Assembly (NCBI RefSeq): GCF_900215575.1
Contig: NZ_OBEJ01000001.1
Location: forward strand, 434,001-498,000
Source of the DNA: Natronoarchaeum philippinense
GTDB taxonomy: Archaea; Halobacteriota; Halobacteria; Halobacteriales; Natronoarchaeaceae
DNA: 64,000 nt
Direction of reading: 5' to 3'
The translations under genes and the position numbers were made by a program. Shown piece after piece: positions 1 to 64,000 of this stretch. Below the pieces are notes generated by a model that saw nothing but the letters and a program-made list of their open reading frames with translations, did not search any database and had not been told where the DNA came from. How positions within the stretch are numbered: the first letter of the stretch is position 1; each line of letters begins with the position of its first letter.

Positions 1-843
1 GGGCACCTCGGCGTCGAGGACATCACTGATCGGGCGTCTGACCGGCTCTGGGCGTGCTGCGAGGCGGCGTCCGGCCTCGTTGACGTCGACGACGCGGCCG
101 GTTCGATCGACGACGAAGACGCCGTCCCGCATGTTCTCGATGACTTTGTTCCGCGCGACGGGGACGATATCGAGCAGTTCGAATCGCGCGACGCCGAAGA
201 GGAATCCGACGACTTTGACCGTGCTGGTCAGCGGCAGCGGGTCGATCGGGACGAGTCCGAGCCACCAGACGGCTTCGCCGACCAACACGAGCACGATGCT
301 GCCGACGAGAATCGTCGACTGTTTGAGAAACGCTCGCTGGGTCAGCGACAGATCCAGCAGTAGATAGATGCCGACGATGAGATAGCCCACTGCGACCGAC
401 GCGAACAGCCAGTAGAGCGGTCCAAAATGGGGGACGAGCAGGTTCGCTGCGGCGTCGTACTCGTAGCCGTAAAACAGACCGTGGGCGTCGTTCGTCCAGA
501 CGAGCAACTGCGAGAGCACCGGCACCGCGGCGATTGCGGCGCCGGTCCGGTAGGTCAGCCACTCCTCGTGGTCGGTGTACTCGATGGCGGTGATCATGTA
601 GCCCGCGGCCATGAACGTCATCGGGACGAACCGCCAGTTCCACCAGAATAGCTTGGCCGAGAGATCCGTCGACACGAGCTGGACGATGTAGACGGCCGAG
701 AGAAGTATCAGCCCCGCAACGTCGAAAATGAACCCGGTGGCGCCTCGCCGGTCCCGGTAGCGCCACAGTCTGGCGACGAGGGCGACGCTGACCAGCAGGG
801 CCAGCACGTACGGGACGACGTAGTGCGTGTATTCGAGTGCCAT
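1..843 (-). CDS. Sensor histidine kinase, 7TM N-terminal part (partial, runs off window edge)
   Basis: The reverse strand is open from an ATG at 843 to the window edge (281 residues visible). About seven hydrophobic helices fill residues 5-225, matching the haloarchaeal 7TM histidine kinase N-terminal domain, and a PAS-like segment follows (ENMRDGVFVVDRTGRVVDVN). The kinase core would lie beyond the edge. The likely role is membrane signal sensing feeding a response regulator, with the ligand unknown. A full-length paralogue with the same architecture sits at 33291-35078. An AT-rich stretch at 940-980 probably carries the promoters for this gene and the divergent mutY. The family is fairly sure; a kinase domain is inferred, not seen. 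Confidence 0.85.
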   Translation of the reverse strand, partial: MALEYTHYVVPYVLALLVSVALVARLWRYRDRRGATGFIFDVAGLILLSAVYIVQLVSTDLSAKLFWWNWRFVPMTFMAAGYMITAIEYTDHEEWLTYRTGAAIAAVPVLSQLLVWTNDAHGLFYGYEYDAAANLLVPHFGPLYWLFASVAVGYLIVGIYLLLDLSLTQRAFLKQSTILVGSIVLVLVGEAVWWLGLVPIDPLPLTSTVKVVGFLFGVARFELLDIVPVARNKVIENMRDGVFVVDRTGRVVDVNEAGRRLAARPEPVRRPISDVLDAEVP

Positions 844-1090
844 CTGGGTGTCGTAGCGCTTACGCCGACGAGCCGGTGGAACGGCAGTCGTCGAGTTGAG
901 TGCGTCGCCGGCGGTCTATCCGGTGGTTGGACTCCGTTAGTAAAAAATCACCCTTCATAAATTATAAATTCGTATATCATTGTGACCATCCCGGTCGCGC
1001 GACGACGCATCGCAAACACGATGCCGCCCGGCCCGACCCACGGCGCCGGGAACCGCCAGACCCAAATCCGGCAGGCCCAACCATTCCCTG

Positions 1091-2008
1091 ATGAGCGAGT
1101 CCCCGGAGCTGCTGCCGGACGACGCCGACGCCGTCCGTACTGCCCTCGTCGAGTGGTACGAGGCGTCCCACCGGTCGTTCCCGTGGCGCGAGACGACCGA
1201 CCCCTACGAGATCCTCGTCTCCGAAGTGATGAGCCAGCAGACGCAACTCTCCCGGGTCGAAACGGCGTGGGCCGAGTTTCTGGAGCGGTGGCCGACTGCC
1301 GCCGATCTCGCGGCCGCCGATCGATCCGAGGTCGTGGCGTTCTGGACCGACCACAGCCTCGGCTACAACAACCGGGCGCGCTACCTCCACGAGGCGGCCG
1401 GACAGGTCGTCGACGACCACGGCGGCGAGTTCCCCGAGACGCCAGAGGGGCTCCAAGACCTGCAAGGCGTCGGCCCCTACACCGCCAACGCGGTGGCGAG
1501 TTTCGCGTTCAACAACGGCGACGCCGTCGTCGACACCAACGTCAAGCGCGTGCTGTATCGAGCGTTCGACGTGCCCGACGACGACGCCGCGTTCGAGGAC
1601 GCCGCCGCCGAACTCATGCCCGAAGGCCGATCCCGCGTCTGGAACAACGCGATCATGGAACTCGGCGGGGTGGCCTGCGAAAAGACGCCGTCGTGCGACG
1701 AGGCGGGCTGTCCGTGGCGACAGTGGTGTCACGCCTACGAGACTGGTGATTTCACCGCGCCGGACGTTCCGACCCAGCCGAGTTTCGAGGGGAGCCGTCG
1801 GCAGTTCCGGGGGCGCGTCGTGAAACTGCTGGGCGAGTACGATGAACTCGGACTCGACGAGATCGGCCCGCGGATCCGCGTCGACTACGCGCCAGAGGGC
1901 GAGTACGGTCGAGAGTGGTTACGCGGCCTGCTCGACGACCTCGAAGACGACGAACTTGTCGAGGTCGAGGAGCGCGAGAACGGCGTCGTCGCGCGACTGC
2001 AGCGGTAG
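1091..2008 (+). CDS. mutY: A/G-specific adenine glycosylase MutY
   Basis: This base-excision repair enzyme removes adenine mispaired with 8-oxoguanine or G. The HhH-GPD core carries the catalytic Glu in SEVMSQQTQ (E45), the helix-hairpin-helix LQGVGPYTANA (about 124-134) and the catalytic Asp in VVDTNVKRV (D148). Four cysteines (196, 202, 207, 213) form the [4Fe-4S] loop, with spacing C-x5-C-x4-C-x5-C rather than the textbook x6/x2/x5. At 305 residues it is shorter than bacterial MutY. The C-terminal 85 residues do not show the NUDIX-like 8-oxoG recognition domain and look more like a small acidic winged-helix segment. The start follows a short gene-free AT-rich region. Confidence 0.95.
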   Translation: MSESPELLPDDADAVRTALVEWYEASHRSFPWRETTDPYEILVSEVMSQQTQLSRVETAWAEFLERWPTAADLAAADRSEVVAFWTDHSLGYNNRARYLHEAAGQVVDDHGGEFPETPEGLQDLQGVGPYTANAVASFAFNNGDAVVDTNVKRVLYRAFDVPDDDAAFEDAAAELMPEGRSRVWNNAIMELGGVACEKTPSCDEAGCPWRQWCHAYETGDFTAPDVPTQPSFEGSRRQFRGRVVKLLGEYDELGLDEIGPRIRVDYAPEGEYGREWLRGLLDDLEDDELVEVEERENGVVARLQR

Positions 2009-2027
2009 CGCCGGAACAGCTGCAGAC

Positions 2028-3812
2028 TCACTCGCTCGCCTGCGCTTCGGCGTCGACCAGCGACGCCGGGTTCACGGTATCGTACTTGACGATCGATGCG
2101 AAGACATCGTCTTCCATGGCGGAGCGGTTGCCCGACGTGACGCCGTAGGCGTCCTCGTCGCCGAATCGCGTTGCCACGAATCGGCGCGCGACGAGGGCTT
2201 TCCGTCCGTTCTCTTCCTCGTCGATCTGCCACTGCGCTTCGCCGAGGAGCAACGCCGCCGTAACGACATCGAAGAGCAGGTCCGACAGTCGCTTGGCGTG
2301 GTACTGCGCGTAGTCCTCGTCCTCGACAGCGAGCGTTCCCAGCGCGTCCTGCAGGTCGCGGAACGCCGACTTCACCTCGGCGGCGATCGGTTCGAGCGCT
2401 GGATGGTCGACGGCGTCGAGTTTCTCCCGGACGTAGGGGAGCAGCGCTTCGTGGGCGTTCTCCCGGTTCAGCGCGCGAAGCACGTCGAGCGCGAGGATGT
2501 TCGAGGGACCCTCCCAGATCGGGAGCACCTGCGCGTCCCGCAGCAGACGTTCGGTCGTGTGCTCCCGGACGTAGCCGTTCCCGCCCAGAATCTCCATCGC
2601 GTAGGAGGTCGTGTCGACTGCCATCCGGGCCGTCTTGTACTTCGCTATGGGCACGAACAGGCGCATCAGCTGGTAGGCCGCGGATTCGTCCTCACCGGTG
2701 CGTTCGCGCTCGTCGTACACCCTCGCGGCCTCGAAGGAAAACGCCACCGCAGCCTCGTAATCGACCGCCATATCAACGAGGTCGCGACGCAACAGCGGGT
2801 ACTCCTCGATCGGGGTGCCGAACGCCTCGCGGTTGGCGGCCCGGACCTTCGCCTCCAAGAGTGCCCGCCCCATGACGCCGATAGCGCCCGTGGCGTTCGT
2901 CAGCCGCTCGAAGTTCATCATCTCGGCCATGTACTTGAACCCTGCCTGCTCCTCGCCGACGAGATACGCCTCGGCGCCTTGGAACTCGATCTCGCCCGTC
3001 GGGACGGAGATTGTACCGAGCTTGTCCTTCAACCGGCGGAAGTGCGAGTCGTTGACCTCGCCGCTTGGCTTCGTTCGGGGAACGAGAAACAGCGACAGCC
3101 CGGCGGTGCCCTCGGGCGCGTCCGGCGTTCGCGCGAGTGCGAGCGCGCCCTCGGCGTCGATGTTCGAACAGAACCACTTCTCGCCGTACAGTTCGTACAC
3201 GCCGTCTTCGTCGGTACTCTCGGCGCGCACCTCGTTTGCTCCCACGTCGGAGCCGCCCTGTTCCTCGGTGAGAAACATCGCCCCCTCGATGTGGTCTTCG
3301 AGGTTGCGGGCGGTCAGCCCCTCGAAGTACTCCCCGAGGTCGCCGTCGTCGAACTTGTCGAGCACGATGGCGGCGCCGGTCGTCATCGAGACGGGACAGC
3401 AAAAGCCGCTGTCGACGTACGACAGCAGCGCTTGCATCGTGAGCGTGTGACTCAGTCCGACCGGCTCCTCTCGGTCCGGCGGCGCGTGAAAGGCGTCGTG
3501 GGTGACGCCGAACTGCTCGTAGACAATCTCCTCTTGCTCGTGGACCAGTGGGTGGTATTCGACCTCGTTGCGCCGGTTGCCGTACTTGTCGAACGACCGG
3601 AGTTCGTGGCCCGCTTCGTCGATGCGGTCGGCCGTGTCGGCCATGCGATGTCCGAGGACAGCGCCAAACTCCGAGAGGACGCCGTCGGCCCACTCGAACT
3701 CGTCGTCCGGGTAGATTCGCCGTGCCTCGAACTGCAGCGTCCGGTCCAGTTCCCAGTAGTTGCAGTCCCGCCCCTCGTCGAGGTTCCCGTAGTCGATCGC
3801 ATCCGAGGACAT
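2028..3812 (-). CDS. Acyl-CoA dehydrogenase family protein (AidB-like)
   Basis: This 594-residue flavoprotein has the acyl-CoA dehydrogenase fold. It shows an FAD/substrate-binding middle segment (MFLTEEQGGSDVGANEVRA) and the C-terminal family signature EILGGNGYV...RDAQVLPIWEGPSNIL, which is closest to the AidB branch. AidB proteins are longer than classical acyl-CoA dehydrogenases (about 540 versus 380 residues), in line with this length. The frame is open to 3929, but the ATG at 3812 is preferred because family-like sequence begins there and the upstream residues are low-complexity and overlap the divergent promoter region. The substrate is unknown: fatty acyl-CoA oxidation or an alkylation-response role are both possible. 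It is convergent with mutY. Confidence 0.9.
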   Translation of the reverse strand: MSSDAIDYGNLDEGRDCNYWELDRTLQFEARRIYPDDEFEWADGVLSEFGAVLGHRMADTADRIDEAGHELRSFDKYGNRRNEVEYHPLVHEQEEIVYEQFGVTHDAFHAPPDREEPVGLSHTLTMQALLSYVDSGFCCPVSMTTGAAIVLDKFDDGDLGEYFEGLTARNLEDHIEGAMFLTEEQGGSDVGANEVRAESTDEDGVYELYGEKWFCSNIDAEGALALARTPDAPEGTAGLSLFLVPRTKPSGEVNDSHFRRLKDKLGTISVPTGEIEFQGAEAYLVGEEQAGFKYMAEMMNFERLTNATGAIGVMGRALLEAKVRAANREAFGTPIEEYPLLRRDLVDMAVDYEAAVAFSFEAARVYDERERTGEDESAAYQLMRLFVPIAKYKTARMAVDTTSYAMEILGGNGYVREHTTERLLRDAQVLPIWEGPSNILALDVLRALNRENAHEALLPYVREKLDAVDHPALEPIAAEVKSAFRDLQDALGTLAVEDEDYAQYHAKRLSDLLFDVVTAALLLGEAQWQIDEEENGRKALVARRFVATRFGDEDAYGVTSGNRSAMEDDVFASIVKYDTVNPASLVDAEAQASE

Positions 3813-3911
3813 CTTACGTGATAGTTGATGCAGAATGGGATAAAGTGCTCCCCCTGAGCCGACTGACCGAGAGACCAAACGTATTCCTCGGTCCCGGACG
3901 ACGAACCGCGC

Positions 3912-4487
3912 ATGTCCGACGCACCACACGTCGTTGCGATCTGTGGCAGTCTCAGAGAGGAAAGCTACACGCGAACGGCGCTCGGCGTCGCGCTCGACGC
4001 CGCCGGCCGGGCTGGCGCGACGACGGAGTTGCTCGACCTCCGCGCGCTCGACCTACCTGTGTTTGACGCCGACGCGCAGGACGCCGGCGACGCTCCCGAA
4101 CTTACGCGTGCAGTCCGCGAGGCCGACGCCGTGCTCCTCGGGACGCCGATGTACCACGGCTCGTACTCGTCGGTGCTCAAGACCGCACTCGACTACTGCG
4201 GATTCGACGAGTTCGAAGACAAAACCATCGGGCTGCTCGCGGTGTCTGGCGGTCGGTTCCCGGTGACGGCGCTGGATCATCTGCGGTCCGTCTGCCGGGC
4301 GCTCGATGCGTGGGTCCTGCCGTATCAGGCGGTCGTCCCGCAGGCCTATCAGGCAATCGAGGACGGCGATGTCACCGACGAGGAACTGAGAGAGCGCGTT
4401 GAGACGCTCGGGCGGCGCGTCGTCCAGTACGCCAGCATCGAGGCCGATCCGGAGTCCTTCGAGAGCGAGGAGAACGTCGGCGCCTGA
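3912..4487 (+). CDS. NADPH-dependent FMN reductase family protein
   Basis: This 191-residue flavodoxin-fold protein has the FMN phosphate-binding motif GSLREESYTR (about 13-22) and the second FMN loop GTPMYHGSYSS (about 77-87), both typical of NADPH-dependent FMN reductases and azoreductase/chromate-reductase relatives. It is a cytoplasmic redox enzyme whose physiological acceptor cannot be told from the sequence. The start lies 100 nt from the divergent AidB-like gene, and a TATA-like stretch (gtattcc) lies about 30 nt before the ATG. A Yip1-type membrane protein follows 140 nt downstream. The family assignment is strong. Confidence 0.9.
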   Translation: MSDAPHVVAICGSLREESYTRTALGVALDAAGRAGATTELLDLRALDLPVFDADAQDAGDAPELTRAVREADAVLLGTPMYHGSYSSVLKTALDYCGFDEFEDKTIGLLAVSGGRFPVTALDHLRSVCRALDAWVLPYQAVVPQAYQAIEDGDVTDEELRERVETLGRRVVQYASIEADPESFESEENVGA

Positions 4488-4563
4488 GAAGACTCTCTCC
4501 GCGGCCGTCGCATGGACCGCCGGAGGGCAACGTTTTATCGGACGCGGCCCCACCGTCCAGTCG

Positions 4564-4629
4564 ATGACCGAGCGTGTGCCGGACCGACGGGGCGGGAGAC
4601 GCTATCGAACGCGGGGGCGAGGCTCGTGA
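4564..4629 (+). CDS. Candidate 21-codon upstream ORF (leader peptide)
   Basis: A TATA-like box (cgttttatcgg, about 4530-4540) predicts transcription starting near 4560, and the first ATG after it opens this 21-codon ORF. The peptide is strongly Arg-rich (8 Arg). Its TGA stop (4627-4629) overlaps a GTG (4626-4628) that is the best internal start of the Yip1-type protein in the other frame, giving a GTGA overlap typical of translational coupling. It is not conserved sequence that I recognise, so it may be a regulatory leader or a chance ORF. Confidence 0.35.
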   Translation: MTERVPDRRGGRRYRTRGRGS

Positions 4630-5222
4630 GCGGCGTCGCCGACCGGCCGAGCGCCGGCGACGGGCTAGCCGCCACGCTGGCGCGGTCGTGGTTCGAGGTA
4701 CTCGTCGCGCCGCGGCGCTTCTTCCGCGAGCGCGTCGTTCCCGGCGATCAGGCGCCCGGCCTGCTGTTTGCGATGGGCGTCGTGCTGATCGTCCAGTCTA
4801 CCCGTGCCGCCACTGGCATCGCCGTCGGACCGGGCAATCCGGGCTCGATGGCGGCACAGGCCTTTTGGATCGCCGTCGCGGTGTTGTTCGTGACTCCCGC
4901 CGCGTTGCACCTGATCGCGGCCTTCCAGACGGTCTTGCTGATCCCGCTGGCGTCAGACCGGGGCGGCGTCAGCGAGACAGTTCAGATCCTTGCCTACGCC
5001 GCGGCGCCCTGCGCGCTCGCCGGCGTTCCCAGCGTCGAACTCCGCGCGCTGGTCGGCCTGTACGCCGCCGCGCTGTTGGCGATCGGCCTCTCGACGGTCC
5101 ATCGGATCGGTCTCGGTCGAAGCCTCCTCGTCGGAGCCGTCCCCGCATTCTTGAGTTACGGCCTCGGCTTCGGCGCCGTCGACGCCATCACGACGCTTTT
5201 GGCTCGCTGGTATATCATCTGA
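4626..5222 (+). CDS. Yip1-type multispanning membrane protein
   Basis: The product is an integral membrane protein of about 198 residues with five hydrophobic segments. It begins with the haloarchaeal Yip1-like pattern SWFEVLVAPRRFFRERV, followed by DQAPGLLFAMGVVLIVQS. Yip1 proteins in archaea are of unknown function; the eukaryotic namesakes act in vesicle traffic. The frame is open from an ATG at 4512, but residues from that start look like noncoding sequence and the promoter lies inside it, so the GTG at 4626 is preferred. That GTG overlaps the stop of a small upstream ORF. A start at 4512 cannot be excluded. Confidence 0.75.
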   Translation: MSGVADRPSAGDGLAATLARSWFEVLVAPRRFFRERVVPGDQAPGLLFAMGVVLIVQSTRAATGIAVGPGNPGSMAAQAFWIAVAVLFVTPAALHLIAAFQTVLLIPLASDRGGVSETVQILAYAAAPCALAGVPSVELRALVGLYAAALLAIGLSTVHRIGLGRSLLVGAVPAFLSYGLGFGAVDAITTLLARWYII

Positions 5223-5405
5223 GTCCGACCATCGGTCGATTGCTTCCCGTGACGTGCCGAACCCTCGATGTCGCGACTGCGCGTTGGTGGTATTTTAGAT
5301 ATTCTCTCGGTGTTTCTAACATAAGGGGCAAATATCTGGTATACATTCAATATATGCAGAAAAATCTCGCCAGACTTTTATCGCACCGTAGTGTCCGATT
5401 TGACG
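5223..5405. other. AT-rich intergenic region with promoter for the HalOD1 gene
   Basis: This 180-nt stretch is much lower in GC than its surroundings (5290-5370 is rich in A/T runs) and shows no coding sequence. It ends in a TATA box about 28 nt before the ATG at 5406. Confidence 0.6.
5375..5380 (+). promoter_or_regulatory. TATA box of the HalOD1 gene
   Basis: The sequence cttttat lies 26-31 nt before the ATG at 5406, the distance expected for a leaderless haloarchaeal mRNA. It decides the start at 5406 over an in-frame TTG-type start at 5391. Confidence 0.6.
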
Positions 5406-5684
5406 ATGACATCCGCTCCGAACCGAGACGAGTCGGCATCCCGATCGCTGAGCGACGCCGTCGTCAAGGCGCTCGCGGACGCCGAGGACGCCGATCCGCT
5501 CGACCTCGATCCGCTGTACGAGGTAATCGACCCGGACGCGCTGGACGCGCTGTTCGCCCGGACCGGAGACGGCGACCGACGAGAGGGACGGGTCGAGTTC
5601 CGAGCGTCGGGCTATCACGTCGAAGTGACCAGCACGGGGCGGGTACACCTCACCAGTCTCGACGCGCTCGAAGCCGACGATTGA
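5406..5684 (+). CDS. HalOD1 output-domain protein
   Basis: This 92-residue acidic protein consists almost entirely of a HalOD1 domain, a haloarchaeal domain found alone or at the end of response-regulator proteins. The visible signature is VVKALADAEDADPLDLDPLYEVIDPDALDALF in the first half, then a small beta-rich half (RVEFRASGYHVEVTSTGRVHL). The function of the domain is not known; it is thought to be a signalling output module. It is monocistronic or paired with the HAD gene 50 nt downstream. Confidence 0.8.
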   Translation: MTSAPNRDESASRSLSDAVVKALADAEDADPLDLDPLYEVIDPDALDALFARTGDGDRREGRVEFRASGYHVEVTSTGRVHLTSLDALEADD

Positions 5685-5733
5685 GGACCGTTCTCACCGA
5701 AGTGCTCTTCTCGCACGCTGTCTAACGACGAGT

Positions 5734-6267
5734 ATGCTCGACTCCTACAGCGGTGTCGTCTACGACCTCGATGGCACCGTCGTCGATCTCGATGTCGACT
5801 GGGCCGCCGTCGCCACGGCCGTCGAAGGCGTCTACGCCGACGCCGGCATCGACGTTGATGGGCAGGGCCTGTGGGCCATGCTCAACGAGGCCGACGACCA
5901 CGGCATCCGCGGCCGGGTCGAGACAACTATCGCCGAGCACGAACGCGCCGGTGCGCGCTCCTCGACGGCGCTTCCGGCCAGCGAGGAACTCGCTGCGGTC
6001 GAACCGGTCGCCGTCTGTTCTCTCAACTGCGAGGCGGCCTGTCGGATCGCACTGGAGACTCACGACCTGTCGGACCACGTTAGGGCGGTGATCGGCCGGG
6101 ACAGCGTCTCGACGCACAAGCCCGATCCGGAGCCACTGCTTTCGGCCGTCGACCGGATCGACGTGTCGCCGTCGGACGCAGTGTTCATCGGCGATTCGGA
6201 GCGCGACGCCGTCACGGCCCGGCGCGCGGGCGTCGCGTACGTCGACGTGGCCGAGCGACGTGAGTGA
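5734..6267 (+). CDS. HAD-superfamily hydrolase (phosphatase-like)
   Basis: This 177-residue haloacid dehalogenase-fold hydrolase shows motif I DLDGTVVDLD (nucleophile Asp about 11), motif II CSLN in the Ser/Thr position (about 95), motif III Lys in KPDPEPL (about 131) and motif IV GDSERDA (about 147). The small cap and the KPDPEPL motif resemble phosphoglycolate/beta-phosphoglucomutase-type phosphatases, but the substrate is not predictable. It is a soluble cytoplasmic enzyme. The 3' end is 8 nt from the convergent UDG-like gene. Confidence 0.9.
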   Translation: MLDSYSGVVYDLDGTVVDLDVDWAAVATAVEGVYADAGIDVDGQGLWAMLNEADDHGIRGRVETTIAEHERAGARSSTALPASEELAAVEPVAVCSLNCEAACRIALETHDLSDHVRAVIGRDSVSTHKPDPEPLLSAVDRIDVSPSDAVFIGDSERDAVTARRAGVAYVDVAERRE

Positions 6268-6275
6268 GGAACGGC

Positions 6276-6935
6276 CTACCGCACCATGTACAGCTCGTCG
6301 TCGGCGAGAAACCGACTAAGGTCAGTCGTCTGCCGGTAATCGCCCGCGAGCATCGCCTGCAGTCGCGCGACGAGGCGCTCGTCGTCGGTGTCGGTCCACT
6401 CGGCAGGATCCCGAACCGGCACGATCAGGAAGCCGCTTCCCCGAACCTCGTCGGCGTGCAGGTCACGCATGTCCAGCGTCGAGCGTGCCGGCCGTGCGCT
6501 GTAGTTCTGTAGCACGTGCCGCGTCGCACGCTCGCCGACGGGGACCAGCACGTGCGCCGCGATGGCCCGAAGTTCGGCGTCGAAAAACGGCTCCAGTTGA
6601 GCGTAGTCGTCCTCGCTTGGCGACTCGCCCGCCGGACAGCACATGTGCAGATAGCTCAGAAACGCGTTCGACGGGTCGAGCGTCCCGTCGTCGGCGTCGG
6701 CCAGCAGCCCGACTTCGCGCAGAACGGTCTGCAGGCGCCGCCCGGCCGTCGAGTCGGTGAACGGAACGCCGGTCGCCGCGCCGCCGTGGACGCCCGGGTG
6801 ATCGCCGATCACGTGAAAGTCAGCGTTGGCGTCGCCGAACCCGAAGACTGCCTCGGGACCGTTCGACGAGCACGGTCGATCACAGGGCGGTTGCATGCCG
6901 AACGGGTTGCTCGTCCGGTCGGTTACGTTCTCCAC
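6276..6935 (-). CDS. Divergent uracil-DNA glycosylase superfamily protein (paralogue 1)
   Basis: This 219-residue protein starts at a GTG. The family-4-like motif A is altered (GDHPGVHGGAATGVPF, where family 4 has GEAPG...GxPF), and the N-terminal SNPFGM is shared with the paralogue at 24838-25470. The cysteines that hold the [4Fe-4S] cluster in family 4 UDGs are only partly kept here: there is a CDRPC pair near residue 18 and CC near 99, but the second ligand before the PYL-type motif is replaced (AQLEPFF). The usual motif B HPSP is absent (VRDPAEW). It is therefore probably a DNA-repair relative that has lost cluster or catalytic residues, and activity is doubtful. Confidence 0.75.
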   Translation of the reverse strand: MENVTDRTSNPFGMQPPCDRPCSSNGPEAVFGFGDANADFHVIGDHPGVHGGAATGVPFTDSTAGRRLQTVLREVGLLADADDGTLDPSNAFLSYLHMCCPAGESPSEDDYAQLEPFFDAELRAIAAHVLVPVGERATRHVLQNYSARPARSTLDMRDLHADEVRGSGFLIVPVRDPAEWTDTDDERLVARLQAMLAGDYRQTTDLSRFLADDELYMVR

Positions 6936-7036
6936 GGCGGAGGCCTTGGCCGGCAGTCGATAAAACGCCCGCGGTTCGGCGTCAACACTGCGTGTCAGAT
7001 GAGAACTTCGTCCTCACAGCCGTCGACCGGAACGCT

Positions 7037-7113
7037 AGGGCAGGGATTTGAACCACGGTCGTTCCCGTTCGCTCGCTAGCGCTCGCTCACCTCTCACTCT
7101 CTGGTTCAAATCC
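7037..7113. repeat. Copy of tRNA-Thr 3' end within a TTCAAATCC inverted repeat
   Basis: Positions 7037-7054 repeat 18 nt of the tRNA-Thr gene 3' end (7158-7175) exactly and in the same orientation. Its core ggatttgaacc (7044-7054) is matched by the perfect inverse ggttcaaatcc at 7103-7113, with a GC-rich loop containing cgctcgctagcgctcgc. A comparable element sits beside the tRNA-Ser gene. It may be an attachment-site remnant or a small hairpin repeat. Confidence 0.65.
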
Positions 7114-7154
7114 TACCGTCCACTCTTCGTCCTCACGTTCGTTCGAACAGAAGA

Positions 7155-7227
7155 GCCAGGGCAGGGATTTGAACCCTGGGAGTCTCGATTACAAGTCGAG
7201 TGCTTGAACCGCCCAAGCTCCCCTGGC
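7155..7227 (-). tRNA. tRNA-Thr (anticodon TGT)
   Basis: The reverse strand folds into a full cloverleaf of 73 nt: 7-bp acceptor GCCAGGG/CCCTGGC, D-stem GCTTG/CAAGC, anticodon stem CTCGA/TCGAG around loop CTTGTAA (anticodon TGT), 5-nt variable loop ACTCC and T-arm CAGGG-TTCAAAT-CCCTG. The CCA end is not encoded, as usual in archaea. No intron is present. Confidence 0.97.
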
Positions 7228-7238
7228 GCAGGTAGTCG

Positions 7239-7721
7239 TTAGCCGGGGTCCTTTGAGTGGTTTTCGTCTTGCAGTCGCTTTTCTAGTACGACGCGATGCG
7301 GGTCGTACCCCCGCCGATCGTAGAATCGTCGTGCCGCCTCGTTGGCGGCCATCACCTCGACTGAGACGACCTCGACGCCACTGGCTTCGAAATCGGCTTC
7401 CGCCCGATCGAGCAATAGCGCTCCGACGCCGGCGTCGCGGTAGGCCGGCCTGACGAAGAGATTCTGGACGACTCCGCGGTCGACGTTCGTCTGAAACTGA
7501 TCGGCCGCCCGCTCGAACGTGACGAAGCCGACGATAGAACTGCGCCCGCGAGCGACGAAGGCCTCGCCGGCGAGCGCGTGGCGCGTCAACGCCTCGCCAA
7601 TCACCGACCGGTTCGCCTCGGGCTGGATGTGTGTGCCGTGGCGGCGCTGCTCGTGGGCCAGTGTGACCCACAGTTCGGTAAGTTCCTCGATATCGTCGAC
7701 GGTCGGGCGTTCGATCTCCAT
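7239..7721 (-). CDS. GNAT-family N-acetyltransferase
   Basis: This 160-residue protein has the Gcn5-related acetyltransferase fold. Motif A with the acetyl-CoA pyrophosphate loop is visible as LFVRPAYRDAGVGALL (about 88-103), and motif B as EVMAANEAARRFYDRRGY (about 120-137), the typical end of the fold. The substrate is unknown. The ATG at 7721 is chosen because the fold begins directly after it (MEIERPTVDDI). The 3' end is 11 nt from the tRNA-Thr 5' end on the same strand, so the two could be cotranscribed. Confidence 0.88.
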   Translation of the reverse strand: MEIERPTVDDIEELTELWVTLAHEQRRHGTHIQPEANRSVIGEALTRHALAGEAFVARGRSSIVGFVTFERAADQFQTNVDRGVVQNLFVRPAYRDAGVGALLLDRAEADFEASGVEVVSVEVMAANEAARRFYDRRGYDPHRVVLEKRLQDENHSKDPG

Positions 7722-7766
7722 CCTGCGCTGTCTCAGCGTCGGCGTCCGCGCCGATCCCACCGCTGG

Positions 7767-8351
7767 TCAGACATCTCGACAGTCGGCGCAGATCATCTGT
7801 CCGTTGAAATTCTGCAAGTCACGGGTTAGCGTGCCACAGCTCTCGCAGACGCTCTGGGACGAGTAGCCCGACTCGCCACGAGCGCGGTCGTCCGACAGCT
7901 CGCCGCCGATCTCACCGCCATCGGCGTTCGTACCGACAAACTGTGGCCGTCGCTCCTCGACGACGCCGTTGTCCAGCAGCGACGCCGCGGCGGTGAGAGC
8001 GTCGTCGGCGGTCAGAACGCCGACCAGTTCCTGTTCGTCGGTCACGAGCAGTCGCCGGGTTCCCTGTGTCGACATCAGATCGAGCGCCTCGACGAAGGGG
8101 CTGTCGGGTGCAGTCGTCGGTTCCGGCTCTCGCATCACGTCGCCGACCGTGGCGCCGTCGGTGTCTTCGGCGGCGTACCGGAGCAGATCGTGGGCCGTCA
8201 CGACGCCGACGGGCCTGCTTCCGCGGACGACGGCGGCCAGCCCCGCCTCGTCGTCACACAGCACGTCCGCGACATCCGCGATGGCGTCGGACTCGCTGAC
8301 GCCGACGTACTCCCGGGACATCATATCGCGCACTGTCACGTCGTCATCCAT
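7767..8351 (-). CDS. CBS-domain pair protein with C-terminal zinc ribbon
   Basis: Two CBS motifs (about residues 5-60 and 70-125; VRDMMSREYVGV and VGDVMREPEPTTAPDS) form a Bateman module that normally binds adenosyl nucleotides. The C-terminal 35 residues carry CESCG and CADC, a single zinc ribbon. This layout is common in archaeal regulators of unknown target. The ATG at 8351 (MDDDVTV) starts directly at the first CBS domain, with a second ATG 5 codons upstream (8366). The 5' side faces the 3' end of gch3 across about 100 nt. Confidence 0.85.
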   Translation of the reverse strand: MDDDVTVRDMMSREYVGVSESDAIADVADVLCDDEAGLAAVVRGSRPVGVVTAHDLLRYAAEDTDGATVGDVMREPEPTTAPDSPFVEALDLMSTQGTRRLLVTDEQELVGVLTADDALTAAASLLDNGVVEERRPQFVGTNADGGEIGGELSDDRARGESGYSSQSVCESCGTLTRDLQNFNGQMICADCRDV

Positions 8352-8453
8352 GTGGGTGAGTACCAATCGGACGGTCTAAAAGCTACCTACGCCACACTTA
8401 TGTCCGTTCCCGGGGTAGGTTAGTGATTATGTGTGCTATCGTCTGCCAATATC

Positions 8454-9218
8454 TCAGCTGTCAGTGAACCAAACTTCATCGCCGCGAGCGCGACAGTGTT
8501 CCAGCGCATGCTTGGCGTCCATGCCCGCCTCGTGGGCAGTGGCTCCGGTTCCGACACCGACGCGGAGGTCGACACCGGCGATTTCGGAGACGTGTGCGAT
8601 TGCGTCCTCGAACTCGGCTTTCGAGAGCGAGGGACACGCGGCGATCACGTTGTCGCCGCCGACGAAAAACGACAGCGAGTCGTTCTGGCCGTGCATGTAC
8701 TTCATCAGGGCGGCGTACCCCTGTTCGATCTCGATAAACGACTCGAACGCGCCGACCTGATCGGTGTACTCGCCGGTCGCGTCGATCACGTCGAAGTGTG
8801 CGATCCGAACGTCCTCGTCGGTGCGGTGCTCGTCGCCGATCGTGCGGCCACAGAGGATTTCGCGGCGCTCTTTGTCCTGTGCGCTGCCCCGCTCTTGCAG
8901 CCGTTCGGTGGCGTCGGACAGCGCTTGGGACGGCGTTCGACCGGTCGCCACGGAGAGGCTGATCGTCACCGGATAGCGGTTCCCGATCGACTCTTGGATC
9001 ATCGCGTGGTCGGACTCGTCGAGCCCGTTGGTCACGGCGATCATGTTGTCGAACCGGGTGAAAAAGACGTAGCCACCGCGGTTGCCGATCAGCTGTGCGA
9101 GGTCGGCGTACAGACGGGACTGTAGCGTCTGGAGGTCGACTTCGCGGCGCGGTTCCGGCGTCACTGTCCACGGGCCGTAGTTGTCGATCTGAACGAGCGT
9201 AACCTGCGTGTTCGTCAC
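8454..9218 (-). CDS. gch3: GTP cyclohydrolase III
   Basis: This enzyme converts GTP to the formylated 5-formylamino pyrimidine phosphate (FAPy), the first step of archaeal riboflavin/F420 and pterin-type synthesis. The 254 residues form two related palm (GGDEF-like) halves, and the motifs TRFDNMIAV (about 54-62) and FFVGGDNVIA (about 174-183) provide the metal and GTP sites. The start codon is GTG (9218): a TATA box on the reverse strand (9246-9253) lies 28 nt upstream, which argues for a leaderless GTG start. The pathway's later reductase is encoded at 38700-39359 and a riboflavin-binding dodecin at 49417. Confidence 0.93.
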   Translation of the reverse strand: MTNTQVTLVQIDNYGPWTVTPEPRREVDLQTLQSRLYADLAQLIGNRGGYVFFTRFDNMIAVTNGLDESDHAMIQESIGNRYPVTISLSVATGRTPSQALSDATERLQERGSAQDKERREILCGRTIGDEHRTDEDVRIAHFDVIDATGEYTDQVGAFESFIEIEQGYAALMKYMHGQNDSLSFFVGGDNVIAACPSLSKAEFEDAIAHVSEIAGVDLRVGVGTGATAHEAGMDAKHALEHCRARGDEVWFTDS

Positions 9219-9245
9219 AGTATCACTGTCTTGTGACGCATCTCG

Positions 9246-9253
9246 TATAAGTG
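9246..9253 (-). promoter_or_regulatory. TATA box of gch3
   Basis: On the reverse strand acttatac sits 28-35 nt before the GTG start at 9218, matching a leaderless promoter and supporting the GTG as start codon. Confidence 0.6.
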
Positions 9254-9290
9254 ACGCGAAGCCGCGCCGCCGTCCGAATCGTCCGCAAAA

Positions 9291-9611
9291 TCAGGCGCGT
9301 TTGATCTCGGGGTCCGAGCCGACGGGGTGGTAGTCCCAGTAGCCGCCCTCGCGGATCGCCGCACCGACTTTCTTGTGCATGTCCACGATCGTCTCGAACT
9401 CCTCGGCCTCGACGTGGCCGAAGATCTCTTCGAGGCTGACGACGCGCTGGTGGTTGATTCGGATCGGCTCGTCGCCGTGGTCGGCGACGAACTCCTCGGC
9501 CGACAGGGGGAAGTCCTCGTCCTCGTCGACCTTCTTGGCGATGATTGCCATCCCGTACTTGCGCATCCCTTCGCTGCCTTTCTCGTCGTCGGGATCGTGG
9601 GGCCAGTCCAT
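9291..9611 (-). CDS. DUF5785-type small conserved haloarchaeal protein
   Basis: This 106-residue soluble acidic protein begins MDWPHDPDDEKGSEGMRKYG and ends EIKRA. I recognise it as the haloarchaeal DUF5785 family, which has no known function. There are no membrane segments or cysteine motifs. The gene lies between gch3 and the pilin-like gene, all on the reverse strand with 50-72 nt gaps. The domain name is from memory of the family pattern; the reading frame is secure. Confidence 0.8.
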   Translation of the reverse strand: MDWPHDPDDEKGSEGMRKYGMAIIAKKVDEDEDFPLSAEEFVADHGDEPIRINHQRVVSLEEIFGHVEAEEFETIVDMHKKVGAAIREGGYWDYHPVGSDPEIKRA

Positions 9612-9660
9612 ACCACGCCATCCGGACGGATTCGGGAAAAACGTTCCTATGCCGACGGCC

Positions 9661-11076
9661 TCAACCCTGAATGGTCATCCGCTTTTCGAGTAGATGGAGG
9701 TAGTAGAAGTCGGGACCGGCGCTCTCGTAACTGATCTCGACGCTGGGTGCGTTCGCCGAGAGTTGGACATCGTCGCTCTTCATATTACTCTGTACGTTGA
9801 GGCTGTCGACGATGAGGCCGCCCTTGAACTCAGTGTTCCCGGTCGATTGGAGGTGCGCATCGGATTCGGGGGCGTACACCAACGCGTAAACGTTCCCTTT
9901 GATGTTGTCTCCGTCGCTAAAGACGTATCCGTCCGACGAGACGAAGATTCTGGTGCGTGCCGGTTCGTCCTCGTCTCCGACTGCGTCGTTCGGCCCGATG
10001 TCCGTCATGTCGAACCCATCCTGAACGAAAAAGGAGACATCGTGCGAACCGCCGTCAACCACCACATCGCCAGTGGGCTGGAAGGTTCCGTTGACGTACA
10101 CTTCGATGTCGCTTCCGTTCGTCTCGATCGTGTGCGTCCCGTCAAGATCCTCGACACAGTAGAGATCTTTCGAGCTGTCGATCGTCGTCGGCAGGTCCTC
10201 GTTGATGGTTCCGCACTCGTTTTTCTTCATCTCGATCAGGGAATCGGCCGACGGCGTTTCGATCTCTCCTTCGGTATAATCGAAGTTCGCCTTGTTCTCT
10301 CCTGCGACGCTTCCTGCTTTGACGGGCTCGGTGAATGTACCCCCGCCAAGCTCGAAGGGAACGCTCATCTCCACTTTGATTTCACCGTCACTGGTGTCGC
10401 CGGTGTCGCTACAGTTTTCGACGACCGATCCGCGGGTCTGGGTGCTGAAGTACTCTTCCCAGCCGTGACAGTACTCGCTTTCGAGCGTGATGTAGATCGT
10501 GCCCTGCTCTAGGGGGTTCGACCGGCTCGCGTTGGTCGTCGGGAAGATGCGTTCGCGCTCGGAGAGCGACAGCGACCCCTGTAGCGACCCCGATCGGTCG
10601 AGGTCGCCTTCGAGAATCGTCACGGGAAACACCAGCGAGTTGTCCCGGTAGAAAAATTCGGGCGAGGAGACCAGCGAACTCCCCGACCCCTTCTTTCGGA
10701 ACACGCCGCCGCCCTGATAGGCGACTTTGTCGCCGTCGTGTTCGTAGACCAGCGAGCGCAGATCCGTGTTGTAGATCACGTCTTCGCCGGAACCACGTTC
10801 GAGACGTACTTCGAGATGGCCCGTGCCGTCGACCGTTTGGACCTGTCCGTCGCGGTGTCCGAGATCGAACGACACTTGATCGCCATCTTCCCGAAGTTCG
10901 CTCGCGTCGACCGCTAACTGCGAGAACGCCGACTCGGTTTGGGACTGCTCGATGTCCGACTGGGTGTCTTGCAGCATCGCCGCGCCGAATGCCGCGACCG
11001 TCGCTGCGACCGTCAGTACGATTGCGATAATGAGGATCACACCGACGACCGGCCCGACACCCCTCTCAGACGACAT
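9661..11076 (-). CDS. Large type IV pilin-like surface protein (DUF7289-like)
   Basis: This 471-residue protein begins MSSERGVGPVVGVILIIAIV, the class III (prepilin/archaellin-type) signal with a charged N-terminus followed by a 20-residue hydrophobic helix (about 8-33). The long extracellular part is beta-rich and contains few Cys (four to five). Archaeal proteins of this type (DUF7289 group) are much larger than ordinary pilins and may be minor pilins or surface-anchored proteins. The ATG at 11076 is chosen over 11133 because the signal begins there. Its 5' region (11077-11345) contains no gene. The exact family name is tentative. Confidence 0.8.
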   Translation of the reverse strand: MSSERGVGPVVGVILIIAIVLTVAATVAAFGAAMLQDTQSDIEQSQTESAFSQLAVDASELREDGDQVSFDLGHRDGQVQTVDGTGHLEVRLERGSGEDVIYNTDLRSLVYEHDGDKVAYQGGGVFRKKGSGSSLVSSPEFFYRDNSLVFPVTILEGDLDRSGSLQGSLSLSERERIFPTTNASRSNPLEQGTIYITLESEYCHGWEEYFSTQTRGSVVENCSDTGDTSDGEIKVEMSVPFELGGGTFTEPVKAGSVAGENKANFDYTEGEIETPSADSLIEMKKNECGTINEDLPTTIDSSKDLYCVEDLDGTHTIETNGSDIEVYVNGTFQPTGDVVVDGGSHDVSFFVQDGFDMTDIGPNDAVGDEDEPARTRIFVSSDGYVFSDGDNIKGNVYALVYAPESDAHLQSTGNTEFKGGLIVDSLNVQSNMKSDDVQLSANAPSVEISYESAGPDFYYLHLLEKRMTIQG

Positions 11077-11345
11077 ATAGTTTCCATTCGGCACCCTGAT
11101 TGTTAACCTTTGTTGCCGAGCCGACGAGTCCACAACTCAGCCTTCGTGGTTGTCGGTCGACGAGCGTTTCGCGATCGGCGGACCGAAGTAGACACATATT
11201 TCGCACCCCGGCGGATAGTACCCGTCTCGGCGGGACGGCACTGATGAGGAACCACGGCCGTTCGTTCCCTCACTTACGCCGTAATTTCAGCAAATTCTGG
11301 TAATCCGATAAAATTAAGTGTGTTAGCGATTAACAGAGACTCGTG

Positions 11346-12161
11346 ATGAGTGATAATATACTCGACCGAACGCGAGAGGAACTCGTCCGAGACGCCGTCG
11401 AAACGGCGGCTGACGGACTGCTGGTCCGCAACCCGTCCGCTGAGACGATCCGCGAACTCGTCTCGGTGCTGTCGGACGCCGACGACCGGCCGGCCGTTCG
11501 CCTGCTCGGCCAGTCCGGCGTCGTCAAAAACGTCATGAGCGACTTCATCGTCGCCAGTAGCGCTGCCGACCTCGTCGAGGACGGGACGCTCGAAGTCCGC
11601 GCGAGCGAGTCGGTCACCGGGAATCCCCTGTTGATCCACGACGACGCCGTCGTCGCCGTCGTGACCGCGGGGCAGTCGGTCGCCGGGCTCGTCTCCGACG
11701 ACGATTCGTTCGTCGCGGATGCCCGCGACGCCCACGAACAGGACTGGGCCGCCGCGGAGACGTACCCGCTCCGGACGCCGCCGCTGTCGGCGGTCCACGA
11801 CGGCCTCTCGAAGGAACTCGGCGAGCACGCTGAGCAGGACTTCCGCACGATGCTCGACTCGCTGGAGACGGCCCGTGGCGACGGCGACGGCCTCGACGAA
11901 GTGACGATCAGCCTGTTGGTCGCCGCCAAGAACGAGGAGCTTCTCTACGACGTGAGCAAGTGGGGCGAGGACACCGGCGTCGCCAGCAAGGCGACGTTCT
12001 CGCGCACTAAGACCGAACTCGAAAACATGGGCTTGATCGACACGGAGAAGGTCCCGATCGACGTTGGCCGTCCGCGCCTGCGCCTCAAGCTCGGCGACGA
12101 GCGGCTCGAAGACGCCGACAACGATCAGCTCGCAACGGTCGCCCAGTCGATGCTCAACTAA
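11346..12161 (+). CDS. TbsP/DUF5821-like transcriptional regulator
   Basis: This 271-residue protein has an N-terminal nucleotide-binding-like half (TREELVRDAVETAADGLLVRNP) and a C-terminal winged helix (about 195-250; VASKATFSRTKTELENMGLIDTEKVPIDVGRPRLRLKL). It matches the haloarchaeal family recently named TbsP in Haloferax (a partner of TrmB in sugar-metabolism control) as far as I recall; treat the name as tentative. An AT-rich promoter (aaattaagtgtgttag, about 11310-11325) precedes the start. The 3' end overlaps the convergent HerA-like gene by 4 nt, with stop codons interlocked as CTAA. Confidence 0.75.
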   Translation: MSDNILDRTREELVRDAVETAADGLLVRNPSAETIRELVSVLSDADDRPAVRLLGQSGVVKNVMSDFIVASSAADLVEDGTLEVRASESVTGNPLLIHDDAVVAVVTAGQSVAGLVSDDDSFVADARDAHEQDWAAAETYPLRTPPLSAVHDGLSKELGEHAEQDFRTMLDSLETARGDGDGLDEVTISLLVAAKNEELLYDVSKWGEDTGVASKATFSRTKTELENMGLIDTEKVPIDVGRPRLRLKLGDERLEDADNDQLATVAQSMLN

Positions 12162-13930
12162 GCGTCGAACTGTTCTAACAGCTCGTCCAGCCCGTCTACG
12201 TCTTCTTCGACACGCTGCCCACACGCGATCAGCGCGTCGAGATCGAACGCGTACTCGCTCTGTGCGTTCCGAACGAGATAGGGTCGATCGCGCAGTTCCG
12301 AGAGGAACGACCAGACGTACTGCACCTGCACGTCGATCCGATCCGCGATCGTCGCCGCCGACAGCGGCCCGTCGGCAGCGATCTCCTCGACGATCGCTCG
12401 CTGGGCGCTCTCGCCGACGTGAGCGCGCTCGGCGGCCTCGCTGACCTCGGACGCGATCGGCTCGTTCCGAACGTACGCCAGCACCGACTCGGCGTCGAGG
12501 TCGTCGCCAGCCGCCCCGGCTGAGTCACTCCCTGCGCCGTCTCCTGTGGCACCCGTGTCGATCGCAGCCGCGTCGGCGTCGTCCGCGACCGCCTGCGCGT
12601 CGGCGTCTTCGGGAGCCGATGTGCGTTGCTCGTCGGTGTCTTCGAACGCGGCCGTTCCGCCGTCGCCGGTCGGGAATGACGCCTGCACGACGGATTGGCC
12701 CTCGTCGTCGAAGTCGATCGTCGCGGTCGATTCCTGTAGTTGCTGGTTCTCGGCTTCGAGCTGTTCGATGTAGTCGTGGGCATCGTCGAGGTCGCTCTCT
12801 AACTCGTCGACGCGGGCTTCGAGTTCCTCGATGTGATCGTTCTTGGCGGCCAGTCGCGCCTCGACTTCCTCTGGCGTCGATGCCACGTCGCCCCGCGAGA
12901 ACGCGTTGGCGAGCTGGCGGGCGGCGTTCGATACGTCCCGGGCGTTTTCGAGGTCCTGTTCTAACTGATTGATCTTGGCGACCTTCTTGTCGAGTTCCTG
13001 CTGGAGGTCGGCGAGCTCGCTCTCGCGTTGCTCTTCTTCCTCGGAGATCGTCTCCAGATCATCCATCAGCGAGTCGCTGACCGACTTGAGTTCGGGGCGC
13101 TCGAAGTCGTCGAGGCCGGGGGTCGCGCCGGCGTCGAACGTGCGCTTGCGGCGGAACTGGATCTGGCGCACGTCGACTTCGGTCCAGTCGGTCTGGAGGA
13201 ACGCCTCGCCGTCGGCCAGTTCCGAGACGGCTTCCTGATACTCGGTGTCGACGACGCGGCCGACGACCTTTGTGTCGTTGTCCCACGTGAGCCGGTGCCA
13301 GACGAGCCAGTTCGCCTGCGTGATGAAGTCCTTTTTCACGTCGGCGGGGCGCTGGCTGATGCCCATGATCCCCAGCCCGTGCTTGCGCCCGCGCTTGCCG
13401 ATCTTGATCAGCATCTTGCCCGTCTCGCCGCCCCCGCCCTTCTGTGGGAGGTACTCGTGGACCTCCTCGACGACCAGCAAGAACGGCTTCTTGAGCTTCT
13501 TCTCCTTGGTAAAGAGATGTCGAGCGGTTTCTCGGAGCAGTTCGTCCGCCACGTCTTCGTCGAGGTAGCCCGACACGTCGAGGATGATCGGGACGTTCTC
13601 CTCTAAGGCGAGGCTGGCTACTTTCTCGGCGTGGTCGGGTCCGATCTGGATGTCACACTCCTCGTCGGCGCCCGCGTGGAGCAGTTCGTACTCCTCTTTG
13701 AGGCCGTAGTACTCGCCGTCGGTGTCGACGATCAGGACGGGATAGCCCGCGTCGAGCAACTCCTCGATCACGACGCTGGCGGTGTTTGATTTGCCCGATC
13801 CGCTCTTGCCCGTGACGAAGCCACGGCCCGTTAGCACGTCGACGACAGGTAACTCCACCGACGCGCCCGAGTTGGTGTCGCCCGCCGCGGCGGTCAACTC
13901 GCCGATCCGGATGCGCTCTTGCTCGCTCAC
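12158..13930 (-). CDS. HerA-like (DUF87) ATPase with coiled coil and winged helix
   Basis: The 590-residue protein starts with a HerA/DUF87 motor domain: Walker A GKSGSGKS (41-48), Walker B LLVVEEVHEYL (about 151-161) and an SQRP sensor motif (192-195). A long coiled coil (about 285-410, including the linker HIEELEARVDELESDL), an Asp/Ala-rich linker (about 420-490) and a C-terminal winged helix (about 510-560) follow. HerA-type ATPases form hexameric DNA translocases, often with nuclease NurA. No NurA is encoded nearby, and the coiled coil plus winged helix are additions not found in classical HerA, so the role is open (DNA translocation or chromosome tethering). It ends overlapping the TbsP-like gene. 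Confidence 0.88.
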   Translation of the reverse strand: MSEQERIRIGELTAAAGDTNSGASVELPVVDVLTGRGFVTGKSGSGKSNTASVVIEELLDAGYPVLIVDTDGEYYGLKEEYELLHAGADEECDIQIGPDHAEKVASLALEENVPIILDVSGYLDEDVADELLRETARHLFTKEKKLKKPFLLVVEEVHEYLPQKGGGGETGKMLIKIGKRGRKHGLGIMGISQRPADVKKDFITQANWLVWHRLTWDNDTKVVGRVVDTEYQEAVSELADGEAFLQTDWTEVDVRQIQFRRKRTFDAGATPGLDDFERPELKSVSDSLMDDLETISEEEEQRESELADLQQELDKKVAKINQLEQDLENARDVSNAARQLANAFSRGDVASTPEEVEARLAAKNDHIEELEARVDELESDLDDAHDYIEQLEAENQQLQESTATIDFDDEGQSVVQASFPTGDGGTAAFEDTDEQRTSAPEDADAQAVADDADAAAIDTGATGDGAGSDSAGAAGDDLDAESVLAYVRNEPIASEVSEAAERAHVGESAQRAIVEEIAADGPLSAATIADRIDVQVQYVWSFLSELRDRPYLVRNAQSEYAFDLDALIACGQRVEEDVDGLDELLEQFDA

Positions 13931-14035
13931 TTGCGGCCCCCTCCCGTGTGTGTCGCTCGCTGACTCGTCATTACCAGTACCGTTTCCCGACGCATACTTG
14001 AAACCTCGCCCGGCGGGGAAAATAGGTCGGCCGAA

Positions 14036-14096
14036 CAGTCGTCCGCCATTGCCACCCGATCAGTCGTCCGCTATAGCTCCCCAATCAGTCGTCCGC
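14036..14096. repeat. 25-nt tandem repeat (2.4 copies) spanning the mct stop
   Basis: The 11-mer cagtcgtccgc occurs at 14036, 14061 and 14086, exactly 25 nt apart, with partly conserved spacers. The last copy contains the mct stop codon, so the gene's final codons (GCG GAC GAC TGA) are repeated twice downstream of its end. Confidence 0.8.
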
Positions 14097-15254
14097 CTCG
14101 GCCGGCGCGGCGTCGTCCAGCAGCTCGTCGCGATGTTCGTCGAGCAGCGGCGCGCGCTCGCCCGGTCGCGTCGGCGTCTCGGTCATTTTGATCGGGTTGC
14201 CGGCGATCGTCACGTCGGCGTCGACGCCGGGCTGGTCGACATCGACGTGCATCTCGCGTGTCTCGACGTGGGGATCGGCCGCGATGTCGGCGGCGTCTTG
14301 GACGGGCGCGACCGGCAATCCGTCGAGCGCCGCCAGCACGGCGTTGGTCGGCTTGCTCCGCGTCCACTCGGCGACGGCGTCGCGCAGTGACTCGCGGTTG
14401 GCGAGTCGGCTCTCCCGGTCGGGATACTCCTCGGCGAGGTCGGATCGACCGATGGCGTCACAGAGCGTCCGCCAGTGGTTCGAGCCAAAGGCTGCGATCA
14501 CCACGTAGCCGTCGGCCGTCTCGAACGCGTCGTAGGGGAACAGCGTCGGGTGAGAGTTGCCCTGTCGCGTCGGCGCCTCGCCGTCGTAGGAGTGCTGGTA
14601 GACGGCCCGCTCGCAGAGGCTGATCATGGCGTCGTACATCGCCGTGTCGACGTACTGACCCTCACCCGTGCGATCGCGGTGGTGGACTGCCGCGAGGATC
14701 CCCACCGCATTGAGCGCCGCGGTGAAGAGGTCGCCGACGCCGGGACCGACCTTCGTCGGTGGACCGTCCTCCTGTCCTGTGATCTCCATGACGCCGCCGA
14801 GCGCTTGGGCGACAAGATCGAACGACGGCTGGCCCTGTCGGTGAGTCTCGCCCGTGCGCGGGTCGCCGAAGCCCCGGATCGAACTGTAGATCAGCTCGGG
14901 GTTGCGCTCGCGCAGAGTCTCGTAGCCGAGATCGAACTTCTCCATCGTGCCCGCACGGTAGTTCTCGACGACCACGTCCGCACGCTCGACCAGCGAGAGG
15001 AACGCCTCGCGGTCGGCGTCGTCGCCGAGGTTCAGCTCGAGACTGCGCTTGCCCCGATTGACGCTCTGGAAGTACCCGCCGTACGCTTCGGCGTCGGCGT
15101 CCTCGTAAAAGGGCGGGTTCGACCGAATGAGATCGCCGCCCGGGCGCTCGATCTTTACCACGTCCGCGCCCATGTCCGCGAGCAACATCGTACAGTACGG
15201 GCCGGCGAGCACCTGCGTCAGATCGAGCACGCGCAAGTCGTCGAGCGCTCCCAT
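14085..15254 (-). CDS. mct: Succinyl-CoA:mesaconate CoA-transferase (CaiB/BaiF family)
   Basis: This 389-residue class III CoA-transferase shows the family N-terminus (LRVLDLTQVLAGPYCTMLLADMGADVVKIE) and the active-site region GVGDLFTAALNAVG, whose Asp forms the acyl-aspartyl intermediate. It is divergently placed 174 nt from glmS-glmE-mal-mch-citE, exactly the context of Mct in the methylaspartate cycle, where it moves CoA from succinyl-CoA to mesaconate (and relocates it to the C1 position in the cycle scheme). The family is certain; the mesaconate substrate is inferred from context. A ctatag box (15291-15296) lies 37 nt before the ATG. Confidence 0.88.
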   Translation of the reverse strand: MGALDDLRVLDLTQVLAGPYCTMLLADMGADVVKIERPGGDLIRSNPPFYEDADAEAYGGYFQSVNRGKRSLELNLGDDADREAFLSLVERADVVVENYRAGTMEKFDLGYETLRERNPELIYSSIRGFGDPRTGETHRQGQPSFDLVAQALGGVMEITGQEDGPPTKVGPGVGDLFTAALNAVGILAAVHHRDRTGEGQYVDTAMYDAMISLCERAVYQHSYDGEAPTRQGNSHPTLFPYDAFETADGYVVIAAFGSNHWRTLCDAIGRSDLAEEYPDRESRLANRESLRDAVAEWTRSKPTNAVLAALDGLPVAPVQDAADIAADPHVETREMHVDVDQPGVDADVTIAGNPIKMTETPTRPGERAPLLDEHRDELLDDAAPAEADD

Positions 15255-15391
15255 GCCGGATCCGTCGGGGAGGGAATGGAAAAACCTTCCCTATAGATCA
15301 TGAAGAATGTGGTTGACTCTCAATCTTTGTGATTGTCTACCATCCGACTATATTGAACCCCTTAAGGAATATTATCATGAAAAACCATTAA

Positions 15392-15397
15392 CTATAA
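15392..15397 (+). promoter_or_regulatory. TATA box of the methylaspartate cycle operon
   Basis: The box ctataa within an AT-rich 60-nt stretch lies 31-36 nt before the glmS ATG (15429) and has an A-rich BRE-like element before it. It is the only clear promoter before the glmS-citE genes, which are close together (gaps 1-40 nt). Confidence 0.6.
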
Positions 15398-15428
15398 GGA
15401 TTCTTCATTCGACGCCTGAAACACCGAC

Positions 15429-15869
15429 ATGGCGAAGACAGTCATCCTCGGCGTCATCGGATCCGACGCGCACGTCGTCGGCATCACGATCCTAGAACAG
15501 GCCCTGTCCGCAGCGGGGTTCGACGTCGTCAACCTGGGCGTCCAGACCTCTCAAGAGGACTTCATCACCGCAGCGCGCGACGCCGACGCCGAGGCTGTAC
15601 TGATCTCGTCGCTGTACGGCCACGCGGAGCAGGACTGCCAGGGGTTCCGCGAGCGCCTCGACGAGGCGGGCCTCGACATCGTCACCTACATCGGCGGCAA
15701 CCTCGCCGTCGGCCAAGACGACTTCGAGGAGACCCGCCGGCGGTTCCGCGAGCTCGGGTTCGACCGGGTCTTCGACTCGGAAACCGATCCGGAGGATGCC
15801 ATCGCGGCGCTCCGACAGGACCTCCAGATCGCTACGACGGAGGCCGAACGCCACCGGGTCGAGGGATAG
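15429..15869 (+). CDS. glmS: Glutamate mutase (methylaspartate mutase) S subunit
   Basis: This 146-residue B12-binding subunit shows the cobalamin signature DAHVVGITI (Asp-x-His-x-x-Gly, about 12-20) and the ISSLYGH loop (about 58-64). It binds adenosylcobalamin and with GlmE interconverts L-glutamate and threo-3-methylaspartate, entering the methylaspartate cycle. Archaeal papers name it mamA. The gene is followed 4 nt later by glmE. The length equals the clostridial subunit (about 137-146). Confidence 0.95.
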   Translation: MAKTVILGVIGSDAHVVGITILEQALSAAGFDVVNLGVQTSQEDFITAARDADAEAVLISSLYGHAEQDCQGFRERLDEAGLDIVTYIGGNLAVGQDDFEETRRRFRELGFDRVFDSETDPEDAIAALRQDLQIATTEAERHRVEG

Positions 15870-15873
15870 CTCG

Positions 15874-17307
15874 ATGCTGCGAGACGAGCCAATCCCCGGC
15901 GAGCAGTTGCGACGCATCGACGAGGAGATCCGCGGCAACTGGCCGACCGGCCAGGCCGTCGACTTCGAGGAGGCGATCGCGTTCCACGAGTCGCTGCCGG
16001 CCTCGAAGCGCTTCGCGGACGTGCTCGAAGCCGCCGAGAAGCCGCTCCTCCAGCCCCGGGCCGGCGTCCCGCGGCTCGACGACCAGATCGACCTGCTCGA
16101 ACACTTGCAGAATGCGGGCCAAGCCGACCTGCTCCCGACGACGATCGACTCCTACACGCGCGACAACGAGTACGAGAAGGCCCAGCAGGGGCTCGACGAC
16201 GCCCGCGCCGACGGCGAGGACACGCTCAACGGCTTCCCCGCGGTCAACCACGGCGTCGATGGCTGTCGGGAGCTGATCGAAGCGCTCGACGCCCCGATCG
16301 AGGTCCGCCACGGGACGCCCGACGCTCGCCTGCTGGCGTCGATCACTTTTGCAGGCGGGTTCCAGAGCTTCGAGGGCGGGCCGATCTCCTACAACATCCC
16401 CTACACCAAAGAGCACGACCTCGAAGAGACGATCCGCCACTGGCAGTTCGTCGACCGCCTCGCGGGCGCCTACACCGAGCGCGGCGTCCGGATCAACCGC
16501 GAGCCGTTCGGCCCGCTGACGGGCACGCTCGTCCCGCCGTGTATCGCCATCGCGGTGATGGTGATCGAGGGGATGCTCGCGGTCACGCAGGGCGTCCGGT
16601 CGATCACGCTCGGCTACGGGCAGGTCGGCAACCTCGTCCAAGACGTCGCCGCGCTGCACGCGCTGCGCTCGCTCGGCGAGGAGTATCTCGGTGACGACGT
16701 TGCGGTCACCACCGTCTTCCACGAGTGGATGGGCGGGTTCCCGCCGGACGAGGCCCGCGCGAACGGCGTCATCGGGCTCGGCGGGATGACCGCCGCGGTC
16801 GCTCAGCCGGACAAGGTCATCACTAAGTCGCCCCAAGAGTTCCAAGGTGTCCCGACCAAGGAAGCAAACGCCGCCGGTCTGCGGACGACCCGACAACTCG
16901 TCGACATGGTGATCGAGCAGAACGTCCAGCTCGTCGGCGTCGACCGCGAGCTGAATCTGATCCAGAAGGCCAGCCGCGAACTGATCGAGGAAGTCCTCGC
17001 GCTGGGCGACGGCGATGTCGCGCAGGGCACGCTTGCGGCGTTCGACTCGGGCGCGCTCGACGTTCCGTTCGCCCCAAGCGACAGCGCGAAAGGCGACGTG
17101 TTGCCGGCCCGCGACGACGACGGCCGCATCCGGATCTTCGAGTTCGCCGACCTCGCGCTGTCGGACGACGTCAAGGAGATCCACCGCAACCGACTGGACT
17201 CCCGGGCGGACACCGAAGGACGCGACCAGACGTTCCGCATGGTCGCCGACGACGTCGACGCGATCAGCGACGGGAAACTGATCGGCCGACCGCAGGGAGG
17301 TGACTGA
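15874..17307 (+). CDS. glmE: Glutamate mutase E (catalytic) subunit
   Basis: This 477-residue TIM-barrel subunit holds the substrate-binding residues of glutamate mutase. Visible family features are HGTPDARLLA (about 149-158), EGGPISYNIPYTK (about 168-180), REPFGPLTGTLVPP (about 208-221) and the VGNLVQDVAALHALR region (about 250-264). It pairs with GlmS. The ATG at 15874 lies 4 nt after the glmS stop; the longer open frame from 15796 lies inside glmS and is rejected. The stop is 1 nt before mal. Confidence 0.95.
   Translation: MLRDEPIPGEQLRRIDEEIRGNWPTGQAVDFEEAIAFHESLPASKRFADVLEAAEKPLLQPRAGVPRLDDQIDLLEHLQNAGQADLLPTTIDSYTRDNEYEKAQQGLDDARADGEDTLNGFPAVNHGVDGCRELIEALDAPIEVRHGTPDARLLASITFAGGFQSFEGGPISYNIPYTKEHDLEETIRHWQFVDRLAGAYTERGVRINREPFGPLTGTLVPPCIAIAVMVIEGMLAVTQGVRSITLGYGQVGNLVQDVAALHALRSLGEEYLGDDVAVTTVFHEWMGGFPPDEARANGVIGLGGMTAAVAQPDKVITKSPQEFQGVPTKEANAAGLRTTRQLVDMVIEQNVQLVGVDRELNLIQKASRELIEEVLALGDGDVAQGTLAAFDSGALDVPFAPSDSAKGDVLPARDDDGRIRIFEFADLALSDDVKEIHRNRLDSRADTEGRDQTFRMVADDVDAISDGKLIGRPQGGD
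17296..17303 (+). promoter_or_regulatory. Shine-Dalgarno site of mal
   Basis: A full-match ribosome-binding sequence ggaggtga sits 5 nt before the mal ATG (17309) and inside the glmE 3' end. It fixes the mal start and shows that internal operon genes use SD-guided initiation, whereas promoter-proximal genes here are leaderless. Confidence 0.75.
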
Positions 17308-17308
17308 G

Positions 17309-18649
17309 ATGCCTCAAATCCGCAGCATCCGGGCGATCCCGACGGTTTCGGGATTCTTCTTCGACGACCAGCGCGCGATCAAGGCCGGCGCCGAGCGCGA
17401 CGGCTTCGACTACCGCGGCGACCCCGTCACGCCCGGGTTCGACGCCGTCCGCGAGGCCGGCGAGGCGCTGACGGTCGAACTCGAACTCGCGGACGGCACC
17501 GTCGCGACCGGCGACTGCGCCGCGGTCCAGTATTCGGGCGCCGGCGGGCGCGACCCGCTGTTTCGCGCCGCCGAGTACCGCCCGGTCGTCGAGGAGGTCG
17601 TCGGCCCCGAACTGGTCGGGCGCGACGCCGACGCGTTCGCCGACAACGCGGCCGTGGTCGAATCGATGACGCCGGCCGCGATCGAGTCGCTCTCGCCCGC
17701 CCCGGGTCCCCACGGGAGCGGCGGCGTCCCCGACGCCGACGGTGAGCGCAGCGAGAAGCTGCACACCGCGGTGCGATACGGCGTCTCGCAGGCGCTCTGT
17801 GACGCCGCGGCGAAAGCCCGCGGGACGACCCGGACGGACGTGCTCGCCGACGCGCTGGGAACCGAGCCGGCGACCGAGCCAGTGCCGGTGTTCGGCCAGT
17901 CGGGCGACGACCGCCGGACGAACGCCGAGAAGATGCTCGTCAAGGGCGTCCCGGTGCTCCCTCACGGCCTGTTCAACAGCGTCGAGAAGGTCGGCGCCGA
18001 GGGGGAGAAGCTCCGCGAGTACCTCGCGTGGCTCGCCGACCGGACAACTGAACTCGGCTCGGATTCGTACGCGCCCCGATTCCACGTCGACGTGTACGGC
18101 GTGCTCGGCGACGTTTTCGGGCCGCCGTACGACCGGGCCGAGGTCGTCGACTACTTCGCCTCGCTCGCCGAGGCCGCCGCGCCCTACCCCCTGCAGATCG
18201 AGGGGCCGATGGACGAGGGCCACAGGAGAGAACAGGTCCGGGCGATGGCAGAACTGCGCGACGGTCTCGCGGACGCCGGCGTCGGCGTCGACATCGTCGC
18301 CGACGAGTGGTGCAACACGTTCGACGACGTTCGGGCGTTCGTCGACGCCGGCGCGGCCGACCTCGTGCAGATCAAGACGCCCGATCTCGGCGGCATCCAG
18401 CGCAGCGCCGAGGCGGTTCGGTACTGCGAGGGCACCGACACCCGCGCGTACCTCGGGGGCACCTGCAACGAGACCGACGTGTCGGCGCGGGCCTGCGCCC
18501 ACGTCGCGCTGGCGACCGACGCCGCGCAGGTGCTCGCCAAGCCGGGCATGGGGTTCGACGAGGGGTACATGATCGTCGAAAACGAGATGCGCCGGACGCT
18601 GGCCCGGCGCGACGCCGACGGCCAGCGGGCCGCGGCCGCGGACGACTGA
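17309..18649 (+). CDS. mal: Methylaspartate ammonia-lyase
   Basis: This enolase-superfamily enzyme deaminates threo-3-methylaspartate to mesaconate. The 446 residues include the Mg-binding acidic residues in FHVDVYG (about 258), IEGPMD (about 299) and DEWCN (about 332), and the catalytic Lys in VQIKTPDLGG (about 352). The C-terminal region (GTCNETDVSARA, LAKPGMGFDEGYMIVENEM) is typical of the family. It is about 30 residues longer than the 413-residue clostridial enzyme. It lies in the operon between glmE and mch, with a strong SD. Confidence 0.95.
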   Translation: MPQIRSIRAIPTVSGFFFDDQRAIKAGAERDGFDYRGDPVTPGFDAVREAGEALTVELELADGTVATGDCAAVQYSGAGGRDPLFRAAEYRPVVEEVVGPELVGRDADAFADNAAVVESMTPAAIESLSPAPGPHGSGGVPDADGERSEKLHTAVRYGVSQALCDAAAKARGTTRTDVLADALGTEPATEPVPVFGQSGDDRRTNAEKMLVKGVPVLPHGLFNSVEKVGAEGEKLREYLAWLADRTTELGSDSYAPRFHVDVYGVLGDVFGPPYDRAEVVDYFASLAEAAAPYPLQIEGPMDEGHRREQVRAMAELRDGLADAGVGVDIVADEWCNTFDDVRAFVDAGAADLVQIKTPDLGGIQRSAEAVRYCEGTDTRAYLGGTCNETDVSARACAHVALATDAAQVLAKPGMGFDEGYMIVENEMRRTLARRDADGQRAAAADD

Positions 18650-18660
18650 CCGATATTCCA

Positions 18661-19773
18661 ATGACAGACGATACCGATCCGACAGACTGGACCGATCCCG
18701 AGACGTTCCGCGCGGCCCTCGACCGTGCCGACACGCGCGAGAAGGGAACCTACTTCGAGGCGTTCGCGGAGGGCGACCGCATCGAACACGATCCGGGCAT
18801 CCGCCTCTCCCGGGCCGGCAACGAGCGCTGGATGGCCCAGACGCTCAACCACGACCCGACGTTCTGGCGATCCGACGCCGCCGCCGAGCGGGGCTACGAC
18901 GAGCCGCCGATCCACCCCGACTACCTGCTGGCGGCGACGATGGGCCCGAGCGTCGAGGATCTCAGCGAGAAGGGCGGCTACTTTCTCGGGCGCACCGGCG
19001 TGCGCTACCGGACCGATGCGGTCTATCCGGGCACCGAACTCCGGGTCGACTCGACGGTGATCGAGACGCGCGCGTCCGGTTCCCGCCCCGACTACGGCAT
19101 CGTCACGTGGGAGACGACCGGCCGGGACGCCGACACCGGCGACGCACTTCTGTCCTACCGCCGGACGAACATGATCCCGCGGCGCGAGCCGATCGAGACC
19201 GACGGCGGGCAGACGACCGGCGACCGAGTCGATGCCGGCACCGAACCCGAACCGGAACTTCCCGACACTCTACTGACGCCCGATGGCCAGCATTTCGAGG
19301 ACTTCAGCGACGCGCTCGACGACGCCGACGGACGGGACGCCGCGGTGGCGTACCGCCACGAGCGCGGGCGCACGATCGACGACGCCTTGCTCGCCGGACT
19401 CCCGCTGGCGACGCTCAACACCGCGAAGCAGCACCACGACGCCGCGACGATGGCCGACTCGCCCTCTGGCGAGCCGGTCGTCTACGGCGACGTGACCAGA
19501 TCTATCGCGCTCGGTCACGCTCGTTCCGACGAGCGCACGTACCGCGAACTGGGGTACGACGACGAGCGTTTCCACGACTTCGTGACCGCGGGCGACACGG
19601 TCTACGGGTTCACGCGCGTGTTGGACGCCAGCGAGACGCCGACGATCGACGTGCCGTCCGGCGTCGACGCGACCGACGCTGGAGCAGTCCGATTCGAGCA
19701 CGTCGCGTTCAACCAGAACGAGACGCCCGTTTACTCGGGAACCAGAACCGCGCTGATCGAGACGAGAAACTGA
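18661..19773 (+). CDS. mch: Mesaconyl-CoA hydratase (MaoC-like)
   Basis: This 370-residue protein has two MaoC-like hot-dog halves. The N-terminal half includes FAEGDRIEHDPGIRLS and NHDPTFWRSD, and the C-terminal half includes DVTRSIALGHARSDE. It hydrates mesaconyl-C1-CoA to beta-methylmalyl-CoA in the methylaspartate cycle. The start lies 11 nt after mal, as expected for this operon. The function is assigned from operon context plus family; the enzyme must not be confused with the unrelated methenyl-THMPT cyclohydrolase also called mch. Confidence 0.88.
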   Translation: MTDDTDPTDWTDPETFRAALDRADTREKGTYFEAFAEGDRIEHDPGIRLSRAGNERWMAQTLNHDPTFWRSDAAAERGYDEPPIHPDYLLAATMGPSVEDLSEKGGYFLGRTGVRYRTDAVYPGTELRVDSTVIETRASGSRPDYGIVTWETTGRDADTGDALLSYRRTNMIPRREPIETDGGQTTGDRVDAGTEPEPELPDTLLTPDGQHFEDFSDALDDADGRDAAVAYRHERGRTIDDALLAGLPLATLNTAKQHHDAATMADSPSGEPVVYGDVTRSIALGHARSDERTYRELGYDDERFHDFVTAGDTVYGFTRVLDASETPTIDVPSGVDATDAGAVRFEHVAFNQNETPVYSGTRTALIETRN

Positions 19774-19812
19774 CCGACCGCACGCGACACCGACCAGACT
19801 ACGACATCCACC

Positions 19813-20850
19813 ATGCCACGACTCTGCCGCACGTTCCAGACCGCACCGGCCGCCGTCCCCCGCGAGGACTCGGCGAAGTATCTCCGCTCGGGCCTGACAG
19901 CCGAGGGCTTTGCCCTCCCCGACTGGCTCGTGCCCGATCTCGAAGACGGCACAGCGCCGGAGATGAAAGACGCCGCGCTGGAGAACACGGTCGAACTCTT
20001 GCCCGAATACGCCGAGGACTTCGCAGGCGAGCTCTGGCCCCGCGTCCAGTGGGGGTACGACAGCGAGCGCGACCGTGACCGCGGCCGCGAGGAGATCGAG
20101 ACGCTCGTTCGCGAGATCGGCGAGGAGATCGACGGCGTCGTCGTGCCGAAGGTCGGCCGCGTCGAGGACGTGCGACGCGCCAGCGAAGCCGTCGCGGGCT
20201 TCGAGCGCGACTACGGCGTCGACGAGGGCTCGATCGAACTGTCGGTCATCGTCGAAACGGCCCGCGCCGTCTCCGACCTCCCCGAGATCGCCCGTCTCGG
20301 AGACGACGGCCGGCTCTCCGGACTCGTCTTTGGGCCCGTCGACTACACCGCGGAACTGGGCGGGCGGGAGTTCGACGGCTCGCGCCCCGTCTGGCCCGGC
20401 TTACTCGAACGCCTCTCGAACGAGGCCAGTGCAGCCGATCTGGTCGCCGTTGGCGGTCCCTTCGACCAACTGTTCGAGGAGCGCGCCGGCGTGACCTTCT
20501 ACAACGGCGACGCCTACGCCGACCAGGTCGAGCGCGAGGCTGCCGTCGGACTCGACGGAAGTTGGTCGCTCCACCCCAACCAGACCGAGCAGGCAAACCG
20601 CATCCACATGCCTCGTCCCGAGGAACTGCGCCGCGATGTCGGCCGGATCGAAGCGTTCCAAGACGCCAAATCCGGCGGGACCGGCGCCGTCTCGGTCGAC
20701 GGCCAGATGATCGACGAGGCGACGTTCAAGAACTTCGCCAACACCGTCGAAACGGTGCGAGCGATCCACGAGACGCGCCCGCGCCAGACCGCAGAGCGGT
20801 TCGACGACGCGCTGTTGGAGCGGGCGCTCGCGCTCGACACCGCTTGGTGA
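19813..20850 (+). CDS. citE: Beta-methylmalyl-CoA / malyl-CoA lyase (CitE family)
   Basis: This 345-residue CitE-type aldolase carries the Mg-binding Asp/Glu pair in LVPDLEDGTAPEMK (about 39-52) and the conserved E in IETLVREIGEEI; VVPKVGRVEDV (about 114) is the CitE VxPKv motif. It cleaves beta-methylmalyl-CoA to propionyl-CoA and glyoxylate (CitE1 of Haloarcula) and may condense glyoxylate with acetyl-CoA to malyl-CoA. It is the last gene of the operon, 39 nt after mch. No separate malyl-CoA thioesterase is encoded in the cluster. Confidence 0.88.
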   Translation: MPRLCRTFQTAPAAVPREDSAKYLRSGLTAEGFALPDWLVPDLEDGTAPEMKDAALENTVELLPEYAEDFAGELWPRVQWGYDSERDRDRGREEIETLVREIGEEIDGVVVPKVGRVEDVRRASEAVAGFERDYGVDEGSIELSVIVETARAVSDLPEIARLGDDGRLSGLVFGPVDYTAELGGREFDGSRPVWPGLLERLSNEASAADLVAVGGPFDQLFEERAGVTFYNGDAYADQVEREAAVGLDGSWSLHPNQTEQANRIHMPRPEELRRDVGRIEAFQDAKSGGTGAVSVDGQMIDEATFKNFANTVETVRAIHETRPRQTAERFDDALLERALALDTAW

Positions 20851-20880
20851 CGGCGTCACGACGCCGACACCGGGACGCGG

Positions 20881-21453
20881 TCAGTCGTCCTCGAACCCGC
20901 TCGCGGAGAAATCCAACTCGTCGTACTCGCTTAGCATTCGTTCGAGGTCCTCGCGCAGCGACTCGGCCAGCACCGTCAGTTCTTCGTACCGGTCGTCGGC
21001 CTCCAGATCGGCGTAGGACTTCTCGTCTTCGAGCGCAGAGAGCTTGGCTTTGAGCCGAAAGTACTCGTTCAGTCGCGTGTCGTAGGAGTCGAGCAACAAC
21101 TGCGTCTCGACGGCGTCGCGGACCTCCTCCTCGGTGGCCGGCTTGACGAGGTACTCGTCGAACGCCATGTCGACGATGTCGAAGTCGGGCTCGATCGCCG
21201 TCACCATCACGACGCGGCAGTCGTACCCCTCCTCCCTGAGTTGCCGGAGCACCTCGTCGCCCGATAGTTCGGGCATCCGTCGGTCGAGCAAGACGACATC
21301 GACCTGCGCGTCGATGGCATCGAGCGCCTCCGCTCCGCTGTACGCGCGCCGCACTGAGTAGAGCTCGTCGAGATAGGTCGCGTACAGGTCCGTGACTCGC
21401 TCCTCGTCGTCGACGACGAGAATCGTTGCCTCCGGCCCCACGTGGTCGTCCAT
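20881..21453 (-). CDS. HalX-domain response regulator
   Basis: This 190-residue regulator has a receiver domain with the acidic pair in LVVDDEERV (about 12-20), the phospho-acceptor Asp in VVLLDRRMPELSG (about 57), Lys in VKPATEEEV (about 107) and a C-terminal HalX coiled domain (about 120-185, ending YDELDFSASGFEDD). HalX proteins are common in haloarchaea and lack a recognisable DNA-binding domain. The ATG at 21453 starts directly before the receiver. The cognate kinase is not adjacent. It is transcribed divergently from the membrane protein at 21583. Confidence 0.9.
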   Translation of the reverse strand: MDDHVGPEATILVVDDEERVTDLYATYLDELYSVRRAYSGAEALDAIDAQVDVVLLDRRMPELSGDEVLRQLREEGYDCRVVMVTAIEPDFDIVDMAFDEYLVKPATEEEVRDAVETQLLLDSYDTRLNEYFRLKAKLSALEDEKSYADLEADDRYEELTVLAESLREDLERMLSEYDELDFSASGFEDD

Positions 21454-21552
21454 CACCCTGCCGTTTCGTATCACACGTGAAATAGCTTCGGCATGATGTC
21501 ACTGTCGAGTTCGCTGAATGGAGATTCGCTGGCCCAGCAAATCTGAGTAATT

Positions 21553-21562
21553 TCCTTACTAA
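21553..21562 (+). promoter_or_regulatory. TATA box before the 4-TM protein gene
   Basis: The stretch ccttactaat lies 21-30 nt before the ATG at 21583, fitting a leaderless transcript. Confidence 0.5.
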
Positions 21563-21582
21563 TAGCTCCACTACACGTTCGT

Positions 21583-21978
21583 ATGTCCGACACACCACCG
21601 CTGAGGGACCGCCTCAAAGCCGACCTGACGAGCGATTTCTCGGTCAGCGCGAGTGCCGCGCTCGCAGCGCTGGTCGCGCTGTTTGCGTTCGCTCGGATCG
21701 ACGACTCGACCACGGGCGGACTGTTGCTCGCACTTGCTATCGCCGTATTCGTTCCATACGCGTACGAACGGGTCTGGCCCGAGGAGTACGCCAGCGTTCC
21801 GGCAGTCGTGTGGACCATCTCGGCAGCCCTCATCACGTCGGGGCTCTTCGTCGGCGTCTATCAGCTCAGCGTCGATGCGGGCGCCGGGGAGTACGCACCG
21901 GGCATCGCGTTCGTCGTGACCGTCGTGGTCCAGTACGCCGTCGCCGCATTGTTTATGCGTGCTCGACAGAATGCGTGA
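21583..21978 (+). CDS. Small four-helix membrane protein (unknown)
   Basis: This 131-residue protein has a short charged N-terminus and four hydrophobic helices (about 22-42, 46-62, 72-92 and 105-125). No family is recognised. It lies upstream of a winged-helix/membrane gene pair on the same strand (45-nt gap), so it may be part of that operon. Confidence 0.7.
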   Translation: MSDTPPLRDRLKADLTSDFSVSASAALAALVALFAFARIDDSTTGGLLLALAIAVFVPYAYERVWPEEYASVPAVVWTISAALITSGLFVGVYQLSVDAGAGEYAPGIAFVVTVVVQYAVAALFMRARQNA

Positions 21979-22023
21979 GAGCACACGGCCTGTGATGGAT
22001 GATCTGCACCCGGAGCGCCCACG

Positions 22024-22449
22024 ATGAGCCACTACACCACCGCCCAACGGCTGTTCTCCCCCGAGCGGCTGTGGCCAACGTCTCTCCCGGAGTGGATCGA
22101 CGTGCCTGAGGATCCGGATCCGGACGAAGTCCTCGATTTGCTCGACGATCAGTACGCGAAGGCGATTCTACGACAGACGCGGGACACTGCGCTGTCGGCA
22201 AAGGAGATCAGCACGGCGTGTGACATCTCCGTCTCGACGGTGTATCGGCGTACTGAGCGGCTGGTCGACTGTGGGCTTCTGGCTGAACGCCGCATCGCAC
22301 AGTCCGACGGAACCCACCACAGCACCTACGAAGCGCGGCTGGATGAGGTGACGGTCAGCCTCACTGACGATGGCTTCGAAGTGACGATCGACGAGAAGCC
22401 GACCGGCGATCTCGCCGACCGCTTTACAGACATGTGGGAGGGACTCTAA
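22024..22449 (+). CDS. Winged-helix transcriptional regulator (cassette A, regulator)
   Basis: This 141-residue soluble protein has a central winged helix (about 38-90). The recognition region is LSAKEISTACDISVSTVYRR, followed by the wing and a beta-rich tail ending DLADRFTDMWEGL. It is paralogous to 41005-41394 (same STVYRR/STIYRK recognition helix and a comparable DMW tail). The TAA stop shares its last base with the ATG of the next gene (TAATG), so translation of the pair is coupled. The C-terminal tail may be a dimer or partner-contact segment. The target genes are unknown. Confidence 0.8.
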   Translation: MSHYTTAQRLFSPERLWPTSLPEWIDVPEDPDPDEVLDLLDDQYAKAILRQTRDTALSAKEISTACDISVSTVYRRTERLVDCGLLAERRIAQSDGTHHSTYEARLDEVTVSLTDDGFEVTIDEKPTGDLADRFTDMWEGL

Positions 22450-22787
22450 TGTCGGTCCTGCAAGCGACTGTGGCACAGCAGTCAGACTATCTCCTCTTGC
22501 TGTCCGTGTCGCTGATCGCCGTCGGGCTAGCGCTGTTCATCGTATTTCACGCATTCCGGGGCTACCAGCGCAACGACAGCCGCCGGACGCTGTTTCTCGC
22601 CATCGGGCTCTGTCTCATCACCGTCGTCCCGATGACGCTCTCGATCGGCGTCAACTCGCTGGGCCAAGCGACCGATGTCCCGCCTCGCGTCTACACGTTC
22701 TTCCTACCGGTGCTCAGCCGACTGAGTGAGATCACCGGGCTTTGTACTCTGCTGTACTCGCTGCTCATCACGCCGGGACAATCGTGA
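22449..22787 (+). CDS. DUF7521-like 3-TM membrane protein (cassette A, partner)
   Basis: This 112-residue protein has three hydrophobic helices (about 13-32, 48-68, 85-105). Between helices 1 and 2 lies FHAFRGYQRNDSRRTLFLAIG, a motif that recurs in the partner protein at 40712-41008 (YFAFKAYRRTDSRSLGALALG). This pattern fits the haloarchaeal DUF7521 family, of unknown function. The start ATG overlaps the regulator's TAA, and the upstream in-frame ATG at 22434 is inside the regulator gene. Coupling of a DNA-binding protein to a membrane protein suggests membrane-linked regulation (inference). Confidence 0.75.
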   Translation: MSVLQATVAQQSDYLLLLSVSLIAVGLALFIVFHAFRGYQRNDSRRTLFLAIGLCLITVVPMTLSIGVNSLGQATDVPPRVYTFFLPVLSRLSEITGLCTLLYSLLITPGQS

Positions 22788-22882
22788 GATGGCGCTCTGA
22801 CTGGCTCTCCAGTCGGTCCACCGTCTACTCGAACTGCAGCATCTCCTGATCTGAGGTCAGTGTGCGAGCCCTCGCAGACGGC

Positions 22883-22947
22883 GGTGGGGATGGGATTTGA
22901 ACCCGGTGCAAACGCTCGCTGTGCTCGCGTTTGCGTGATTCAAATCC
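22883..22947. repeat. Copy of tRNA-Ser 3' end within a TTCAAATCC inverted repeat
   Basis: Positions 22883-22904 repeat 22 nt of the tRNA-Ser 3' end (23018-23039) exactly and in the same orientation. Its ggatttgaa (22893-22901) is matched by the inverse ttcaaatcc at 22939-22947, and an inner palindrome gcaaacgc...gcgtttgc fills the loop. The arrangement matches the element near tRNA-Thr. Confidence 0.7.
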
Positions 22948-23017
22948 AACCGTTTCCGAATCACTGCTCACAGTGGCGAGCACACGAGGTGCTCGCCGTT
23001 CGTTCGCAGTAGAATAC

Positions 23018-23098
23018 GGTGGGGATGGGATTTGAACCCATGAGGCTGACGCCACCGGTTTTCAAGACCGGCGCAATAGGCCGCTCTGCCACCCCACC
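23018..23098 (-). tRNA. tRNA-Ser (anticodon TGA)
   Basis: The reverse strand folds to 81 nt: acceptor GGTGGGG/CCCCACC, D-arm GCA/TGC, anticodon stem CCGGT/ACCGG around CTTGAAA (anticodon TGA), an extra (class II) variable arm with stem GGC/GCC, and T-arm ATGGG-TTCAAAT-CCCAT. CCA is not encoded. It is a typical class II serine tRNA. Confidence 0.96.
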
Positions 23099-23153
23099 TC
23101 GACCCAACCTACGCGGGGCCCGCCTTAAGAACTAACGGATATCCGACGCGGCG

Positions 23154-23906
23154 TCACTCCCGGACGAGCGTCGGCCCGTCGTCGTCCTCGACGCGCAGTC
23201 CGAGATCGTCGATCTGCATTGCAGTGAACTCGGGGACGATCCGCCCAGCTGTGACCCGAGAGCGGACCAGCGAGACGAGCGACCGAAGGCCGGCAGCCGT
23301 GTCGATGGTGGGAAGCATCTCGGTGTACTCGACGGCGTGGCCGGCGTCGACGGCGCGGGTCGCCATCGTCTCGACGGCCGGCGGTTCGTAGGCGCCCTGA
23401 AAATCGATCGTGTCGGCGAAGCCGGCGTAGTACACGTCGCCGTCGGGCGTCGGTCCGAGGACGACTGGGTTGTTGCGGAGCTTCATCGCGGCGCCGTCGA
23501 CGTGGGTTCGGGCGAGCAGCGGCGCAGTCGGCGAAATCGCGGCGGCAGACGTTGCCTCCTCGCGGTCGAGCAAGTGAGTGATCGTATTGCCCACTCGTGC
23601 CGAGCGCGTCGTGCCGACTTGCACCTCGAACCGGGTGTCGTCGGCGCCGTCGAGCGCGTCCCGAGCGAGCGCGCGCAGTTCCTCTTCGGCACTTTGCTCG
23701 CCGTGGTGTTTCTCGGGCAGATCCACGTCCGACCGGTAGTTCACCAGCAGGTCGCCGCCGCTGTCGGCGACGGCGCTGACGACATCTTTGTACGCGGCGG
23801 CGTACAGGTCGGCCGCTTCCTCGCCGGACAGCGGCGTCGTCTCGGCGAGTTCCGGCAGTACGAGCCCCTCGCGCGGCGGCTCCGCGACGACTGCGACGAC
23901 TGTCAT
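23154..23906 (-). CDS. DUF2064-like protein (nucleotide-sugar transferase fold)
   Basis: This 250-residue soluble protein contains the segment VVLGPTPDGDVYYAGF (about 149-164), which resembles the DxG-type loop GPAxDGGYYLiGL of DUF2064 (TIGR04282-like, GT-A-fold) proteins, and the C-terminal LRSLVSLVRSRVTAGRIVPEFTA. Function in haloarchaea is unknown; it may transfer a nucleotide-activated group. It lies next to tRNA-Ser on the same strand. The assignment rests on one motif and overall length. Confidence 0.6.
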   Translation of the reverse strand: MTVVAVVAEPPREGLVLPELAETTPLSGEEAADLYAAAYKDVVSAVADSGGDLLVNYRSDVDLPEKHHGEQSAEEELRALARDALDGADDTRFEVQVGTTRSARVGNTITHLLDREEATSAAAISPTAPLLARTHVDGAAMKLRNNPVVLGPTPDGDVYYAGFADTIDFQGAYEPPAVETMATRAVDAGHAVEYTEMLPTIDTAAGLRSLVSLVRSRVTAGRIVPEFTAMQIDDLGLRVEDDDGPTLVRE

Positions 23907-23978
23907 GGGTTGAACTCGCGCTCGCGGACCCTTGAACCCGCCGTTTTATTGCACCGCATCCGGTAGGAACGCCTCAGT

Positions 23979-24170
23979 ATGCGACAGCGTCTGCTCGGCG
24001 GGCTCGGAGTGGTGATCGTCGCGGCACTCGTCGCCGGTGGCGGCTGGCGGCTCGCCGCGACGCTCGGGCAACCAGAGGCCGCAACCGCGGTGTTCGTCGT
24101 GGCTGCGCTCGTGATCGCCGCTGTCGTCGGGGTTCGGTCGCGGGACTGGACGACGACGCCGTACTGGTGA
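23979..24170 (+). CDS. Small 2-TM membrane protein (unknown)
   Basis: This 63-residue protein has two hydrophobic helices (about 5-22 and 33-51) and a short cytoplasmic tail RSRDWTTTPYW. It is divergent from the DUF2064-like gene. The GC content and codon use are normal. The C-terminal PYW also ends an unrelated membrane-anchored protein at 42419-42976. Confidence 0.6.
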   Translation: MRQRLLGGLGVVIVAALVAGGGWRLAATLGQPEAATAVFVVAALVIAAVVGVRSRDWTTTPYW

Positions 24171-24199
24171 GAAGCGGCGTCGATCCGCCAGACGGACTC

Positions 24200-24803
24200 T
24201 GTTGAAAGCCTCAGAAGTTGATAGAACTTCTGTACGACATACAAAGGATGTGGTCAGCACGTCAACTTTGCCACTGTAGACACGCTTGTATGTAGTCTTC
24301 AGCGAAGATCGGGGTGGACTACTCCCAGTAGGAGTCAACCGATTTACCAGCGAGTCGTGCTCGGACGAACAGGTACGTGTAATGAACTGGGACGTAACCG
24401 AGACAGAGAAACCAGCCCTGTGGTTTCGAGACTAACTCCCATGTGCGGGCAACGCCCCTTGTCGTTTCTGTCGAAAGCGTTTCCAAGCCGGTGATCGACT
24501 CGAGAGCTGGTCCGACCACCACCACAAACACGGATACATAGAGAATAGCCACCACAATAATTTCGAGCGATTGTTTGGAACTCATCGTTCGGCAAGTGGC
24601 AGCCAGTAGATGGAGGCCCCAGATAAAACCATTCTGAGACTGGTTGGAAGATGGATGGTCGAGGTCGTCAAGAGACACTTCTGTAATACCTACCCCTGAG
24701 TCTGTCTCTTCATGCTACACTCTACAACAATTGGTCCGTGGCCGACTTGTGCCCTGCAGTCAGCAGAGGCACCGAGAACTGTCTTCAACGAAGGATTTCA
24801 ACA
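24200..24803. mobile_element. Candidate decayed insertion element (low-GC, weak inverted termini)
   Basis: The segment is clearly lower in GC than its flanks. Its left edge reads TGTTGAAAGCCT (24200-24211), and the right edge read on the other strand gives TGTTGAAATCCTT (24803-24791), 11 of 12 matching in the first 12 bases. No transposase or target duplication is visible; one small membrane protein is encoded inside. The call is tentative. Confidence 0.35.
24319..24585 (-). CDS. Small membrane protein in low-GC islet (unknown)
   Basis: This 88-residue protein has a hydrophobic helix (about 7-25) and a second hydrophobic stretch (about 55-72). It lies in the low-GC islet 24200-24803. The ATG at 24585 (MSSKQSLEII) is preferred; upstream in-frame codons to 24678 are weaker. 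No family is recognised. The codon use is less GC-biased than in neighbours, in line with acquisition. Confidence 0.5.
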   Translation of the reverse strand: MSSKQSLEIIVVAILYVSVFVVVVGPALESITGLETLSTETTRGVARTWELVSKPQGWFLCLGYVPVHYTYLFVRARLAGKSVDSYWE

Positions 24804-24837
24804 ACGCCACCGGACGACAACCGCGGGTCGATGGTGC
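24586..24837. other. Gene-free low-GC stretch
   Basis: I see no convincing ORF, RNA or promoter in these 250 nt; composition is AT-richer than the surroundings and continuous with the islet described at 24200-24803. Confidence 0.5.
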
Positions 24838-25470
24838 CTATCGGCCGCGCCGTCCCTTCGTCTGTCGGTAGTCGGTCGCCATCAGCTCCGCAAACGACTC
24901 GACGAACGCCTGCGTCTGGGCGTCTGTCTGCTCCTCGGGCGCGATCATCGGCACGAGTTCGAAGCCGCGGCCGCGGATTCGCTCGCCGTGGTCCTCCACG
25001 ATGTCGAGTTCGTCGGCGGGCGTCGTCGTGTACTCCGTGCCGATCGCTTCGAGCGCGCGCTCGCCGATCGGCACGAGGATCTCGGGGTTGATCATCCGGA
25101 TCTCGGCGTTCAGATACGGCTCACAGTTGCCGATCTCCTCGTCGGTCGGCGCCCGGTCCGGATGCCGACAGCGGGTCAGGTACGTGAGAAAGGCGTTTCC
25201 GAGCTCCGGGTCCTCACTGTCGGCCGGCGACCCACAGAGGCCGAGCCGGCGGAGGATTTCGAGTAGCTGCCGCCCGGCGTCGTCGCCGGTAAAGGGTACG
25301 CCGGTCTCGTCGGCGCCGGGGCCGGGCATCTCGCCGACGAAGAGGAAGTCGGCGCCCACGTCGCCGTACCCGTGAGCGATCGACGAGCGCGTCTCGCAGA
25401 GTTCGGGGCAGTTCCGGCAGTCCTCGTCCATCCCGAACGGGTTCGACAGCTCCTCCTGATTTGCGTCCAC
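24838..25470 (-). CDS. Uracil-DNA glycosylase superfamily protein (paralogue 2)
   Basis: This 210-residue protein starts at GTG. It keeps the family-4-like Fe-S ligands (CRNCPELC near residue 18-25 and CRHP...NCEPYL near 98-115) and a motif A GEMPGPGADETGVPF (about 47-61). The usual motif B HPSP is replaced by PMIAPEE, so it belongs to a divergent haloarchaeal branch. It would excise uracil or a related base, but the altered motif B leaves this uncertain. The paralogue at 6276-6935 shares SNPFGM but has lost more ligands. Confidence 0.85.
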   Translation of the reverse strand: MDANQEELSNPFGMDEDCRNCPELCETRSSIAHGYGDVGADFLFVGEMPGPGADETGVPFTGDDAGRQLLEILRRLGLCGSPADSEDPELGNAFLTYLTRCRHPDRAPTDEEIGNCEPYLNAEIRMINPEILVPIGERALEAIGTEYTTTPADELDIVEDHGERIRGRGFELVPMIAPEEQTDAQTQAFVESFAELMATDYRQTKGRRGR

Positions 25471-25562
25471 AGGCCCGGATTGGCCGTGGACCGTAATAAG
25501 CGAACGGCACTGGCGCCGAAATGGCGTCGATCAGACGCCGCCGGTCGTCGTCACACACCGCC

Positions 25563-25580
25563 GGGCGCCGGCCGGCGCCC
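25563..25580. repeat. Perfect 18-bp GC palindrome
   Basis: The sequence gggcgccggccggcgccc is its own reverse complement. It lies between apbC (ending at 25613 on the reverse strand) and the UDG-like gene (starting at 25470), where it could form a transcript-ending hairpin or a protein site; no T-tract follows. Confidence 0.6.
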
Positions 25581-25612
25581 CTGAACGCCACCGTTCGGCT
25601 GGTCGAGCAGAA

Positions 25613-26644
25613 CTACCTGCGTCGCCGGACGATCCCGGCGTTGTTCGCAACGTTTTCGGCCATTTCGCGGAACGCCGCACCGGTGTCGCTGTCGTCGTCG
25701 AGCACGATCGGACGCCCCTCGTCGCCGCCCGTTCGGACCTCGGGATCGAGCGGGATCGACCCGACCAGCGGCATGTCGTGTTCCTCGGCGAAGCGCTGGC
25801 CGCCGTCGCTGCCGAAGATGTCGTGCTCGCCGCCACAGTCCGGGCATTTGAACGTCGCCATGTTTTCCGCGATGCCGAGCACCGGCGTGTCGTGCTTGCC
25901 GAACATCTCAAGTCCTTTCCGGGCGTCGTCGAGCGCAACGTCCTGTGGCGTCGTGACGATGACGGCGCCGGTGACCGGCACGGTCTGCAGCAGGGTGAGC
26001 TGGGTGTCGCCGGTGCCCGGCGGCAGGTCGATCACCATGTAATCGAGGTGGCCCCACTCGACGTCCTCCCAGAGCTGGGTGAGCACCTTGTGGACCATCG
26101 GGCCGCGCCAGATCACGGGGTCGTCCTCGCCGACGAGAAAGGCCATGCTCATCAGTTTCATCCCGTACTGCTCGGGCGGGACGAGCTGCTCGTCTTTGGT
26201 GGCCCGCGGGGGCTCGTCGGCGTCGACCATCCGCGGGACGTTCGGCCCGTAGATGTCGGCGTCGAACAGCCCGACGCGGGCGCCCATCTCCGAGAGACCC
26301 GCCGCGAGATTGACGGCGACCGTGCTCTTTCCGACGCCGCCCTTGCCCGAGGCGACCGCGATCACGTTCTCGACGTTGGGGAACACCTGCTCCTCGGCGG
26401 GGACGCCGTCGTCGACGTTCGCGGACAGCGACACGTCCAGTCCCTCGGCGCCCAGTACCTCCCGCACCTCGTCTGCGATGGCTGTCTCGTTCGGGGAGTA
26501 TGGCGCGCCCAGCGCCAGCGAGATGTGAACCGACTCGTCGCCCTCGAACGCAACGTCGTTGACGAGACCGAGCGAGACGATGTCGTCGCCGAGGTCGGGG
26601 TCCTCGACCCGGCCGAGCAGGTCGAGCACGTCGTCTTCGTTCAT
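25613..26644 (-). CDS. apbC: Mrp/ApbC-type Fe-S cluster carrier ATPase
   Basis: This 343-residue cytoplasmic P-loop protein assembles or carries Fe-S clusters. An N-terminal MIP18/DUF59 domain (about 1-85) precedes the ATPase core. The deviant Walker A is GKGGVGKST (about 97-105), the switch region DADIYGPNVPRM is at about 123-134, Walker B is VIDLPPGTGD (about 212-221), and the CPDCGGEH pair (about 268-275) supplies the cysteines that bridge the cluster. The ATG at 26644 begins the DUF59 domain; the longer open frame upstream crosses the divergent L21e promoter and is rejected. Confidence 0.93.
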   Translation of the reverse strand: MNEDDVLDLLGRVEDPDLGDDIVSLGLVNDVAFEGDESVHISLALGAPYSPNETAIADEVREVLGAEGLDVSLSANVDDGVPAEEQVFPNVENVIAVASGKGGVGKSTVAVNLAAGLSEMGARVGLFDADIYGPNVPRMVDADEPPRATKDEQLVPPEQYGMKLMSMAFLVGEDDPVIWRGPMVHKVLTQLWEDVEWGHLDYMVIDLPPGTGDTQLTLLQTVPVTGAVIVTTPQDVALDDARKGLEMFGKHDTPVLGIAENMATFKCPDCGGEHDIFGSDGGQRFAEEHDMPLVGSIPLDPEVRTGGDEGRPIVLDDDSDTGAAFREMAENVANNAGIVRRRR

Positions 26645-26754
26645 AGTCACACCTAGGCTCGGACCGGTCGAAAAGGGTTGTGAAGCATCGACGTAGCGTG
26701 GCGCCCGAGGAGCGTTCGGCCACGCGAGCGCGGCCTCGCGGACGGGAACGCACC

Positions 26755-26762
26755 ATTTATTA
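26755..26762 (+). promoter_or_regulatory. TATA box of the L21e-Rpo4 operon
   Basis: The box atttatta lies 30-37 nt before the L21e ATG (26792) and is the only promoter before L21e and rpoF, which are 1 nt apart. Confidence 0.65.
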
Positions 26763-26791
26763 CGCCGAGCGGTCAAAGCGGGGATACGACT

Positions 26792-27082
26792 ATGCCAAAC
26801 TCTAATGGACCCCGTTCGGGCACCCGCAACAAGCTCGCTAACCACCCGCGCGAGAGTGGCGCATCTCCGCCGCAGCGCTCGATCGAGGACTTCGACGAGG
26901 GCACGAACGTCCACCTCAAGATCGACCCCAGCGTCCCCGATGGCCAGTTCCACCCGCGCTTCAACGGCCACACCGGAACCGTCGTCGGACGCCAGGGCCG
27001 CGCGTTCCAGGTCGAGATCAGCGACAAGGGCAAGACCAAGAAGCTGATCATCAACCCCGCGCACCTGAAGGCCCAAGAGTAG
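26792..27082 (+). CDS. rpl21e: 50S ribosomal protein L21e
   Basis: This 96-residue basic-acidic archaeal/eukaryotic L21e protein of the large subunit shows the family core [20 protein letters not shown], followed by [16 protein letters not shown] and a Lys-rich tail. Length is typical (about 95-98). It is followed after 1 nt by rpoF, the standard archaeal L21e-Rpo4 order. Confidence 0.97.
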
Positions 27083-27083
27083 C

Positions 27084-27440
27084 ATGACGATCTTCAAAGA
27101 GAAGATCGACGAGGAGTATCTCACCCTCGCAGAGACCAAAGAGCTGCTCGCGGATGTCGAGGCCGACCGGGCCGCCGACGAGGACCGCGAGATGCGCTAC
27201 GAGCTCGCCCGTGCGATCGAGCACGTCAACCGCTTTGCGGTGCTCGACCCCGAGGAGTCCCAGCAGCTCGTCGACGACCTGCTCGAACTGGAGAAGGTCG
27301 ACGAGGCGACCGCTTACAAGATCGCCAATCTCCTGCCGCAGGACCGCGACGAGCTTCGCGCGGTGTACGCCCAAGAGCGGTACTCGCTGTCGGGCGACGA
27401 ACTCGACGACATCCTCAACATCGTCGCGCAGTACGCCTGA
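27084..27440 (+). CDS. rpoF: DNA-directed RNA polymerase subunit F (Rpo4)
   Basis: This 118-residue subunit forms with Rpo7/E the stalk of the archaeal polymerase. The helical HRDC-like fold is recognisable, with YLTLAETKELL at the N-terminus and the DELDDILNIV C-terminal helix. The gene starts 1 nt after the L21e stop, and the archaeal L21e-rpoF-DUF655-ksgA order is conserved here. Confidence 0.95.
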   Translation: MTIFKEKIDEEYLTLAETKELLADVEADRAADEDREMRYELARAIEHVNRFAVLDPEESQQLVDDLLELEKVDEATAYKIANLLPQDRDELRAVYAQERYSLSGDELDDILNIVAQYA

Positions 27441-27453
27441 CTGCGGGCGACCG

Positions 27454-27459
27454 TTTAAG
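27454..27459 (+). promoter_or_regulatory. TATA box of the DUF655 gene
   Basis: The box tttaag lies 29-34 nt before the ATG at 27488, suggesting the DUF655 gene has its own leaderless promoter within the cluster. Confidence 0.5.
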
Positions 27460-27487
27460 TATTGGCTCGCCGTACACTCGTGGTACG

Positions 27488-28069
27488 ATGAGCGACGCCA
27501 CCGGCGACGAGTCGACGCTACGTCGAGCGGTCCTGCTGGATTACCTCGCACACGGTCGTGCCGACGATGACCGTCCACAGTACCAGAAACCTCCGCTGGC
27601 CTACTCGATTGCCGAGGACGACTTTCGGCTCTACGAAATCGTCTTCGAGGACGACGCCGACGCGAGCATCGGCGACCGCGTCGTCGTCGCCCCGGCCGAG
27701 GAGCGCGTCGATATCGACGAGCTCCGACGCATCGAGTACGGCGATCTCTCCGGGGGAGCACAGTCGGAACTGGAGTACGCCGTCGAAGATATCGTCACCG
27801 AGAACGAACAGCGATTCGTCGATTTCTACAACGAGGCCCAGCCGATCACGCTCCGGCTCCACCAGCTCAATCTCCTGCCGGGGATCGGCAAGAAGCTACG
27901 GAACTCCATTCTCGACGAGCGAAAGCGCACGCCGTTCGAGAGCTTCGAGGACCTCGAAGACCGCGTCGCCGGACTACACGATCCCAAGGACGTACTGGTC
28001 GAGCGCATCATCGAGGAGATCCGCGAGGACGATCTGAAGTACCGCTCGTTCGTCGATCCCGAGCAGTAA
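27488..28069 (+). CDS. DUF655 nucleic-acid-binding protein
   Basis: This 193-residue archaeal protein of the DUF655 family (found next to ribosomal and KsgA genes in most archaea) has an N-terminal OB-like half and a C-terminal helix-hairpin-helix, here LNLLPGIGKKLRNSILDERKR (about 131-151). It probably binds RNA or DNA; no precise role is known. It sits between rpoF and ksgA, consistent with ribosome biogenesis. Confidence 0.9.
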   Translation: MSDATGDESTLRRAVLLDYLAHGRADDDRPQYQKPPLAYSIAEDDFRLYEIVFEDDADASIGDRVVVAPAEERVDIDELRRIEYGDLSGGAQSELEYAVEDIVTENEQRFVDFYNEAQPITLRLHQLNLLPGIGKKLRNSILDERKRTPFESFEDLEDRVAGLHDPKDVLVERIIEEIREDDLKYRSFVDPEQ

Positions 28070-28172
28070 CAGCGTCCAACTGCGAGATCCGCTGCCGGAA
28101 CGAGTATTTCTCACACGCACGTGACTGCCGAGTCGGTGTGTTTACACCCGTCCGTTGCGTAGGCGCCAGGAA

Positions 28173-29012
28173 ATGAGAGATCCCGACGGGTTGCTGGCTC
28201 GGGCCGGCGTTCGGGGGAACCCGGACCGCGACCAGCACTTTCTGATCGACGATCGCGTGCTGGATCGGCTTCCCGACTACCTCGACGACGCGGACGCGAG
28301 CCACCTGCTGGAGATCGGCGCTGGGACGGGCGCGCTGACCGACCGGCTGCTGGCGGTCGCCGATCAGGTGACTGTCGTCGAGCGCGATCCGAAACTGGCC
28401 GCCTTTCTCCGCGAGGAGTTCGACGAGGAGATCGCTGCCGGCGACCTGACGGTGATCGAGGGCGACGCGCTAGACGCCGATCTCCCCGACTTCTCGGCGT
28501 CAGTGTCGAATCTGCCCTACGGCGTCTCCAGCGAGATCGCGTTTCGGCTGCTCCCAGAGGGGAAGCCGCTCGTGTTGATGTTCCAAAAGGAGTTCGCAGA
28601 GCGGATGGCAGCCGGGGCCGGCACCGACGACTACGGCCGGCTGTCGGTGACTGCACAGCATTACGCCGATGTCGAGGTCGTCGAGACCGTTCCGAAGGAA
28701 GCGTTTTCGCCGCCGCCGGAGGTCCAGAGCGCAGTCGTCCGGACGACGCCGCGGGCGCCCGACTACGAGGTCGACGACGAGGCATTCTTCCTCGATTTCG
28801 TGAAGGCAATCTTCACGCAGCGACGCAAGACGCTGCGTAACGCGATCCGAAACACGGCCCATATTTCGGGGTTGGACGACGCCGACGCCGTCGTCGACGC
28901 CGTCGACGAGGAGCTGCTCCGCCGCCGGCCGGGGACGTTAGAGCCCTCGGAGTTCGCGGAACTGGCAGTGCTCGCTGGTGAGCACGGCTTCGAGCGGGGT
29001 GAGGCTGGCTGA
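28173..29012 (+). CDS. ksgA: 16S rRNA dimethyladenosine transferase KsgA/RsmA
   Basis: This 279-residue SAM-dependent enzyme dimethylates the two adjacent adenosines at the 16S rRNA 3' end. It shows the family start DQHFLIDDRVLDRLPDYL, the SAM motif LEIGAGTGALTDRLL (about 47-61), the VVERDPKL acidic motif (about 73-80) and the catalytic NLPYGVSS motif (about 111-118). The ATG at 28173 is chosen over the TTG at 28155. The TGA stop overlaps the ATG of the next gene (TGATG), coupling it to the MscS-type channel. Confidence 0.95.
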   Translation: MRDPDGLLARAGVRGNPDRDQHFLIDDRVLDRLPDYLDDADASHLLEIGAGTGALTDRLLAVADQVTVVERDPKLAAFLREEFDEEIAAGDLTVIEGDALDADLPDFSASVSNLPYGVSSEIAFRLLPEGKPLVLMFQKEFAERMAAGAGTDDYGRLSVTAQHYADVEVVETVPKEAFSPPPEVQSAVVRTTPRAPDYEVDDEAFFLDFVKAIFTQRRKTLRNAIRNTAHISGLDDADAVVDAVDEELLRRRPGTLEPSEFAELAVLAGEHGFERGEAG

Positions 29013-30178
29013 TGCTCGGGGGGGAGGCGGCAGCCGTCGTGGCGGGCATGCTACCAGTCGTCGACGCGGGGATGCTCGGTGTCGACGAGGTCGTCACGAC
29101 ACGGCGAGGGAAGGCGATCGTCTCGGTGCTCGCGTTGGCGGCCGCGATCGGCGCGGCCGTACTGGCGCGCCGCGGTCGGGACTGGATCGCCGATCGCTTC
29201 CGGCCCTCGGTCGCTGACGTCGTCGTCCCGATCGGCGTTCTCGCGGTGTTTGCCGCCGCGGTGACCGTGATCCTCGACGCGTGGGAGCTGAGCAACGACG
29301 TGCTCAACGTGCTCGGGACGCCCGACGGGCGGACGGTCCCCAAACTGATGGTGACCGGCATCATCGTCGTCGGCGGGTACGTCCTCACGAGCGCGATCCG
29401 CCGCCTCCTCGACGATCTGATCGGCAACAGCGATGCCGTCACGGAGCACCAGCGCGAGGTCACCTTCCGGCTCTCGCAACTGGTAGTCTGGATCCTCGCA
29501 GTGATCACCGTGCTGGGCGTCTGGCAGGTCAATCTCGAAGGCCTGCTGATCGGTGCCGGGTTCCTCGGAATCGTCGTCGGTATGGCCGCTCGCCAGACGC
29601 TCGGTGCCCTGCTCGCCGGGTTCGTTCTGATGCTCTCTCGGCCGTTCGAGATCGGCGACTGGATCGAGATCGGTCCCGACGGCCAAGAGGGGATCGTCAA
29701 GGACATCACGATGATGAACACCCGGATCCAGACGTTCGACGGCGAGTACGTGATGGTTCCCAACGACGTCATCGGCAGCCAGTCACTCACCAACCGATCG
29801 CGTAAGGGTCGCCTCCGGCTGGAGATCGAAGTGGGCGTCGACTACGACGCCGATGTCGATCGTGCGGTCGAGTTGGCGGACGACGCCGTCGACGACATCG
29901 AGGAGTCGCTCGACGTGCCCAGCCCGGAGACCGTGATCAAGCACTTCGCCGATTCATCGGTCGTGCTCGGCGTCCGTTTCTGGATCGACAACCCGAGTGC
30001 GCGGCGGCGATGGCGCGCCCGCACCGCGGCTATCAGCGCGGTCAAAAACGCCTTCGAAGAGGCCGGGATCACGATCCCGTTCCCCCAGCGCACCGTCGGC
30101 GGCCGCGAGGACGGCGGGCGTGACGCCGCTATCGGCAGTGAGGCCCCGGTGCCCGAGGCGGCCGGAGGTGATGAGTAA
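29012..30178 (+). CDS. MscS-family mechanosensitive channel (1)
   Basis: This 388-residue membrane protein has about five hydrophobic segments (35-50, 70-90, 105-125, 155-170 and the pore helix 175-205). The pore region FLGIVVGMAARQTLGALLAG and the beta domain RPFEIGDWIEIG...GIVKDITMMNTRIQTFDG (about 212-250) are the MscS signature. It would release small solutes on osmotic downshock. The Asp-rich tail is typical of halophiles. It is translationally coupled to ksgA upstream and to the methyltransferase downstream (0-nt gap). A second MscS-type gene is at 43612-44730. Confidence 0.93.
   Translation: MLGGEAAAVVAGMLPVVDAGMLGVDEVVTTRRGKAIVSVLALAAAIGAAVLARRGRDWIADRFRPSVADVVVPIGVLAVFAAAVTVILDAWELSNDVLNVLGTPDGRTVPKLMVTGIIVVGGYVLTSAIRRLLDDLIGNSDAVTEHQREVTFRLSQLVVWILAVITVLGVWQVNLEGLLIGAGFLGIVVGMAARQTLGALLAGFVLMLSRPFEIGDWIEIGPDGQEGIVKDITMMNTRIQTFDGEYVMVPNDVIGSQSLTNRSRKGRLRLEIEVGVDYDADVDRAVELADDAVDDIEESLDVPSPETVIKHFADSSVVLGVRFWIDNPSARRRWRARTAAISAVKNAFEEAGITIPFPQRTVGGREDGGRDAAIGSEAPVPEAAGGDE
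30164..30172 (+). promoter_or_regulatory. Shine-Dalgarno site of the methyltransferase gene
   Basis: The sequence ggaggtgat ends 6 nt before the GTG at 30179 and lies in the 3' end of the MscS gene; it supports the GTG as the start. Confidence 0.75.
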
Positions 30179-30751
30179 GTGGACCTCGCCGAGCGCCGCG
30201 GCGTCGAGACCGAGGTGTACCAGCCCGCAGAAGATTCGCGCCTGCTCGCCGCCGTCGCGGAATCCCGTATCGACGCCGACGATCGGGTGCTGGAGGTCGG
30301 CACCGGCTCGGGATACGTCGCGGAACGCGTCGCCGAGGAGACGGGCGCGAGCGTGCTGGCGTCGGACCTCAACCCCCACGCCTGCCGGCAGGCCCGCGCG
30401 CGCGGCCTCGGCGTCGTCCGGGCCGATCTGACGACGCCGTTTCCCGAGTCAGTGTTCGACGCCGTTCTGTTCAACCCGCCCTACCTCCCGGTCGACGAGT
30501 TAGCCGAGCGCGACGACTGGATGGAACTGGCGCTCTCGGGCGGCGAGACGGGCCGGGAAGTGATCGAGGCGTTCCTCGACGACGCCGGACGCGTGCTCGC
30601 GCCGGACGGGCGGATCTTCTTGCTCGTTAGCAGCTTGACGGGCGTCGACGAGGTCGTCGAGCGAGCAGGCGAGGCGGGCTTTAGCGTCGCCGCGCTCCGC
30701 GACGAGTCCTATCCGTTCGAGAGCCTGACGGTGTTGAAACTGATTCGGTGA
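30179..30751 (+). CDS. HemK2/PrmC-like methyltransferase
   Basis: This 190-residue class I methyltransferase starts at GTG directly after the MscS stop. The SAM motif VLEVGTGSGYVAERV (about 39-53) and the catalytic NPPYLP (about 99-104), typical of glutamine/adenine N-methyltransferases, are clear. The small size and archaeal context fit the eukaryotic/archaeal HemK2 (Mtq2) group that methylates the Gln of release factor aRF1. The substrate is inferred. It belongs to the ksgA-mscS-methyltransferase operon. Confidence 0.88.
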   Translation: MDLAERRGVETEVYQPAEDSRLLAAVAESRIDADDRVLEVGTGSGYVAERVAEETGASVLASDLNPHACRQARARGLGVVRADLTTPFPESVFDAVLFNPPYLPVDELAERDDWMELALSGGETGREVIEAFLDDAGRVLAPDGRIFLLVSSLTGVDEVVERAGEAGFSVAALRDESYPFESLTVLKLIR

Positions 30752-30785
30752 GGAACTGTTCGACCGGCTCAGAAGGGTGGCCGAC

Positions 30786-31007
30786 TTACGCTGCCTCGAA
30801 GCTGGCGTCGTAGCGCCGATAGAGGATGGTAAAGACGAGAAACACAGCGATGGCGCCGACGAGCGTCCCCGCCCAAGCGCCGTAGGGAACGCTGAGATCC
30901 GAAAAGAGCTGCCCGACCGCACCGCCGCCGACCGACATCAGGAAAATCACTGCGATCCCGAGAATAAAGCGGGTAACGAAGTTGTCTTCGACCGGATTCT
31001 GGTTCAT
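30786..31007 (-). CDS. Small 2-TM membrane protein (unknown)
   Basis: This 73-residue protein (MNQNPVEDNFVTRFILGIAV) has two hydrophobic helices (about 13-30 and 42-60) with a GGGAVG motif between. I do not recognise a family. The ATG at 31007 is preferred over the start at 31058, whose extension is not protein-like. The 3' end is 32 nt from the convergent methyltransferase gene. Confidence 0.6.
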   Translation of the reverse strand: MNQNPVEDNFVTRFILGIAVIFLMSVGGGAVGQLFSDLSVPYGAWAGTLVGAIAVFLVFTILYRRYDASFEAA

Positions 31008-31090
31008 ACGAAGATTTTGTTCTAATATGACATAAGCATTCTGTGGAGACACCACCAAGGATTACTACAGGGCATTAATCCGAATAGGAA

Positions 31091-31098
31091 ATATTAAA
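31091..31098 (+). promoter_or_regulatory. TATA box of the methionine synthase operon
   Basis: The box atattaaa lies 26-33 nt before the first metE gene (31124) in an AT-rich 60-nt region. Confidence 0.65.
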
Positions 31099-31123
31099 GC
31101 CCGTCATTTCGTAGATTGGGTCG

Positions 31124-32122
31124 ATGACAGAACTCGTAGCGACGTCCCCCGGCCTCTATCCGTTGCCGGATTGGGCGAAAGAGGAACTCGCCGACCTCAA
31201 AGGTCGGCAGAAGCACGACATGATCAGCGGCGACGAGGGCGAAGAGGTCGTCGACGCCTACGAGCGTGCCCGCGAGGAAGTGGTCGGCGTCCAAGAGTCA
31301 GCCGGCCTCGACCGGATCGTCGAAGGACAGCTTCGCTGGGACGATATGCTGGCTCACCCGCTTGCGGTCCACGACAACGTCGACACGCAGGGGATCGTCC
31401 GGTACTACGACAACAACAACTTCTACCGCGACCCCGTCGTGCAGGGCGATCTCGACTTCGACGGCGACGTTGCCGCCGAGTTGGAGGCGACCGCCGAACT
31501 CACCGACGAGTCGATTCAGGCCGTGCTGCCCGGCCCGTACTCGCTGGCCGACCTCGCCACGGACGAGCACTACGGCGACGACGCCGAGTTCCTCGCCGCC
31601 GTCGGCGAGTTCCTCGCCGGCGAGGCCGAGGCGTTCCCCGAGGTGGAGACGCTGACGCTGCTCGAACCGTCGCTGGTCGAGAACGCGCCCGAGGACGGCG
31701 AAGACGAGCGAGCGTCGGAAGCGATCGACGCCGTCGCGTCGGCCGTCGACGCCGACGTTGTCGTCCAGTCCTACTGGGGCGCGCTGGAGGAGAAGGTGTA
31801 CGCCCACCTGCTCGACGCCGACATCGACGCCGTCGGCTTCGACTTCGTCGCCAACAAGGAACAGAATATCTACAACATCAACGAGTACGGCGCGACCGAC
31901 GACGTCGCGCTCGGGCTGGTCGACGGGCAGAACACGCTCGTCGAGACGCCCGAGACGATCCGCGAGCGCGTCGAGTGGGTCGACGACCAGACGCCCGGCG
32001 CTGACTTCGAGACGGCCTACCTGACCTCGAACACCGAGCTGTTCTATCTGCCGGTCAACAAGTCCGAGGCCAAGCTCGAAGCGCTCGGCGAAGCGGCCGA
32101 CATCGCGGAGGTGAAAGCATGA
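31124..32122 (+). CDS. metE: Methionine synthase-type protein (MetE family, N-terminal-like partner)
   Basis: This 332-residue TIM-barrel protein has the cobalamin-independent methionine synthase fold. The zinc-ligand pattern HxC...C of the catalytic half is absent; the active-site-like LPGPYSLADLA (about 139-149) and the SYWGALEEK region remain. It forms an operon with the next gene, which keeps the catalytic residues. In haloarchaea such a pair is annotated as two MetE homologues. The likely role is methyl transfer to homocysteine from an archaeal methyl carrier, either as a subunit or as a specialised homologue. Which product binds the methyl donor is not known. Confidence 0.85.
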   Translation: MTELVATSPGLYPLPDWAKEELADLKGRQKHDMISGDEGEEVVDAYERAREEVVGVQESAGLDRIVEGQLRWDDMLAHPLAVHDNVDTQGIVRYYDNNNFYRDPVVQGDLDFDGDVAAELEATAELTDESIQAVLPGPYSLADLATDEHYGDDAEFLAAVGEFLAGEAEAFPEVETLTLLEPSLVENAPEDGEDERASEAIDAVASAVDADVVVQSYWGALEEKVYAHLLDADIDAVGFDFVANKEQNIYNINEYGATDDVALGLVDGQNTLVETPETIRERVEWVDDQTPGADFETAYLTSNTELFYLPVNKSEAKLEALGEAADIAEVKA

Positions 32123-32180
32123 CTTCCGAAGCACCGATGGCGCTTCGACGTCATGCTCACACCTCAGAGAGGTGTTTTGC

Positions 32181-33251
32181 ATGACTAACGAGAACAAAGA
32201 TCAGTTCAAGCCCGCCGATCACCCGAACGACCACTTCATCATGACGACCGTCGTCGGATCCTATCCCAAGCCCAAGTGGCTCAACCGGATGCAGGATCTG
32301 TACGAGGAAGACGACGGCCCCGTCGACGAGGACGACTGGCAGGAAGCCCAAGACGACGCCGCGCGCCTGATCACCGAGGAGCACGAGCGCTCCGGACTGG
32401 ACGTGATCGTCGACGGCGAGATGCGCCGCAACGAGATGGTCGAGTTCTTCGCCGACCGGATCGAGGGCTACGAGTTCAACGGCCCCGTCAAGGTCTGGGG
32501 CCACAACACGTTCGACAAGCCCAGCGTCGTCACCGACGTGGAGTACGACGAGTCGTGGCTGGTCGACGAGTACGAGTTCACCGCCGACGTGGCCGACAAG
32601 CCCGTGAAGGTGCCGATCACCGGCCCCTACACGCTCGCGTCGTGGTGTTTCAACGAGGCCTACGAGGACGACGCCGCGCTGGCGAACGATCTGGCCGACC
32701 TCGTCAACGAGGAGATCGAGAAACTCGTCGAGGCCGGCTGTCGCTACATCCAGATCGACGAGCCCGCGCTCGCGACGACGCCCGACGACCACCAGATCGT
32801 CGGCGACTGTCTCGAACGCATCGTCGACGACATCCCCGAGGAGGTCCGGATCGGCCTGCACGTCTGCTACGGCGACTACTTCCGGATCTACCCCGAGATC
32901 CTCGAGTACCCCGTCGACGAGTTCGACCTCGAGCTCGCCAACGGCGACTACGAACAGCTCGACGTGTTCAAAGATCCCGAGTTCACCGCCGACCTCGCAC
33001 TCGGCGTCAGCGACGTCCACGTCGCCGAAGTCGAGTCGGTCGAGCAGATCAAAGAGAACATCAAAAAGGGTCTGGAAGTCGTCCCGCCGGAGCGACTCGT
33101 CGTCTCGCCCGACTGTGGCGTCAAGCTGCTGCCCCGCGATGTCGCCTACGGCAAGATGGAGAACATGGTGAAAGCGGCCCGCGAAGTCGAGGCCGAACTC
33201 GACGCCGGAGAGATCGACGTTGGCTTCGCCCACGCCAGCGCCGACGACTAA
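32181..33251 (+). CDS. metE: Methionine synthase (MetE family, catalytic)
   Basis: This 356-residue protein is the core MetE barrel. The zinc ligands are visible as GLHVCYGDYF (His and Cys), the Glu of LELANGDYEQ and Cys in SPDCGVKLLP. Catalytic-half motifs QIDEPALAT and GPYTLASWCFNE are also present. It uses a methyl donor to make methionine from homocysteine; in archaea the donor may be a corrinoid protein or methyl-pterin. The ATG at 32181 follows an SD-like gagaggtg. It is 58 nt from the upstream homologue. Confidence 0.93.
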   Translation: MTNENKDQFKPADHPNDHFIMTTVVGSYPKPKWLNRMQDLYEEDDGPVDEDDWQEAQDDAARLITEEHERSGLDVIVDGEMRRNEMVEFFADRIEGYEFNGPVKVWGHNTFDKPSVVTDVEYDESWLVDEYEFTADVADKPVKVPITGPYTLASWCFNEAYEDDAALANDLADLVNEEIEKLVEAGCRYIQIDEPALATTPDDHQIVGDCLERIVDDIPEEVRIGLHVCYGDYFRIYPEILEYPVDEFDLELANGDYEQLDVFKDPEFTADLALGVSDVHVAEVESVEQIKENIKKGLEVVPPERLVVSPDCGVKLLPRDVAYGKMENMVKAAREVEAELDAGEIDVGFAHASADD

Positions 33252-33263
33252 CGTCCGGACTTC

Positions 33264-33276
33264 GTTTTCGATTTTT
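33264..33276 (+). terminator. T-rich terminator after metE operon
   Basis: The run gttttcgattttt begins 13 nt after the metE stop. T-rich stretches act as intrinsic terminators in haloarchaea; it also lies just beyond the 3' end of the convergent kinase gene. Confidence 0.5.
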
Positions 33277-33290
33277 CGTCGACCGGATAG

Positions 33291-35078
33291 TTACGTGCTC
33301 GGCGAGCCGTCCGAGGGAGGACTAACGCCTGCCGCCTCGGAGTCCGTCTCGTCGAGACCGAGCAGACAGTCCGTTCCAACGTCGTCGTCTTCGGCGTCTG
33401 CCGACGGAAGCCGCATCGTGATCGTCGTTCCGTCGTCGGCCTCGATATCGAGCGTCCCCCGAGACGCTCTGACCGTCCAGCTGACGAGCCAGAGACCGAG
33501 CCCGCTGCCGTGTTCCAGCGGCGTCTCGCGTCCCCGATCGAGCACGGCGAGTTCGGGTTCGGGTAACCCAGTGCCGTTATCGCTGACGGTGAGTTCGAAC
33601 CACTGCCCCGATCGTTCGCCCGTGATCTCGATTCGGGGCGTCGCGGCGTCGTTGTGTTCGATCGCGTTCTCGACGATTTCGTACAGCGCTTCCTGCAGCG
33701 AGACGTGAGCCCTGACGGTGGCATCGGCGTCGAACGAGGTCGCAACCTCCACCTCGGGATGGCGTGCGAGCAGATCGTCGAGGACGGCCTCGACCGCCCG
33801 CTCGGCGTCGACGTTCGCGTCGGTGCTGTCGGCCGGCGCTAGCGTGCGCTCGATCGAGCGCGCCTGATTGCTCCAGTCGACGAGGTCGCGTGCCGCCGTC
33901 TCGATGGCGTCGGCGTGCTCGGTCGTGTCGTCGTCCCGCGTAGGTTGCTGGAGGAAATCCGCGTGGCCGAGGATCTTGTTGGTCTCCTGCCGGACGTTGT
34001 GCCGGAGCACGCGGTGCAGCACGTCGAGTCGCTGCTCGCGGAGCTGCCGGTCGGTGATGTCGTGGAGCGTGATCAACCGGCCCAGCCGACGGTGGCGACC
34101 GTGCTCGATCGGTCGCGACGTGATCTCGAAGTAGCGTTCTCGGCCGTCGGCCGTGAGTGAGACCTCCTCAACCGCGTCGCTCGGGCCGTCCAGTTCGGCA
34201 AGCACGTCTGCGAGCGAGGGCAACAGCTCGTCGATATGAGCACCTTGCGGCTCGACGCCGTCGGCAAGCAGTGCTCGCGCGGCGTCGTTGTAATCGACGA
34301 TCCGACCGCCGGCGTCGACGATGAGGACGCCGTCGGCGACCTGTTCGAAGACGATGCCGTGGGCGACCGTCGGCGCGATCGGTGGCACGTCGAACAGGTC
34401 CTTCTCGATGAGCGCCCACGTGCCGACGGTACCCGACACGGCGTAGGCGTAGGGCGTCGGATCGATGGGGAGTTCGATTGCGCCCGCGAGGAAGCCGAGG
34501 TTCAGCGCGACCGGTGCGAGGATCGACGCCAGCACTGCGACCGTGCGGGAGCGGTACCGTCTCGGAACCGTCACCATCAGGTGGACGAGCATTGCGGTGC
34601 CGATCACGACCAGCGCGTAGGAGTAGGCTGTGTGCAGCCAGAACCCGGCGGCCGGTGTCAGCTCCACCGTGGTGACGCCGTCGACGGTGATGGGGCTGAT
34701 CGATCTGTAGATCAGGCCGTGGCGATGGCTCGTCCACGTCAGCGCGAGCAAGACGAGCGGTTCGATCGACAGTGCCGCGATAGACCGGCGCGTGAGCCAA
34801 CGCTCGCGTCCCGTGTAGTCTAGTCCGAACGCCAGCCACGCCGTCGGGAGCGTGGCGATGCCGACGTACTGGACGTAGATCCACCCCAGTGATCCCGCCC
34901 CCGTCGAACTGGCTGCGGCCATGGCGCTGCCAAAGGCCCACACCGCGGCGCCGACGTTGAACACCGCAAACGGAACGGCGCCGGGGCTGGGCCGTTTTCC
35001 CCAAGCGTAGCCGGCGACGAGGAGGCAGATCCCCGCGACCGGCAAGAGCGTCAGCGTGTATACGTTCGTGAGCACCAT
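33291..35078 (-). CDS. 7TM-PAS sensor histidine kinase
   Basis: This 595-residue kinase starts with seven hydrophobic helices (about 5-225), followed by a PAS domain (about 240-345; VADGVLIVDAGGRIVDYNDAA), a dimerisation helix with H-box LHRVLRHNVRQE (about 361-372) and an ATPase domain with N-box ENAIEHN, G1 DNGTGLP and G2 GSGLGLWLV. It has no receiver. This layout is the standard haloarchaeal 7TM sensor and equals the partial gene at the window start. The signal is unknown. No response regulator is adjacent. Confidence 0.92.
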   Translation of the reverse strand: MVLTNVYTLTLLPVAGICLLVAGYAWGKRPSPGAVPFAVFNVGAAVWAFGSAMAAASSTGAGSLGWIYVQYVGIATLPTAWLAFGLDYTGRERWLTRRSIAALSIEPLVLLALTWTSHRHGLIYRSISPITVDGVTTVELTPAAGFWLHTAYSYALVVIGTAMLVHLMVTVPRRYRSRTVAVLASILAPVALNLGFLAGAIELPIDPTPYAYAVSGTVGTWALIEKDLFDVPPIAPTVAHGIVFEQVADGVLIVDAGGRIVDYNDAARALLADGVEPQGAHIDELLPSLADVLAELDGPSDAVEEVSLTADGRERYFEITSRPIEHGRHRRLGRLITLHDITDRQLREQRLDVLHRVLRHNVRQETNKILGHADFLQQPTRDDDTTEHADAIETAARDLVDWSNQARSIERTLAPADSTDANVDAERAVEAVLDDLLARHPEVEVATSFDADATVRAHVSLQEALYEIVENAIEHNDAATPRIEITGERSGQWFELTVSDNGTGLPEPELAVLDRGRETPLEHGSGLGLWLVSWTVRASRGTLDIEADDGTTITMRLPSADAEDDDVGTDCLLGLDETDSEAAGVSPPSDGSPST

Positions 35079-35237
35079 GGTCAGCTACTGCGGAAATTGG
35101 TTCGTTCATAGCCTACTGTCGATCAATCATATAATGCTTCTGGGCAATGGAGGACAGACAGCAACCAGCGCAAAACACACAGAGGGCGCGGCGAGCGCGG
35201 CGCCGATACGAGAATCAATCTGTCTGCGATGAGGATG

Positions 35238-36692
35238 TCATCCGCCGTTGGACCCGTCGCCGCCCTCGACGCCCATGGCATCGAACAGCTTTCGCTTGAC
35301 GGCTTCCTCGGTCAGCTGCAACAGCGTGTCGCGGTTGTCCTCGTTCGTCTCGATGCCGGTGAAGATGCCAAGCGGGATCTCGGCGCTGGCCTGTGTCGAG
35401 TGGCCCGCCGCCTCGCCGATCTCGCCGTAGGCGTCTTGGAGCACCTTGCCGATGTTCATCCGGATGTCCTTCGAGCGGGCGGCCAGATAGATCGTGTCGT
35501 CGGCGATGCCGAAGACGCCGGTCGTGGTGATTCCTTCCAGATTCAGGAGATGCTGGGCCGCTTGGGCCAGCGCGTCCCGGTCGCGGATGAACCCGGCGTT
35601 CGAGACCAGATGGCTACCCTGTACTTCGCGGCTCGTGATCGCTTCTGCGAGCACGTCCAGCGTTTCGGGCGACATCGACGGCGACTCGACCTGCTCTAAG
35701 GTGTCGTGGTTGGCGAAGGGGTAGAGATACGCCGCGGCGGTCAGGTCCGCCGGGTTGGTGTCACGCTTGAAGTCCAGCGTCTCGGCGCGGATGCCGTACA
35801 GCAGTGCGGTGGCGACCTCCTCGCCGACGTTCATGTCGAACTCTTGGATGTACTTCGTCATGATCGTCGACGTCGAGGACATGTTCGGACGCACGTCGAC
35901 GAACTCGGCGTCGTAGTCGACATCGGGCTCGAAGTGGTCGATCAGCGCGTCGACATCGAGGTCGACTTGGAACTCGGCGGACTTGGCGTGGTCGACCAGT
36001 GCGATCGTGTCGTACTGGTCGGCGTTCTCGACCTGATCCCAGTCGTTGAGTTCGATCCCGAGCAGGTTGGCGAACGCCCGATTTTCCTGATGGCCGATAT
36101 CGCCCATGTAGAAGATGTCAGCCTCGATGTCGAGATGTTCTGCGACGGCCTGCAGGGCGGTCGCGCTGGCGATCGAGTCGGGGTCCGGGTTGTCGTGAGT
36201 CAGAATCGCCATCCGGTCGCGGGTGTCCTCGATGACATCGGAGAGTTGGCGGGCCTTGTACTCCAGCTCGCCCGATTCGAGCGAGCGCAGCGCGAAGTCG
36301 GCGATCACCGACGAGGGGTTGATCACCACGTCGGCGCCGAGTTCGCTGAGTTCGTCGCCCGAGACGGGATCGCTCGCCCGAACGACGATGAACTGATCGT
36401 CGCCCTGCTCGCGGATCAGCTCCACCGCGGCCTTGTTCGCCTCGACGTCCGAGGACATGATCAACACGACATCGCGGTCAGCAATCTCCTCGACGATCGA
36501 CTCGTCGCGAATGTCGGCGGTCTGGGCGTTCAGATCCTGATCGCGTAGCGCCTCGACGCGGCCCTCGTCGCGGTCGATGATGAGCACGTCCTTTTCTTGC
36601 TCGACCAGTTCCTCGGCGACGACGTGGCCGACGCTTCCACAGCCCAAAATCGCGTAGTTCGACGTCGAGGAGATCGTGACCCCAGCGCTCAT
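35238..36692 (-). CDS. RCK (TrkA-N)-DHH phosphoesterase fusion
   Basis: This 484-residue protein starts with a Rossmann-type RCK/TrkA-N domain (GCGSVGHVVAEEL, about 18-30; IIDRDEGR about 39-46), followed by a DHH/DHHA1 phosphoesterase (THDNPDPDSIASATAL and ALVDHA). DHH proteins include cyclic-dinucleotide and nanoRNA phosphodiesterases. The RCK part suggests binding of a nucleotide ligand (NAD or c-di-AMP-like). The ATG at 36692 starts at the RCK domain; the longer open frame upstream overlaps the DUF357 gene in another frame and is rejected. Confidence 0.9.
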   Translation of the reverse strand: MSAGVTISSTSNYAILGCGSVGHVVAEELVEQEKDVLIIDRDEGRVEALRDQDLNAQTADIRDESIVEEIADRDVVLIMSSDVEANKAAVELIREQGDDQFIVVRASDPVSGDELSELGADVVINPSSVIADFALRSLESGELEYKARQLSDVIEDTRDRMAILTHDNPDPDSIASATALQAVAEHLDIEADIFYMGDIGHQENRAFANLLGIELNDWDQVENADQYDTIALVDHAKSAEFQVDLDVDALIDHFEPDVDYDAEFVDVRPNMSSTSTIMTKYIQEFDMNVGEEVATALLYGIRAETLDFKRDTNPADLTAAAYLYPFANHDTLEQVESPSMSPETLDVLAEAITSREVQGSHLVSNAGFIRDRDALAQAAQHLLNLEGITTTGVFGIADDTIYLAARSKDIRMNIGKVLQDAYGEIGEAAGHSTQASAEIPLGIFTGIETNEDNRDTLLQLTEEAVKRKLFDAMGVEGGDGSNGG

Positions 36693-36780
36693 GTGACCGG
36701 CACCTTGCGGGGGGCGGTACTTAACAATCCCGAAGAATCGCTGGGCGTGCGTGTGAGCGTCCCTACCGACCGAGCAGCGG

Positions 36781-37065
36781 TTAGACGGTAAACAAGTGCC
36801 CCTCGGTCGGTACGTCGAACAGACCGATCCGCGCCCCGGCGTCGAGCCACGCGTGCCCGTAGGAAAACGACGCCAGCGCGTTGACCAGATCGTCCTCGTC
36901 CCGGAAGTGGCGCCCGTCTTCGAGATACGACGACGCCATCTCGCGGCACTCTTCGGCGGCGTCGTGCATCGGCGTCCCCTCGGCCGGCGCGACCTCGGCG
37001 GCCTCGAGCGCCTCGGCGAGCAACCCCTCGTAGCGGTCGGTCTTCTCGTGGATGTCGGCTGCCAT
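36781..37065 (-). CDS. DUF357 family protein
   Basis: This 94-residue helical protein is recognisable as the archaeal DUF357 family (DGRHFRDEDDLVNALASFSYGHAWLDAGARIGLF). Function is unknown; the fold is a small helical bundle. The ATG at 37065 is the first Met of the family (MAADIHEKT). It lies 88 nt before the RCK-DHH gene on the same strand. Confidence 0.85.
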   Translation of the reverse strand: MAADIHEKTDRYEGLLAEALEAAEVAPAEGTPMHDAAEECREMASSYLEDGRHFRDEDDLVNALASFSYGHAWLDAGARIGLFDVPTEGHLFTV

Positions 37066-37186
37066 GCTGCCGTGTTGGCCTCCAATGTACTTCGGAGCGT
37101 CGGAAGCTTGCCGAACGAGGGTGCCGCCGCGGCGTCGGCCGACTCTGTGCCCGTCTAAGGTGCGCCGCTTGCGCACGACAACGCAA

Positions 37187-37194
37187 GCTAAATA
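37187..37194 (+). promoter_or_regulatory. TATA box of trxB
   Basis: The box gctaaata lies 25-32 nt before the trxB ATG (37219), in line with a leaderless mRNA. Confidence 0.6.
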
Positions 37195-37218
37195 GCCCGC
37201 GCGAAGCAACGTGTTCTC

Positions 37219-38301
37219 ATGACCGAGGCCACTGAGGACGCCGTCGAGCACCGCACGCTGATCGTCGCCGGGACGGGCATCGCGGGGCTCACGGCGGCGA
37301 TTTACGCTGGGCGGTCGAACAACGAGCCGCTGGTGATCGAGGGCGACGAGCCCGGCGGCCAGTTGACCCTGACGACGGACGTGGCGAACTACCCCGGGTT
37401 CCCCGAAGGCATCAGCGGGCCCGAACTCGTCAACAACATGAAAGAGCAGGCCAAGCGCTTCGGCGCCGACCTGAAAAACGGCATCATCGAGTCCGTCGAC
37501 GACTCCTCGCGGCCCTTCCGCGTCGAGTTGCGCAGCGGCGACGTGTACACGGCCGACGCCGTGATCGCCGCCAGCGGCGCGAGCGCGCGCACGCTCGGCA
37601 TTCCCGGCGAGGACGAGTTGATGGGCTATGGCCTTTCGACGTGTGCGACCTGCGACGGCGCGTTCTTCCGCGACGAGGACATGATCGTCGTCGGCGGCGG
37701 CGACGCCGCCATGGAGGAGGCGACCTTCCTCACGAAGTTCGCCGACACGGTGTATCTGGTCCACCGCCGCGAGGAGTTCCGCGCCGAGGACTACTGGATC
37801 GACCGCGTCGAGGAGAAAGTCGAAGAGGGCGACATCGAGATCCTGCGCAACGCCGAAGTGACCGAACTCCACGGCAGCGAGGCGGCCGGCGTCGAGAACG
37901 TTTCGCTGGTCCGCCACCCCGAGGGCCACCCGACTGAGAAGCTCGACGACGCCGACCTCGCCGACGAGGTCGAGCACTTCGAGATGGATGTCGGCGCGGT
38001 GTTCTACGCCATCGGCCACACGCCAAACACCGACTACCTCGAAGAGACCGGCGTCGAGATGGACGAGGAGGGCTACCTCAAGACCGCAGGCGGCTTCGAC
38101 GGCGGCCAGACCGCCACCGACGTGCCCGGCATCTTCGGCGCGGGCGACGTGGTCGACTACCACTACCAGCAGGCGGTCACCGCGGCCGGGATGGGTTGTA
38201 AGGCCGCGCTCGACGCCGACGAGTACCTCGAAGAGCACGCCGAGTCCGACGCCAGCGGAGCGGCGGCGGAGGACGCCGCAGTCGCCGAGTCGGACGACTG
38301 A
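37219..38301 (+). CDS. trxB: Thioredoxin reductase family flavoprotein
   Basis: This 360-residue FAD-dependent enzyme reduces thioredoxin or a related disulfide. The FAD-binding GTGIAGLTAAIYAGR (about 18-32) is followed by GGQLTLTTDVANYPGFP, the redox-active pair CATCDG (about 141-146), the NAD(P)H loop VVGGGDAAMEEATFL (about 155-169) and the C-terminal FAD contact GIFGAGDV. The NADP-determining HRRE is seen as VHRREEF. The family is certain; cofactor preference (NADH or NADPH) is inferred. The tail is Ala/Asp-rich. Confidence 0.95.
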   Translation: MTEATEDAVEHRTLIVAGTGIAGLTAAIYAGRSNNEPLVIEGDEPGGQLTLTTDVANYPGFPEGISGPELVNNMKEQAKRFGADLKNGIIESVDDSSRPFRVELRSGDVYTADAVIAASGASARTLGIPGEDELMGYGLSTCATCDGAFFRDEDMIVVGGGDAAMEEATFLTKFADTVYLVHRREEFRAEDYWIDRVEEKVEEGDIEILRNAEVTELHGSEAAGVENVSLVRHPEGHPTEKLDDADLADEVEHFEMDVGAVFYAIGHTPNTDYLEETGVEMDEEGYLKTAGGFDGGQTATDVPGIFGAGDVVDYHYQQAVTAAGMGCKAALDADEYLEEHAESDASGAAAEDAAVAESDD

Positions 38302-38340
38302 TCGAGCCGGTGAGTCCTCTCTCGGGTCGAGAACATCCCT

Positions 38341-38347
38341 CTTTTAG
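38341..38347 (+). promoter_or_regulatory. TATA box of the DUF7545-like gene
   Basis: The box cttttag lies 23-29 nt before the ATG at 38370 and supports this leaderless start rather than an upstream GTG. Confidence 0.6.
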
Positions 38348-38369
38348 GCCGGGGCGCCAAAGGGCAGGT

Positions 38370-38660
38370 ATGGCATCCGACGAGATCACGTTCACCATCG
38401 AAGCGGACGACGGATCGAGCGACGAGCTGACGGTACCGGCCGACATGCTCGACTTGCTGGCCGAGGAAGAAGACGAGTCCAGCGCCACGGTCGTCGGCGA
38501 CCTCGCGCTGATCAGCTGCGCCCAGCGCATCCACGGCGCCGTCCACCACGGCCACGGCGAGGCCGGCGAGGAACTCGAAGCGATCGAGGAGGAGACTCTG
38601 GATCGCTTCGAGGAGCGCTTCGGCCAGTCCTTCGCCGAGATGACCGGCCACGACCACTGA
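38370..38660 (+). CDS. Small conserved haloarchaeal protein (DUF7545-like)
   Basis: This 96-residue acidic protein has a beta-rich N-terminus (ITFTIEADDGSSDELTVP), a His-rich central helix (CAQRIHGAVHHGHGEAGEE) and the C-terminal FEERFGQSFAEMTGHDH. It resembles the haloarchaeal DUF7545 group from memory. The many His residues might bind metal, but this is a guess. It lies between trxB and the riboflavin-pathway reductase. Confidence 0.7.
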   Translation: MASDEITFTIEADDGSSDELTVPADMLDLLAEEEDESSATVVGDLALISCAQRIHGAVHHGHGEAGEELEAIEEETLDRFEERFGQSFAEMTGHDH

Positions 38661-38699
38661 CCGACGCCGACACGCGGTTTCTCTCCGATCCGACGGCGG

Positions 38700-39359
38700 T
38701 CACGCGCTCCACGTGAGCACGACGCCGTCGTCGAGTCGCTCCACGTCCTCCAGCGCCAGCGCCGGAAACTCCTCGACGAACCCCTCGCCGTCGGCGAGCG
38801 TCGGCGCGTCGCGGCCGCCGATGATCGTCGATCCGACGAACACCGACAACTCGTCGACCAACCCGGCCGAAAACAGCGAGAAGATGAGTTCGCCGCCGCC
38901 TTCGACCATCAACCGGTCGATGCCGGCGGCTTCGAGCTGCTCGACGGCGGCGTCAAGATCGACGCGCTCGGAACTCGTCGGGACGATCTCCGCGCCGGCC
39001 GCCCGGAGCGCGTCGATGCGCTCGTCCGGCGCGTCGGCACCGGTGAGAACGTACGTCGTCGCCTCGTCGTCGAGCACTCGCGCGTCCGTCGGCGTCCGCG
39101 CGCGCGAGTCGGCGACGACGCGGGCCGGGTTCGGGGACCACCCGTTCTCGGTCCGGCGCTCGCGTCGCTCGGCGTCGTCGAGCGTCAGACTCGGATCGTC
39201 GGCCAGCACCGTCCCGACGCCGACCATCACCGCGTCACTGTCGGCGCGGATCCGGTCGACCCGATCGAAGTCCTCTGGCCCGCTGATTGCGATCTGCTCG
39301 CGGCGGCGCGAGGAGAGCTTTCCGTCGGCGCTCGTGGCGGCGTTGACGACGACGTGCAC
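38700..39359 (-). CDS. arfC: 2,5-diamino-6-(ribosylamino)-4(3H)-pyrimidinone 5'-phosphate reductase
   Basis: This NADPH-dependent reductase of the archaeal riboflavin pathway (RibD C-terminal family) acts two steps after GTP cyclohydrolase III. Its pattern is HVVVNAATSADGKLSS at the N-terminus, then VMVGVGTVLADDPSL (about 46-60) and LMVEGGGELIFSLF (about 157-170). The frame is open from 39461, but the family starts at HVVVNAATSADGK, so a GTG at 39359 is preferred (219 residues, normal for the family). The ATG at 39461 cannot be excluded. Confidence 0.88.
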   Translation of the reverse strand: MHVVVNAATSADGKLSSRRREQIAISGPEDFDRVDRIRADSDAVMVGVGTVLADDPSLTLDDAERRERRTENGWSPNPARVVADSRARTPTDARVLDDEATTYVLTGADAPDERIDALRAAGAEIVPTSSERVDLDAAVEQLEAAGIDRLMVEGGGELIFSLFSAGLVDELSVFVGSTIIGGRDAPTLADGEGFVEEFPALALEDVERLDDGVVLTWSA

Positions 39360-39491
39360 GTCCCGACGCTGGCGCTCGGCGAGCAAAATCCTAGCGGTCG
39401 GGTTCGCATCGCGCACCGGACCCATCGGCGTCGCTTGGCGGCTGCCTCGGCCGTCGGACACGGCGACATCTCGAACGGCGCTGTGACGCCC

Positions 39492-39998
39492 TCACCGGAG
39501 CTTGCCGAGCAACTTCCGGAGCTTCGAGCCGTCGGCCTTTGCGGTCAGCGCCTTTTTCGCCGCGGCGTCCTCGTCGCGGTTTTCCGCCAGCGGCTCCGTC
39601 ACATCGTCGTCGTAGTCGAGTTCTTCGGCCAGCCGGAGCAGCGACTCGTAGCGCTCGACCTCGATCGCCTCGATCTCGATGCCGGCGGCGAGCGAGCGCG
39701 CGTCGACTAGGTCTGGATCGTCAGTCGCCTCGACGACGCGCTGGCGGTCCGCGACGACGCCGTCGAGCGCCGAGCTACGTTCGGACCGAGACGAAGCGCC
39801 GACGGCCCGAAACACAGATTCGAGCCGGCGGGCGTGCTCGCGCGTCTCGTCGCGGTGGTCCGCGAACGCCTCTGTGAGGTCGTCGTCGCGGAACTCCAGC
39901 GTTACCTCGTCGAGAACGTCGATCAGTTCCGTCTCGACGTAGTACAGCGTGGCCAGTTCGTGCTCGAAGAGCGCTTCGAGCGTCTCGATGTCGTTCAT
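39492..39998 (-). CDS. YciE/DUF892 ferritin-like protein
   Basis: This 168-residue all-helical protein has the ferritin-like pattern LEALFEHELATLYYVETELIDVL and the second Glu-rich bundle AAGIEIEAIEVERYESLLRLA, which matches the YciE/YciF family (DUF892). Such proteins bind di-iron and are linked to stress. The C-terminal Lys-rich segment (KALTAKADGSKLRKLLGKLR) is positively charged, unusual for a halophile. The gene stands alone between the reductase and halocyanin. Confidence 0.82.
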   Translation of the reverse strand: MNDIETLEALFEHELATLYYVETELIDVLDEVTLEFRDDDLTEAFADHRDETREHARRLESVFRAVGASSRSERSSALDGVVADRQRVVEATDDPDLVDARSLAAGIEIEAIEVERYESLLRLAEELDYDDDVTEPLAENRDEDAAAKKALTAKADGSKLRKLLGKLR

Positions 39999-40057
39999 GG
40001 CGCCTGATACGTCGCCACGCCCCTAATAGTTCCCAGAAACGCCGCCGCGGGTCGGCC

Positions 40058-40531
40058 TTACTCGACGACGATTGTGCCGGTCATCCCAGCACTCTCGTGG
40101 GGCTCGCAGACGTACTCGTAGGTGCCCGCCACCTCGAACGTGTACTCGTAGGTGAACCCGGAGTTTTTCGTCTCCTTCTGTCCGGACCAGTTCGCCCCGT
40201 CGGGCTGGGATGTCGGGACGACGTTGTGGAAGTCCGAATCCCACTCGAAGGTCACCGTCGTCCCCGTCGAGACGGTGAGTTCCTCGGGATCGAAGCTGGT
40301 GGCGCCGCCGGGACCGACGATCACTGTCGAGCCGCCGCTGCTCGTGTCGCCGCCATCGTCGCCGTTGCTCTGGTCGTTGCCACCGTTATCGGACTGATTG
40401 TCGTCGCCGCCGTCGACCGGCTCGGCCTCGTCACCGCTGCTGGTACAGCCGGCCAGCGCGGCCGTGGCTGCCGAGGTGGCTGCGATACTGACGAACGTGC
40501 GCCGGGAAACTCCGTCTGATCGATCTGTCAT
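40058..40531 (-). CDS. Halocyanin (blue copper lipoprotein)
   Basis: This 157-residue exported copper protein begins with the twin-arginine motif SRRTFVSIAA and the lipobox LAGC (Cys about 29), then has a Ser/Asp/Asn-rich linker to about 65. The plastocyanin-like domain shows copper ligands His (SDFHNVV), Cys and His (YVCEPH) and Met (AGM) at the end. Halocyanins carry electrons at the outer membrane face in respiration. The haem-copper oxidase subunit at 61203 could be a partner, but no genetic link is shown. Confidence 0.93.
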   Translation of the reverse strand: MTDRSDGVSRRTFVSIAATSAATAALAGCTSSGDEAEPVDGGDDNQSDNGGNDQSNGDDGGDTSSGGSTVIVGPGGATSFDPEELTVSTGTTVTFEWDSDFHNVVPTSQPDGANWSGQKETKNSGFTYEYTFEVAGTYEYVCEPHESAGMTGTIVVE

Positions 40532-40711
40532 TGGTGCGTCCTCATTAGCGTGTACCGGCTGGGTACTGTTAATGGGGCGAGCACGTTCTCACGATACGGG
40601 AATCGAACCCCAAAATCGCATATAAAGGCTGAAAATGTGAAGGCAAACAGCTATCATCCAGCGAGATAGCGCGGCGTCACGACAAGGTGGGACAGCGTCG
40701 CAGTGACGCCG

Positions 40712-41008
40712 TCACCGGACCGCCAGCGAGTACGCGATGACGAGAAAGCCGGCAAGCACCATAATGCTCTCGACGACCACGCCGATCGCAAGCGACTCAT
40801 TGAGAATGTCGGCGATCACGCCGGCGAGGAACGTTCCCATCGTTATCAGGCCAAAGCCCAGCGCCAGCGCTCCGAGCGATCTGCTGTCGGTGCGGCGATA
40901 CGCTTTGAACGCGAAGTACGTGATGATCCCGCCGGTAATCAGTATCAGCGTCTTGATGATCGCCAACACCGTCTGTACTGCAGGTCCCGCCGTCGAGTGT
41001 GGACTCAT
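40712..41008 (-). CDS. DUF7521-like 3-TM membrane protein (cassette B, partner)
   Basis: This 98-residue protein has three hydrophobic helices (about 15-33, 49-67, 75-95). The first loop carries YFAFKAYRRTDSRSLGALALG, closely like the protein at 22449-22787. The ATG (41006-41008) overlaps the regulator's TGA (ATGA), so the pair is translationally coupled. Function is unknown. Confidence 0.75.
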   Translation of the reverse strand: MSPHSTAGPAVQTVLAIIKTLILITGGIITYFAFKAYRRTDSRSLGALALGFGLITMGTFLAGVIADILNESLAIGVVVESIMVLAGFLVIAYSLAVR

Positions 41009-41394
41009 AGCTCTTTGCTCACCTCCGACCACATGTCCGCGAGACGCTCGTCGGCCGTCCGGGCCGGGCGACTGACATCCACATCGAGGCTTCGATCGTC
41101 TTCGAGGATGAGTCGGACCTCCTCGAAGGCGACCTCGTAGCGCGTCGTGTGGTGGCCGTCGCCTCGGACTTCGGTCAGCTCTTCGAGCAAGGTTGCGTCC
41201 GACATCGTGTCGAGCTTTCGGTAGATTGTCGACAGTGGGATGTCACAGTCGTCCGAGAGTTCGCTCGCGGTCATTGGTTCGTCGAGTTGCCGGATGATCG
41301 TCCGGCAGTCGGGATCTTCCAGCGCACCGAGGAGTGACTCGATTTCTGGAACCTCCTCGTCGGCAAACGGATCCCGTACCATCCTATCGTCCAT
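41005..41394 (-). CDS. Winged-helix transcriptional regulator (cassette B, regulator)
   Basis: This 129-residue protein has a winged helix (about 30-85; MTASELSDDCDIPLSTIYRKL, then LLEELTEVRGDGHHTTRYEVAF) and a C-terminal tail (ERLADMWSEV), paralogous to 22024-22449. Two in-frame ATGs (41394 and 41382) are possible because a tttatg box lies 20 and 32 nt upstream respectively. The stop overlaps the partner gene. Targets are unknown. Confidence 0.8.
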   Translation of the reverse strand: MDDRMVRDPFADEEVPEIESLLGALEDPDCRTIIRQLDEPMTASELSDDCDIPLSTIYRKLDTMSDATLLEELTEVRGDGHHTTRYEVAFEEVRLILEDDRSLDVDVSRPARTADERLADMWSEVSKEL

Positions 41395-41623
41395 GATCGG
41401 CTAACGCACATAAATGATCTGTTCCGGCGCCGTGAGGGACTCCCGCGCAGACGAACGGCGGTGAGCGCGGCGAGTTGGACGGTCGATCGATCATACCGTC
41501 GTCTTGCCGCCCTCGTCGGGTAGGCTGTGGGGCGAACATGTTCGCTATCACGACGACAGGACGATTCCCGTGCGGTGACAATGCCCAGCCCCGCTTTTTG
41601 ACACGTGGTCCGAACGAACGGAT

Positions 41624-42265
41624 ATGAGCGAAGGTGTGCGCGCACAGATCGAGATCGCATCGCCCGGCGAGTGTCCGGTCGCCGCGGCGGCGGCAGACGC
41701 CGACGCCCGGATCGACAGGATCGACCGCGCCTCGGGCGGCCGCGACGGCGTCGTTACCGAGGAGTTCGCAGTCGACAGTGACGCCGACGTAGCAATCGAG
41801 GCGACGCCAGTCGCAGAGCGCGACGGCCAGACGGTGTATCGCTTCGAGCGCGACCGGACCGAACCGTGCGCGTGCGATCTCGTCGAGCAAACGGGGCCGC
41901 CACTGGCCGACGTGAGCGCCGCCGACGGCGGGCTCGAACTGTCGTTTCGGGCGGTCGACGTTGCGGAGGTTCGGGCGGTCGTCGCGGCGCTTGGCGACGC
42001 GTTCGACGGCGTCCGATTGCGGTCGCTCGGGCACGGGAGCGACGCTGACGACGCCGACGCCGTGCTCGTCGATCGCTCGGTGTTAACCGAGCGCCAGCGA
42101 CGCGTTCTCCGGCGCGCTTACGAACTGGGCTACTTCGAGTACCCGAAAGGCGCCAACGCCAGCGAAGTCGCCGACGAACTGGGTATCGCGCGCTCGACGT
42201 TCACCGAACACCTCGCGGCTGCCCAGTCGAAACTCTACGAGGCTATCCTCTCGATCGAACGCTGA
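41624..42265 (+). CDS. Bacterio-opsin activator-type regulator (HTH_10)
   Basis: This 213-residue protein ends with the HTH_10 domain (about 145-205; LTERQRRVLRRAYELGYFEYPKG then ASEVADELGIARSTFTEHL), found in haloarchaeal Bat-like regulators. The N-terminal 130 residues show no PAS or GAF motif, unlike Bat itself, but are beta-rich and may bind a ligand. A single-gene transcriptional unit is likely. The DNA target is not known. Confidence 0.88.
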   Translation: MSEGVRAQIEIASPGECPVAAAAADADARIDRIDRASGGRDGVVTEEFAVDSDADVAIEATPVAERDGQTVYRFERDRTEPCACDLVEQTGPPLADVSAADGGLELSFRAVDVAEVRAVVAALGDAFDGVRLRSLGHGSDADDADAVLVDRSVLTERQRRVLRRAYELGYFEYPKGANASEVADELGIARSTFTEHLAAAQSKLYEAILSIER

Positions 42266-42418
42266 GCGCCACCGAGAGGGTCTTACGCGCTGCTTCTCTG
42301 CCAGAAATAACAGAATAAATATATTAATAACAATGATTATGTATTCTGAGTGTATAGTATTGTATGTTGGTCGGTATCACTAGACAAGCAACACCGATGT
42401 CGCGGACAAACCTCAACG
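42266..42418. other. AT-rich intergenic region
   Basis: The 90 nt at 42300-42370 are strongly AT-rich (aataaatatattaataac) with no gene; they probably hold the promoter of the membrane-anchored protein downstream. Confidence 0.6.
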
Positions 42419-42976
42419 ATGGCAACGAACCACACCGGCTGTACGAAGGCGGTTGTACGAACCCTCAGATCGACTGAGTTCGTCGGACAGGGGCACTACA
42501 CCCTCGACGAGACGATCAAATCGGCACTCCGTTCCGAATCCTCTGCGGTGTACGATATCACCGAGACGCCCCAGCAGAACGCCTACGATCTGGTTATCAA
42601 CGGCGACGTTGCGATCAGCATCTTCAGCCAGTTCACGGGAACCGAAGTCGCGCTCGTCCGCCGGAACTACCGGGACGAAACCATCGCACACTCGATCAAC
42701 ATCGCACACGACATCCCCGAGCGCCATCAGGACCGCTGGCGCGTCGCGCAGGCGAAGTACGGCGGCTCGGACGTACAGGGCGATCGGTGTACGTTCCTCG
42801 TCATCTCGGGCGAACATCCCTCCCCGGACTCGCTCGTGTTTGCCTCCTCTGTCCACGACGAGTACAAGAATATGCTGCTGTGGTTGCTCCTGTTCGGACT
42901 GGCGTTGTTCGGTGCCTTCTGGGCGTGGTATCTCATCTCAGTCGGTGCGCCGTCCATCCCGGCGCCGTACTGGTAA
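42419..42976 (+). CDS. C-terminally membrane-anchored protein of unknown family
   Basis: This 185-residue protein has a soluble N-terminal domain (about 1-145) and a C-terminal hydrophobic helix (about 150-172; MLLWLLLFGLALFGAFWAWY), ending SIPAPYW. The segment AYDLVINGDVAISI resembles the core strand of PD-(D/E)xK nucleases but lacks the E-x-K, so an enzyme role is unsupported. The ATG at 42419 is preferred over 42350. A low-GC upstream region suggests a young or acquired locus. No family recognised. Confidence 0.6.
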   Translation: MATNHTGCTKAVVRTLRSTEFVGQGHYTLDETIKSALRSESSAVYDITETPQQNAYDLVINGDVAISIFSQFTGTEVALVRRNYRDETIAHSINIAHDIPERHQDRWRVAQAKYGGSDVQGDRCTFLVISGEHPSPDSLVFASSVHDEYKNMLLWLLLFGLALFGAFWAWYLISVGAPSIPAPYW

Positions 42977-42985
42977 CCGACGCAG

Positions 42986-43501
42986 CTACTCGATGCGCTC
43001 GGCGTGGTCGTAGTCCTCCGCTGTCGCTTCGGGCAGGTCATCGTCCAGCCGGATCTTCCACCCCTCCAGCGCTGTCGGATCGTCCAGCGCGTTCGTGAGC
43101 GTGGTACGCACGTCGAGCACGTCGACGCCGTAGTAGTCGTGTGGAACGCCCCGCAGGTACTGGAGCGCGGTTCGAAACAGCGAGCGCATCCCGTCGTCGT
43201 TCTCGAAGTCGAAATGCTTGTACGCGCCCGCCGCGACCTGCACCATCCCGTGGGCGAAGGCGCTCTCGGTGGTTCCGCTCCCGTAGTTGTACCACTCGTG
43301 CTCGAAGCAGTCGTGCGATTCGTGAAAGTCGCCGGCGTTGTAGAGGCGAACGCCGTGGACCACGGCCCGCCGCAAGGTGGCGTGCTCCCACGCGCCCGAG
43401 CCGTCGACGGTGGCGACGCCGTCGTCCGCGTCGCCGGGCCGCCATCCGGTGGGGTTGCCCACCGGCGGTTCGACGGTCGGATCGCGCGTGTGCTCGTCCA
43501 T
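42986..43501 (-). CDS. DUF309 family protein
   Basis: This 171-residue protein contains the DUF309 pattern around [25 protein letters not shown] (about 57-81), with His and Glu residues ([10 protein letters not shown]) that may bind metal. Function is unknown in archaea. The ATG at 43501 ([10 protein letters not shown]) is preferred because family sequence begins near it; the frame is open to 43576. It is divergent from the MscS-type channel gene, with a gap of about 110 nt. Confidence 0.8.
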
Positions 43502-43580
43502 GTCCGTATCGAGGGCGTCGAGGCTGGTAACTCCACCGCTGGGACCCAGTTCCGTCGTCGGATCGCGACCGGTCACAATC

Positions 43581-43587
43581 CTTATTC
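43581..43587 (+). promoter_or_regulatory. TATA box of the second MscS gene
   Basis: The box cttattc lies 25-31 nt before the ATG at 43612. Confidence 0.5.
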
Positions 43588-43611
43588 ACGAGTGCGCGAG
43601 ATGTCTGGTGT

Positions 43612-44730
43612 ATGACTGCCGGCCTCACGCGGGCTGTCCTCGCTCAGCTCCCGCCCCGGATCGCTCCCGTCGTCAGCGCCGTCGCGGAGGCGGTTCCGAG
43701 CGATGTCTGGAACCTCGTCGAGGCCGGGCTAGTGTTGCTCGTCGGCTGGTACGTCTCCAAGCTGGTCGTCCGGTCGGTCGGCCGGATGATCGCTCGCCAG
43801 TTCAAGCGCCCGAGCATCACCCAGACGGTGCTCCGAGGTATCCGCGTGAGCGTCCTACTCGTCGCGGTGGCCATCGCCGGCCGGATCGTCGGCTTCCAGC
43901 CGGGCAACATCCTGCTGTCAGTGACGGTGTTCTCGGCGGTCGTCGCCGTCATCCTCGCACCGATCGTGGGGTCGGTGATCAGCGGCCTGTTCGTGCTCGC
44001 CGATCAGCCCTTCGAGATCGGGGACATGATCGAGCTCACCGACAACAACGGCGGTCAGAAGGGGTTCGTCGAGGACATCACGCTCCGGTACACGAAGATG
44101 TTCACGCTGGACAACACCTTCATCGTCGTCCCGAACTCGACGATCCGCGAACGGGACGTTGTCAACTACTCGGCCGAGGACGAGCGGACTCGCCAGTCGC
44201 TGTCGGTACTCGTGACCTACGAGAGCGACCTCGCGGAGGCGCGACGCCTGTTCGAGCGTTCGGCGCGGCAGGTCGACAACGTCATTCCCGGCGGGCCGGG
44301 AATCCGGGTCGGCAGCGCGCGCTACGACGCCGCCCCGACCTGCTTTATCGACGAGTACGCGGACCACGGCGTGTTGCTGACGCTTCGCTACTGGCTGCAG
44401 GAACCGTACAAGCTACTGGTCGCGCGCTCGCAGATCCAAGAGAACCTCTGGGAGGAACTCGACGGCGCCGACGTGGAGTTTGCGTACCCCCACTCGCATC
44501 TGGTGTTCGACGAGACGAGCGGGCAGGCGAACGTCTCGGTGTCCCAGCAGGGCGGACGGATGGCCGCCACAGGGCGACCTGCTGATCGGGACCGAGCAGG
44601 CGGAGCCGGTCGGCAGGCAGTTGGTCCCACCAGAGACGTTGCCGAGACAAGCGACGCCGACTCGGAAGCGACAGCAGATCACACCGAGCCGGAAGCACCG
44701 TCGGACGACGCCGATTCCAACGCTCAGTAA
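43612..44730 (+). CDS. MscS-family mechanosensitive channel (2)
   Basis: This 372-residue channel has three to four hydrophobic segments (about 34-52, 78-95, 100-130). The MscS signature is ISGLFVLADQPFEIGDMIEL (about 124-143) with KGFVEDITLRYTKMFTLDNTFIVVPN (about 150-175). The C-terminal about 80 residues are low-complexity (Gly, Asp, Ala-rich), probably disordered. The two MscS-type genes in the window differ in tail and N-terminal helices, so they may have different thresholds. Confidence 0.92.
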   Translation: MTAGLTRAVLAQLPPRIAPVVSAVAEAVPSDVWNLVEAGLVLLVGWYVSKLVVRSVGRMIARQFKRPSITQTVLRGIRVSVLLVAVAIAGRIVGFQPGNILLSVTVFSAVVAVILAPIVGSVISGLFVLADQPFEIGDMIELTDNNGGQKGFVEDITLRYTKMFTLDNTFIVVPNSTIRERDVVNYSAEDERTRQSLSVLVTYESDLAEARRLFERSARQVDNVIPGGPGIRVGSARYDAAPTCFIDEYADHGVLLTLRYWLQEPYKLLVARSQIQENLWEELDGADVEFAYPHSHLVFDETSGQANVSVSQQGGRMAATGRPADRDRAGGAGRQAVGPTRDVAETSDADSEATADHTEPEAPSDDADSNAQ

Positions 44731-44744
44731 GCCCGACGGCGAAC

Positions 44745-45149
44745 TCAGTTCGCCCGAACAGTAACGAGCTCGCAGTCGACGCGGTCGCGGAGGTAGCTTT
44801 CGACATCCGGGTCGTCGACGAGCTTGCGGATCATACTGCGCCAGCGCCCGGCCTGTTTGTGGCCGATGACGACCACGTCGGCGGCTTCCGAGGCGACCTC
44901 TTCGAGGATCGTCTCCTCGACTAAGAATCCCTTTCTGACCGCGTATCTGACTTTGCGGGGCGTGTCGAAGGCCGCTTCGACCGATTGTTTGAGCTCCGAG
45001 CGCGTCACGTTGTGGCTGTTGTGGTACAGGTCGACGTGGAGGACGGTCAGTTCGGCGTCCCGCTCGCGTGCGATCTCGATCGCCTTCGAGAGCGTGTTCT
45101 TCGAGTGGACGGTCAGCGGATACCGCACCGGGACCACGACGTGACTCAT
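44745..45149 (-). CDS. Universal stress protein (UspA family)
   Basis: This 134-residue Usp-fold protein starts VVVPVRYPLTVHSKNTLSKAIEIA and contains VVVIGHKQAGRWRSMIRKLVDD, with the ATP-binding G-x2-G-x9-G(S/T) motif altered (GHKQAGRWRS). It may therefore not bind ATP. It is a soluble cytoplasmic protein, convergent with the MscS gene (15 nt gap). Role in stress response is inferred. Confidence 0.85.
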   Translation of the reverse strand: MSHVVVPVRYPLTVHSKNTLSKAIEIARERDAELTVLHVDLYHNSHNVTRSELKQSVEAAFDTPRKVRYAVRKGFLVEETILEEVASEAADVVVIGHKQAGRWRSMIRKLVDDPDVESYLRDRVDCELVTVRAN

Positions 45150-45201
45150 CGGCTAAACGCAGCGCCCCCCGAGGTGTAAGTGTTCGTTCTCACGGCTCGT
45201 T

Positions 45202-46644
45202 TCACTCGTCGTCAGCCGGCCGCACCGTCCCGGTAGCGCCTGACGATCCCGCTGTGTCGCCCCCGTCGGTGGTCGCCGGCGTATCGACGCCGAGGCGACG
45301 GACCCGCCCCTCGATGGCCGGGTCGACGCCGCGCTCGCGGGCGTACTCGACGAGCACGTCGTACTGGATGTCGAGCGTCTCGACGCGGTGAGAGGCGTCG
45401 AGCGCGGGAAACTCGTGATCGGTCCCGAGCAGATACTCGGAGGTCGCCACGGTGTAGGTGGCGTCTGGAGCGACCGGAGCGCCGTCGACCCGGACCGTCT
45501 CCAGCGCGGCTTCGGCGCCGTCCCAGACGATTTCGGCGCCGCTGACGTGGGCGTGCCACCACTCCGGCTCGCCGAGTTCGACGGTCGAGCCGCTGGCCTG
45601 CCGGCAGATCGACCGGAGTTCGGCGCCGGAAACCTCGGCGACGACGATCGGCTCCTCGAAGGGAACGACGCTGATCAGGTCCGCGACCGTCACCTCGCCG
45701 GAAAGCGGTTCGCCGGCGCGGATGCCGCCGCTGTTCTGGAGGCCGACATCGGCGTCGCTGGCCCACCGGTAGGCGTCGGCGACGAAGTTGCCGACGCGGC
45801 TCTCGCCGCGAAACGCCGTCTCGTGGGTGCGCTCGACCGGCCGTGCGACCGTGTCGACGACCGTATCGAGGTCCGCCGCGGTCTTGCGCTCGCGCAGCGC
45901 CGCTGCGACGGCCTCGTCGATGGGCGCGTCGGCGACGGCGTGGCGCCGTGCGGCCGGTTCGTCGCCGTCGAAAGTGATCTCGTAGAGGGACTCGCCGTTG
46001 GCGGCGGGGCGGGTCAACACGGCGCCGCCGACTCTGGCGACGCGCTCGGTGTGGGTGTGGCCACCGAGCACGGCGTCGACGTCGCACTCGGCGGCGATCC
46101 GCTCGTCGTCGGCCATGTGCGCCAGCACGACGACGTAGTCGACGCCCCGGTCGCGTAGCTCGGCGGCGGCGTCCGCGACGGCGGGGATCGGCTTCGTCAC
46201 GGTGAGATCGCTCGCCGTCGGCGTGATCGAGGGGGTCGTCGGCGTCGTGACGCCGACGACGCCGACCTCGTGCGGTCCGGCCTCGACGACGGTCCACGGC
46301 TCGGCGCCGGCGTCGGCACCGAAGCGCTGCCCGTCGAGTTCGACGTTCGCGGAGACCCACGTCTGTGGTGACTCGTCGACGAGTCGCCGAAGTCCGTCGT
46401 AGCCGTGATCGAAGTCGTGGTTGCCGAAGGTGTCGACATCGGGATCGATCTCCGCGAAGAAATCGAGCGCCTGTCGCCCGTCGGTGACCAGCGACAGCAC
46501 GCCCGGAGCGGTGTTGTCACCGGTGCCGGCAAGCACCGTCTCCGAGTCGCGGCGCCGCTCGATCGCGCCCGCGAGTCGGCCGATCCGCTCTGGCGCGTCG
46601 TAGGCGTTTTCCACGTCGGAGTAGTGGAGAAGTCGGAGGGCCAT
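45202..46644 (-). CDS. 5'-nucleotidase / metallophosphoesterase (UshA-like)
   Basis: This 480-residue protein has the calcineurin-type metallophosphatase domain (LLHYSDVENAYD, GTGDNTAPG, GNHDFDHG, VVLAHMADDE and GGHTHTERV) followed by a 5'-nucleotidase C-terminal domain (VGNFVADAYRWASDADVGLQNSGGIR). The two halves hydrolyse nucleotides to nucleosides. No signal peptide is present, so it may be cytoplasmic, unlike secreted bacterial UshA. It is followed by a disordered Thr/Ala-rich tail. Confidence 0.92.
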   Translation of the reverse strand: MALRLLHYSDVENAYDAPERIGRLAGAIERRRDSETVLAGTGDNTAPGVLSLVTDGRQALDFFAEIDPDVDTFGNHDFDHGYDGLRRLVDESPQTWVSANVELDGQRFGADAGAEPWTVVEAGPHEVGVVGVTTPTTPSITPTASDLTVTKPIPAVADAAAELRDRGVDYVVVLAHMADDERIAAECDVDAVLGGHTHTERVARVGGAVLTRPAANGESLYEITFDGDEPAARRHAVADAPIDEAVAAALRERKTAADLDTVVDTVARPVERTHETAFRGESRVGNFVADAYRWASDADVGLQNSGGIRAGEPLSGEVTVADLISVVPFEEPIVVAEVSGAELRSICRQASGSTVELGEPEWWHAHVSGAEIVWDGAEAALETVRVDGAPVAPDATYTVATSEYLLGTDHEFPALDASHRVETLDIQYDVLVEYARERGVDPAIEGRVRRLGVDTPATTDGGDTAGSSGATGTVRPADDE

Positions 46645-46791
46645 ACATCGCTAGTGAGGGCAGCACGACTAATATATCCTCTACCCGCCCGAGAGGTTCG
46701 TCGCGGCGAGGAGGGCGTCGCGGCGTCAGCACGACAGGGGCGTCGCGGCGCTGTCGAATCACCTTTCCTCTCGGCGCGGAAAGGGACGAGC

Positions 46792-47031
46792 ATGGAGACG
46801 CATACGACGCCCGACGGAGAGACGGTCTACGTTGCCACCGACGAGGGCGACCGCGGCTCGAAAGCGCCCTTTTACGTCGCCTACGTGACGCCCGACCGCG
46901 AGCGCAAGTACGGCTGGTTCTGCGGTGAGTGCGAGACCGTCGACAACGCGATGGACGCGATGGGCCGGATCCAGTGTAACCGCTGTGACAACCTCCGGAA
47001 GCCGACCGAGTGGGACGCGGCCCACGAGTAA
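46792..47031 (+). CDS. Small zinc-ribbon-like protein (DUF5816-like)
   Basis: This 79-residue haloarchaeal protein (METHTTPDGETVYVATDEGD start) contains the cysteine pairs CGEC (about 43-46) and CNRC (about 62-65), and a conserved C-terminal KPTEWDAAHE. This matches the DUF5816 pattern. It may be a zinc-binding adaptor, but no function is known. It is preceded by a GC-rich leader, and the next gene lies 66 nt downstream. Confidence 0.8.
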   Translation: METHTTPDGETVYVATDEGDRGSKAPFYVAYVTPDRERKYGWFCGECETVDNAMDAMGRIQCNRCDNLRKPTEWDAAHE

Positions 47032-47096
47032 CCGGGTGCAACAGCCGTTCTCGTGGAGGATAGCTTTATTACGTGTGACAGCGTAGCACGAATTGA

Positions 47097-47414
47097 ATGG
47101 GTACTGTTAACACCCAACTCGTCGAGGAGGCCAGAGAGGTTTTCACCCGCTTAGGATACACCGTCTCGGGCGACGGAACGGAGTTCACCGCCGAGCGCGG
47201 CTGGAAGGCAGTCCGGGTAACGACACTCACGGAGCCTGCCGAGCCGCCGAAGTCGGGCGGGCTACACTGTTTCGTGACGCGACAGCCGGACGCCCGCGAA
47301 CTCCGTCGTCGGCTATCCCGATCCGATCCGGACTACGACTGGGCGATCATCTCGGTGGAGAACAACGACTACGAGGTGATCCGGGCGCCACCGGGCCCCG
47401 CGGCAACAGCGTAG
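47097..47414 (+). CDS. DUF7116-like small conserved protein
   Basis: This 105-residue soluble protein (MGTVNTQLVEEAREVFTRLG) has an alpha-beta pattern with no cysteine motif. I recognise it as haloarchaeal DUF7116 from memory. A tttattac box lies about 30 nt before the ATG. It is followed by the Tat-lipoprotein gene. Confidence 0.7.
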   Translation: MGTVNTQLVEEAREVFTRLGYTVSGDGTEFTAERGWKAVRVTTLTEPAEPPKSGGLHCFVTRQPDARELRRRLSRSDPDYDWAIISVENNDYEVIRAPPGPAATA

Positions 47415-47548
47415 CACCGATACTTGACAGTGGCTGCGTTTCACGCTATATTCTCCGACGGTTCGGACAGAATCGTCACGCTGAGTCGATACGTCAAGAC
47501 TCGACTCATTCGGTAACTTGTAAGGCAACGCGAAAACAAAGGGTGGGT

Positions 47549-49306
47549 ATGCCCTCTTCCAGCCCAGGACCCCGTCGCCGGGAACTGCTCGGCGCGCTCG
47601 GAGCGTCGGCGCTCGGCTCGACTGCGGGCTGTACGAACCTCCTGTCCCAGTTCGCGTGGGACAGCCCTAACGACCTCTCGCTGACGATTGCGACGGTCCC
47701 CGCCAGCGTCGATACCGCGGCCATCCAGATGGCGCGCCAGCTCGAACAGAACCTCCAGCGGGCCGGCATCAACGCAACATACGAGCCACAGAGCGAGGCG
47801 TCGGTCCTCCGGAGCGCCCTGATGGACAACGACTTCGACCTGTTTATCGCCCGCCATCCCGGCGTCGACGACCCGGACAAGCTTCGCACCATGCTTCACA
47901 CCCGCTACAGCGAAGAGGCGGGCTGGCAGAACCCCTTCGGCTTCACGGCGCCGTCGGTCGACGAGTTGCTGGTAACACAGCGATCCCAGACCGGTCAACA
48001 GCGACACGAGACGGTAACCGAGATTCAGGATCGGCTGTACGAGCGCCAGCCGTTTAGCGTTCTCGCGTATCCAGATCAGCTAACCGTCGCCAGCACCGAA
48101 CTCGACCTCGAACGGACGCCGAACGGGCTCATCGAGGCCCCCGACTACCTCAAACTCGGTACCGCTAACCCGAGTTTCGACCGCTTGCGCGTCGGTATCC
48201 TCGGCGCCACGCTGACTCGCAACCGCAATCCCATCGCCGTCGACTACCACAGCCGCACCAAGGTGCTCGACCTGATCTACGAACCGCTCGTCGAACAGGT
48301 CGGCGACGACTACATTCCGTGGGTCGCCGCGAACGTCGAGTGGGACGCCACAAGCGGCCCGACGACTGCGCGCGTCACGCTGCGAGAGAACCTCGCGTGG
48401 CACGACGGCGAGCGCCTCGATGCCGACGACGTTGCGTTCACCTACCGGTTCCTGCAGGATACGGCCATGGGCAACGAGTCGGCGCCCGTTCCGGCACCGC
48501 TGTACCGGAGCAGATCGAGCTTGGTCAACTCGGTGTCGGTCCAGTCGGACAGAGTGATCGAACTGGAGTTCGGCGATACCAGCCGTCCCGTCGCCCGTCG
48601 CGCGCTGACCGTCCCGCTGTTCCCGCGGCACGTCTGGACCCAGCGCACCGAGGTGGTCCGGACGTACATGACACAAGCGCTGGTCTGGGAGAACAAGCCG
48701 GCGATCGGCAGCGGTCCGTACCGGTTCGAGAACGCGAGCGCCGGCAACCGGCTCGTCCTCTCGAAAAACGAGGACCACTTCCTGTTCGACGGGCGCAGCC
48801 TCGGCGACCGGTACGCCCCGTTTACCGCCGGTGGGTCCTTCGAGGAGCTCCGGTTCGATGTCATCGAGCAGTCGCTACTGCTGATCGGCAGCGTCGAGGA
48901 CGACACCATCGACATCGGCGCATCGCCGATCTGGCCCGAGCACGCCGAGGGTGCAAAACAGGCGCCCAACGCCGAGTTGCTGTCCGGCGGCAACGGTGAG
49001 TTCTACATGCTCGGATTCAACACGCGTCGACACCCGCTGAACAACCACCAGTTCCGGACCGCCGTCGCCCGGCTGATCGACCGCGAGTACGCCGTCGAAG
49101 AGATGATGTACGGCCACGCAGAGCCGGCTGATTCGCCCCTCGTTCAGACCGAGTATCTCCCCGAGCAGTTCGCTTGGGACGGCCAGCCCACCTTCGGCGC
49201 CTTCCCCGGTGATGCGGGCGAGGTCGACCCTGAGAGCGCCAAGGAACTGTTCCGGGACGCCGGGTTCCGCTACGACGACAGCGGCAAACTCGTCACGCAG
49301 AACTAG
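47549..49306 (+). CDS. Tat-lipoprotein solute-binding protein, circularly permuted SBP_bac_5 fold
   Basis: This 585-residue lipoprotein begins [20 protein letters not shown] (Tat motif plus lipobox, Cys 28). Residues about 43-205 match the usual C-terminal lobe of peptide-binding SBP_bac_5 proteins ([51 protein letters not shown]), and about 213-585 match the usual N-terminal part ([64 protein letters not shown]) and stop at [17 protein letters not shown], exactly where the C-terminal lobe should begin. It therefore looks like a circular permutant. No permease or ATPase genes are near. It would bind peptides or a similar solute. Confidence 0.8.
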
Positions 49307-49383
49307 CCGCCACGGCTACAGACGATAACGACGTTCGCGTTGTATTTGCCCGCAGGTCACCACCACACCTCTACCGGCGAACC

Positions 49384-49389
49384 ATTAAG
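49384..49389 (+). promoter_or_regulatory. TATA box of dodecin
   Basis: The box attaag lies 28-33 nt before the dodecin ATG at 49417 and settles the start against an in-frame GTG at 49390. Confidence 0.55.
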
Positions 49390-49416
49390 TTGGTACGCCA
49401 ACGACTAGCACGTGCC

Positions 49417-49617
49417 ATGGTCTTCAAGAAGATCACGCTGATCGGCACGAGCACCGAGAGCTTCGACGCCGCCGCCGACAACGCGCTCGACCGAGCCGAA
49501 TCGACGCTCGACAACATCCACTGGGCGGAGGTAGAAGAACTCGGCGTCGAGGTCGCATCGGCCGACGATCGAGAGTACCAAGCCGAGGTCGTGGTCGCGT
49601 TCCAGCTCGACGAGTAA
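49417..49617 (+). CDS. Dodecin (flavin-storage protein)
   Basis: This 66-residue protein ([20 protein letters not shown]) is a dodecin: small beta-strand/helix protein that assembles into a 12-mer hollow shell holding riboflavin and lumichrome. The flavin-sandwiching Trp is in HWAEV (about 36). In haloarchaea it protects against free flavins. The window also encodes GTP cyclohydrolase III and the pyrimidinone reductase of riboflavin synthesis. The start is supported by a TATA box at 49384. Confidence 0.95.
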
Positions 49618-49618
49618 G

Positions 49619-49987
49619 TCAGGTCCGGAACGACTCGCCACAGCCACATTCGCTGACGACGTTCGGATTCTCCACGTGGAACCCTTCAGCTTGCAGGCCG
49701 TCCTCGAAGTCGACGACGCTGCCCTCGACGTAGTTGAGGCTCGCCGGATCGACGAACACGCGCAGGTCGTGGTGCTCGTAGATCGTGTCGTCCTCGTCGG
49801 GGTCGCGGTCGAAGCGCATCCCGTAGGACAGCCCTGCACAGCCGCCCTGTTGGACGAACAGCCGGAGTCCGGCCTCGTCCGTGTCCATCTCCTCCTGTTC
49901 GAGCAGCGCGAGCGCACGCTCGGCGGCCGCCTGTGTCACCTCGATCGACGGCTGGCCCTCCCCGCCGGACGCCGCGTCAGTACTCAT
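49619..49987 (-). CDS. Iron-sulfur cluster assembly A-type carrier (IscA/HesB family)
   Basis: This 122-residue protein has the HesB/IscA fold: IEVTQAAAERALALLEQEE, then LRLFVQQGGCAGLSYGMRF with the first Cys (about 50) and the C-terminal SECGCGESF with the two closing cysteines. It carries Fe-S clusters to apo-proteins. The ATG at 49987 is preferred over 50059. The gene is convergent with dodecin (1-nt gap after its stop). ApbC at 25613 could be a partner in cluster delivery. Confidence 0.93.
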   Translation of the reverse strand: MSTDAASGGEGQPSIEVTQAAAERALALLEQEEMDTDEAGLRLFVQQGGCAGLSYGMRFDRDPDEDDTIYEHHDLRVFVDPASLNYVEGSVVDFEDGLQAEGFHVENPNVVSECGCGESFRT

Positions 49988-50075
49988 GGACGTAGATAAC
50001 GTCGTCACGTAGATAATACTGACGCCGCCGGGAGTTCCCACTGGATACGGCTGTGCCATTCCGACACCCGAACTC

Positions 50076-51539
50076 TCATCGTAGCATGGAGGCCGCTCGC
50101 CGCGGCTTCAACAGCCCACTCACCGTGGCGAGTACCGCCCAGATGCCGACGCCGAGCGCCACGACGCCGAGCAGAGTCACGACGCCCGTGACGTGGGGCC
50201 GAAGCCACAGCACCGCCGCGCCCATGCCGCCGCTGATGAGCCCCGAGGCCGCCGCCGTCGTCGCTAGCGTTCGGGTATCCAGTGGCAGTTCTTGATGGAT
50301 GAGGAAGACGTTGCCAGCGGTGTAGGCGCCGAAGGTAACGACGGTCGCCGCGGCGGCGCCGACGACGCCGTACGCGGGGATCAACGCGACGTTGAGCAGG
50401 ACGTTCGCCACCGAGGTCACGCCCTTTGCGATCGCGCGCTCGCGGGCCCGGCCGAGGTAATCGAGGCTCTGTGTCGTGACATTCGTGATCGCCTGAAACA
50501 GGACGTAGATGCCGAACAGTTGGAGCACGGGGACCGCCCCGAGATACTCGCGTCCGACGCCGTAGCGGAGTAGCGGCCCTGCGACGAGGGCGATTCCGAC
50601 CGCCGCGGGAACGTACAACAACAGCACGTACTGGAGCGACGACTCGTAGAGCCTGCCGGCCCGGGCGAGCGTCCCCTTTGCCTTTTCCTCCCCGAACGTC
50701 GGCGAGACGGAGAATCCGAGCGCGCCCGCCGGGACGAGCGCGAACTCCGAGACCTGCTTGCTGAGGACGTAGAAACTCACGTCGACGGGCGTCAGGAAGT
50801 ACCCGATCAGCACGGTGTCGATGCGCTTGTCGAGGACGTTTGCCGCGCTACTGGCGGTTAGCGGGACGCTGTAGCGCAGGATGCGGCTTCGAAGCTCGGG
50901 GTCGCCCCCATCGTCCTCGTGGTCGGCGTAGAACCGCCGATAGAGGATCGCGCCGCCGAGCAGCGCGGACACTGCCGCACCGAGAAGGTAGCCGAAAATC
51001 GCCGCGACGACGCCGCCGCCGGCCGCGACGAGCCCGATCACACAGATCGCGCGCACGACCTGCTGGACGACGTTGACCGCACCGCTCACCGGGACGCGGT
51101 TGAACGCCTGAAAGAGGTTCGCGTTGAACGAGTGGATCGAACTGGCGACCAGATAGCCGGCACCGACGACCAGTACCGGGGCGAGCGCCGGCTCACCGAG
51201 CGCCGTCCCCAGCAGACCGCTCCCGAGTGCGAGCGCTCCCGCAACGACGCCAACCAACAGGAGTCGGTAGGTCAGCGAGATGCGGATCACCGCTGGAACC
51301 TGCCCGGGATCGGATTCGCTGAACTTCGTGACGAAATAGGCGGCCGAGCGGCCGAGACCGAGACTTCCGAGGAGCTTTGCGACGCCGACGATCGAGAGCG
51401 CGAGAAACAGCAGTCCGTACTCCCGGGGCGTGAGAAACACGTTCGCAAGCAGCACCAGCAACGCCGCGTTGGCGACCATCTTGCACGCCCGCGCGACGAG
51501 CGTCGCTTTCAGCCCGTCGAGCACCCGATCGGTGTTCAT
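50076..51539 (-). CDS. Flippase / polysaccharide transporter (Wzx/MATE-like)
   Basis: This 487-residue protein has about 14 hydrophobic helices and the polysaccharide-flippase profile: N-terminal ACKMVANAALLVLLANVFLTPREYGLLFLALSIVG and YYVLSKQV-type core (FYVLSKQVSEFALVPAGALGFSVSPTFG). It would flip lipid-linked oligosaccharides across the membrane for glycoprotein or exopolysaccharide synthesis. It is adjacent to a GT4 glycosyltransferase on the same strand. The ATG at 51539 is favoured over 51599. Confidence 0.88.
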   Translation of the reverse strand: MNTDRVLDGLKATLVARACKMVANAALLVLLANVFLTPREYGLLFLALSIVGVAKLLGSLGLGRSAAYFVTKFSESDPGQVPAVIRISLTYRLLLVGVVAGALALGSGLLGTALGEPALAPVLVVGAGYLVASSIHSFNANLFQAFNRVPVSGAVNVVQQVVRAICVIGLVAAGGGVVAAIFGYLLGAAVSALLGGAILYRRFYADHEDDGGDPELRSRILRYSVPLTASSAANVLDKRIDTVLIGYFLTPVDVSFYVLSKQVSEFALVPAGALGFSVSPTFGEEKAKGTLARAGRLYESSLQYVLLLYVPAAVGIALVAGPLLRYGVGREYLGAVPVLQLFGIYVLFQAITNVTTQSLDYLGRARERAIAKGVTSVANVLLNVALIPAYGVVGAAAATVVTFGAYTAGNVFLIHQELPLDTRTLATTAAASGLISGGMGAAVLWLRPHVTGVVTLLGVVALGVGIWAVLATVSGLLKPRRAASMLR

Positions 51540-51724
51540 GACGGCGCAGCGTCTCGTGATACTCGGCGTTCGGTTCCGAACACTACGCGCTGCCAGCACA
51601 TTTGTGGGGTTAGTTATATCCTCTATAATCGCACGAATGCGGCGTTATCGACGGCCACTCTGTTTCTGGGGTCTGATGGAGCTGCTCCTACTGACTCTGC
51701 TGTCCGGGAGCGTTCGCAGAGTGT

Positions 51725-52891
51725 CTACTGCACCGGGAGCGGGCCGGTGGGGCGTCGATCGGTATCGGCGTCGGGCTGCTGGCCGACAGTTTCCCGGCAG
51801 AAGTCGGCGAGCCGCGTGGCCTGACGCCCCCACGACAGCGAGAGCGCGGTCTGACGGCCACGCTCGCCCAGTCGAGTACGGCGCTCCGGCGATTCGAGCA
51901 GCTCGCCGAGCGCGTCCGACAGTTCGACCCGGCTTTCGGGCCGGACCAGCACTGCGTTGTCGTCGTCCACGGCGTACTCGCGGATCCCCGGTAGGTCGGT
52001 CGAGACGACGGGTGTCCCACAGGCCATCGCTTCGAGGTTGACCATCCCGAAGCTCTCGGCGTGAGACGGAAGACAGAACACGTCGGCAGCAGTGTAGTAG
52101 CCCGGCAGATCGTCGTGGGGAACGACGCCGTCGACGACGACCGACTCGGCGATGCCGCGCTCGCGCGCTGCCTCGTGGACGGCGTCGGCGTCGCCGCGCC
52201 CGACCAGCCGCAGCGTCGCGTCGTCGGCGTGGGGAGCGAAGGCGTCGACGAGATCGAACACGCCCTTGCGATCGACGAACCGGCCGACGAACAGCACCGT
52301 CCGCTCTTCGGCATCGAACGCCGGCGGCGCGTCGGGCCGAAACAGGTCCACGTCGACTCCCGGCCGGACGACGTGATCGACGTGGTAGCCCAGTTTCTCG
52401 CGGACCTTACGGGCGGTGTCTGCGGTGTTTGCAACGTCGGCCGTCGCGGCGGTGAGTCGGTCGCGGGCCTTCGCACCGACGCCGACGTTCTCGACGCCGT
52501 GGATCAGATAGACGACTTCGGCGTCGACCAGCCGCGAGATCAACAGGTCGTCCATGAACTGGAACGTACAGAGCACGTCGACGTGCTCGTCGATGTGCGA
52601 GACCACGTCCCCCCACGCTGACCGGGCCGCCATGGCGATCTTCGAGAGGTTCTGCCTGCTCAGGGGGACGACCCGATCCGCGGCGTCTGCCAGCCGTCCC
52701 TCGAACGGCGGTATCTCGATCAGCTCGACGCCGGAATCGCGCAGCAGCGGCGTCGTCTCGCCGGCTTCGGTGTAGAGGTACACCTCGTGATCGTCGGCCA
52801 GCTCGGCGGCCATCCGCTGGACGTAGATCGCGATGCCGCTTGCGTGTCGCGTGCCGGCCGCTTCGTGATAGAAGCCGAATTCCATACGCAT
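51725..52891 (-). CDS. GT4-type glycosyltransferase
   Basis: This 388-residue GT-B fold enzyme starts MRMEFGFYHEAAG...ASGIAIYVQRMAAELADDHEVYL and carries the retaining-GT motif VLFVGRFVDRKGVFDLVDAF (about 219-238) and the nucleotide-sugar-binding SHAESFGMVNLEAMACGTPVV (about 297-317, E-x7-E type). It transfers sugar from a nucleotide donor, likely to a lipid- or protein-linked glycan. It is next to the flippase gene (separated by 185 nt of AT-rich intergenic sequence). Confidence 0.92.
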   Translation of the reverse strand: MRMEFGFYHEAAGTRHASGIAIYVQRMAAELADDHEVYLYTEAGETTPLLRDSGVELIEIPPFEGRLADAADRVVPLSRQNLSKIAMAARSAWGDVVSHIDEHVDVLCTFQFMDDLLISRLVDAEVVYLIHGVENVGVGAKARDRLTAATADVANTADTARKVREKLGYHVDHVVRPGVDVDLFRPDAPPAFDAEERTVLFVGRFVDRKGVFDLVDAFAPHADDATLRLVGRGDADAVHEAARERGIAESVVVDGVVPHDDLPGYYTAADVFCLPSHAESFGMVNLEAMACGTPVVSTDLPGIREYAVDDDNAVLVRPESRVELSDALGELLESPERRTRLGERGRQTALSLSWGRQATRLADFCRETVGQQPDADTDRRPTGPLPVQ

Positions 52892-53018
52892 AGCTACCCA
52901 TAGCAGGGTTTTGTTATAGCTCGTATAGGGGCAGTAAAGAGCAACTACGCCGAACCACCGCGCACGCTCGGCAGGATCGAACGTCGCAGTGTCCGCGGCG
53001 TCGCGACCGCTCCGGGAC

Positions 53019-54293
53019 CTACTCCTCGCGGAGCCGCCGCCGGACGCTTTCGGCGTGGGCTTCCAGCCCTTCGGCGTCGGCCAGCGTGGTGATGGTGTCG
53101 CCGAGCGACTCCAGCGCGTCCCGATCGAGGCGCTGGACCGTCGTCGACCGGACGAACGTGTCGACCGAGAGGCCGCCGGTCAGCTTGGCGCCGCCGCCGG
53201 TCGGCAGGACGTGGTTGGTGCCGCTGGCGTAGTCGCCCGCGGCGACCGGCGTGTACGGTCCGAGGAACACGCTTCCCGCGCTGTCGATCCGGTCGAGGAT
53301 CGCCTCGTCGTCGTCGGCGACGATCGAGAGGTGTTCGGGCGCGTACGCCTCGGTGAACATGATCGCCTCGCTCATCGACCGGGCGTGGAACACGCCGCTG
53401 GCCTCCGAGTCGAGCGCCGCGCGGATCACGTCCTCGCGCTCGCGGTCGGCCGCCTGCCGATCAACGGCTTCAGCGATGGCGTCGGCGAGGGCCTCGTCGT
53501 CGGTGACGGCGACGACCGAGGCGTTCTCGTCGTGTTCGGCCTGCGCGACGAGATCGGAGGCGACGTGCTCGGGATCGGCGGTGTCGTCCGCGACGACGAC
53601 GATCTCGCTGGGGCCGGCCAGAAAGTCGATCTCGACATCGCTCCGAACCTCTGCTTTGGCTGCGGTCACCCAGCGGTTACCGGGGCCGACGATCTTCTGG
53701 ACCCGGTTGATCGATTCGGTGCCGTAGGCCAGCGCACCGACGGCCTGTGCGCCGCCGACGCTGTAGACGGCGTCGGCACCGGCGGCGTGGATCGCTGCGA
53801 GCGTGGCGGGGTTGATCTCGTCGGCCGGCGGCGTCGCAACCGCGACCTGTTCGACGCCGGCGACTTTCGCCGGGACGACACCCATGATAGCACTGGAGGG
53901 GTAGGCGGCGGTGCCGCCGGGCGCGTAGACGCCGACGCGCTCGATCGGTCGGAACCGACGGCCGAGTTCGCGGCCGTCGAACGTCTCGCGCCAGTCTTCG
54001 GGGACCTGCGCCTCGTGGAACTCGCGGACGTTCTCGACGGCCGTCTCGATGGCCTCGCGCAACTCGTCGTCGATCGCCTCGTAGGCGCGCTCGGCCTCGT
54101 CGGTGATCTCCAGACTGCCGACCTGTACGCCGTCGAACTCCTCGCAGAAGTTCCGAACTGCTACGTCGCCTTCCTCTCGGACCCGGTCGACGATCTCTCG
54201 AACGTCGTCTCTGACCGCCGCGACGCCGGCGTCGCGCTCGAACAGCGCGGATCGCTCGTCGGGACCGAGATCGGCGACTGCACTCACTCTCAT
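53019..54293 (-). CDS. hisD: Histidinol dehydrogenase
   Basis: This 424-residue enzyme oxidises histidinol to histidine (last two steps), NAD- and Zn-dependent. The family signature includes the IGPGNRWVTAAKAEV-type loop (here KIVGPGNRWVTAAKAEV, about 211-227) and the catalytic His pair in YAPEHLSIVADDDEAIL and the DYASGTNHVLPTGG segment (about 360-373). The ATG at 54293 is used (family start MRVSAVADL). It is the only histidine-synthesis gene in the window, so the pathway is dispersed. Confidence 0.96.
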   Translation of the reverse strand: MRVSAVADLGPDERSALFERDAGVAAVRDDVREIVDRVREEGDVAVRNFCEEFDGVQVGSLEITDEAERAYEAIDDELREAIETAVENVREFHEAQVPEDWRETFDGRELGRRFRPIERVGVYAPGGTAAYPSSAIMGVVPAKVAGVEQVAVATPPADEINPATLAAIHAAGADAVYSVGGAQAVGALAYGTESINRVQKIVGPGNRWVTAAKAEVRSDVEIDFLAGPSEIVVVADDTADPEHVASDLVAQAEHDENASVVAVTDDEALADAIAEAVDRQAADREREDVIRAALDSEASGVFHARSMSEAIMFTEAYAPEHLSIVADDDEAILDRIDSAGSVFLGPYTPVAAGDYASGTNHVLPTGGGAKLTGGLSVDTFVRSTTVQRLDRDALESLGDTITTLADAEGLEAHAESVRRRLREE

Positions 54294-54383
54294 ACCCGTC
54301 GATGGGAACGGCGCGAACAAACCGTTTCTGGATCGGCGGTGTGGCGGGCGATCGATAGGAAAGATCAGTGGCCGCCAGCGCGC

Positions 54384-54393
54384 AATAATATAT
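54384..54393 (+). promoter_or_regulatory. TATA-like box upstream of katG
   Basis: An AT-rich aataatatat lies 80-89 nt before the katG ATG; it would give a transcript with a 50-60 nt leader. A further T-run (gtttttttgg) lies nearer to the ATG. Confidence 0.4.
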
Positions 54394-54442
54394 CGTTACC
54401 GGGAACCCTCATTCGCATTTCCACAGGTTTTTTTGGTAGTAG

Positions 54443-56596
<2,154 letters not shown>

Positions 56597-56615
56597 CGGC
56601 GTCGCGTCTCTCTAC

Positions 56616-56629
56616 TCTTTTGCGTTTTT
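56616..56629 (+). terminator. T-rich terminator after katG
   Basis: The run ctcttttgcgtttt (56616-56629) starts 20 nt after the katG stop and precedes the antitoxin-like gene's own start at 56725. Confidence 0.5.
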
Positions 56630-56724
56630 GTGGCAGTTTCAGTCGTTTTCGCCGAGATTGTCGACGCCGATACATCGGATTTCTGGTGACAACATTTACC
56701 CAGTAGAAGACTCTACTCTCGTTC

Positions 56725-57000
56725 ATGGCAACGTCGGTGAAGATGGACGATGATACGAAAGACCGCCTCGAACGGTTACAGGCGGAAATCCGACTAACAA
56801 CCGGAACCAAGGTCACCCAACAGGAGATTCTGGCGCGGTTAGTCGAAAACGCGATCGAGTCGAAGGCCGATCTGCTCGACTCGTTCCGCGAGGAACGCGT
56901 TCCAGTCTCCGAGAGTGACCGCCGTGCCTTCCACGAGGGGATGGTTTCCTCGGGAACGGCGACGAGCGAAGAGGATATCGACGACGTGCTGTACGGATGA
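56725..57000 (+). CDS. VapB-like antitoxin (ribbon-helix-helix)
   Basis: This 91-residue protein opens with an RHH-like pattern (SVKMDDDTKDRLERLQAEIRL then KVTQQEILARLVENAIE) that would bind DNA as a dimer, and a C-terminal acidic tail (SGTATSEEDIDDVLYG) that could mask the toxin. Its TGA overlaps the next gene's ATG (ATGA), as usual for type II toxin-antitoxin operons. An acattta box lies about 30 nt upstream of the ATG. Confidence 0.82.
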   Translation: MATSVKMDDDTKDRLERLQAEIRLTTGTKVTQQEILARLVENAIESKADLLDSFREERVPVSESDRRAFHEGMVSSGTATSEEDIDDVLYG

Positions 57001-57425
57001 GCGTTCTCGTCGATACCGGCGTGTTCTTCGCACACCACGACACCGACGCCGAACGACACGACCGCGCCCTCGCAGCGTTCGACGACCTCCTCGGTGGTGT
57101 ATATGGCCAGCCGTATGTCTCTGACTACGTGCTCGACGAGGTGGTGACGCTCACCCGAGTTAGGACGGGATCGCACGACGCCGCTGACACCGTGGCCCGG
57201 CGCATTCTCGGAGAGAACCCATTTCCGCAGGTCTTCGAGACGATCCACGTCGAACCAGACGACGTGAGAGCGTCAGTCGAACTGTTCCGAGAGTACGACG
57301 ATCCAGAACTCAGCTTCACGGATCTGACGACGATCCACCTGTGCGAGTCTCGGGATATCGATGCGGTACTGAGCTTCGATGACGACTTCGACGGGTTAGT
57401 AGAACGGATCGAGCCAGCCGAGTAA
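56997..57425 (+). CDS. PIN-domain toxin (VapC-like)
   Basis: This 142-residue PIN-domain ribonuclease shows the acidic active-site residues Asp in VLVDTGVFFA (about 6), Glu in VLDEVVTL (about 46), Asp in FTDLTTIHL (about 109) and Asp in DAVLSFDDDFD (about 123). It would cleave RNA when not neutralised by the upstream antitoxin-like protein, with which it is translationally coupled (ATGA). It lies directly after katG. Confidence 0.87.
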   Translation: MSVLVDTGVFFAHHDTDAERHDRALAAFDDLLGGVYGQPYVSDYVLDEVVTLTRVRTGSHDAADTVARRILGENPFPQVFETIHVEPDDVRASVELFREYDDPELSFTDLTTIHLCESRDIDAVLSFDDDFDGLVERIEPAE

Positions 57426-57756
57426 CTCCTCTAAACGCCGTCGCTCTCGAACGTAGTGTGTCGCCCGGAACACTAACGACCGGTATCATCCGTGGGCGGC
57501 AGGCCCTGTCAACCGGGAAACCCTCGTGCCGGGCGGGTCGAGCGACGCTCGACCGAAGTCAGTGAACCGCGTGTCGCGCACCCGGGTTCTCCGCGCTGTC
57601 ATCGCGTCCTGACGGACGTGCTCGGGCGGGGACTAAAGGTACGCAGCCGGAGGTAGTCGTGCCCCGGCAAAAAGGGTGTCGTGCCGAGACGCGGCGTCGC
57701 GCCGAGCGGATCTTGTCGGCCGCACCCTGACGCCGCACCGAAAGCTCCGGCCCCGA
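57426..57756. other. Gene-free GC-rich stretch, candidate structured RNA
   Basis: No convincing protein gene lies here. The plus strand has several stem-forming segments: a perfect ggtcgagcg-a-cgctcgacc hairpin (57536-57554), gacta...tagtc (57631-57657) and a GC-rich core (57490-57690) with scattered unpaired A-rich loops (gtcaaccgggaaaccc, aaaaaggg). This is typical of a stable RNA. It does not show the conserved motifs of RNase P or 7S/SRP RNA that I can recall. Strand and ends are uncertain. Confidence 0.3.
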
Positions 57757-58596
57757 TCACCAGTTGGCGACCACGTCGTCGACACAGCCCTCGTCGGCGT
57801 CGTAGTACGAGAAGTGGTCCGGCACGTAGCTCACGTCGTGGTCCCAGTAGTTGGCCGGCGGCGTCCCCTCGATGCCATTGGCCCCGAGCGCGCCATCGAA
57901 CTCGGCGGTGCCGTAGGCCCAGTTGAGCACGCTGTCGTCCTCGTTCCAGTAGTTATCCACCCGGCCGACGACCTGCTCCAGCGCCGGGCCGTACCGGCCG
58001 GAGGCGCTGGCCGATTGATCGTCCGCGGCCGCGCCGAGCAAGGTTAGCGCGTCGACGGTCTCGCCGCGCCCCCACGACGCCAGCGTTTGGGCCGCCGAAA
58101 GCACGACCTGCGCGCCCAGCGAGTAGCCGACGTACCGCACCGTGGCGTCCGGACAGGCCGCCAGATAGTCGAGCGTGAACCGGGCGAGCTTCGGCCCGTT
58201 CTTTCGGGCGATTTCGGTCGTCTCCCACCAGTCCCACAGCGGGTTGTCGGCGTCCCACGCGTAGCCGATCGTCGTTCCGCCGTAGCCCGAGTCCGCCAGC
58301 GAACTCTCGACATCGCTCGTCGTTTCGGCCGCCTCGCCGGCCTTGGTCTTGTACCCGTGGACGAAGACGGTTAAATCGGGGGCGCAGCTCCCGGTGTCGA
58401 CACCGGGGACTGCACCGTTTGTCGCGTACTCTTGGGGTCCGTACCGGTCGTCCCTGACGACCGACCCCCACTCGATGTCGAAGTGCCCTCGCGTCGTGAC
58501 CAGCGGAACGGTCTCGGCGGCCTGTACGCTCGTTACGCTACTCGCTACGCCGATCGCTCCCGCGCCCGCCAGCTTACAGAACGTTCTCCGTTTCAT
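57757..58596 (-). CDS. Tat-exported alpha/beta hydrolase (DUF900-like)
   Basis: This 279-residue secreted hydrolase begins with a twin-arginine signal (MKRRTFCKLAGAGAIG...VQAAET, cleavage about 28). The mature domain shows FVHGYKT (oxyanion region, about 93), the nucleophile elbow GYSLG (about 157-161) and an acidic/His partner near the C-terminus (HFSYYDADEG). It resembles lipase/esterase-type DUF900 proteins. The ATG at 58596 starts the signal; the frame is open to 58665 but without signal sense. Cys near the end may form a disulfide. Confidence 0.85.
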   Translation of the reverse strand: MKRRTFCKLAGAGAIGVASSVTSVQAAETVPLVTTRGHFDIEWGSVVRDDRYGPQEYATNGAVPGVDTGSCAPDLTVFVHGYKTKAGEAAETTSDVESSLADSGYGGTTIGYAWDADNPLWDWWETTEIARKNGPKLARFTLDYLAACPDATVRYVGYSLGAQVVLSAAQTLASWGRGETVDALTLLGAAADDQSASASGRYGPALEQVVGRVDNYWNEDDSVLNWAYGTAEFDGALGANGIEGTPPANYWDHDVSYVPDHFSYYDADEGCVDDVVANW

Positions 58597-58683
58597 AGCT
58601 CCGCCGCCAATAATTCCAGAAACAATCGTGATAAATACCCGTGAATGTGTGAGTCCGAAAGCCAAGTTGAACGCGTTGGAAGT

Positions 58684-58896
58684 TCAGTCCTCGATCTCGA
58701 CGATGCCGAGTTTCCACAGGACGCCGACGACGAACAGCCCCACCGCGACCGCGAACCCGGCGAGAAACAGCGGCGCCGCGACGGTGCGAGCGAGGTCGTA
58801 GCCGACGGCAAGCCGCGTAAAGCCCATCGTGACGAAGCCGCCGACCAGCAGCACAGCGGCGAGCCCGACGAGTTTCGACAGCGTCGTCGAGCGCAT
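58684..58896 (-). CDS. Small 2-TM membrane protein (unknown)
   Basis: This 70-residue protein has two hydrophobic helices (about 7-25 and 40-62) and ends GIVEIED. It is 7 nt from the reductase-like flavoprotein gene on the same strand, so the two could form an operon. No family is recognised. Confidence 0.65.
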   Translation of the reverse strand: MRSTTLSKLVGLAAVLLVGGFVTMGFTRLAVGYDLARTVAAPLFLAGFAVAVGLFVVGVLWKLGIVEIED

Positions 58897-58903
58897 CTGT
58901 GCG

Positions 58904-60268
58904 CTACAGTTGGTACTCGGCTTCGCGCAACTGGACGTACTTGCCGTCGCGGTAGCCGAACTTCCGCCACTTGTACTCGCCGACGACTTTCAGCCCCTCG
59001 ATGCCCGAACGGAGCTGCCAGCGCAAGAGGGTGTCGTCCTCGGGGGCAAGCAGGTCGTTGGCGACGCCGAAGGTCCGATCCCAGTCGCCGGGGCCGTACT
59101 CGGCGACGATGTCGGCGAAGGTGACGTTGCGCAGCAACTCGTCGCCGATTGCGTCTTTCCACTCGTCGTTGTAGCGCCGAAGCTCGTCGTTCGCGGCGAG
59201 TCGGCCGGCGATCCGCCCCGAGCGCACGGCGACGTGGTAGCCGCCTTCGTGGAACGCCGAGGTCGTGCCCATCGCGCCGCCAGCGACGGCGATGCCGGCT
59301 CTGGTCGGCGAGTCGATCGGGCGCGTCGAGGAGATGGCGTACGTCTCGGTGCCGCCGCGCTTGCCTCGATCCTCGGCCAGCGGGAAGTCCTCCTCGATGT
59401 CGTACTCGTCGCCGTACTCGCGTTCGAGCAGGCGCTGGATGTACTCGCTTCCCGAGGGGATGCTGTCGTCCTCGGGCCGCAGGAGGGCGTAGTCCTCGCG
59501 GTTCTCGACCTCGTCGATGTCCATGCCGATCGGCATCGTCAACCCGATGCGAGCGACGTTGCCGTCGTTGGGGAACACCCACGGATACGCCGTCTCGCCG
59601 GGCATGTAGCCCCACCAGAACTTCAGGCGGTCCTCCTCGAAGACCTCCTCGGGCACCTCGCGGTGTTCCTGATAGGCGATGTGGTTGGCGTGGGTCGTCC
59701 CGACGTAGTCGGTGATGTCGTCGGCGAGGAACCGGTCGAGCACGCGGTTCGTGACTTGGCGCTGCGGGCCGTCCGCGAGCACGAGATACTTCGCGCCGAT
59801 GTCCTCGCCGTCGCGCAGGCTGAGGACGTGACGGGGCTCGCCCGAGAGGTCAGTCTCCACGTCGGTGACGCTGACGCCGGTCCGGTAGTCGGCGCCCTCG
59901 CTTTCGGCTTCCTCGCGGAGCCAGTCGTCCATCCGAGCGCGCTGGAACGTGTACCCGAACTCGGGGTAGCTCGCGTCCATCCCGGTGGTATCGAGCGAGA
60001 GCGTTTCGTTCGGACCGACGAAGTCCGTGCCCGAAAGCTCCCGGAGGATCACCTCGTCGGGAATGCGCTCGTAGTCGATGTTCATGATGTCGACCCAGTA
60101 GTCGAGCATCCCCGCTGCGTCTGTCGAGTCTGGCCCGAGCCTGTCACGATCCTCGCGTGGGACGCCCTTCTCCAGAACCACCGCCTGAGCGCCGCCCTTG
60201 GCGGCCTCCCAGCCGGCACACATCCCCGCGGGACCGCCACCGACGACGGCCACGTCGTACCGCTCCAT
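58904..60268 (-). CDS. Geranylgeranyl reductase-family flavoprotein
   Basis: This 454-residue FAD enzyme has the Rossmann motif VVGGGPAGMCAGWEAAKGG (about 8-26) and the second FAD loop with AVAGGAMGTTSAFHEGGYH (about 315-333). It matches the digeranylgeranyl-glycerophospholipid reductase family that saturates archaeal isoprenoid lipid chains, but ETF-ubiquinone-oxidoreductase-like members have related sequences, so the substrate is open. It is divergent from the enoyl-CoA hydratase, with the shared promoter region at about 60270-60380. Confidence 0.85.
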   Translation of the reverse strand: MERYDVAVVGGGPAGMCAGWEAAKGGAQAVVLEKGVPREDRDRLGPDSTDAAGMLDYWVDIMNIDYERIPDEVILRELSGTDFVGPNETLSLDTTGMDASYPEFGYTFQRARMDDWLREEAESEGADYRTGVSVTDVETDLSGEPRHVLSLRDGEDIGAKYLVLADGPQRQVTNRVLDRFLADDITDYVGTTHANHIAYQEHREVPEEVFEEDRLKFWWGYMPGETAYPWVFPNDGNVARIGLTMPIGMDIDEVENREDYALLRPEDDSIPSGSEYIQRLLEREYGDEYDIEEDFPLAEDRGKRGGTETYAISSTRPIDSPTRAGIAVAGGAMGTTSAFHEGGYHVAVRSGRIAGRLAANDELRRYNDEWKDAIGDELLRNVTFADIVAEYGPGDWDRTFGVANDLLAPEDDTLLRWQLRSGIEGLKVVGEYKWRKFGYRDGKYVQLREAEYQL

Positions 60269-60380
60269 ACACCGAAGGGTCCGGGCCAGCGATATTAATG
60301 TCCCGATAGCCTCGTCATCGGTCCGGTGTGAGGTGACAGCCGCGCAAGAGTATTTCAGGACGGGGCGTGCAGCAACAGGT

Positions 60381-61190
60381 ATGGGAGCAGAGGGTTTCGA
60401 TGCCGACAACGACCACGTCGACGTGGAGCGCGACGGAGCGGTGGGGAGGGTTACGATGAACCGACCGGCGGCCTCGAACGCCGTCGACGAATTGATGGCC
60501 GGCGGACTGCGCGACGCCGTCATCGAACTCACCGAGTCCGACGACGACGTGCGCTGTGTCGTGCTGACGGGGACCGACGGCTGGTTTTCGACCGGCGCCG
60601 ATCTGACGACGCTCGCCGGCGACGAGACCGACGGGCGACGACTGCGGGCGCTGGCGTCCCGCATCCACGCCGCCGTCAAGCACATGGCGACCGCGCCAAA
60701 GCCCGTGATCGCGGGCGTCAACGGCACCGCGGCGGGCGCCGGCTTCGGGCTGGCGATGGCCGCCGACCTCGTCGTCGTCTCGGCCGACGCCAGCTTCGAG
60801 TTCGCCTATCCGCGACTGGGGCTGTCGGGCGACGCCGGAATCACCTACCGACTGCCCGAACTGGTCGGCCACCGCCGGGCGCGCGAGATCGCGCTCCTCG
60901 ACGAGCCCATCGACGCCGAGCGCGCCGTCGAGATGGGGCTGGCCACGGAGGCCGTTTCGTCGGCCTCCTTCGAGAACCGTGTCGACGACCTCGCCAGCGA
61001 GCTAGCCTCGGGACCGACCCGCGCGCTCGGTGCGACCAAACGCCTGATCGAAAATAGCCACGGCCGGTCGTTCGAGGAGCACCTGCAGGCCGAGACGGAC
61101 ACGATTGCTCGCCTCGCGGGCACGGACGACTACGAACGCGGCTACGACGCGTTCTTCGAGGATCACGAACCGGAGTTTCGGGGCGAGTGA
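60381..61190 (+). CDS. Enoyl-CoA hydratase/isomerase family protein
   Basis: This 269-residue crotonase-fold protein shows the family pattern VTMNRPAASNAVDELMAGGL, the oxyanion-hole WFSTGADLTTL (about 74-84) and the second motif GVNGTAAGAGFGLAMAADLV (about 114-133), followed by FAYPRLGLSGDAGITYRLPELVG with the region that carries a catalytic Glu in hydratases replaced by Asp/Gly. It may be a hydratase or isomerase in acyl-CoA metabolism. The ATG at 60381 is chosen because the fold begins there. Confidence 0.9.
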   Translation: MGAEGFDADNDHVDVERDGAVGRVTMNRPAASNAVDELMAGGLRDAVIELTESDDDVRCVVLTGTDGWFSTGADLTTLAGDETDGRRLRALASRIHAAVKHMATAPKPVIAGVNGTAAGAGFGLAMAADLVVVSADASFEFAYPRLGLSGDAGITYRLPELVGHRRAREIALLDEPIDAERAVEMGLATEAVSSASFENRVDDLASELASGPTRALGATKRLIENSHGRSFEEHLQAETDTIARLAGTDDYERGYDAFFEDHEPEFRGE

Positions 61191-61202
61191 GCGCGGGGTC
61201 GG

Positions 61203-63173
61203 TCAGCCCCGACTGTCGGCGTCGTCTGGTTGCTCTTCAGGGTCGCTGTCGTCGGATGCCGTTCCCGAACCGGCGTCCGGCGGCATCTCCGCGTCGGCGT
61301 CCGGCGGCGCCGTCGTGCCGCCGTCTGACGCCGAGGCGTCATCGCTGGTAGCCACCTCTGTATTGGTGGCTTCTGCCGGTTGGGCATCGGCGTCTTGCTG
61401 TTCGCCCCCGTCGTAGGCGATAGCGCCGCCGCCTGACCCCGGCATCCGGTGCTCGCGGAACCAGTCCCACTCGCGGGTCTTCAGCCCGCGGTCGTCGAGG
61501 TTCCACGGATCGTCGTCCTCGATCAGCGGCCCCTCGAACGCCGAGGTGAAGAAGTTGTAGGCCCAGATGAGCTGTCCGGCAAGTAGGATTACGGCGCCGA
61601 GCGTCGCAATCTGGTTGAGGGTGGTGAACAGCTCTTGGGGGCCGACGGTGACGTTGTAGTTGGCGTACTTCCGGGGCATACCGAGATAGCCCAGCAGGAT
61701 CAGCGCGAAAAAGACGATGTTCGTGCCGACCATCGTCAGCCAGAAGTGCCACTTGCCGAGCCGGGGCTGGTACATCCGGCCGGTGACCACCGGGAACCAG
61801 TAGTACGTCCCGGCGAAGAATGCAAACCCGATCGCACCCATCACGACGTAGTGGAAGTGCCCGACCACGTAGTGCGTCTCGTGGATCAGCAGGTTGACCG
61901 GCACCGCGGCGAGGAACACGCCGGTGACGCCGCCGATGATGAAGTTCGAGATGAAGCCGAGACAGAACAGCATCGGCGTCGTCAGGCGGATCGAGCCGTT
62001 CCACAGCGTCGTGATCCAGTTGAACACCTTGACCGCGCTGGGCACCGCGATCGCCAGCGAGACGGCCATGAACGCGCCCTCCAGCCGGGGGTTGAGCCCC
62101 GACGCGAACATGTGGTGTGCCCAGACGCCGAAAGAGAGGACGCCGATGGCGAGCGTCGAGTAGACGACGAACTTGAACCCGAACAGCTTGCGTCCGGCAA
62201 ACCGGGGTAACACGTAGCTGATCACCCCCATCGGCGGCAACACCAGAATGTACACTTCGGGGTGGCCGAAGAACCAGAACAGGTGTTGCCAGAGGATCGG
62301 GCTCCCGCCCTCCGGCGCGAAAAACAGCGTCCCGAAGTTACGGTCGGCCAGCAGCATGAGGAGTGCGCTGCCCAGCAGCGGGAACGCGAACAGAATGATC
62401 CCGGACTGGGTGAGGATCGTCCACGAGAAGATGTCGAGGTTGTGCCACCCCACGTCCTCGCCGCGCTCGGTGAAGATGGTGGCGATGAAGTTGATCGCAC
62501 CCATCGTCGCCGAAACCCCCGAGAGGTGCAGCCCGAGCATCATCAGGTCCGCGCCGGGGTTGATCATCCCCGCGCTGGCGGCCGGCGTCCCCTGTGCCGT
62601 ACTGGAGGTCGACAGCGGCGGATACATCGTCCACGAGGTCTGGGCGCCGGCGACGCCGTCGAAGATCGGCCAGAGGAAAAAGCCGCCCCAGATCAGCAGT
62701 GCGGCCGGCGGCAACAGCCAGAACGCGATGGCGTTGATCCGCGGGAACGCCATGTCGTCAGCGCCGATCAACAGCGGGACAAAGTAGTTAGCGAAGGCGG
62801 CGATAAACGGCGTCCCGAACAGGAACAGCATCGTGATGCCGTGGTTGGTCAGCAACGCGTTGTACACGTTCGTCGGGATGAGCGTCTGGCCGGGCTGGAG
62901 CAGTTCCAGCCGCATCGTGACGACCATCAACCCGCCGACGCTGAACGCCGTCACCGCGAACAGCCCATAGAGGATGCCGATGTCCTTGTGATCGACGGTC
63001 GTCAGCCAGCGCAGTATTCCGCCGGGCTTTTCGACCGTCTCCTCGCGCTCTTGCTCGACTGTGCCTCCGGACGGCGCCGTCGTTCGCCAGCCGCCGAGCT
63101 GGTCGATCCACGCCGCGACGGCGACCAGAAGCAGGCCCATGAGGATCGTCAGGAGAACCTGACCAGCTACCAT
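61203..63173 (-). CDS. Haem-copper oxidase subunit I
   Basis: This 656-residue terminal oxidase subunit reduces O2 and pumps protons. Haem and copper ligands are visible: TNHGITMLFLF (haem a His), HPEVYILVLP (Cu-B His and cross-linked Tyr), HHMF (Cu-B His pair) and THYVVGHFHYV (haem a3 and a His). About 13 hydrophobic helices are present, one more than the core 12, since an extra N-terminal helix (about 5-25) precedes a hydrophilic insert. The Asp/Ala-rich tail (about 585-656) is disordered. It is probably an A-type aa3/caa3 enzyme; subunit II is not in the window. Confidence 0.93.
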   Translation of the reverse strand: MVAGQVLLTILMGLLLVAVAAWIDQLGGWRTTAPSGGTVEQEREETVEKPGGILRWLTTVDHKDIGILYGLFAVTAFSVGGLMVVTMRLELLQPGQTLIPTNVYNALLTNHGITMLFLFGTPFIAAFANYFVPLLIGADDMAFPRINAIAFWLLPPAALLIWGGFFLWPIFDGVAGAQTSWTMYPPLSTSSTAQGTPAASAGMINPGADLMMLGLHLSGVSATMGAINFIATIFTERGEDVGWHNLDIFSWTILTQSGIILFAFPLLGSALLMLLADRNFGTLFFAPEGGSPILWQHLFWFFGHPEVYILVLPPMGVISYVLPRFAGRKLFGFKFVVYSTLAIGVLSFGVWAHHMFASGLNPRLEGAFMAVSLAIAVPSAVKVFNWITTLWNGSIRLTTPMLFCLGFISNFIIGGVTGVFLAAVPVNLLIHETHYVVGHFHYVVMGAIGFAFFAGTYYWFPVVTGRMYQPRLGKWHFWLTMVGTNIVFFALILLGYLGMPRKYANYNVTVGPQELFTTLNQIATLGAVILLAGQLIWAYNFFTSAFEGPLIEDDDPWNLDDRGLKTREWDWFREHRMPGSGGGAIAYDGGEQQDADAQPAEATNTEVATSDDASASDGGTTAPPDADAEMPPDAGSGTASDDSDPEEQPDDADSRG

Positions 63174-63315
63174 ACGTGTCTATGCTCGTCTGTGCTAATC
63201 AACGGCAGGGGTCGGTCCGACGACTCCCTGCCGGAGCGACGCCGTCGACGAGTCGAAACCAGCAGTGTTCGCCCCCGGACTGGCACTTATGAACCCCACT
63301 ACCGACCACTGCGAC

Positions 63316-64000
63316 ATGAGCGATCAACACGACGTGCTCGTGCTCCGCAAGGGAACGCACGGCATCCCGGTCGAACAGTACGCCGACGCGCTCCGCTCCC
63401 GGCTCCCCGACCGCGAGGTCACGCTCGCACGGACGCCGGCGGCCGAGCGCGAGAAGATCGAAGACGCGCGCATCGTGACGGGGATGGTGCTCGACGACGA
63501 CGTTCTCGATCACGCCGAGAGCATGGAAGTGTTTGCCTGCGCTTACGCCGGCGTCGGCCACCTTCCCCTCGACCGACTGCGCGAGCGCGGCGTCACCGTG
63601 ACGAACGCCTCGGGCGTCCACGGCCCGAACATGGGCGAGCACGTCGTCGGCAACGTGCTCTCCTTTACGCGGCGGTTCCACGAGGGGTTCCGCCGCCAGC
63701 GCCGCAACGAGTGGCGCCACTACCAGACCCACGAACTCCACGACAGTACTGTCACCGTCGTCGGGCTGGGCGCGATCGGGCAAGCTGTCGTCGAGCGCCT
63801 GCAGGGCTTCGGCGTCGACACGATCGGCGTCCGGCACACGCCCGAGAAAGGTGGCCCGACCGACGAAGTGATCGGCTTCGACGAGGACGACCTCCACGAC
63901 GCGCTCGGTCGCACGGACTACCTCGTCCTCTCGTGCCCGCTGACCGACGAGACGCGAGGGCTGATCGGCCACGACGAGTTCGTCACGCTCCCGACCGACT
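63316..64000 (+). CDS. D-2-hydroxyacid dehydrogenase family protein (partial, runs off window edge)
   Basis: The first 228 codons of a D-2-hydroxyacid dehydrogenase-type NAD-binding protein. Present are the N-terminal catalytic-domain strand DVLVLRKGTHGIPVEQ and the NAD-binding fingerprint VVGLGAIGQAVVERL (about 153-167, G-x-G-x-x-G). The catalytic Glu/His region lies beyond the edge. The ATG at 63316 is chosen because a cttatg box sits about 28 nt upstream. Substrate is unknown. Confidence 0.85.
   Translation, partial: MSDQHDVLVLRKGTHGIPVEQYADALRSRLPDREVTLARTPAAEREKIEDARIVTGMVLDDDVLDHAESMEVFACAYAGVGHLPLDRLRERGVTVTNASGVHGPNMGEHVVGNVLSFTRRFHEGFRRQRRNEWRHYQTHELHDSTVTVVGLGAIGQAVVERLQGFGVDTIGVRHTPEKGGPTDEVIGFDEDDLHDALGRTDYLVLSCPLTDETRGLIGHDEFVTLPTD

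Follow-up and report, generated by a model that had tools for sequence, protein, structure and literature searches.

The window, a stretch of 64,000 nucleotides from Natronoarchaeum philippinense (contig NZ_OBEJ01000001.1, positions 434,001 to 498,000), carries the gene whose features are collected in Table 1. Its ATG lies at 47549 and a TAG closes the open reading frame at 49306, while the start given in the ORF listing is an in-frame GTG at 47543. The encoded protein reads RRR in the region 10-12 and ...GSTAGC28 at the lipobox. We aligned it with eleven haloarchaeal relatives (12 sequences) and found R10, R11, G27 and C28 to be invariant; the Tat signal and lipobox Cys28 announced in the earlier note are present; the motif EAGWQNP, within residues ~43-188, is invariant in the same alignment. 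With its twin arginine and lipobox cysteine the protein looks like a Tat-exported lipoprotein, and its export would follow that route. It ends in GKLVTQN, at the permutation break described below. No permease lies near the gene.

Table 1. Features of the permuted SBP_bac_5 locus (positions in the window)
Feature	Position	Strand	Basis
Permuted SBP_bac_5 lipoprotein gene, 585 aa	47549..49306	+	Pfam and HMM matches, 114 co-linear relatives
Tat-type signal and lipobox Cys28	47549..47632	+	Sequence; twin arginine at 10-11
C-terminal segment of the family, aa ~43-188, canonical HMM columns 339-480	47675..48112	+	Pfam fragment match, canonical HMM, alignment
Join of old C-terminus and old N-terminus, aa ~189-226	48113..48226	+	38 residues against 39 canonical columns; no net linker
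N-terminal and middle segment of the family, aa ~227-585, columns 13-328	48227..49303	+	Pfam and canonical HMM
Small dodecin-like ORF, next downstream gene, neither permease nor PAP2	49419..49619	+	Identity by inspection

In its native order, the window protein matches the SBP_bac_5 profile of Pfam (PF00496) best along residues 255-580, which cover profile positions 2-285 with 160 bits (curated cut-off, 32.4 bits) and lack the profile end. A fragment comprising residues ~33-211, taken alone, matches profile positions 289-355 (E 3.4e-5), and when the protein was rejoined in silico with the C-terminal part first, a single match spanning positions 2-355 was obtained with 171.5 bits. We also used an independent canonical HMM of 507 columns, made from E. 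coli DppA and five SBPs of canonical order. The native order gave two domains (41.1 and 130.7 bits), residues 43-188 falling on columns 339-480 and residues 227-578 on columns 13-328, and the rejoined protein gave only one, covering columns 14-480 with 186.2 bits. Hence, columns 339-480 precede columns 13-328, the reverse of the canonical N-to-C order of the PF00496 profile. Canonical controls showed the opposite behaviour: swapped at the same column, they split into two domains or lost the second one, and their best score dropped. When 86 permuted proteins were rejoined in the same way, 65 gave one near-whole-model domain. With this HMM, 88 ORFs of the inspected loci were classified as permuted and 25 as canonical, four fragments or weak hits being left out of both classes.

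The two halves are thus homologous to the family in swapped order and match it continuously after rejoining, as in a natural permutant. The earlier note had read the swap from the order of motifs and had predicted that joining the C-terminus to residue 43 would restore the standard arrangement; the Pfam and HMM comparisons of native and rejoined chains, together with the canonical controls, bear out the first claim, and the single continuous match of 186 bits agrees with the second. Its limits for the swapped segment (~43-205) need correction: the swap is real, but the aligning part covers only ~43-188, and residues ~189-226 correspond to the old termini. That the first ~200 residues might form an unrelated domain is ruled out by their match to the C-terminal end of SBP_bac_5. 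Judging from its sequence, the window protein is a permuted relative of the family and not an ordinary member, and we consider it almost certain that the gene encodes a circularly permuted SBP_bac_5 protein.

Regarding the position of the break, most full-length core matches among the 86 permuted proteins stop within columns 325-336, and the N-terminal parts, with few exceptions, start at columns 337-350. This zone corresponds to residues ~341-343 of mature E. coli DppA, in the loop that connects ...LKEAGLE to KGFSIDLW.... With the lobes assigned from the established DppA/OppA fold, the chain has been cut once, in a helix-strand loop of lobe 2, and the two original termini, which both belong to lobe 1, would have been joined directly. 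In length, the stretch linking these former termini differs from that expected of the canonical ends by a median of -1 residue (77 proteins). Such a join, devoid of a net linker, would fit a clean route of duplication, fusion and deletion, the simplest version being a tandem duplication whose copies fused and then lost their outer ends. Starting material of this kind exists, as Phyllobacterium carries four canonical SBP genes in tandem.

We inspected 114 non-identical, co-linear relatives of the window gene across haloarchaea. The genome collection contained 14 co-linear relatives with 33-44% identity, and many more were found in 391 Halobacteria genomes, those listed being near full length and 35-67% identical. 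The orthologues are permuted too, and none was found in ordinary order. Permutation at the family level, which the earlier note had supposed, is therefore common to the haloarchaeal relatives, and the same break also occurs outside the window family. Co-linear matches were obtained in other haloarchaeal SBP subfamilies and in alphaproteobacterial plasmid proteins from Microvirga, Nitratireductor, Ketogulonicigenium, Neorhizobium, Roseomonas and Maritalea. The HMM located the same break in five of these genera (Microvirga, Nitratireductor, Ketogulonicigenium, Roseomonas and Maritalea). Solved canonical SBPs match the N-terminal part of the Ketogulonicigenium protein with their C-terminal part, the best being AppA (1xoc 384-497, E 4.8e-7), and none of the listed PDB matches is co-linear with the permuted order. 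The bacterial spread rests on plasmids, where at least 80% of a permuted query is covered in 55 of the 2,811 records that match; the remaining listed plasmid rows are mostly core-only matches, as expected of ordinary-order SBPs. The matches inspected in other classes of the phylum are canonical (loci L099, L100 and L106-L108), and no relative was detected in viral contigs. Duffyella, Cetobacterium, N. petrolearium and Phyllobacterium, considered as further permuted bacterial groups, proved canonical on checking. Besides, the permuted SBPs of a Halalkalicoccus plasmid (L119) and a Nitratireductor plasmid (L091) are 38% identical, which, together with their plasmid location, suggests transfer between domains. 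In a Haloarculaceae MAG contig (L012:333-2002) the family gene is split over two reading frames, probably by a sequencing error or because the copy has decayed.

The mature window protein was modelled with AlphaFold2 from a 20-sequence alignment, with middling confidence (pLDDT 67.8, pTM 0.61); a 12-sequence run reached a pLDDT of only 55.8. All 50 PDB matches listed by Foldseek are SBP_bac_5-type binding proteins, among them NikZ, AppA and mannoside- and chitin-binding proteins, with NikZ (4oet, E 5.6e-15) as the best. The best matches are partial, extending over ~390-430 columns with a TM of ~0.4. Foldseek compares chains sequentially and would be expected to cover only part of a permuted one; this result is consistent with the permutation and does not prove it.

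The gene neighbourhood sets the window family apart. An ABC permease follows 17 of the 18 permuted genes outside the family and stands beside none of the 114 genes within it; the permease and ATPase genes that mark the operon of an ABC-importer receptor accompany neither the window gene nor its family. Directly downstream, on the same strand, 107 of the 114 genes have a gene for a PAP2-superfamily membrane protein, counted by domain position because ORF starts are misled by long in-frame extensions. Both genes often overlap (stop/start) or lie a few bases apart, with a median gap of 4 bp in the 55 pairs measured by ORF start. These partners match PF14378/PF01569, and of the 107 proteins, 105 retain PSLH and 106 HWxxD; the annotation of the one from Haladaptatus pallidirubidus reads PAP2 family phosphatase. 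No close equivalog was found for them in NCBIfam, all scores being far below cut-off. Examples of pairs are L001:5743-6633, L006:5740-6612 and 8500-9411, L054:5331-6194 and L061:8734-9531, with ~100 further loci, and in haloarchaea two pairs sometimes stand in tandem.

Among the seven exceptions, with no adjacent PAP2 gene, are the window gene and those most closely related to it (L016, L022, L023 and L024). The genome of the window encodes two PAP2 homologues of the partner subfamily, both unlinked and on another contig (C2:165737-166495 and C2:490882-491619, loci L110 and L111). The tree does not support them as relocated partners, as it places neither close to the partner clade. This genome also encodes a canonical SBP with an adjoining permease. 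As to the ABC-linked permuted SBPs of alphaproteobacteria and Halalkalicoccus (L091, L092, L119 and L121), genes for a hydantoinase/oxoprolinase, an M28/M20 peptidase or a creatininase occur close to some of them, a hint that their substrates may be cyclic amides or resemble peptides.

Our proposed explanation is as follows. The window protein would be exported by the Tat pathway and held by a lipid on Cys28; it would fold into the two-lobed cleft of an SBP, a trap that would close on its ligand, and the tether on Cys28 would now adjoin lobe 2 instead of lobe 1. Asp408 and Arg355 of DppA are ligand contacts. In the permuted proteins the position of Asp408 is mostly Gly, Glu or Ala and that of Arg355 mostly Ala, and since neither residue is conserved, dipeptide binding as in DppA is not expected. 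Because none of the 114 genes has ABC genes adjacent, the proteins of the family would not act as receptors of a dedicated ABC importer; the window protein is likely a membrane-tethered ligand-binding protein that does without one. In most genomes, the ligand could be captured on the outer side of the membrane, or presented there to the PAP2-superfamily phosphatase or phosphotransferase encoded downstream. Such a ligand may be, or may carry, a lipid-linked phosphate or head group that is processed on that side, which is the weakest step of the proposal. In the window's own clade, the partner might be an unlinked PAP2 homologue or something else. Adjacency is no proof of shared function, and we hold the coupling of the permuted SBP to the PAP2 enzyme as a tentative reading that falls somewhat short of an even chance. 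For the explanation as a whole (a fixed permutant that lacks a dedicated importer and presents its ligand to a PAP2 enzyme), we judge the arguments for and against to be evenly balanced.

That the swapped order is an artefact, be it an assembly join, a pair of tandem partial genes or a chance order of motifs, has a probability close to nil. We found nothing in its favour, and independent genomes of numerous genera share the identical order and break with named, complete plasmids, which excludes the assembly join as well as chance. Another question is whether the order changed only once. We built a tree of 29 permuted proteins, rotated to canonical order, and 23 canonical ones. The free tree needs two changes of order, because L099 and L107, both canonical and from methanogens, branch within the permuted group near its base, as would follow if the permutation had arisen more than once or had reverted. 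However, holding the permuted proteins as one clade is just 1.5 log units worse (AU p = 0.41) and the break zone is common to them. A single origin is thus neither rejected nor proven, and we regard repeated origin or reversion as improbable; this alternative concerns the origin only.

Regarding function, the window protein could be an ordinary ABC receptor that serves, in the manner of an orphan SBP, a dpp/opp-type permease encoded elsewhere. Permuted relatives from alphaproteobacteria and other haloarchaeal subfamilies do belong to full ABC operons, and the canonical SBP of the window genome has its permease alongside. Yet the permease, nearly constant in the sister groups (17/18), is never found next to the family genes (0/114), and its place has been taken by a conserved alternative neighbour, PAP2, so this reading seems unlikely. 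One could also argue that transport has been wholly lost, the protein being a ligand-binding sensor or some other surface lipoprotein that shares no more than its regulation with the PAP2 gene. The window clade (L016, L022, L023, L024), which retains the SBP with no PAP2 gene adjacent, would fit this, and a role as chemoreceptor has been put forward for MglB-2 of T. pallidum, likewise a permuted SBP lipoprotein (PMC4990184). But in 107 of 114 cases a PAP2 gene is adjacent, its start often overlapping the stop of the SBP gene, which points to a link beyond common regulation, and we find the sensor rather unlikely. A wider version of our proposal of a ligand-presenting lipoprotein is less likely than not: the permuted cluster C SBPs would be a large class born in a single event and spanning archaea and bacteria, of which one haloarchaeal branch exchanged the ABC transporter for a membrane PAP2 enzyme, so that a former nutrient receptor would now present the ligand as one subunit of an enzyme acting on lipid phosphates.

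What is new in this analysis is that the window's family lacks the ABC permease and conserves a PAP2 neighbour. Profile annotation conceals both the permutation and this pairing, with proteins labelled simply as ABC transporter substrate-binding protein. The near-invariant pair of SBP and PAP2 leads to an unstudied cell-surface system of haloarchaea, and the permutants allow testing if the termini and the position of the lipid tether matter for the docking of receptor and permease.

Our literature search returned one natural permuted SBP only, the cluster B protein MglB-2 of T. pallidum (PMC4990184), and neither a permuted SBP_bac_5 protein nor an SBP-PAP2 pair; subscription journals were thinly covered, so an earlier description may exist. 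The closest known systems are the SBP_bac_5 or cluster C proteins (DppA, OppA and NikA of E. coli, AppA of B. subtilis), whose nearly whole length is matched by the rejoined halves of the window protein and whose type supplies its best matches in the PDB, whether compared by sequence or by fold. In contrast to them, the window protein has its segments swapped, and its family has no adjoining ABC genes. The downstream partners of the family belong to the PAP2_3 (PF14378) phosphatases and phosphotransferases and keep the catalytic-type PSLH and HWxxD motifs, although in the window's genome no member is adjacent to the SBP gene. Proteins from Nitratireductor (WP_113156578.1), Ketogulonicigenium (WP_013385786.1) and Halalkalicoccus (WP_238532955.1) share the segment order and break of the window protein; unlike the window family, this type lies in operons with permeases and ATPases, and is annotated merely as "ABC transporter substrate-binding protein". 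Tp0684 (MglB-2) is a circularly permuted, type I or cluster B glucose-binding lipoprotein, for which its authors proposed a sub-class of permuted SBPs (PMC4990184). Like the window protein, it is a natural permutant of a lipid-tethered SBP (PMC4990184), but it belongs to another SBP cluster, with another break and a poorly conserved permuted part, whereas both halves of the window protein are recognisable.
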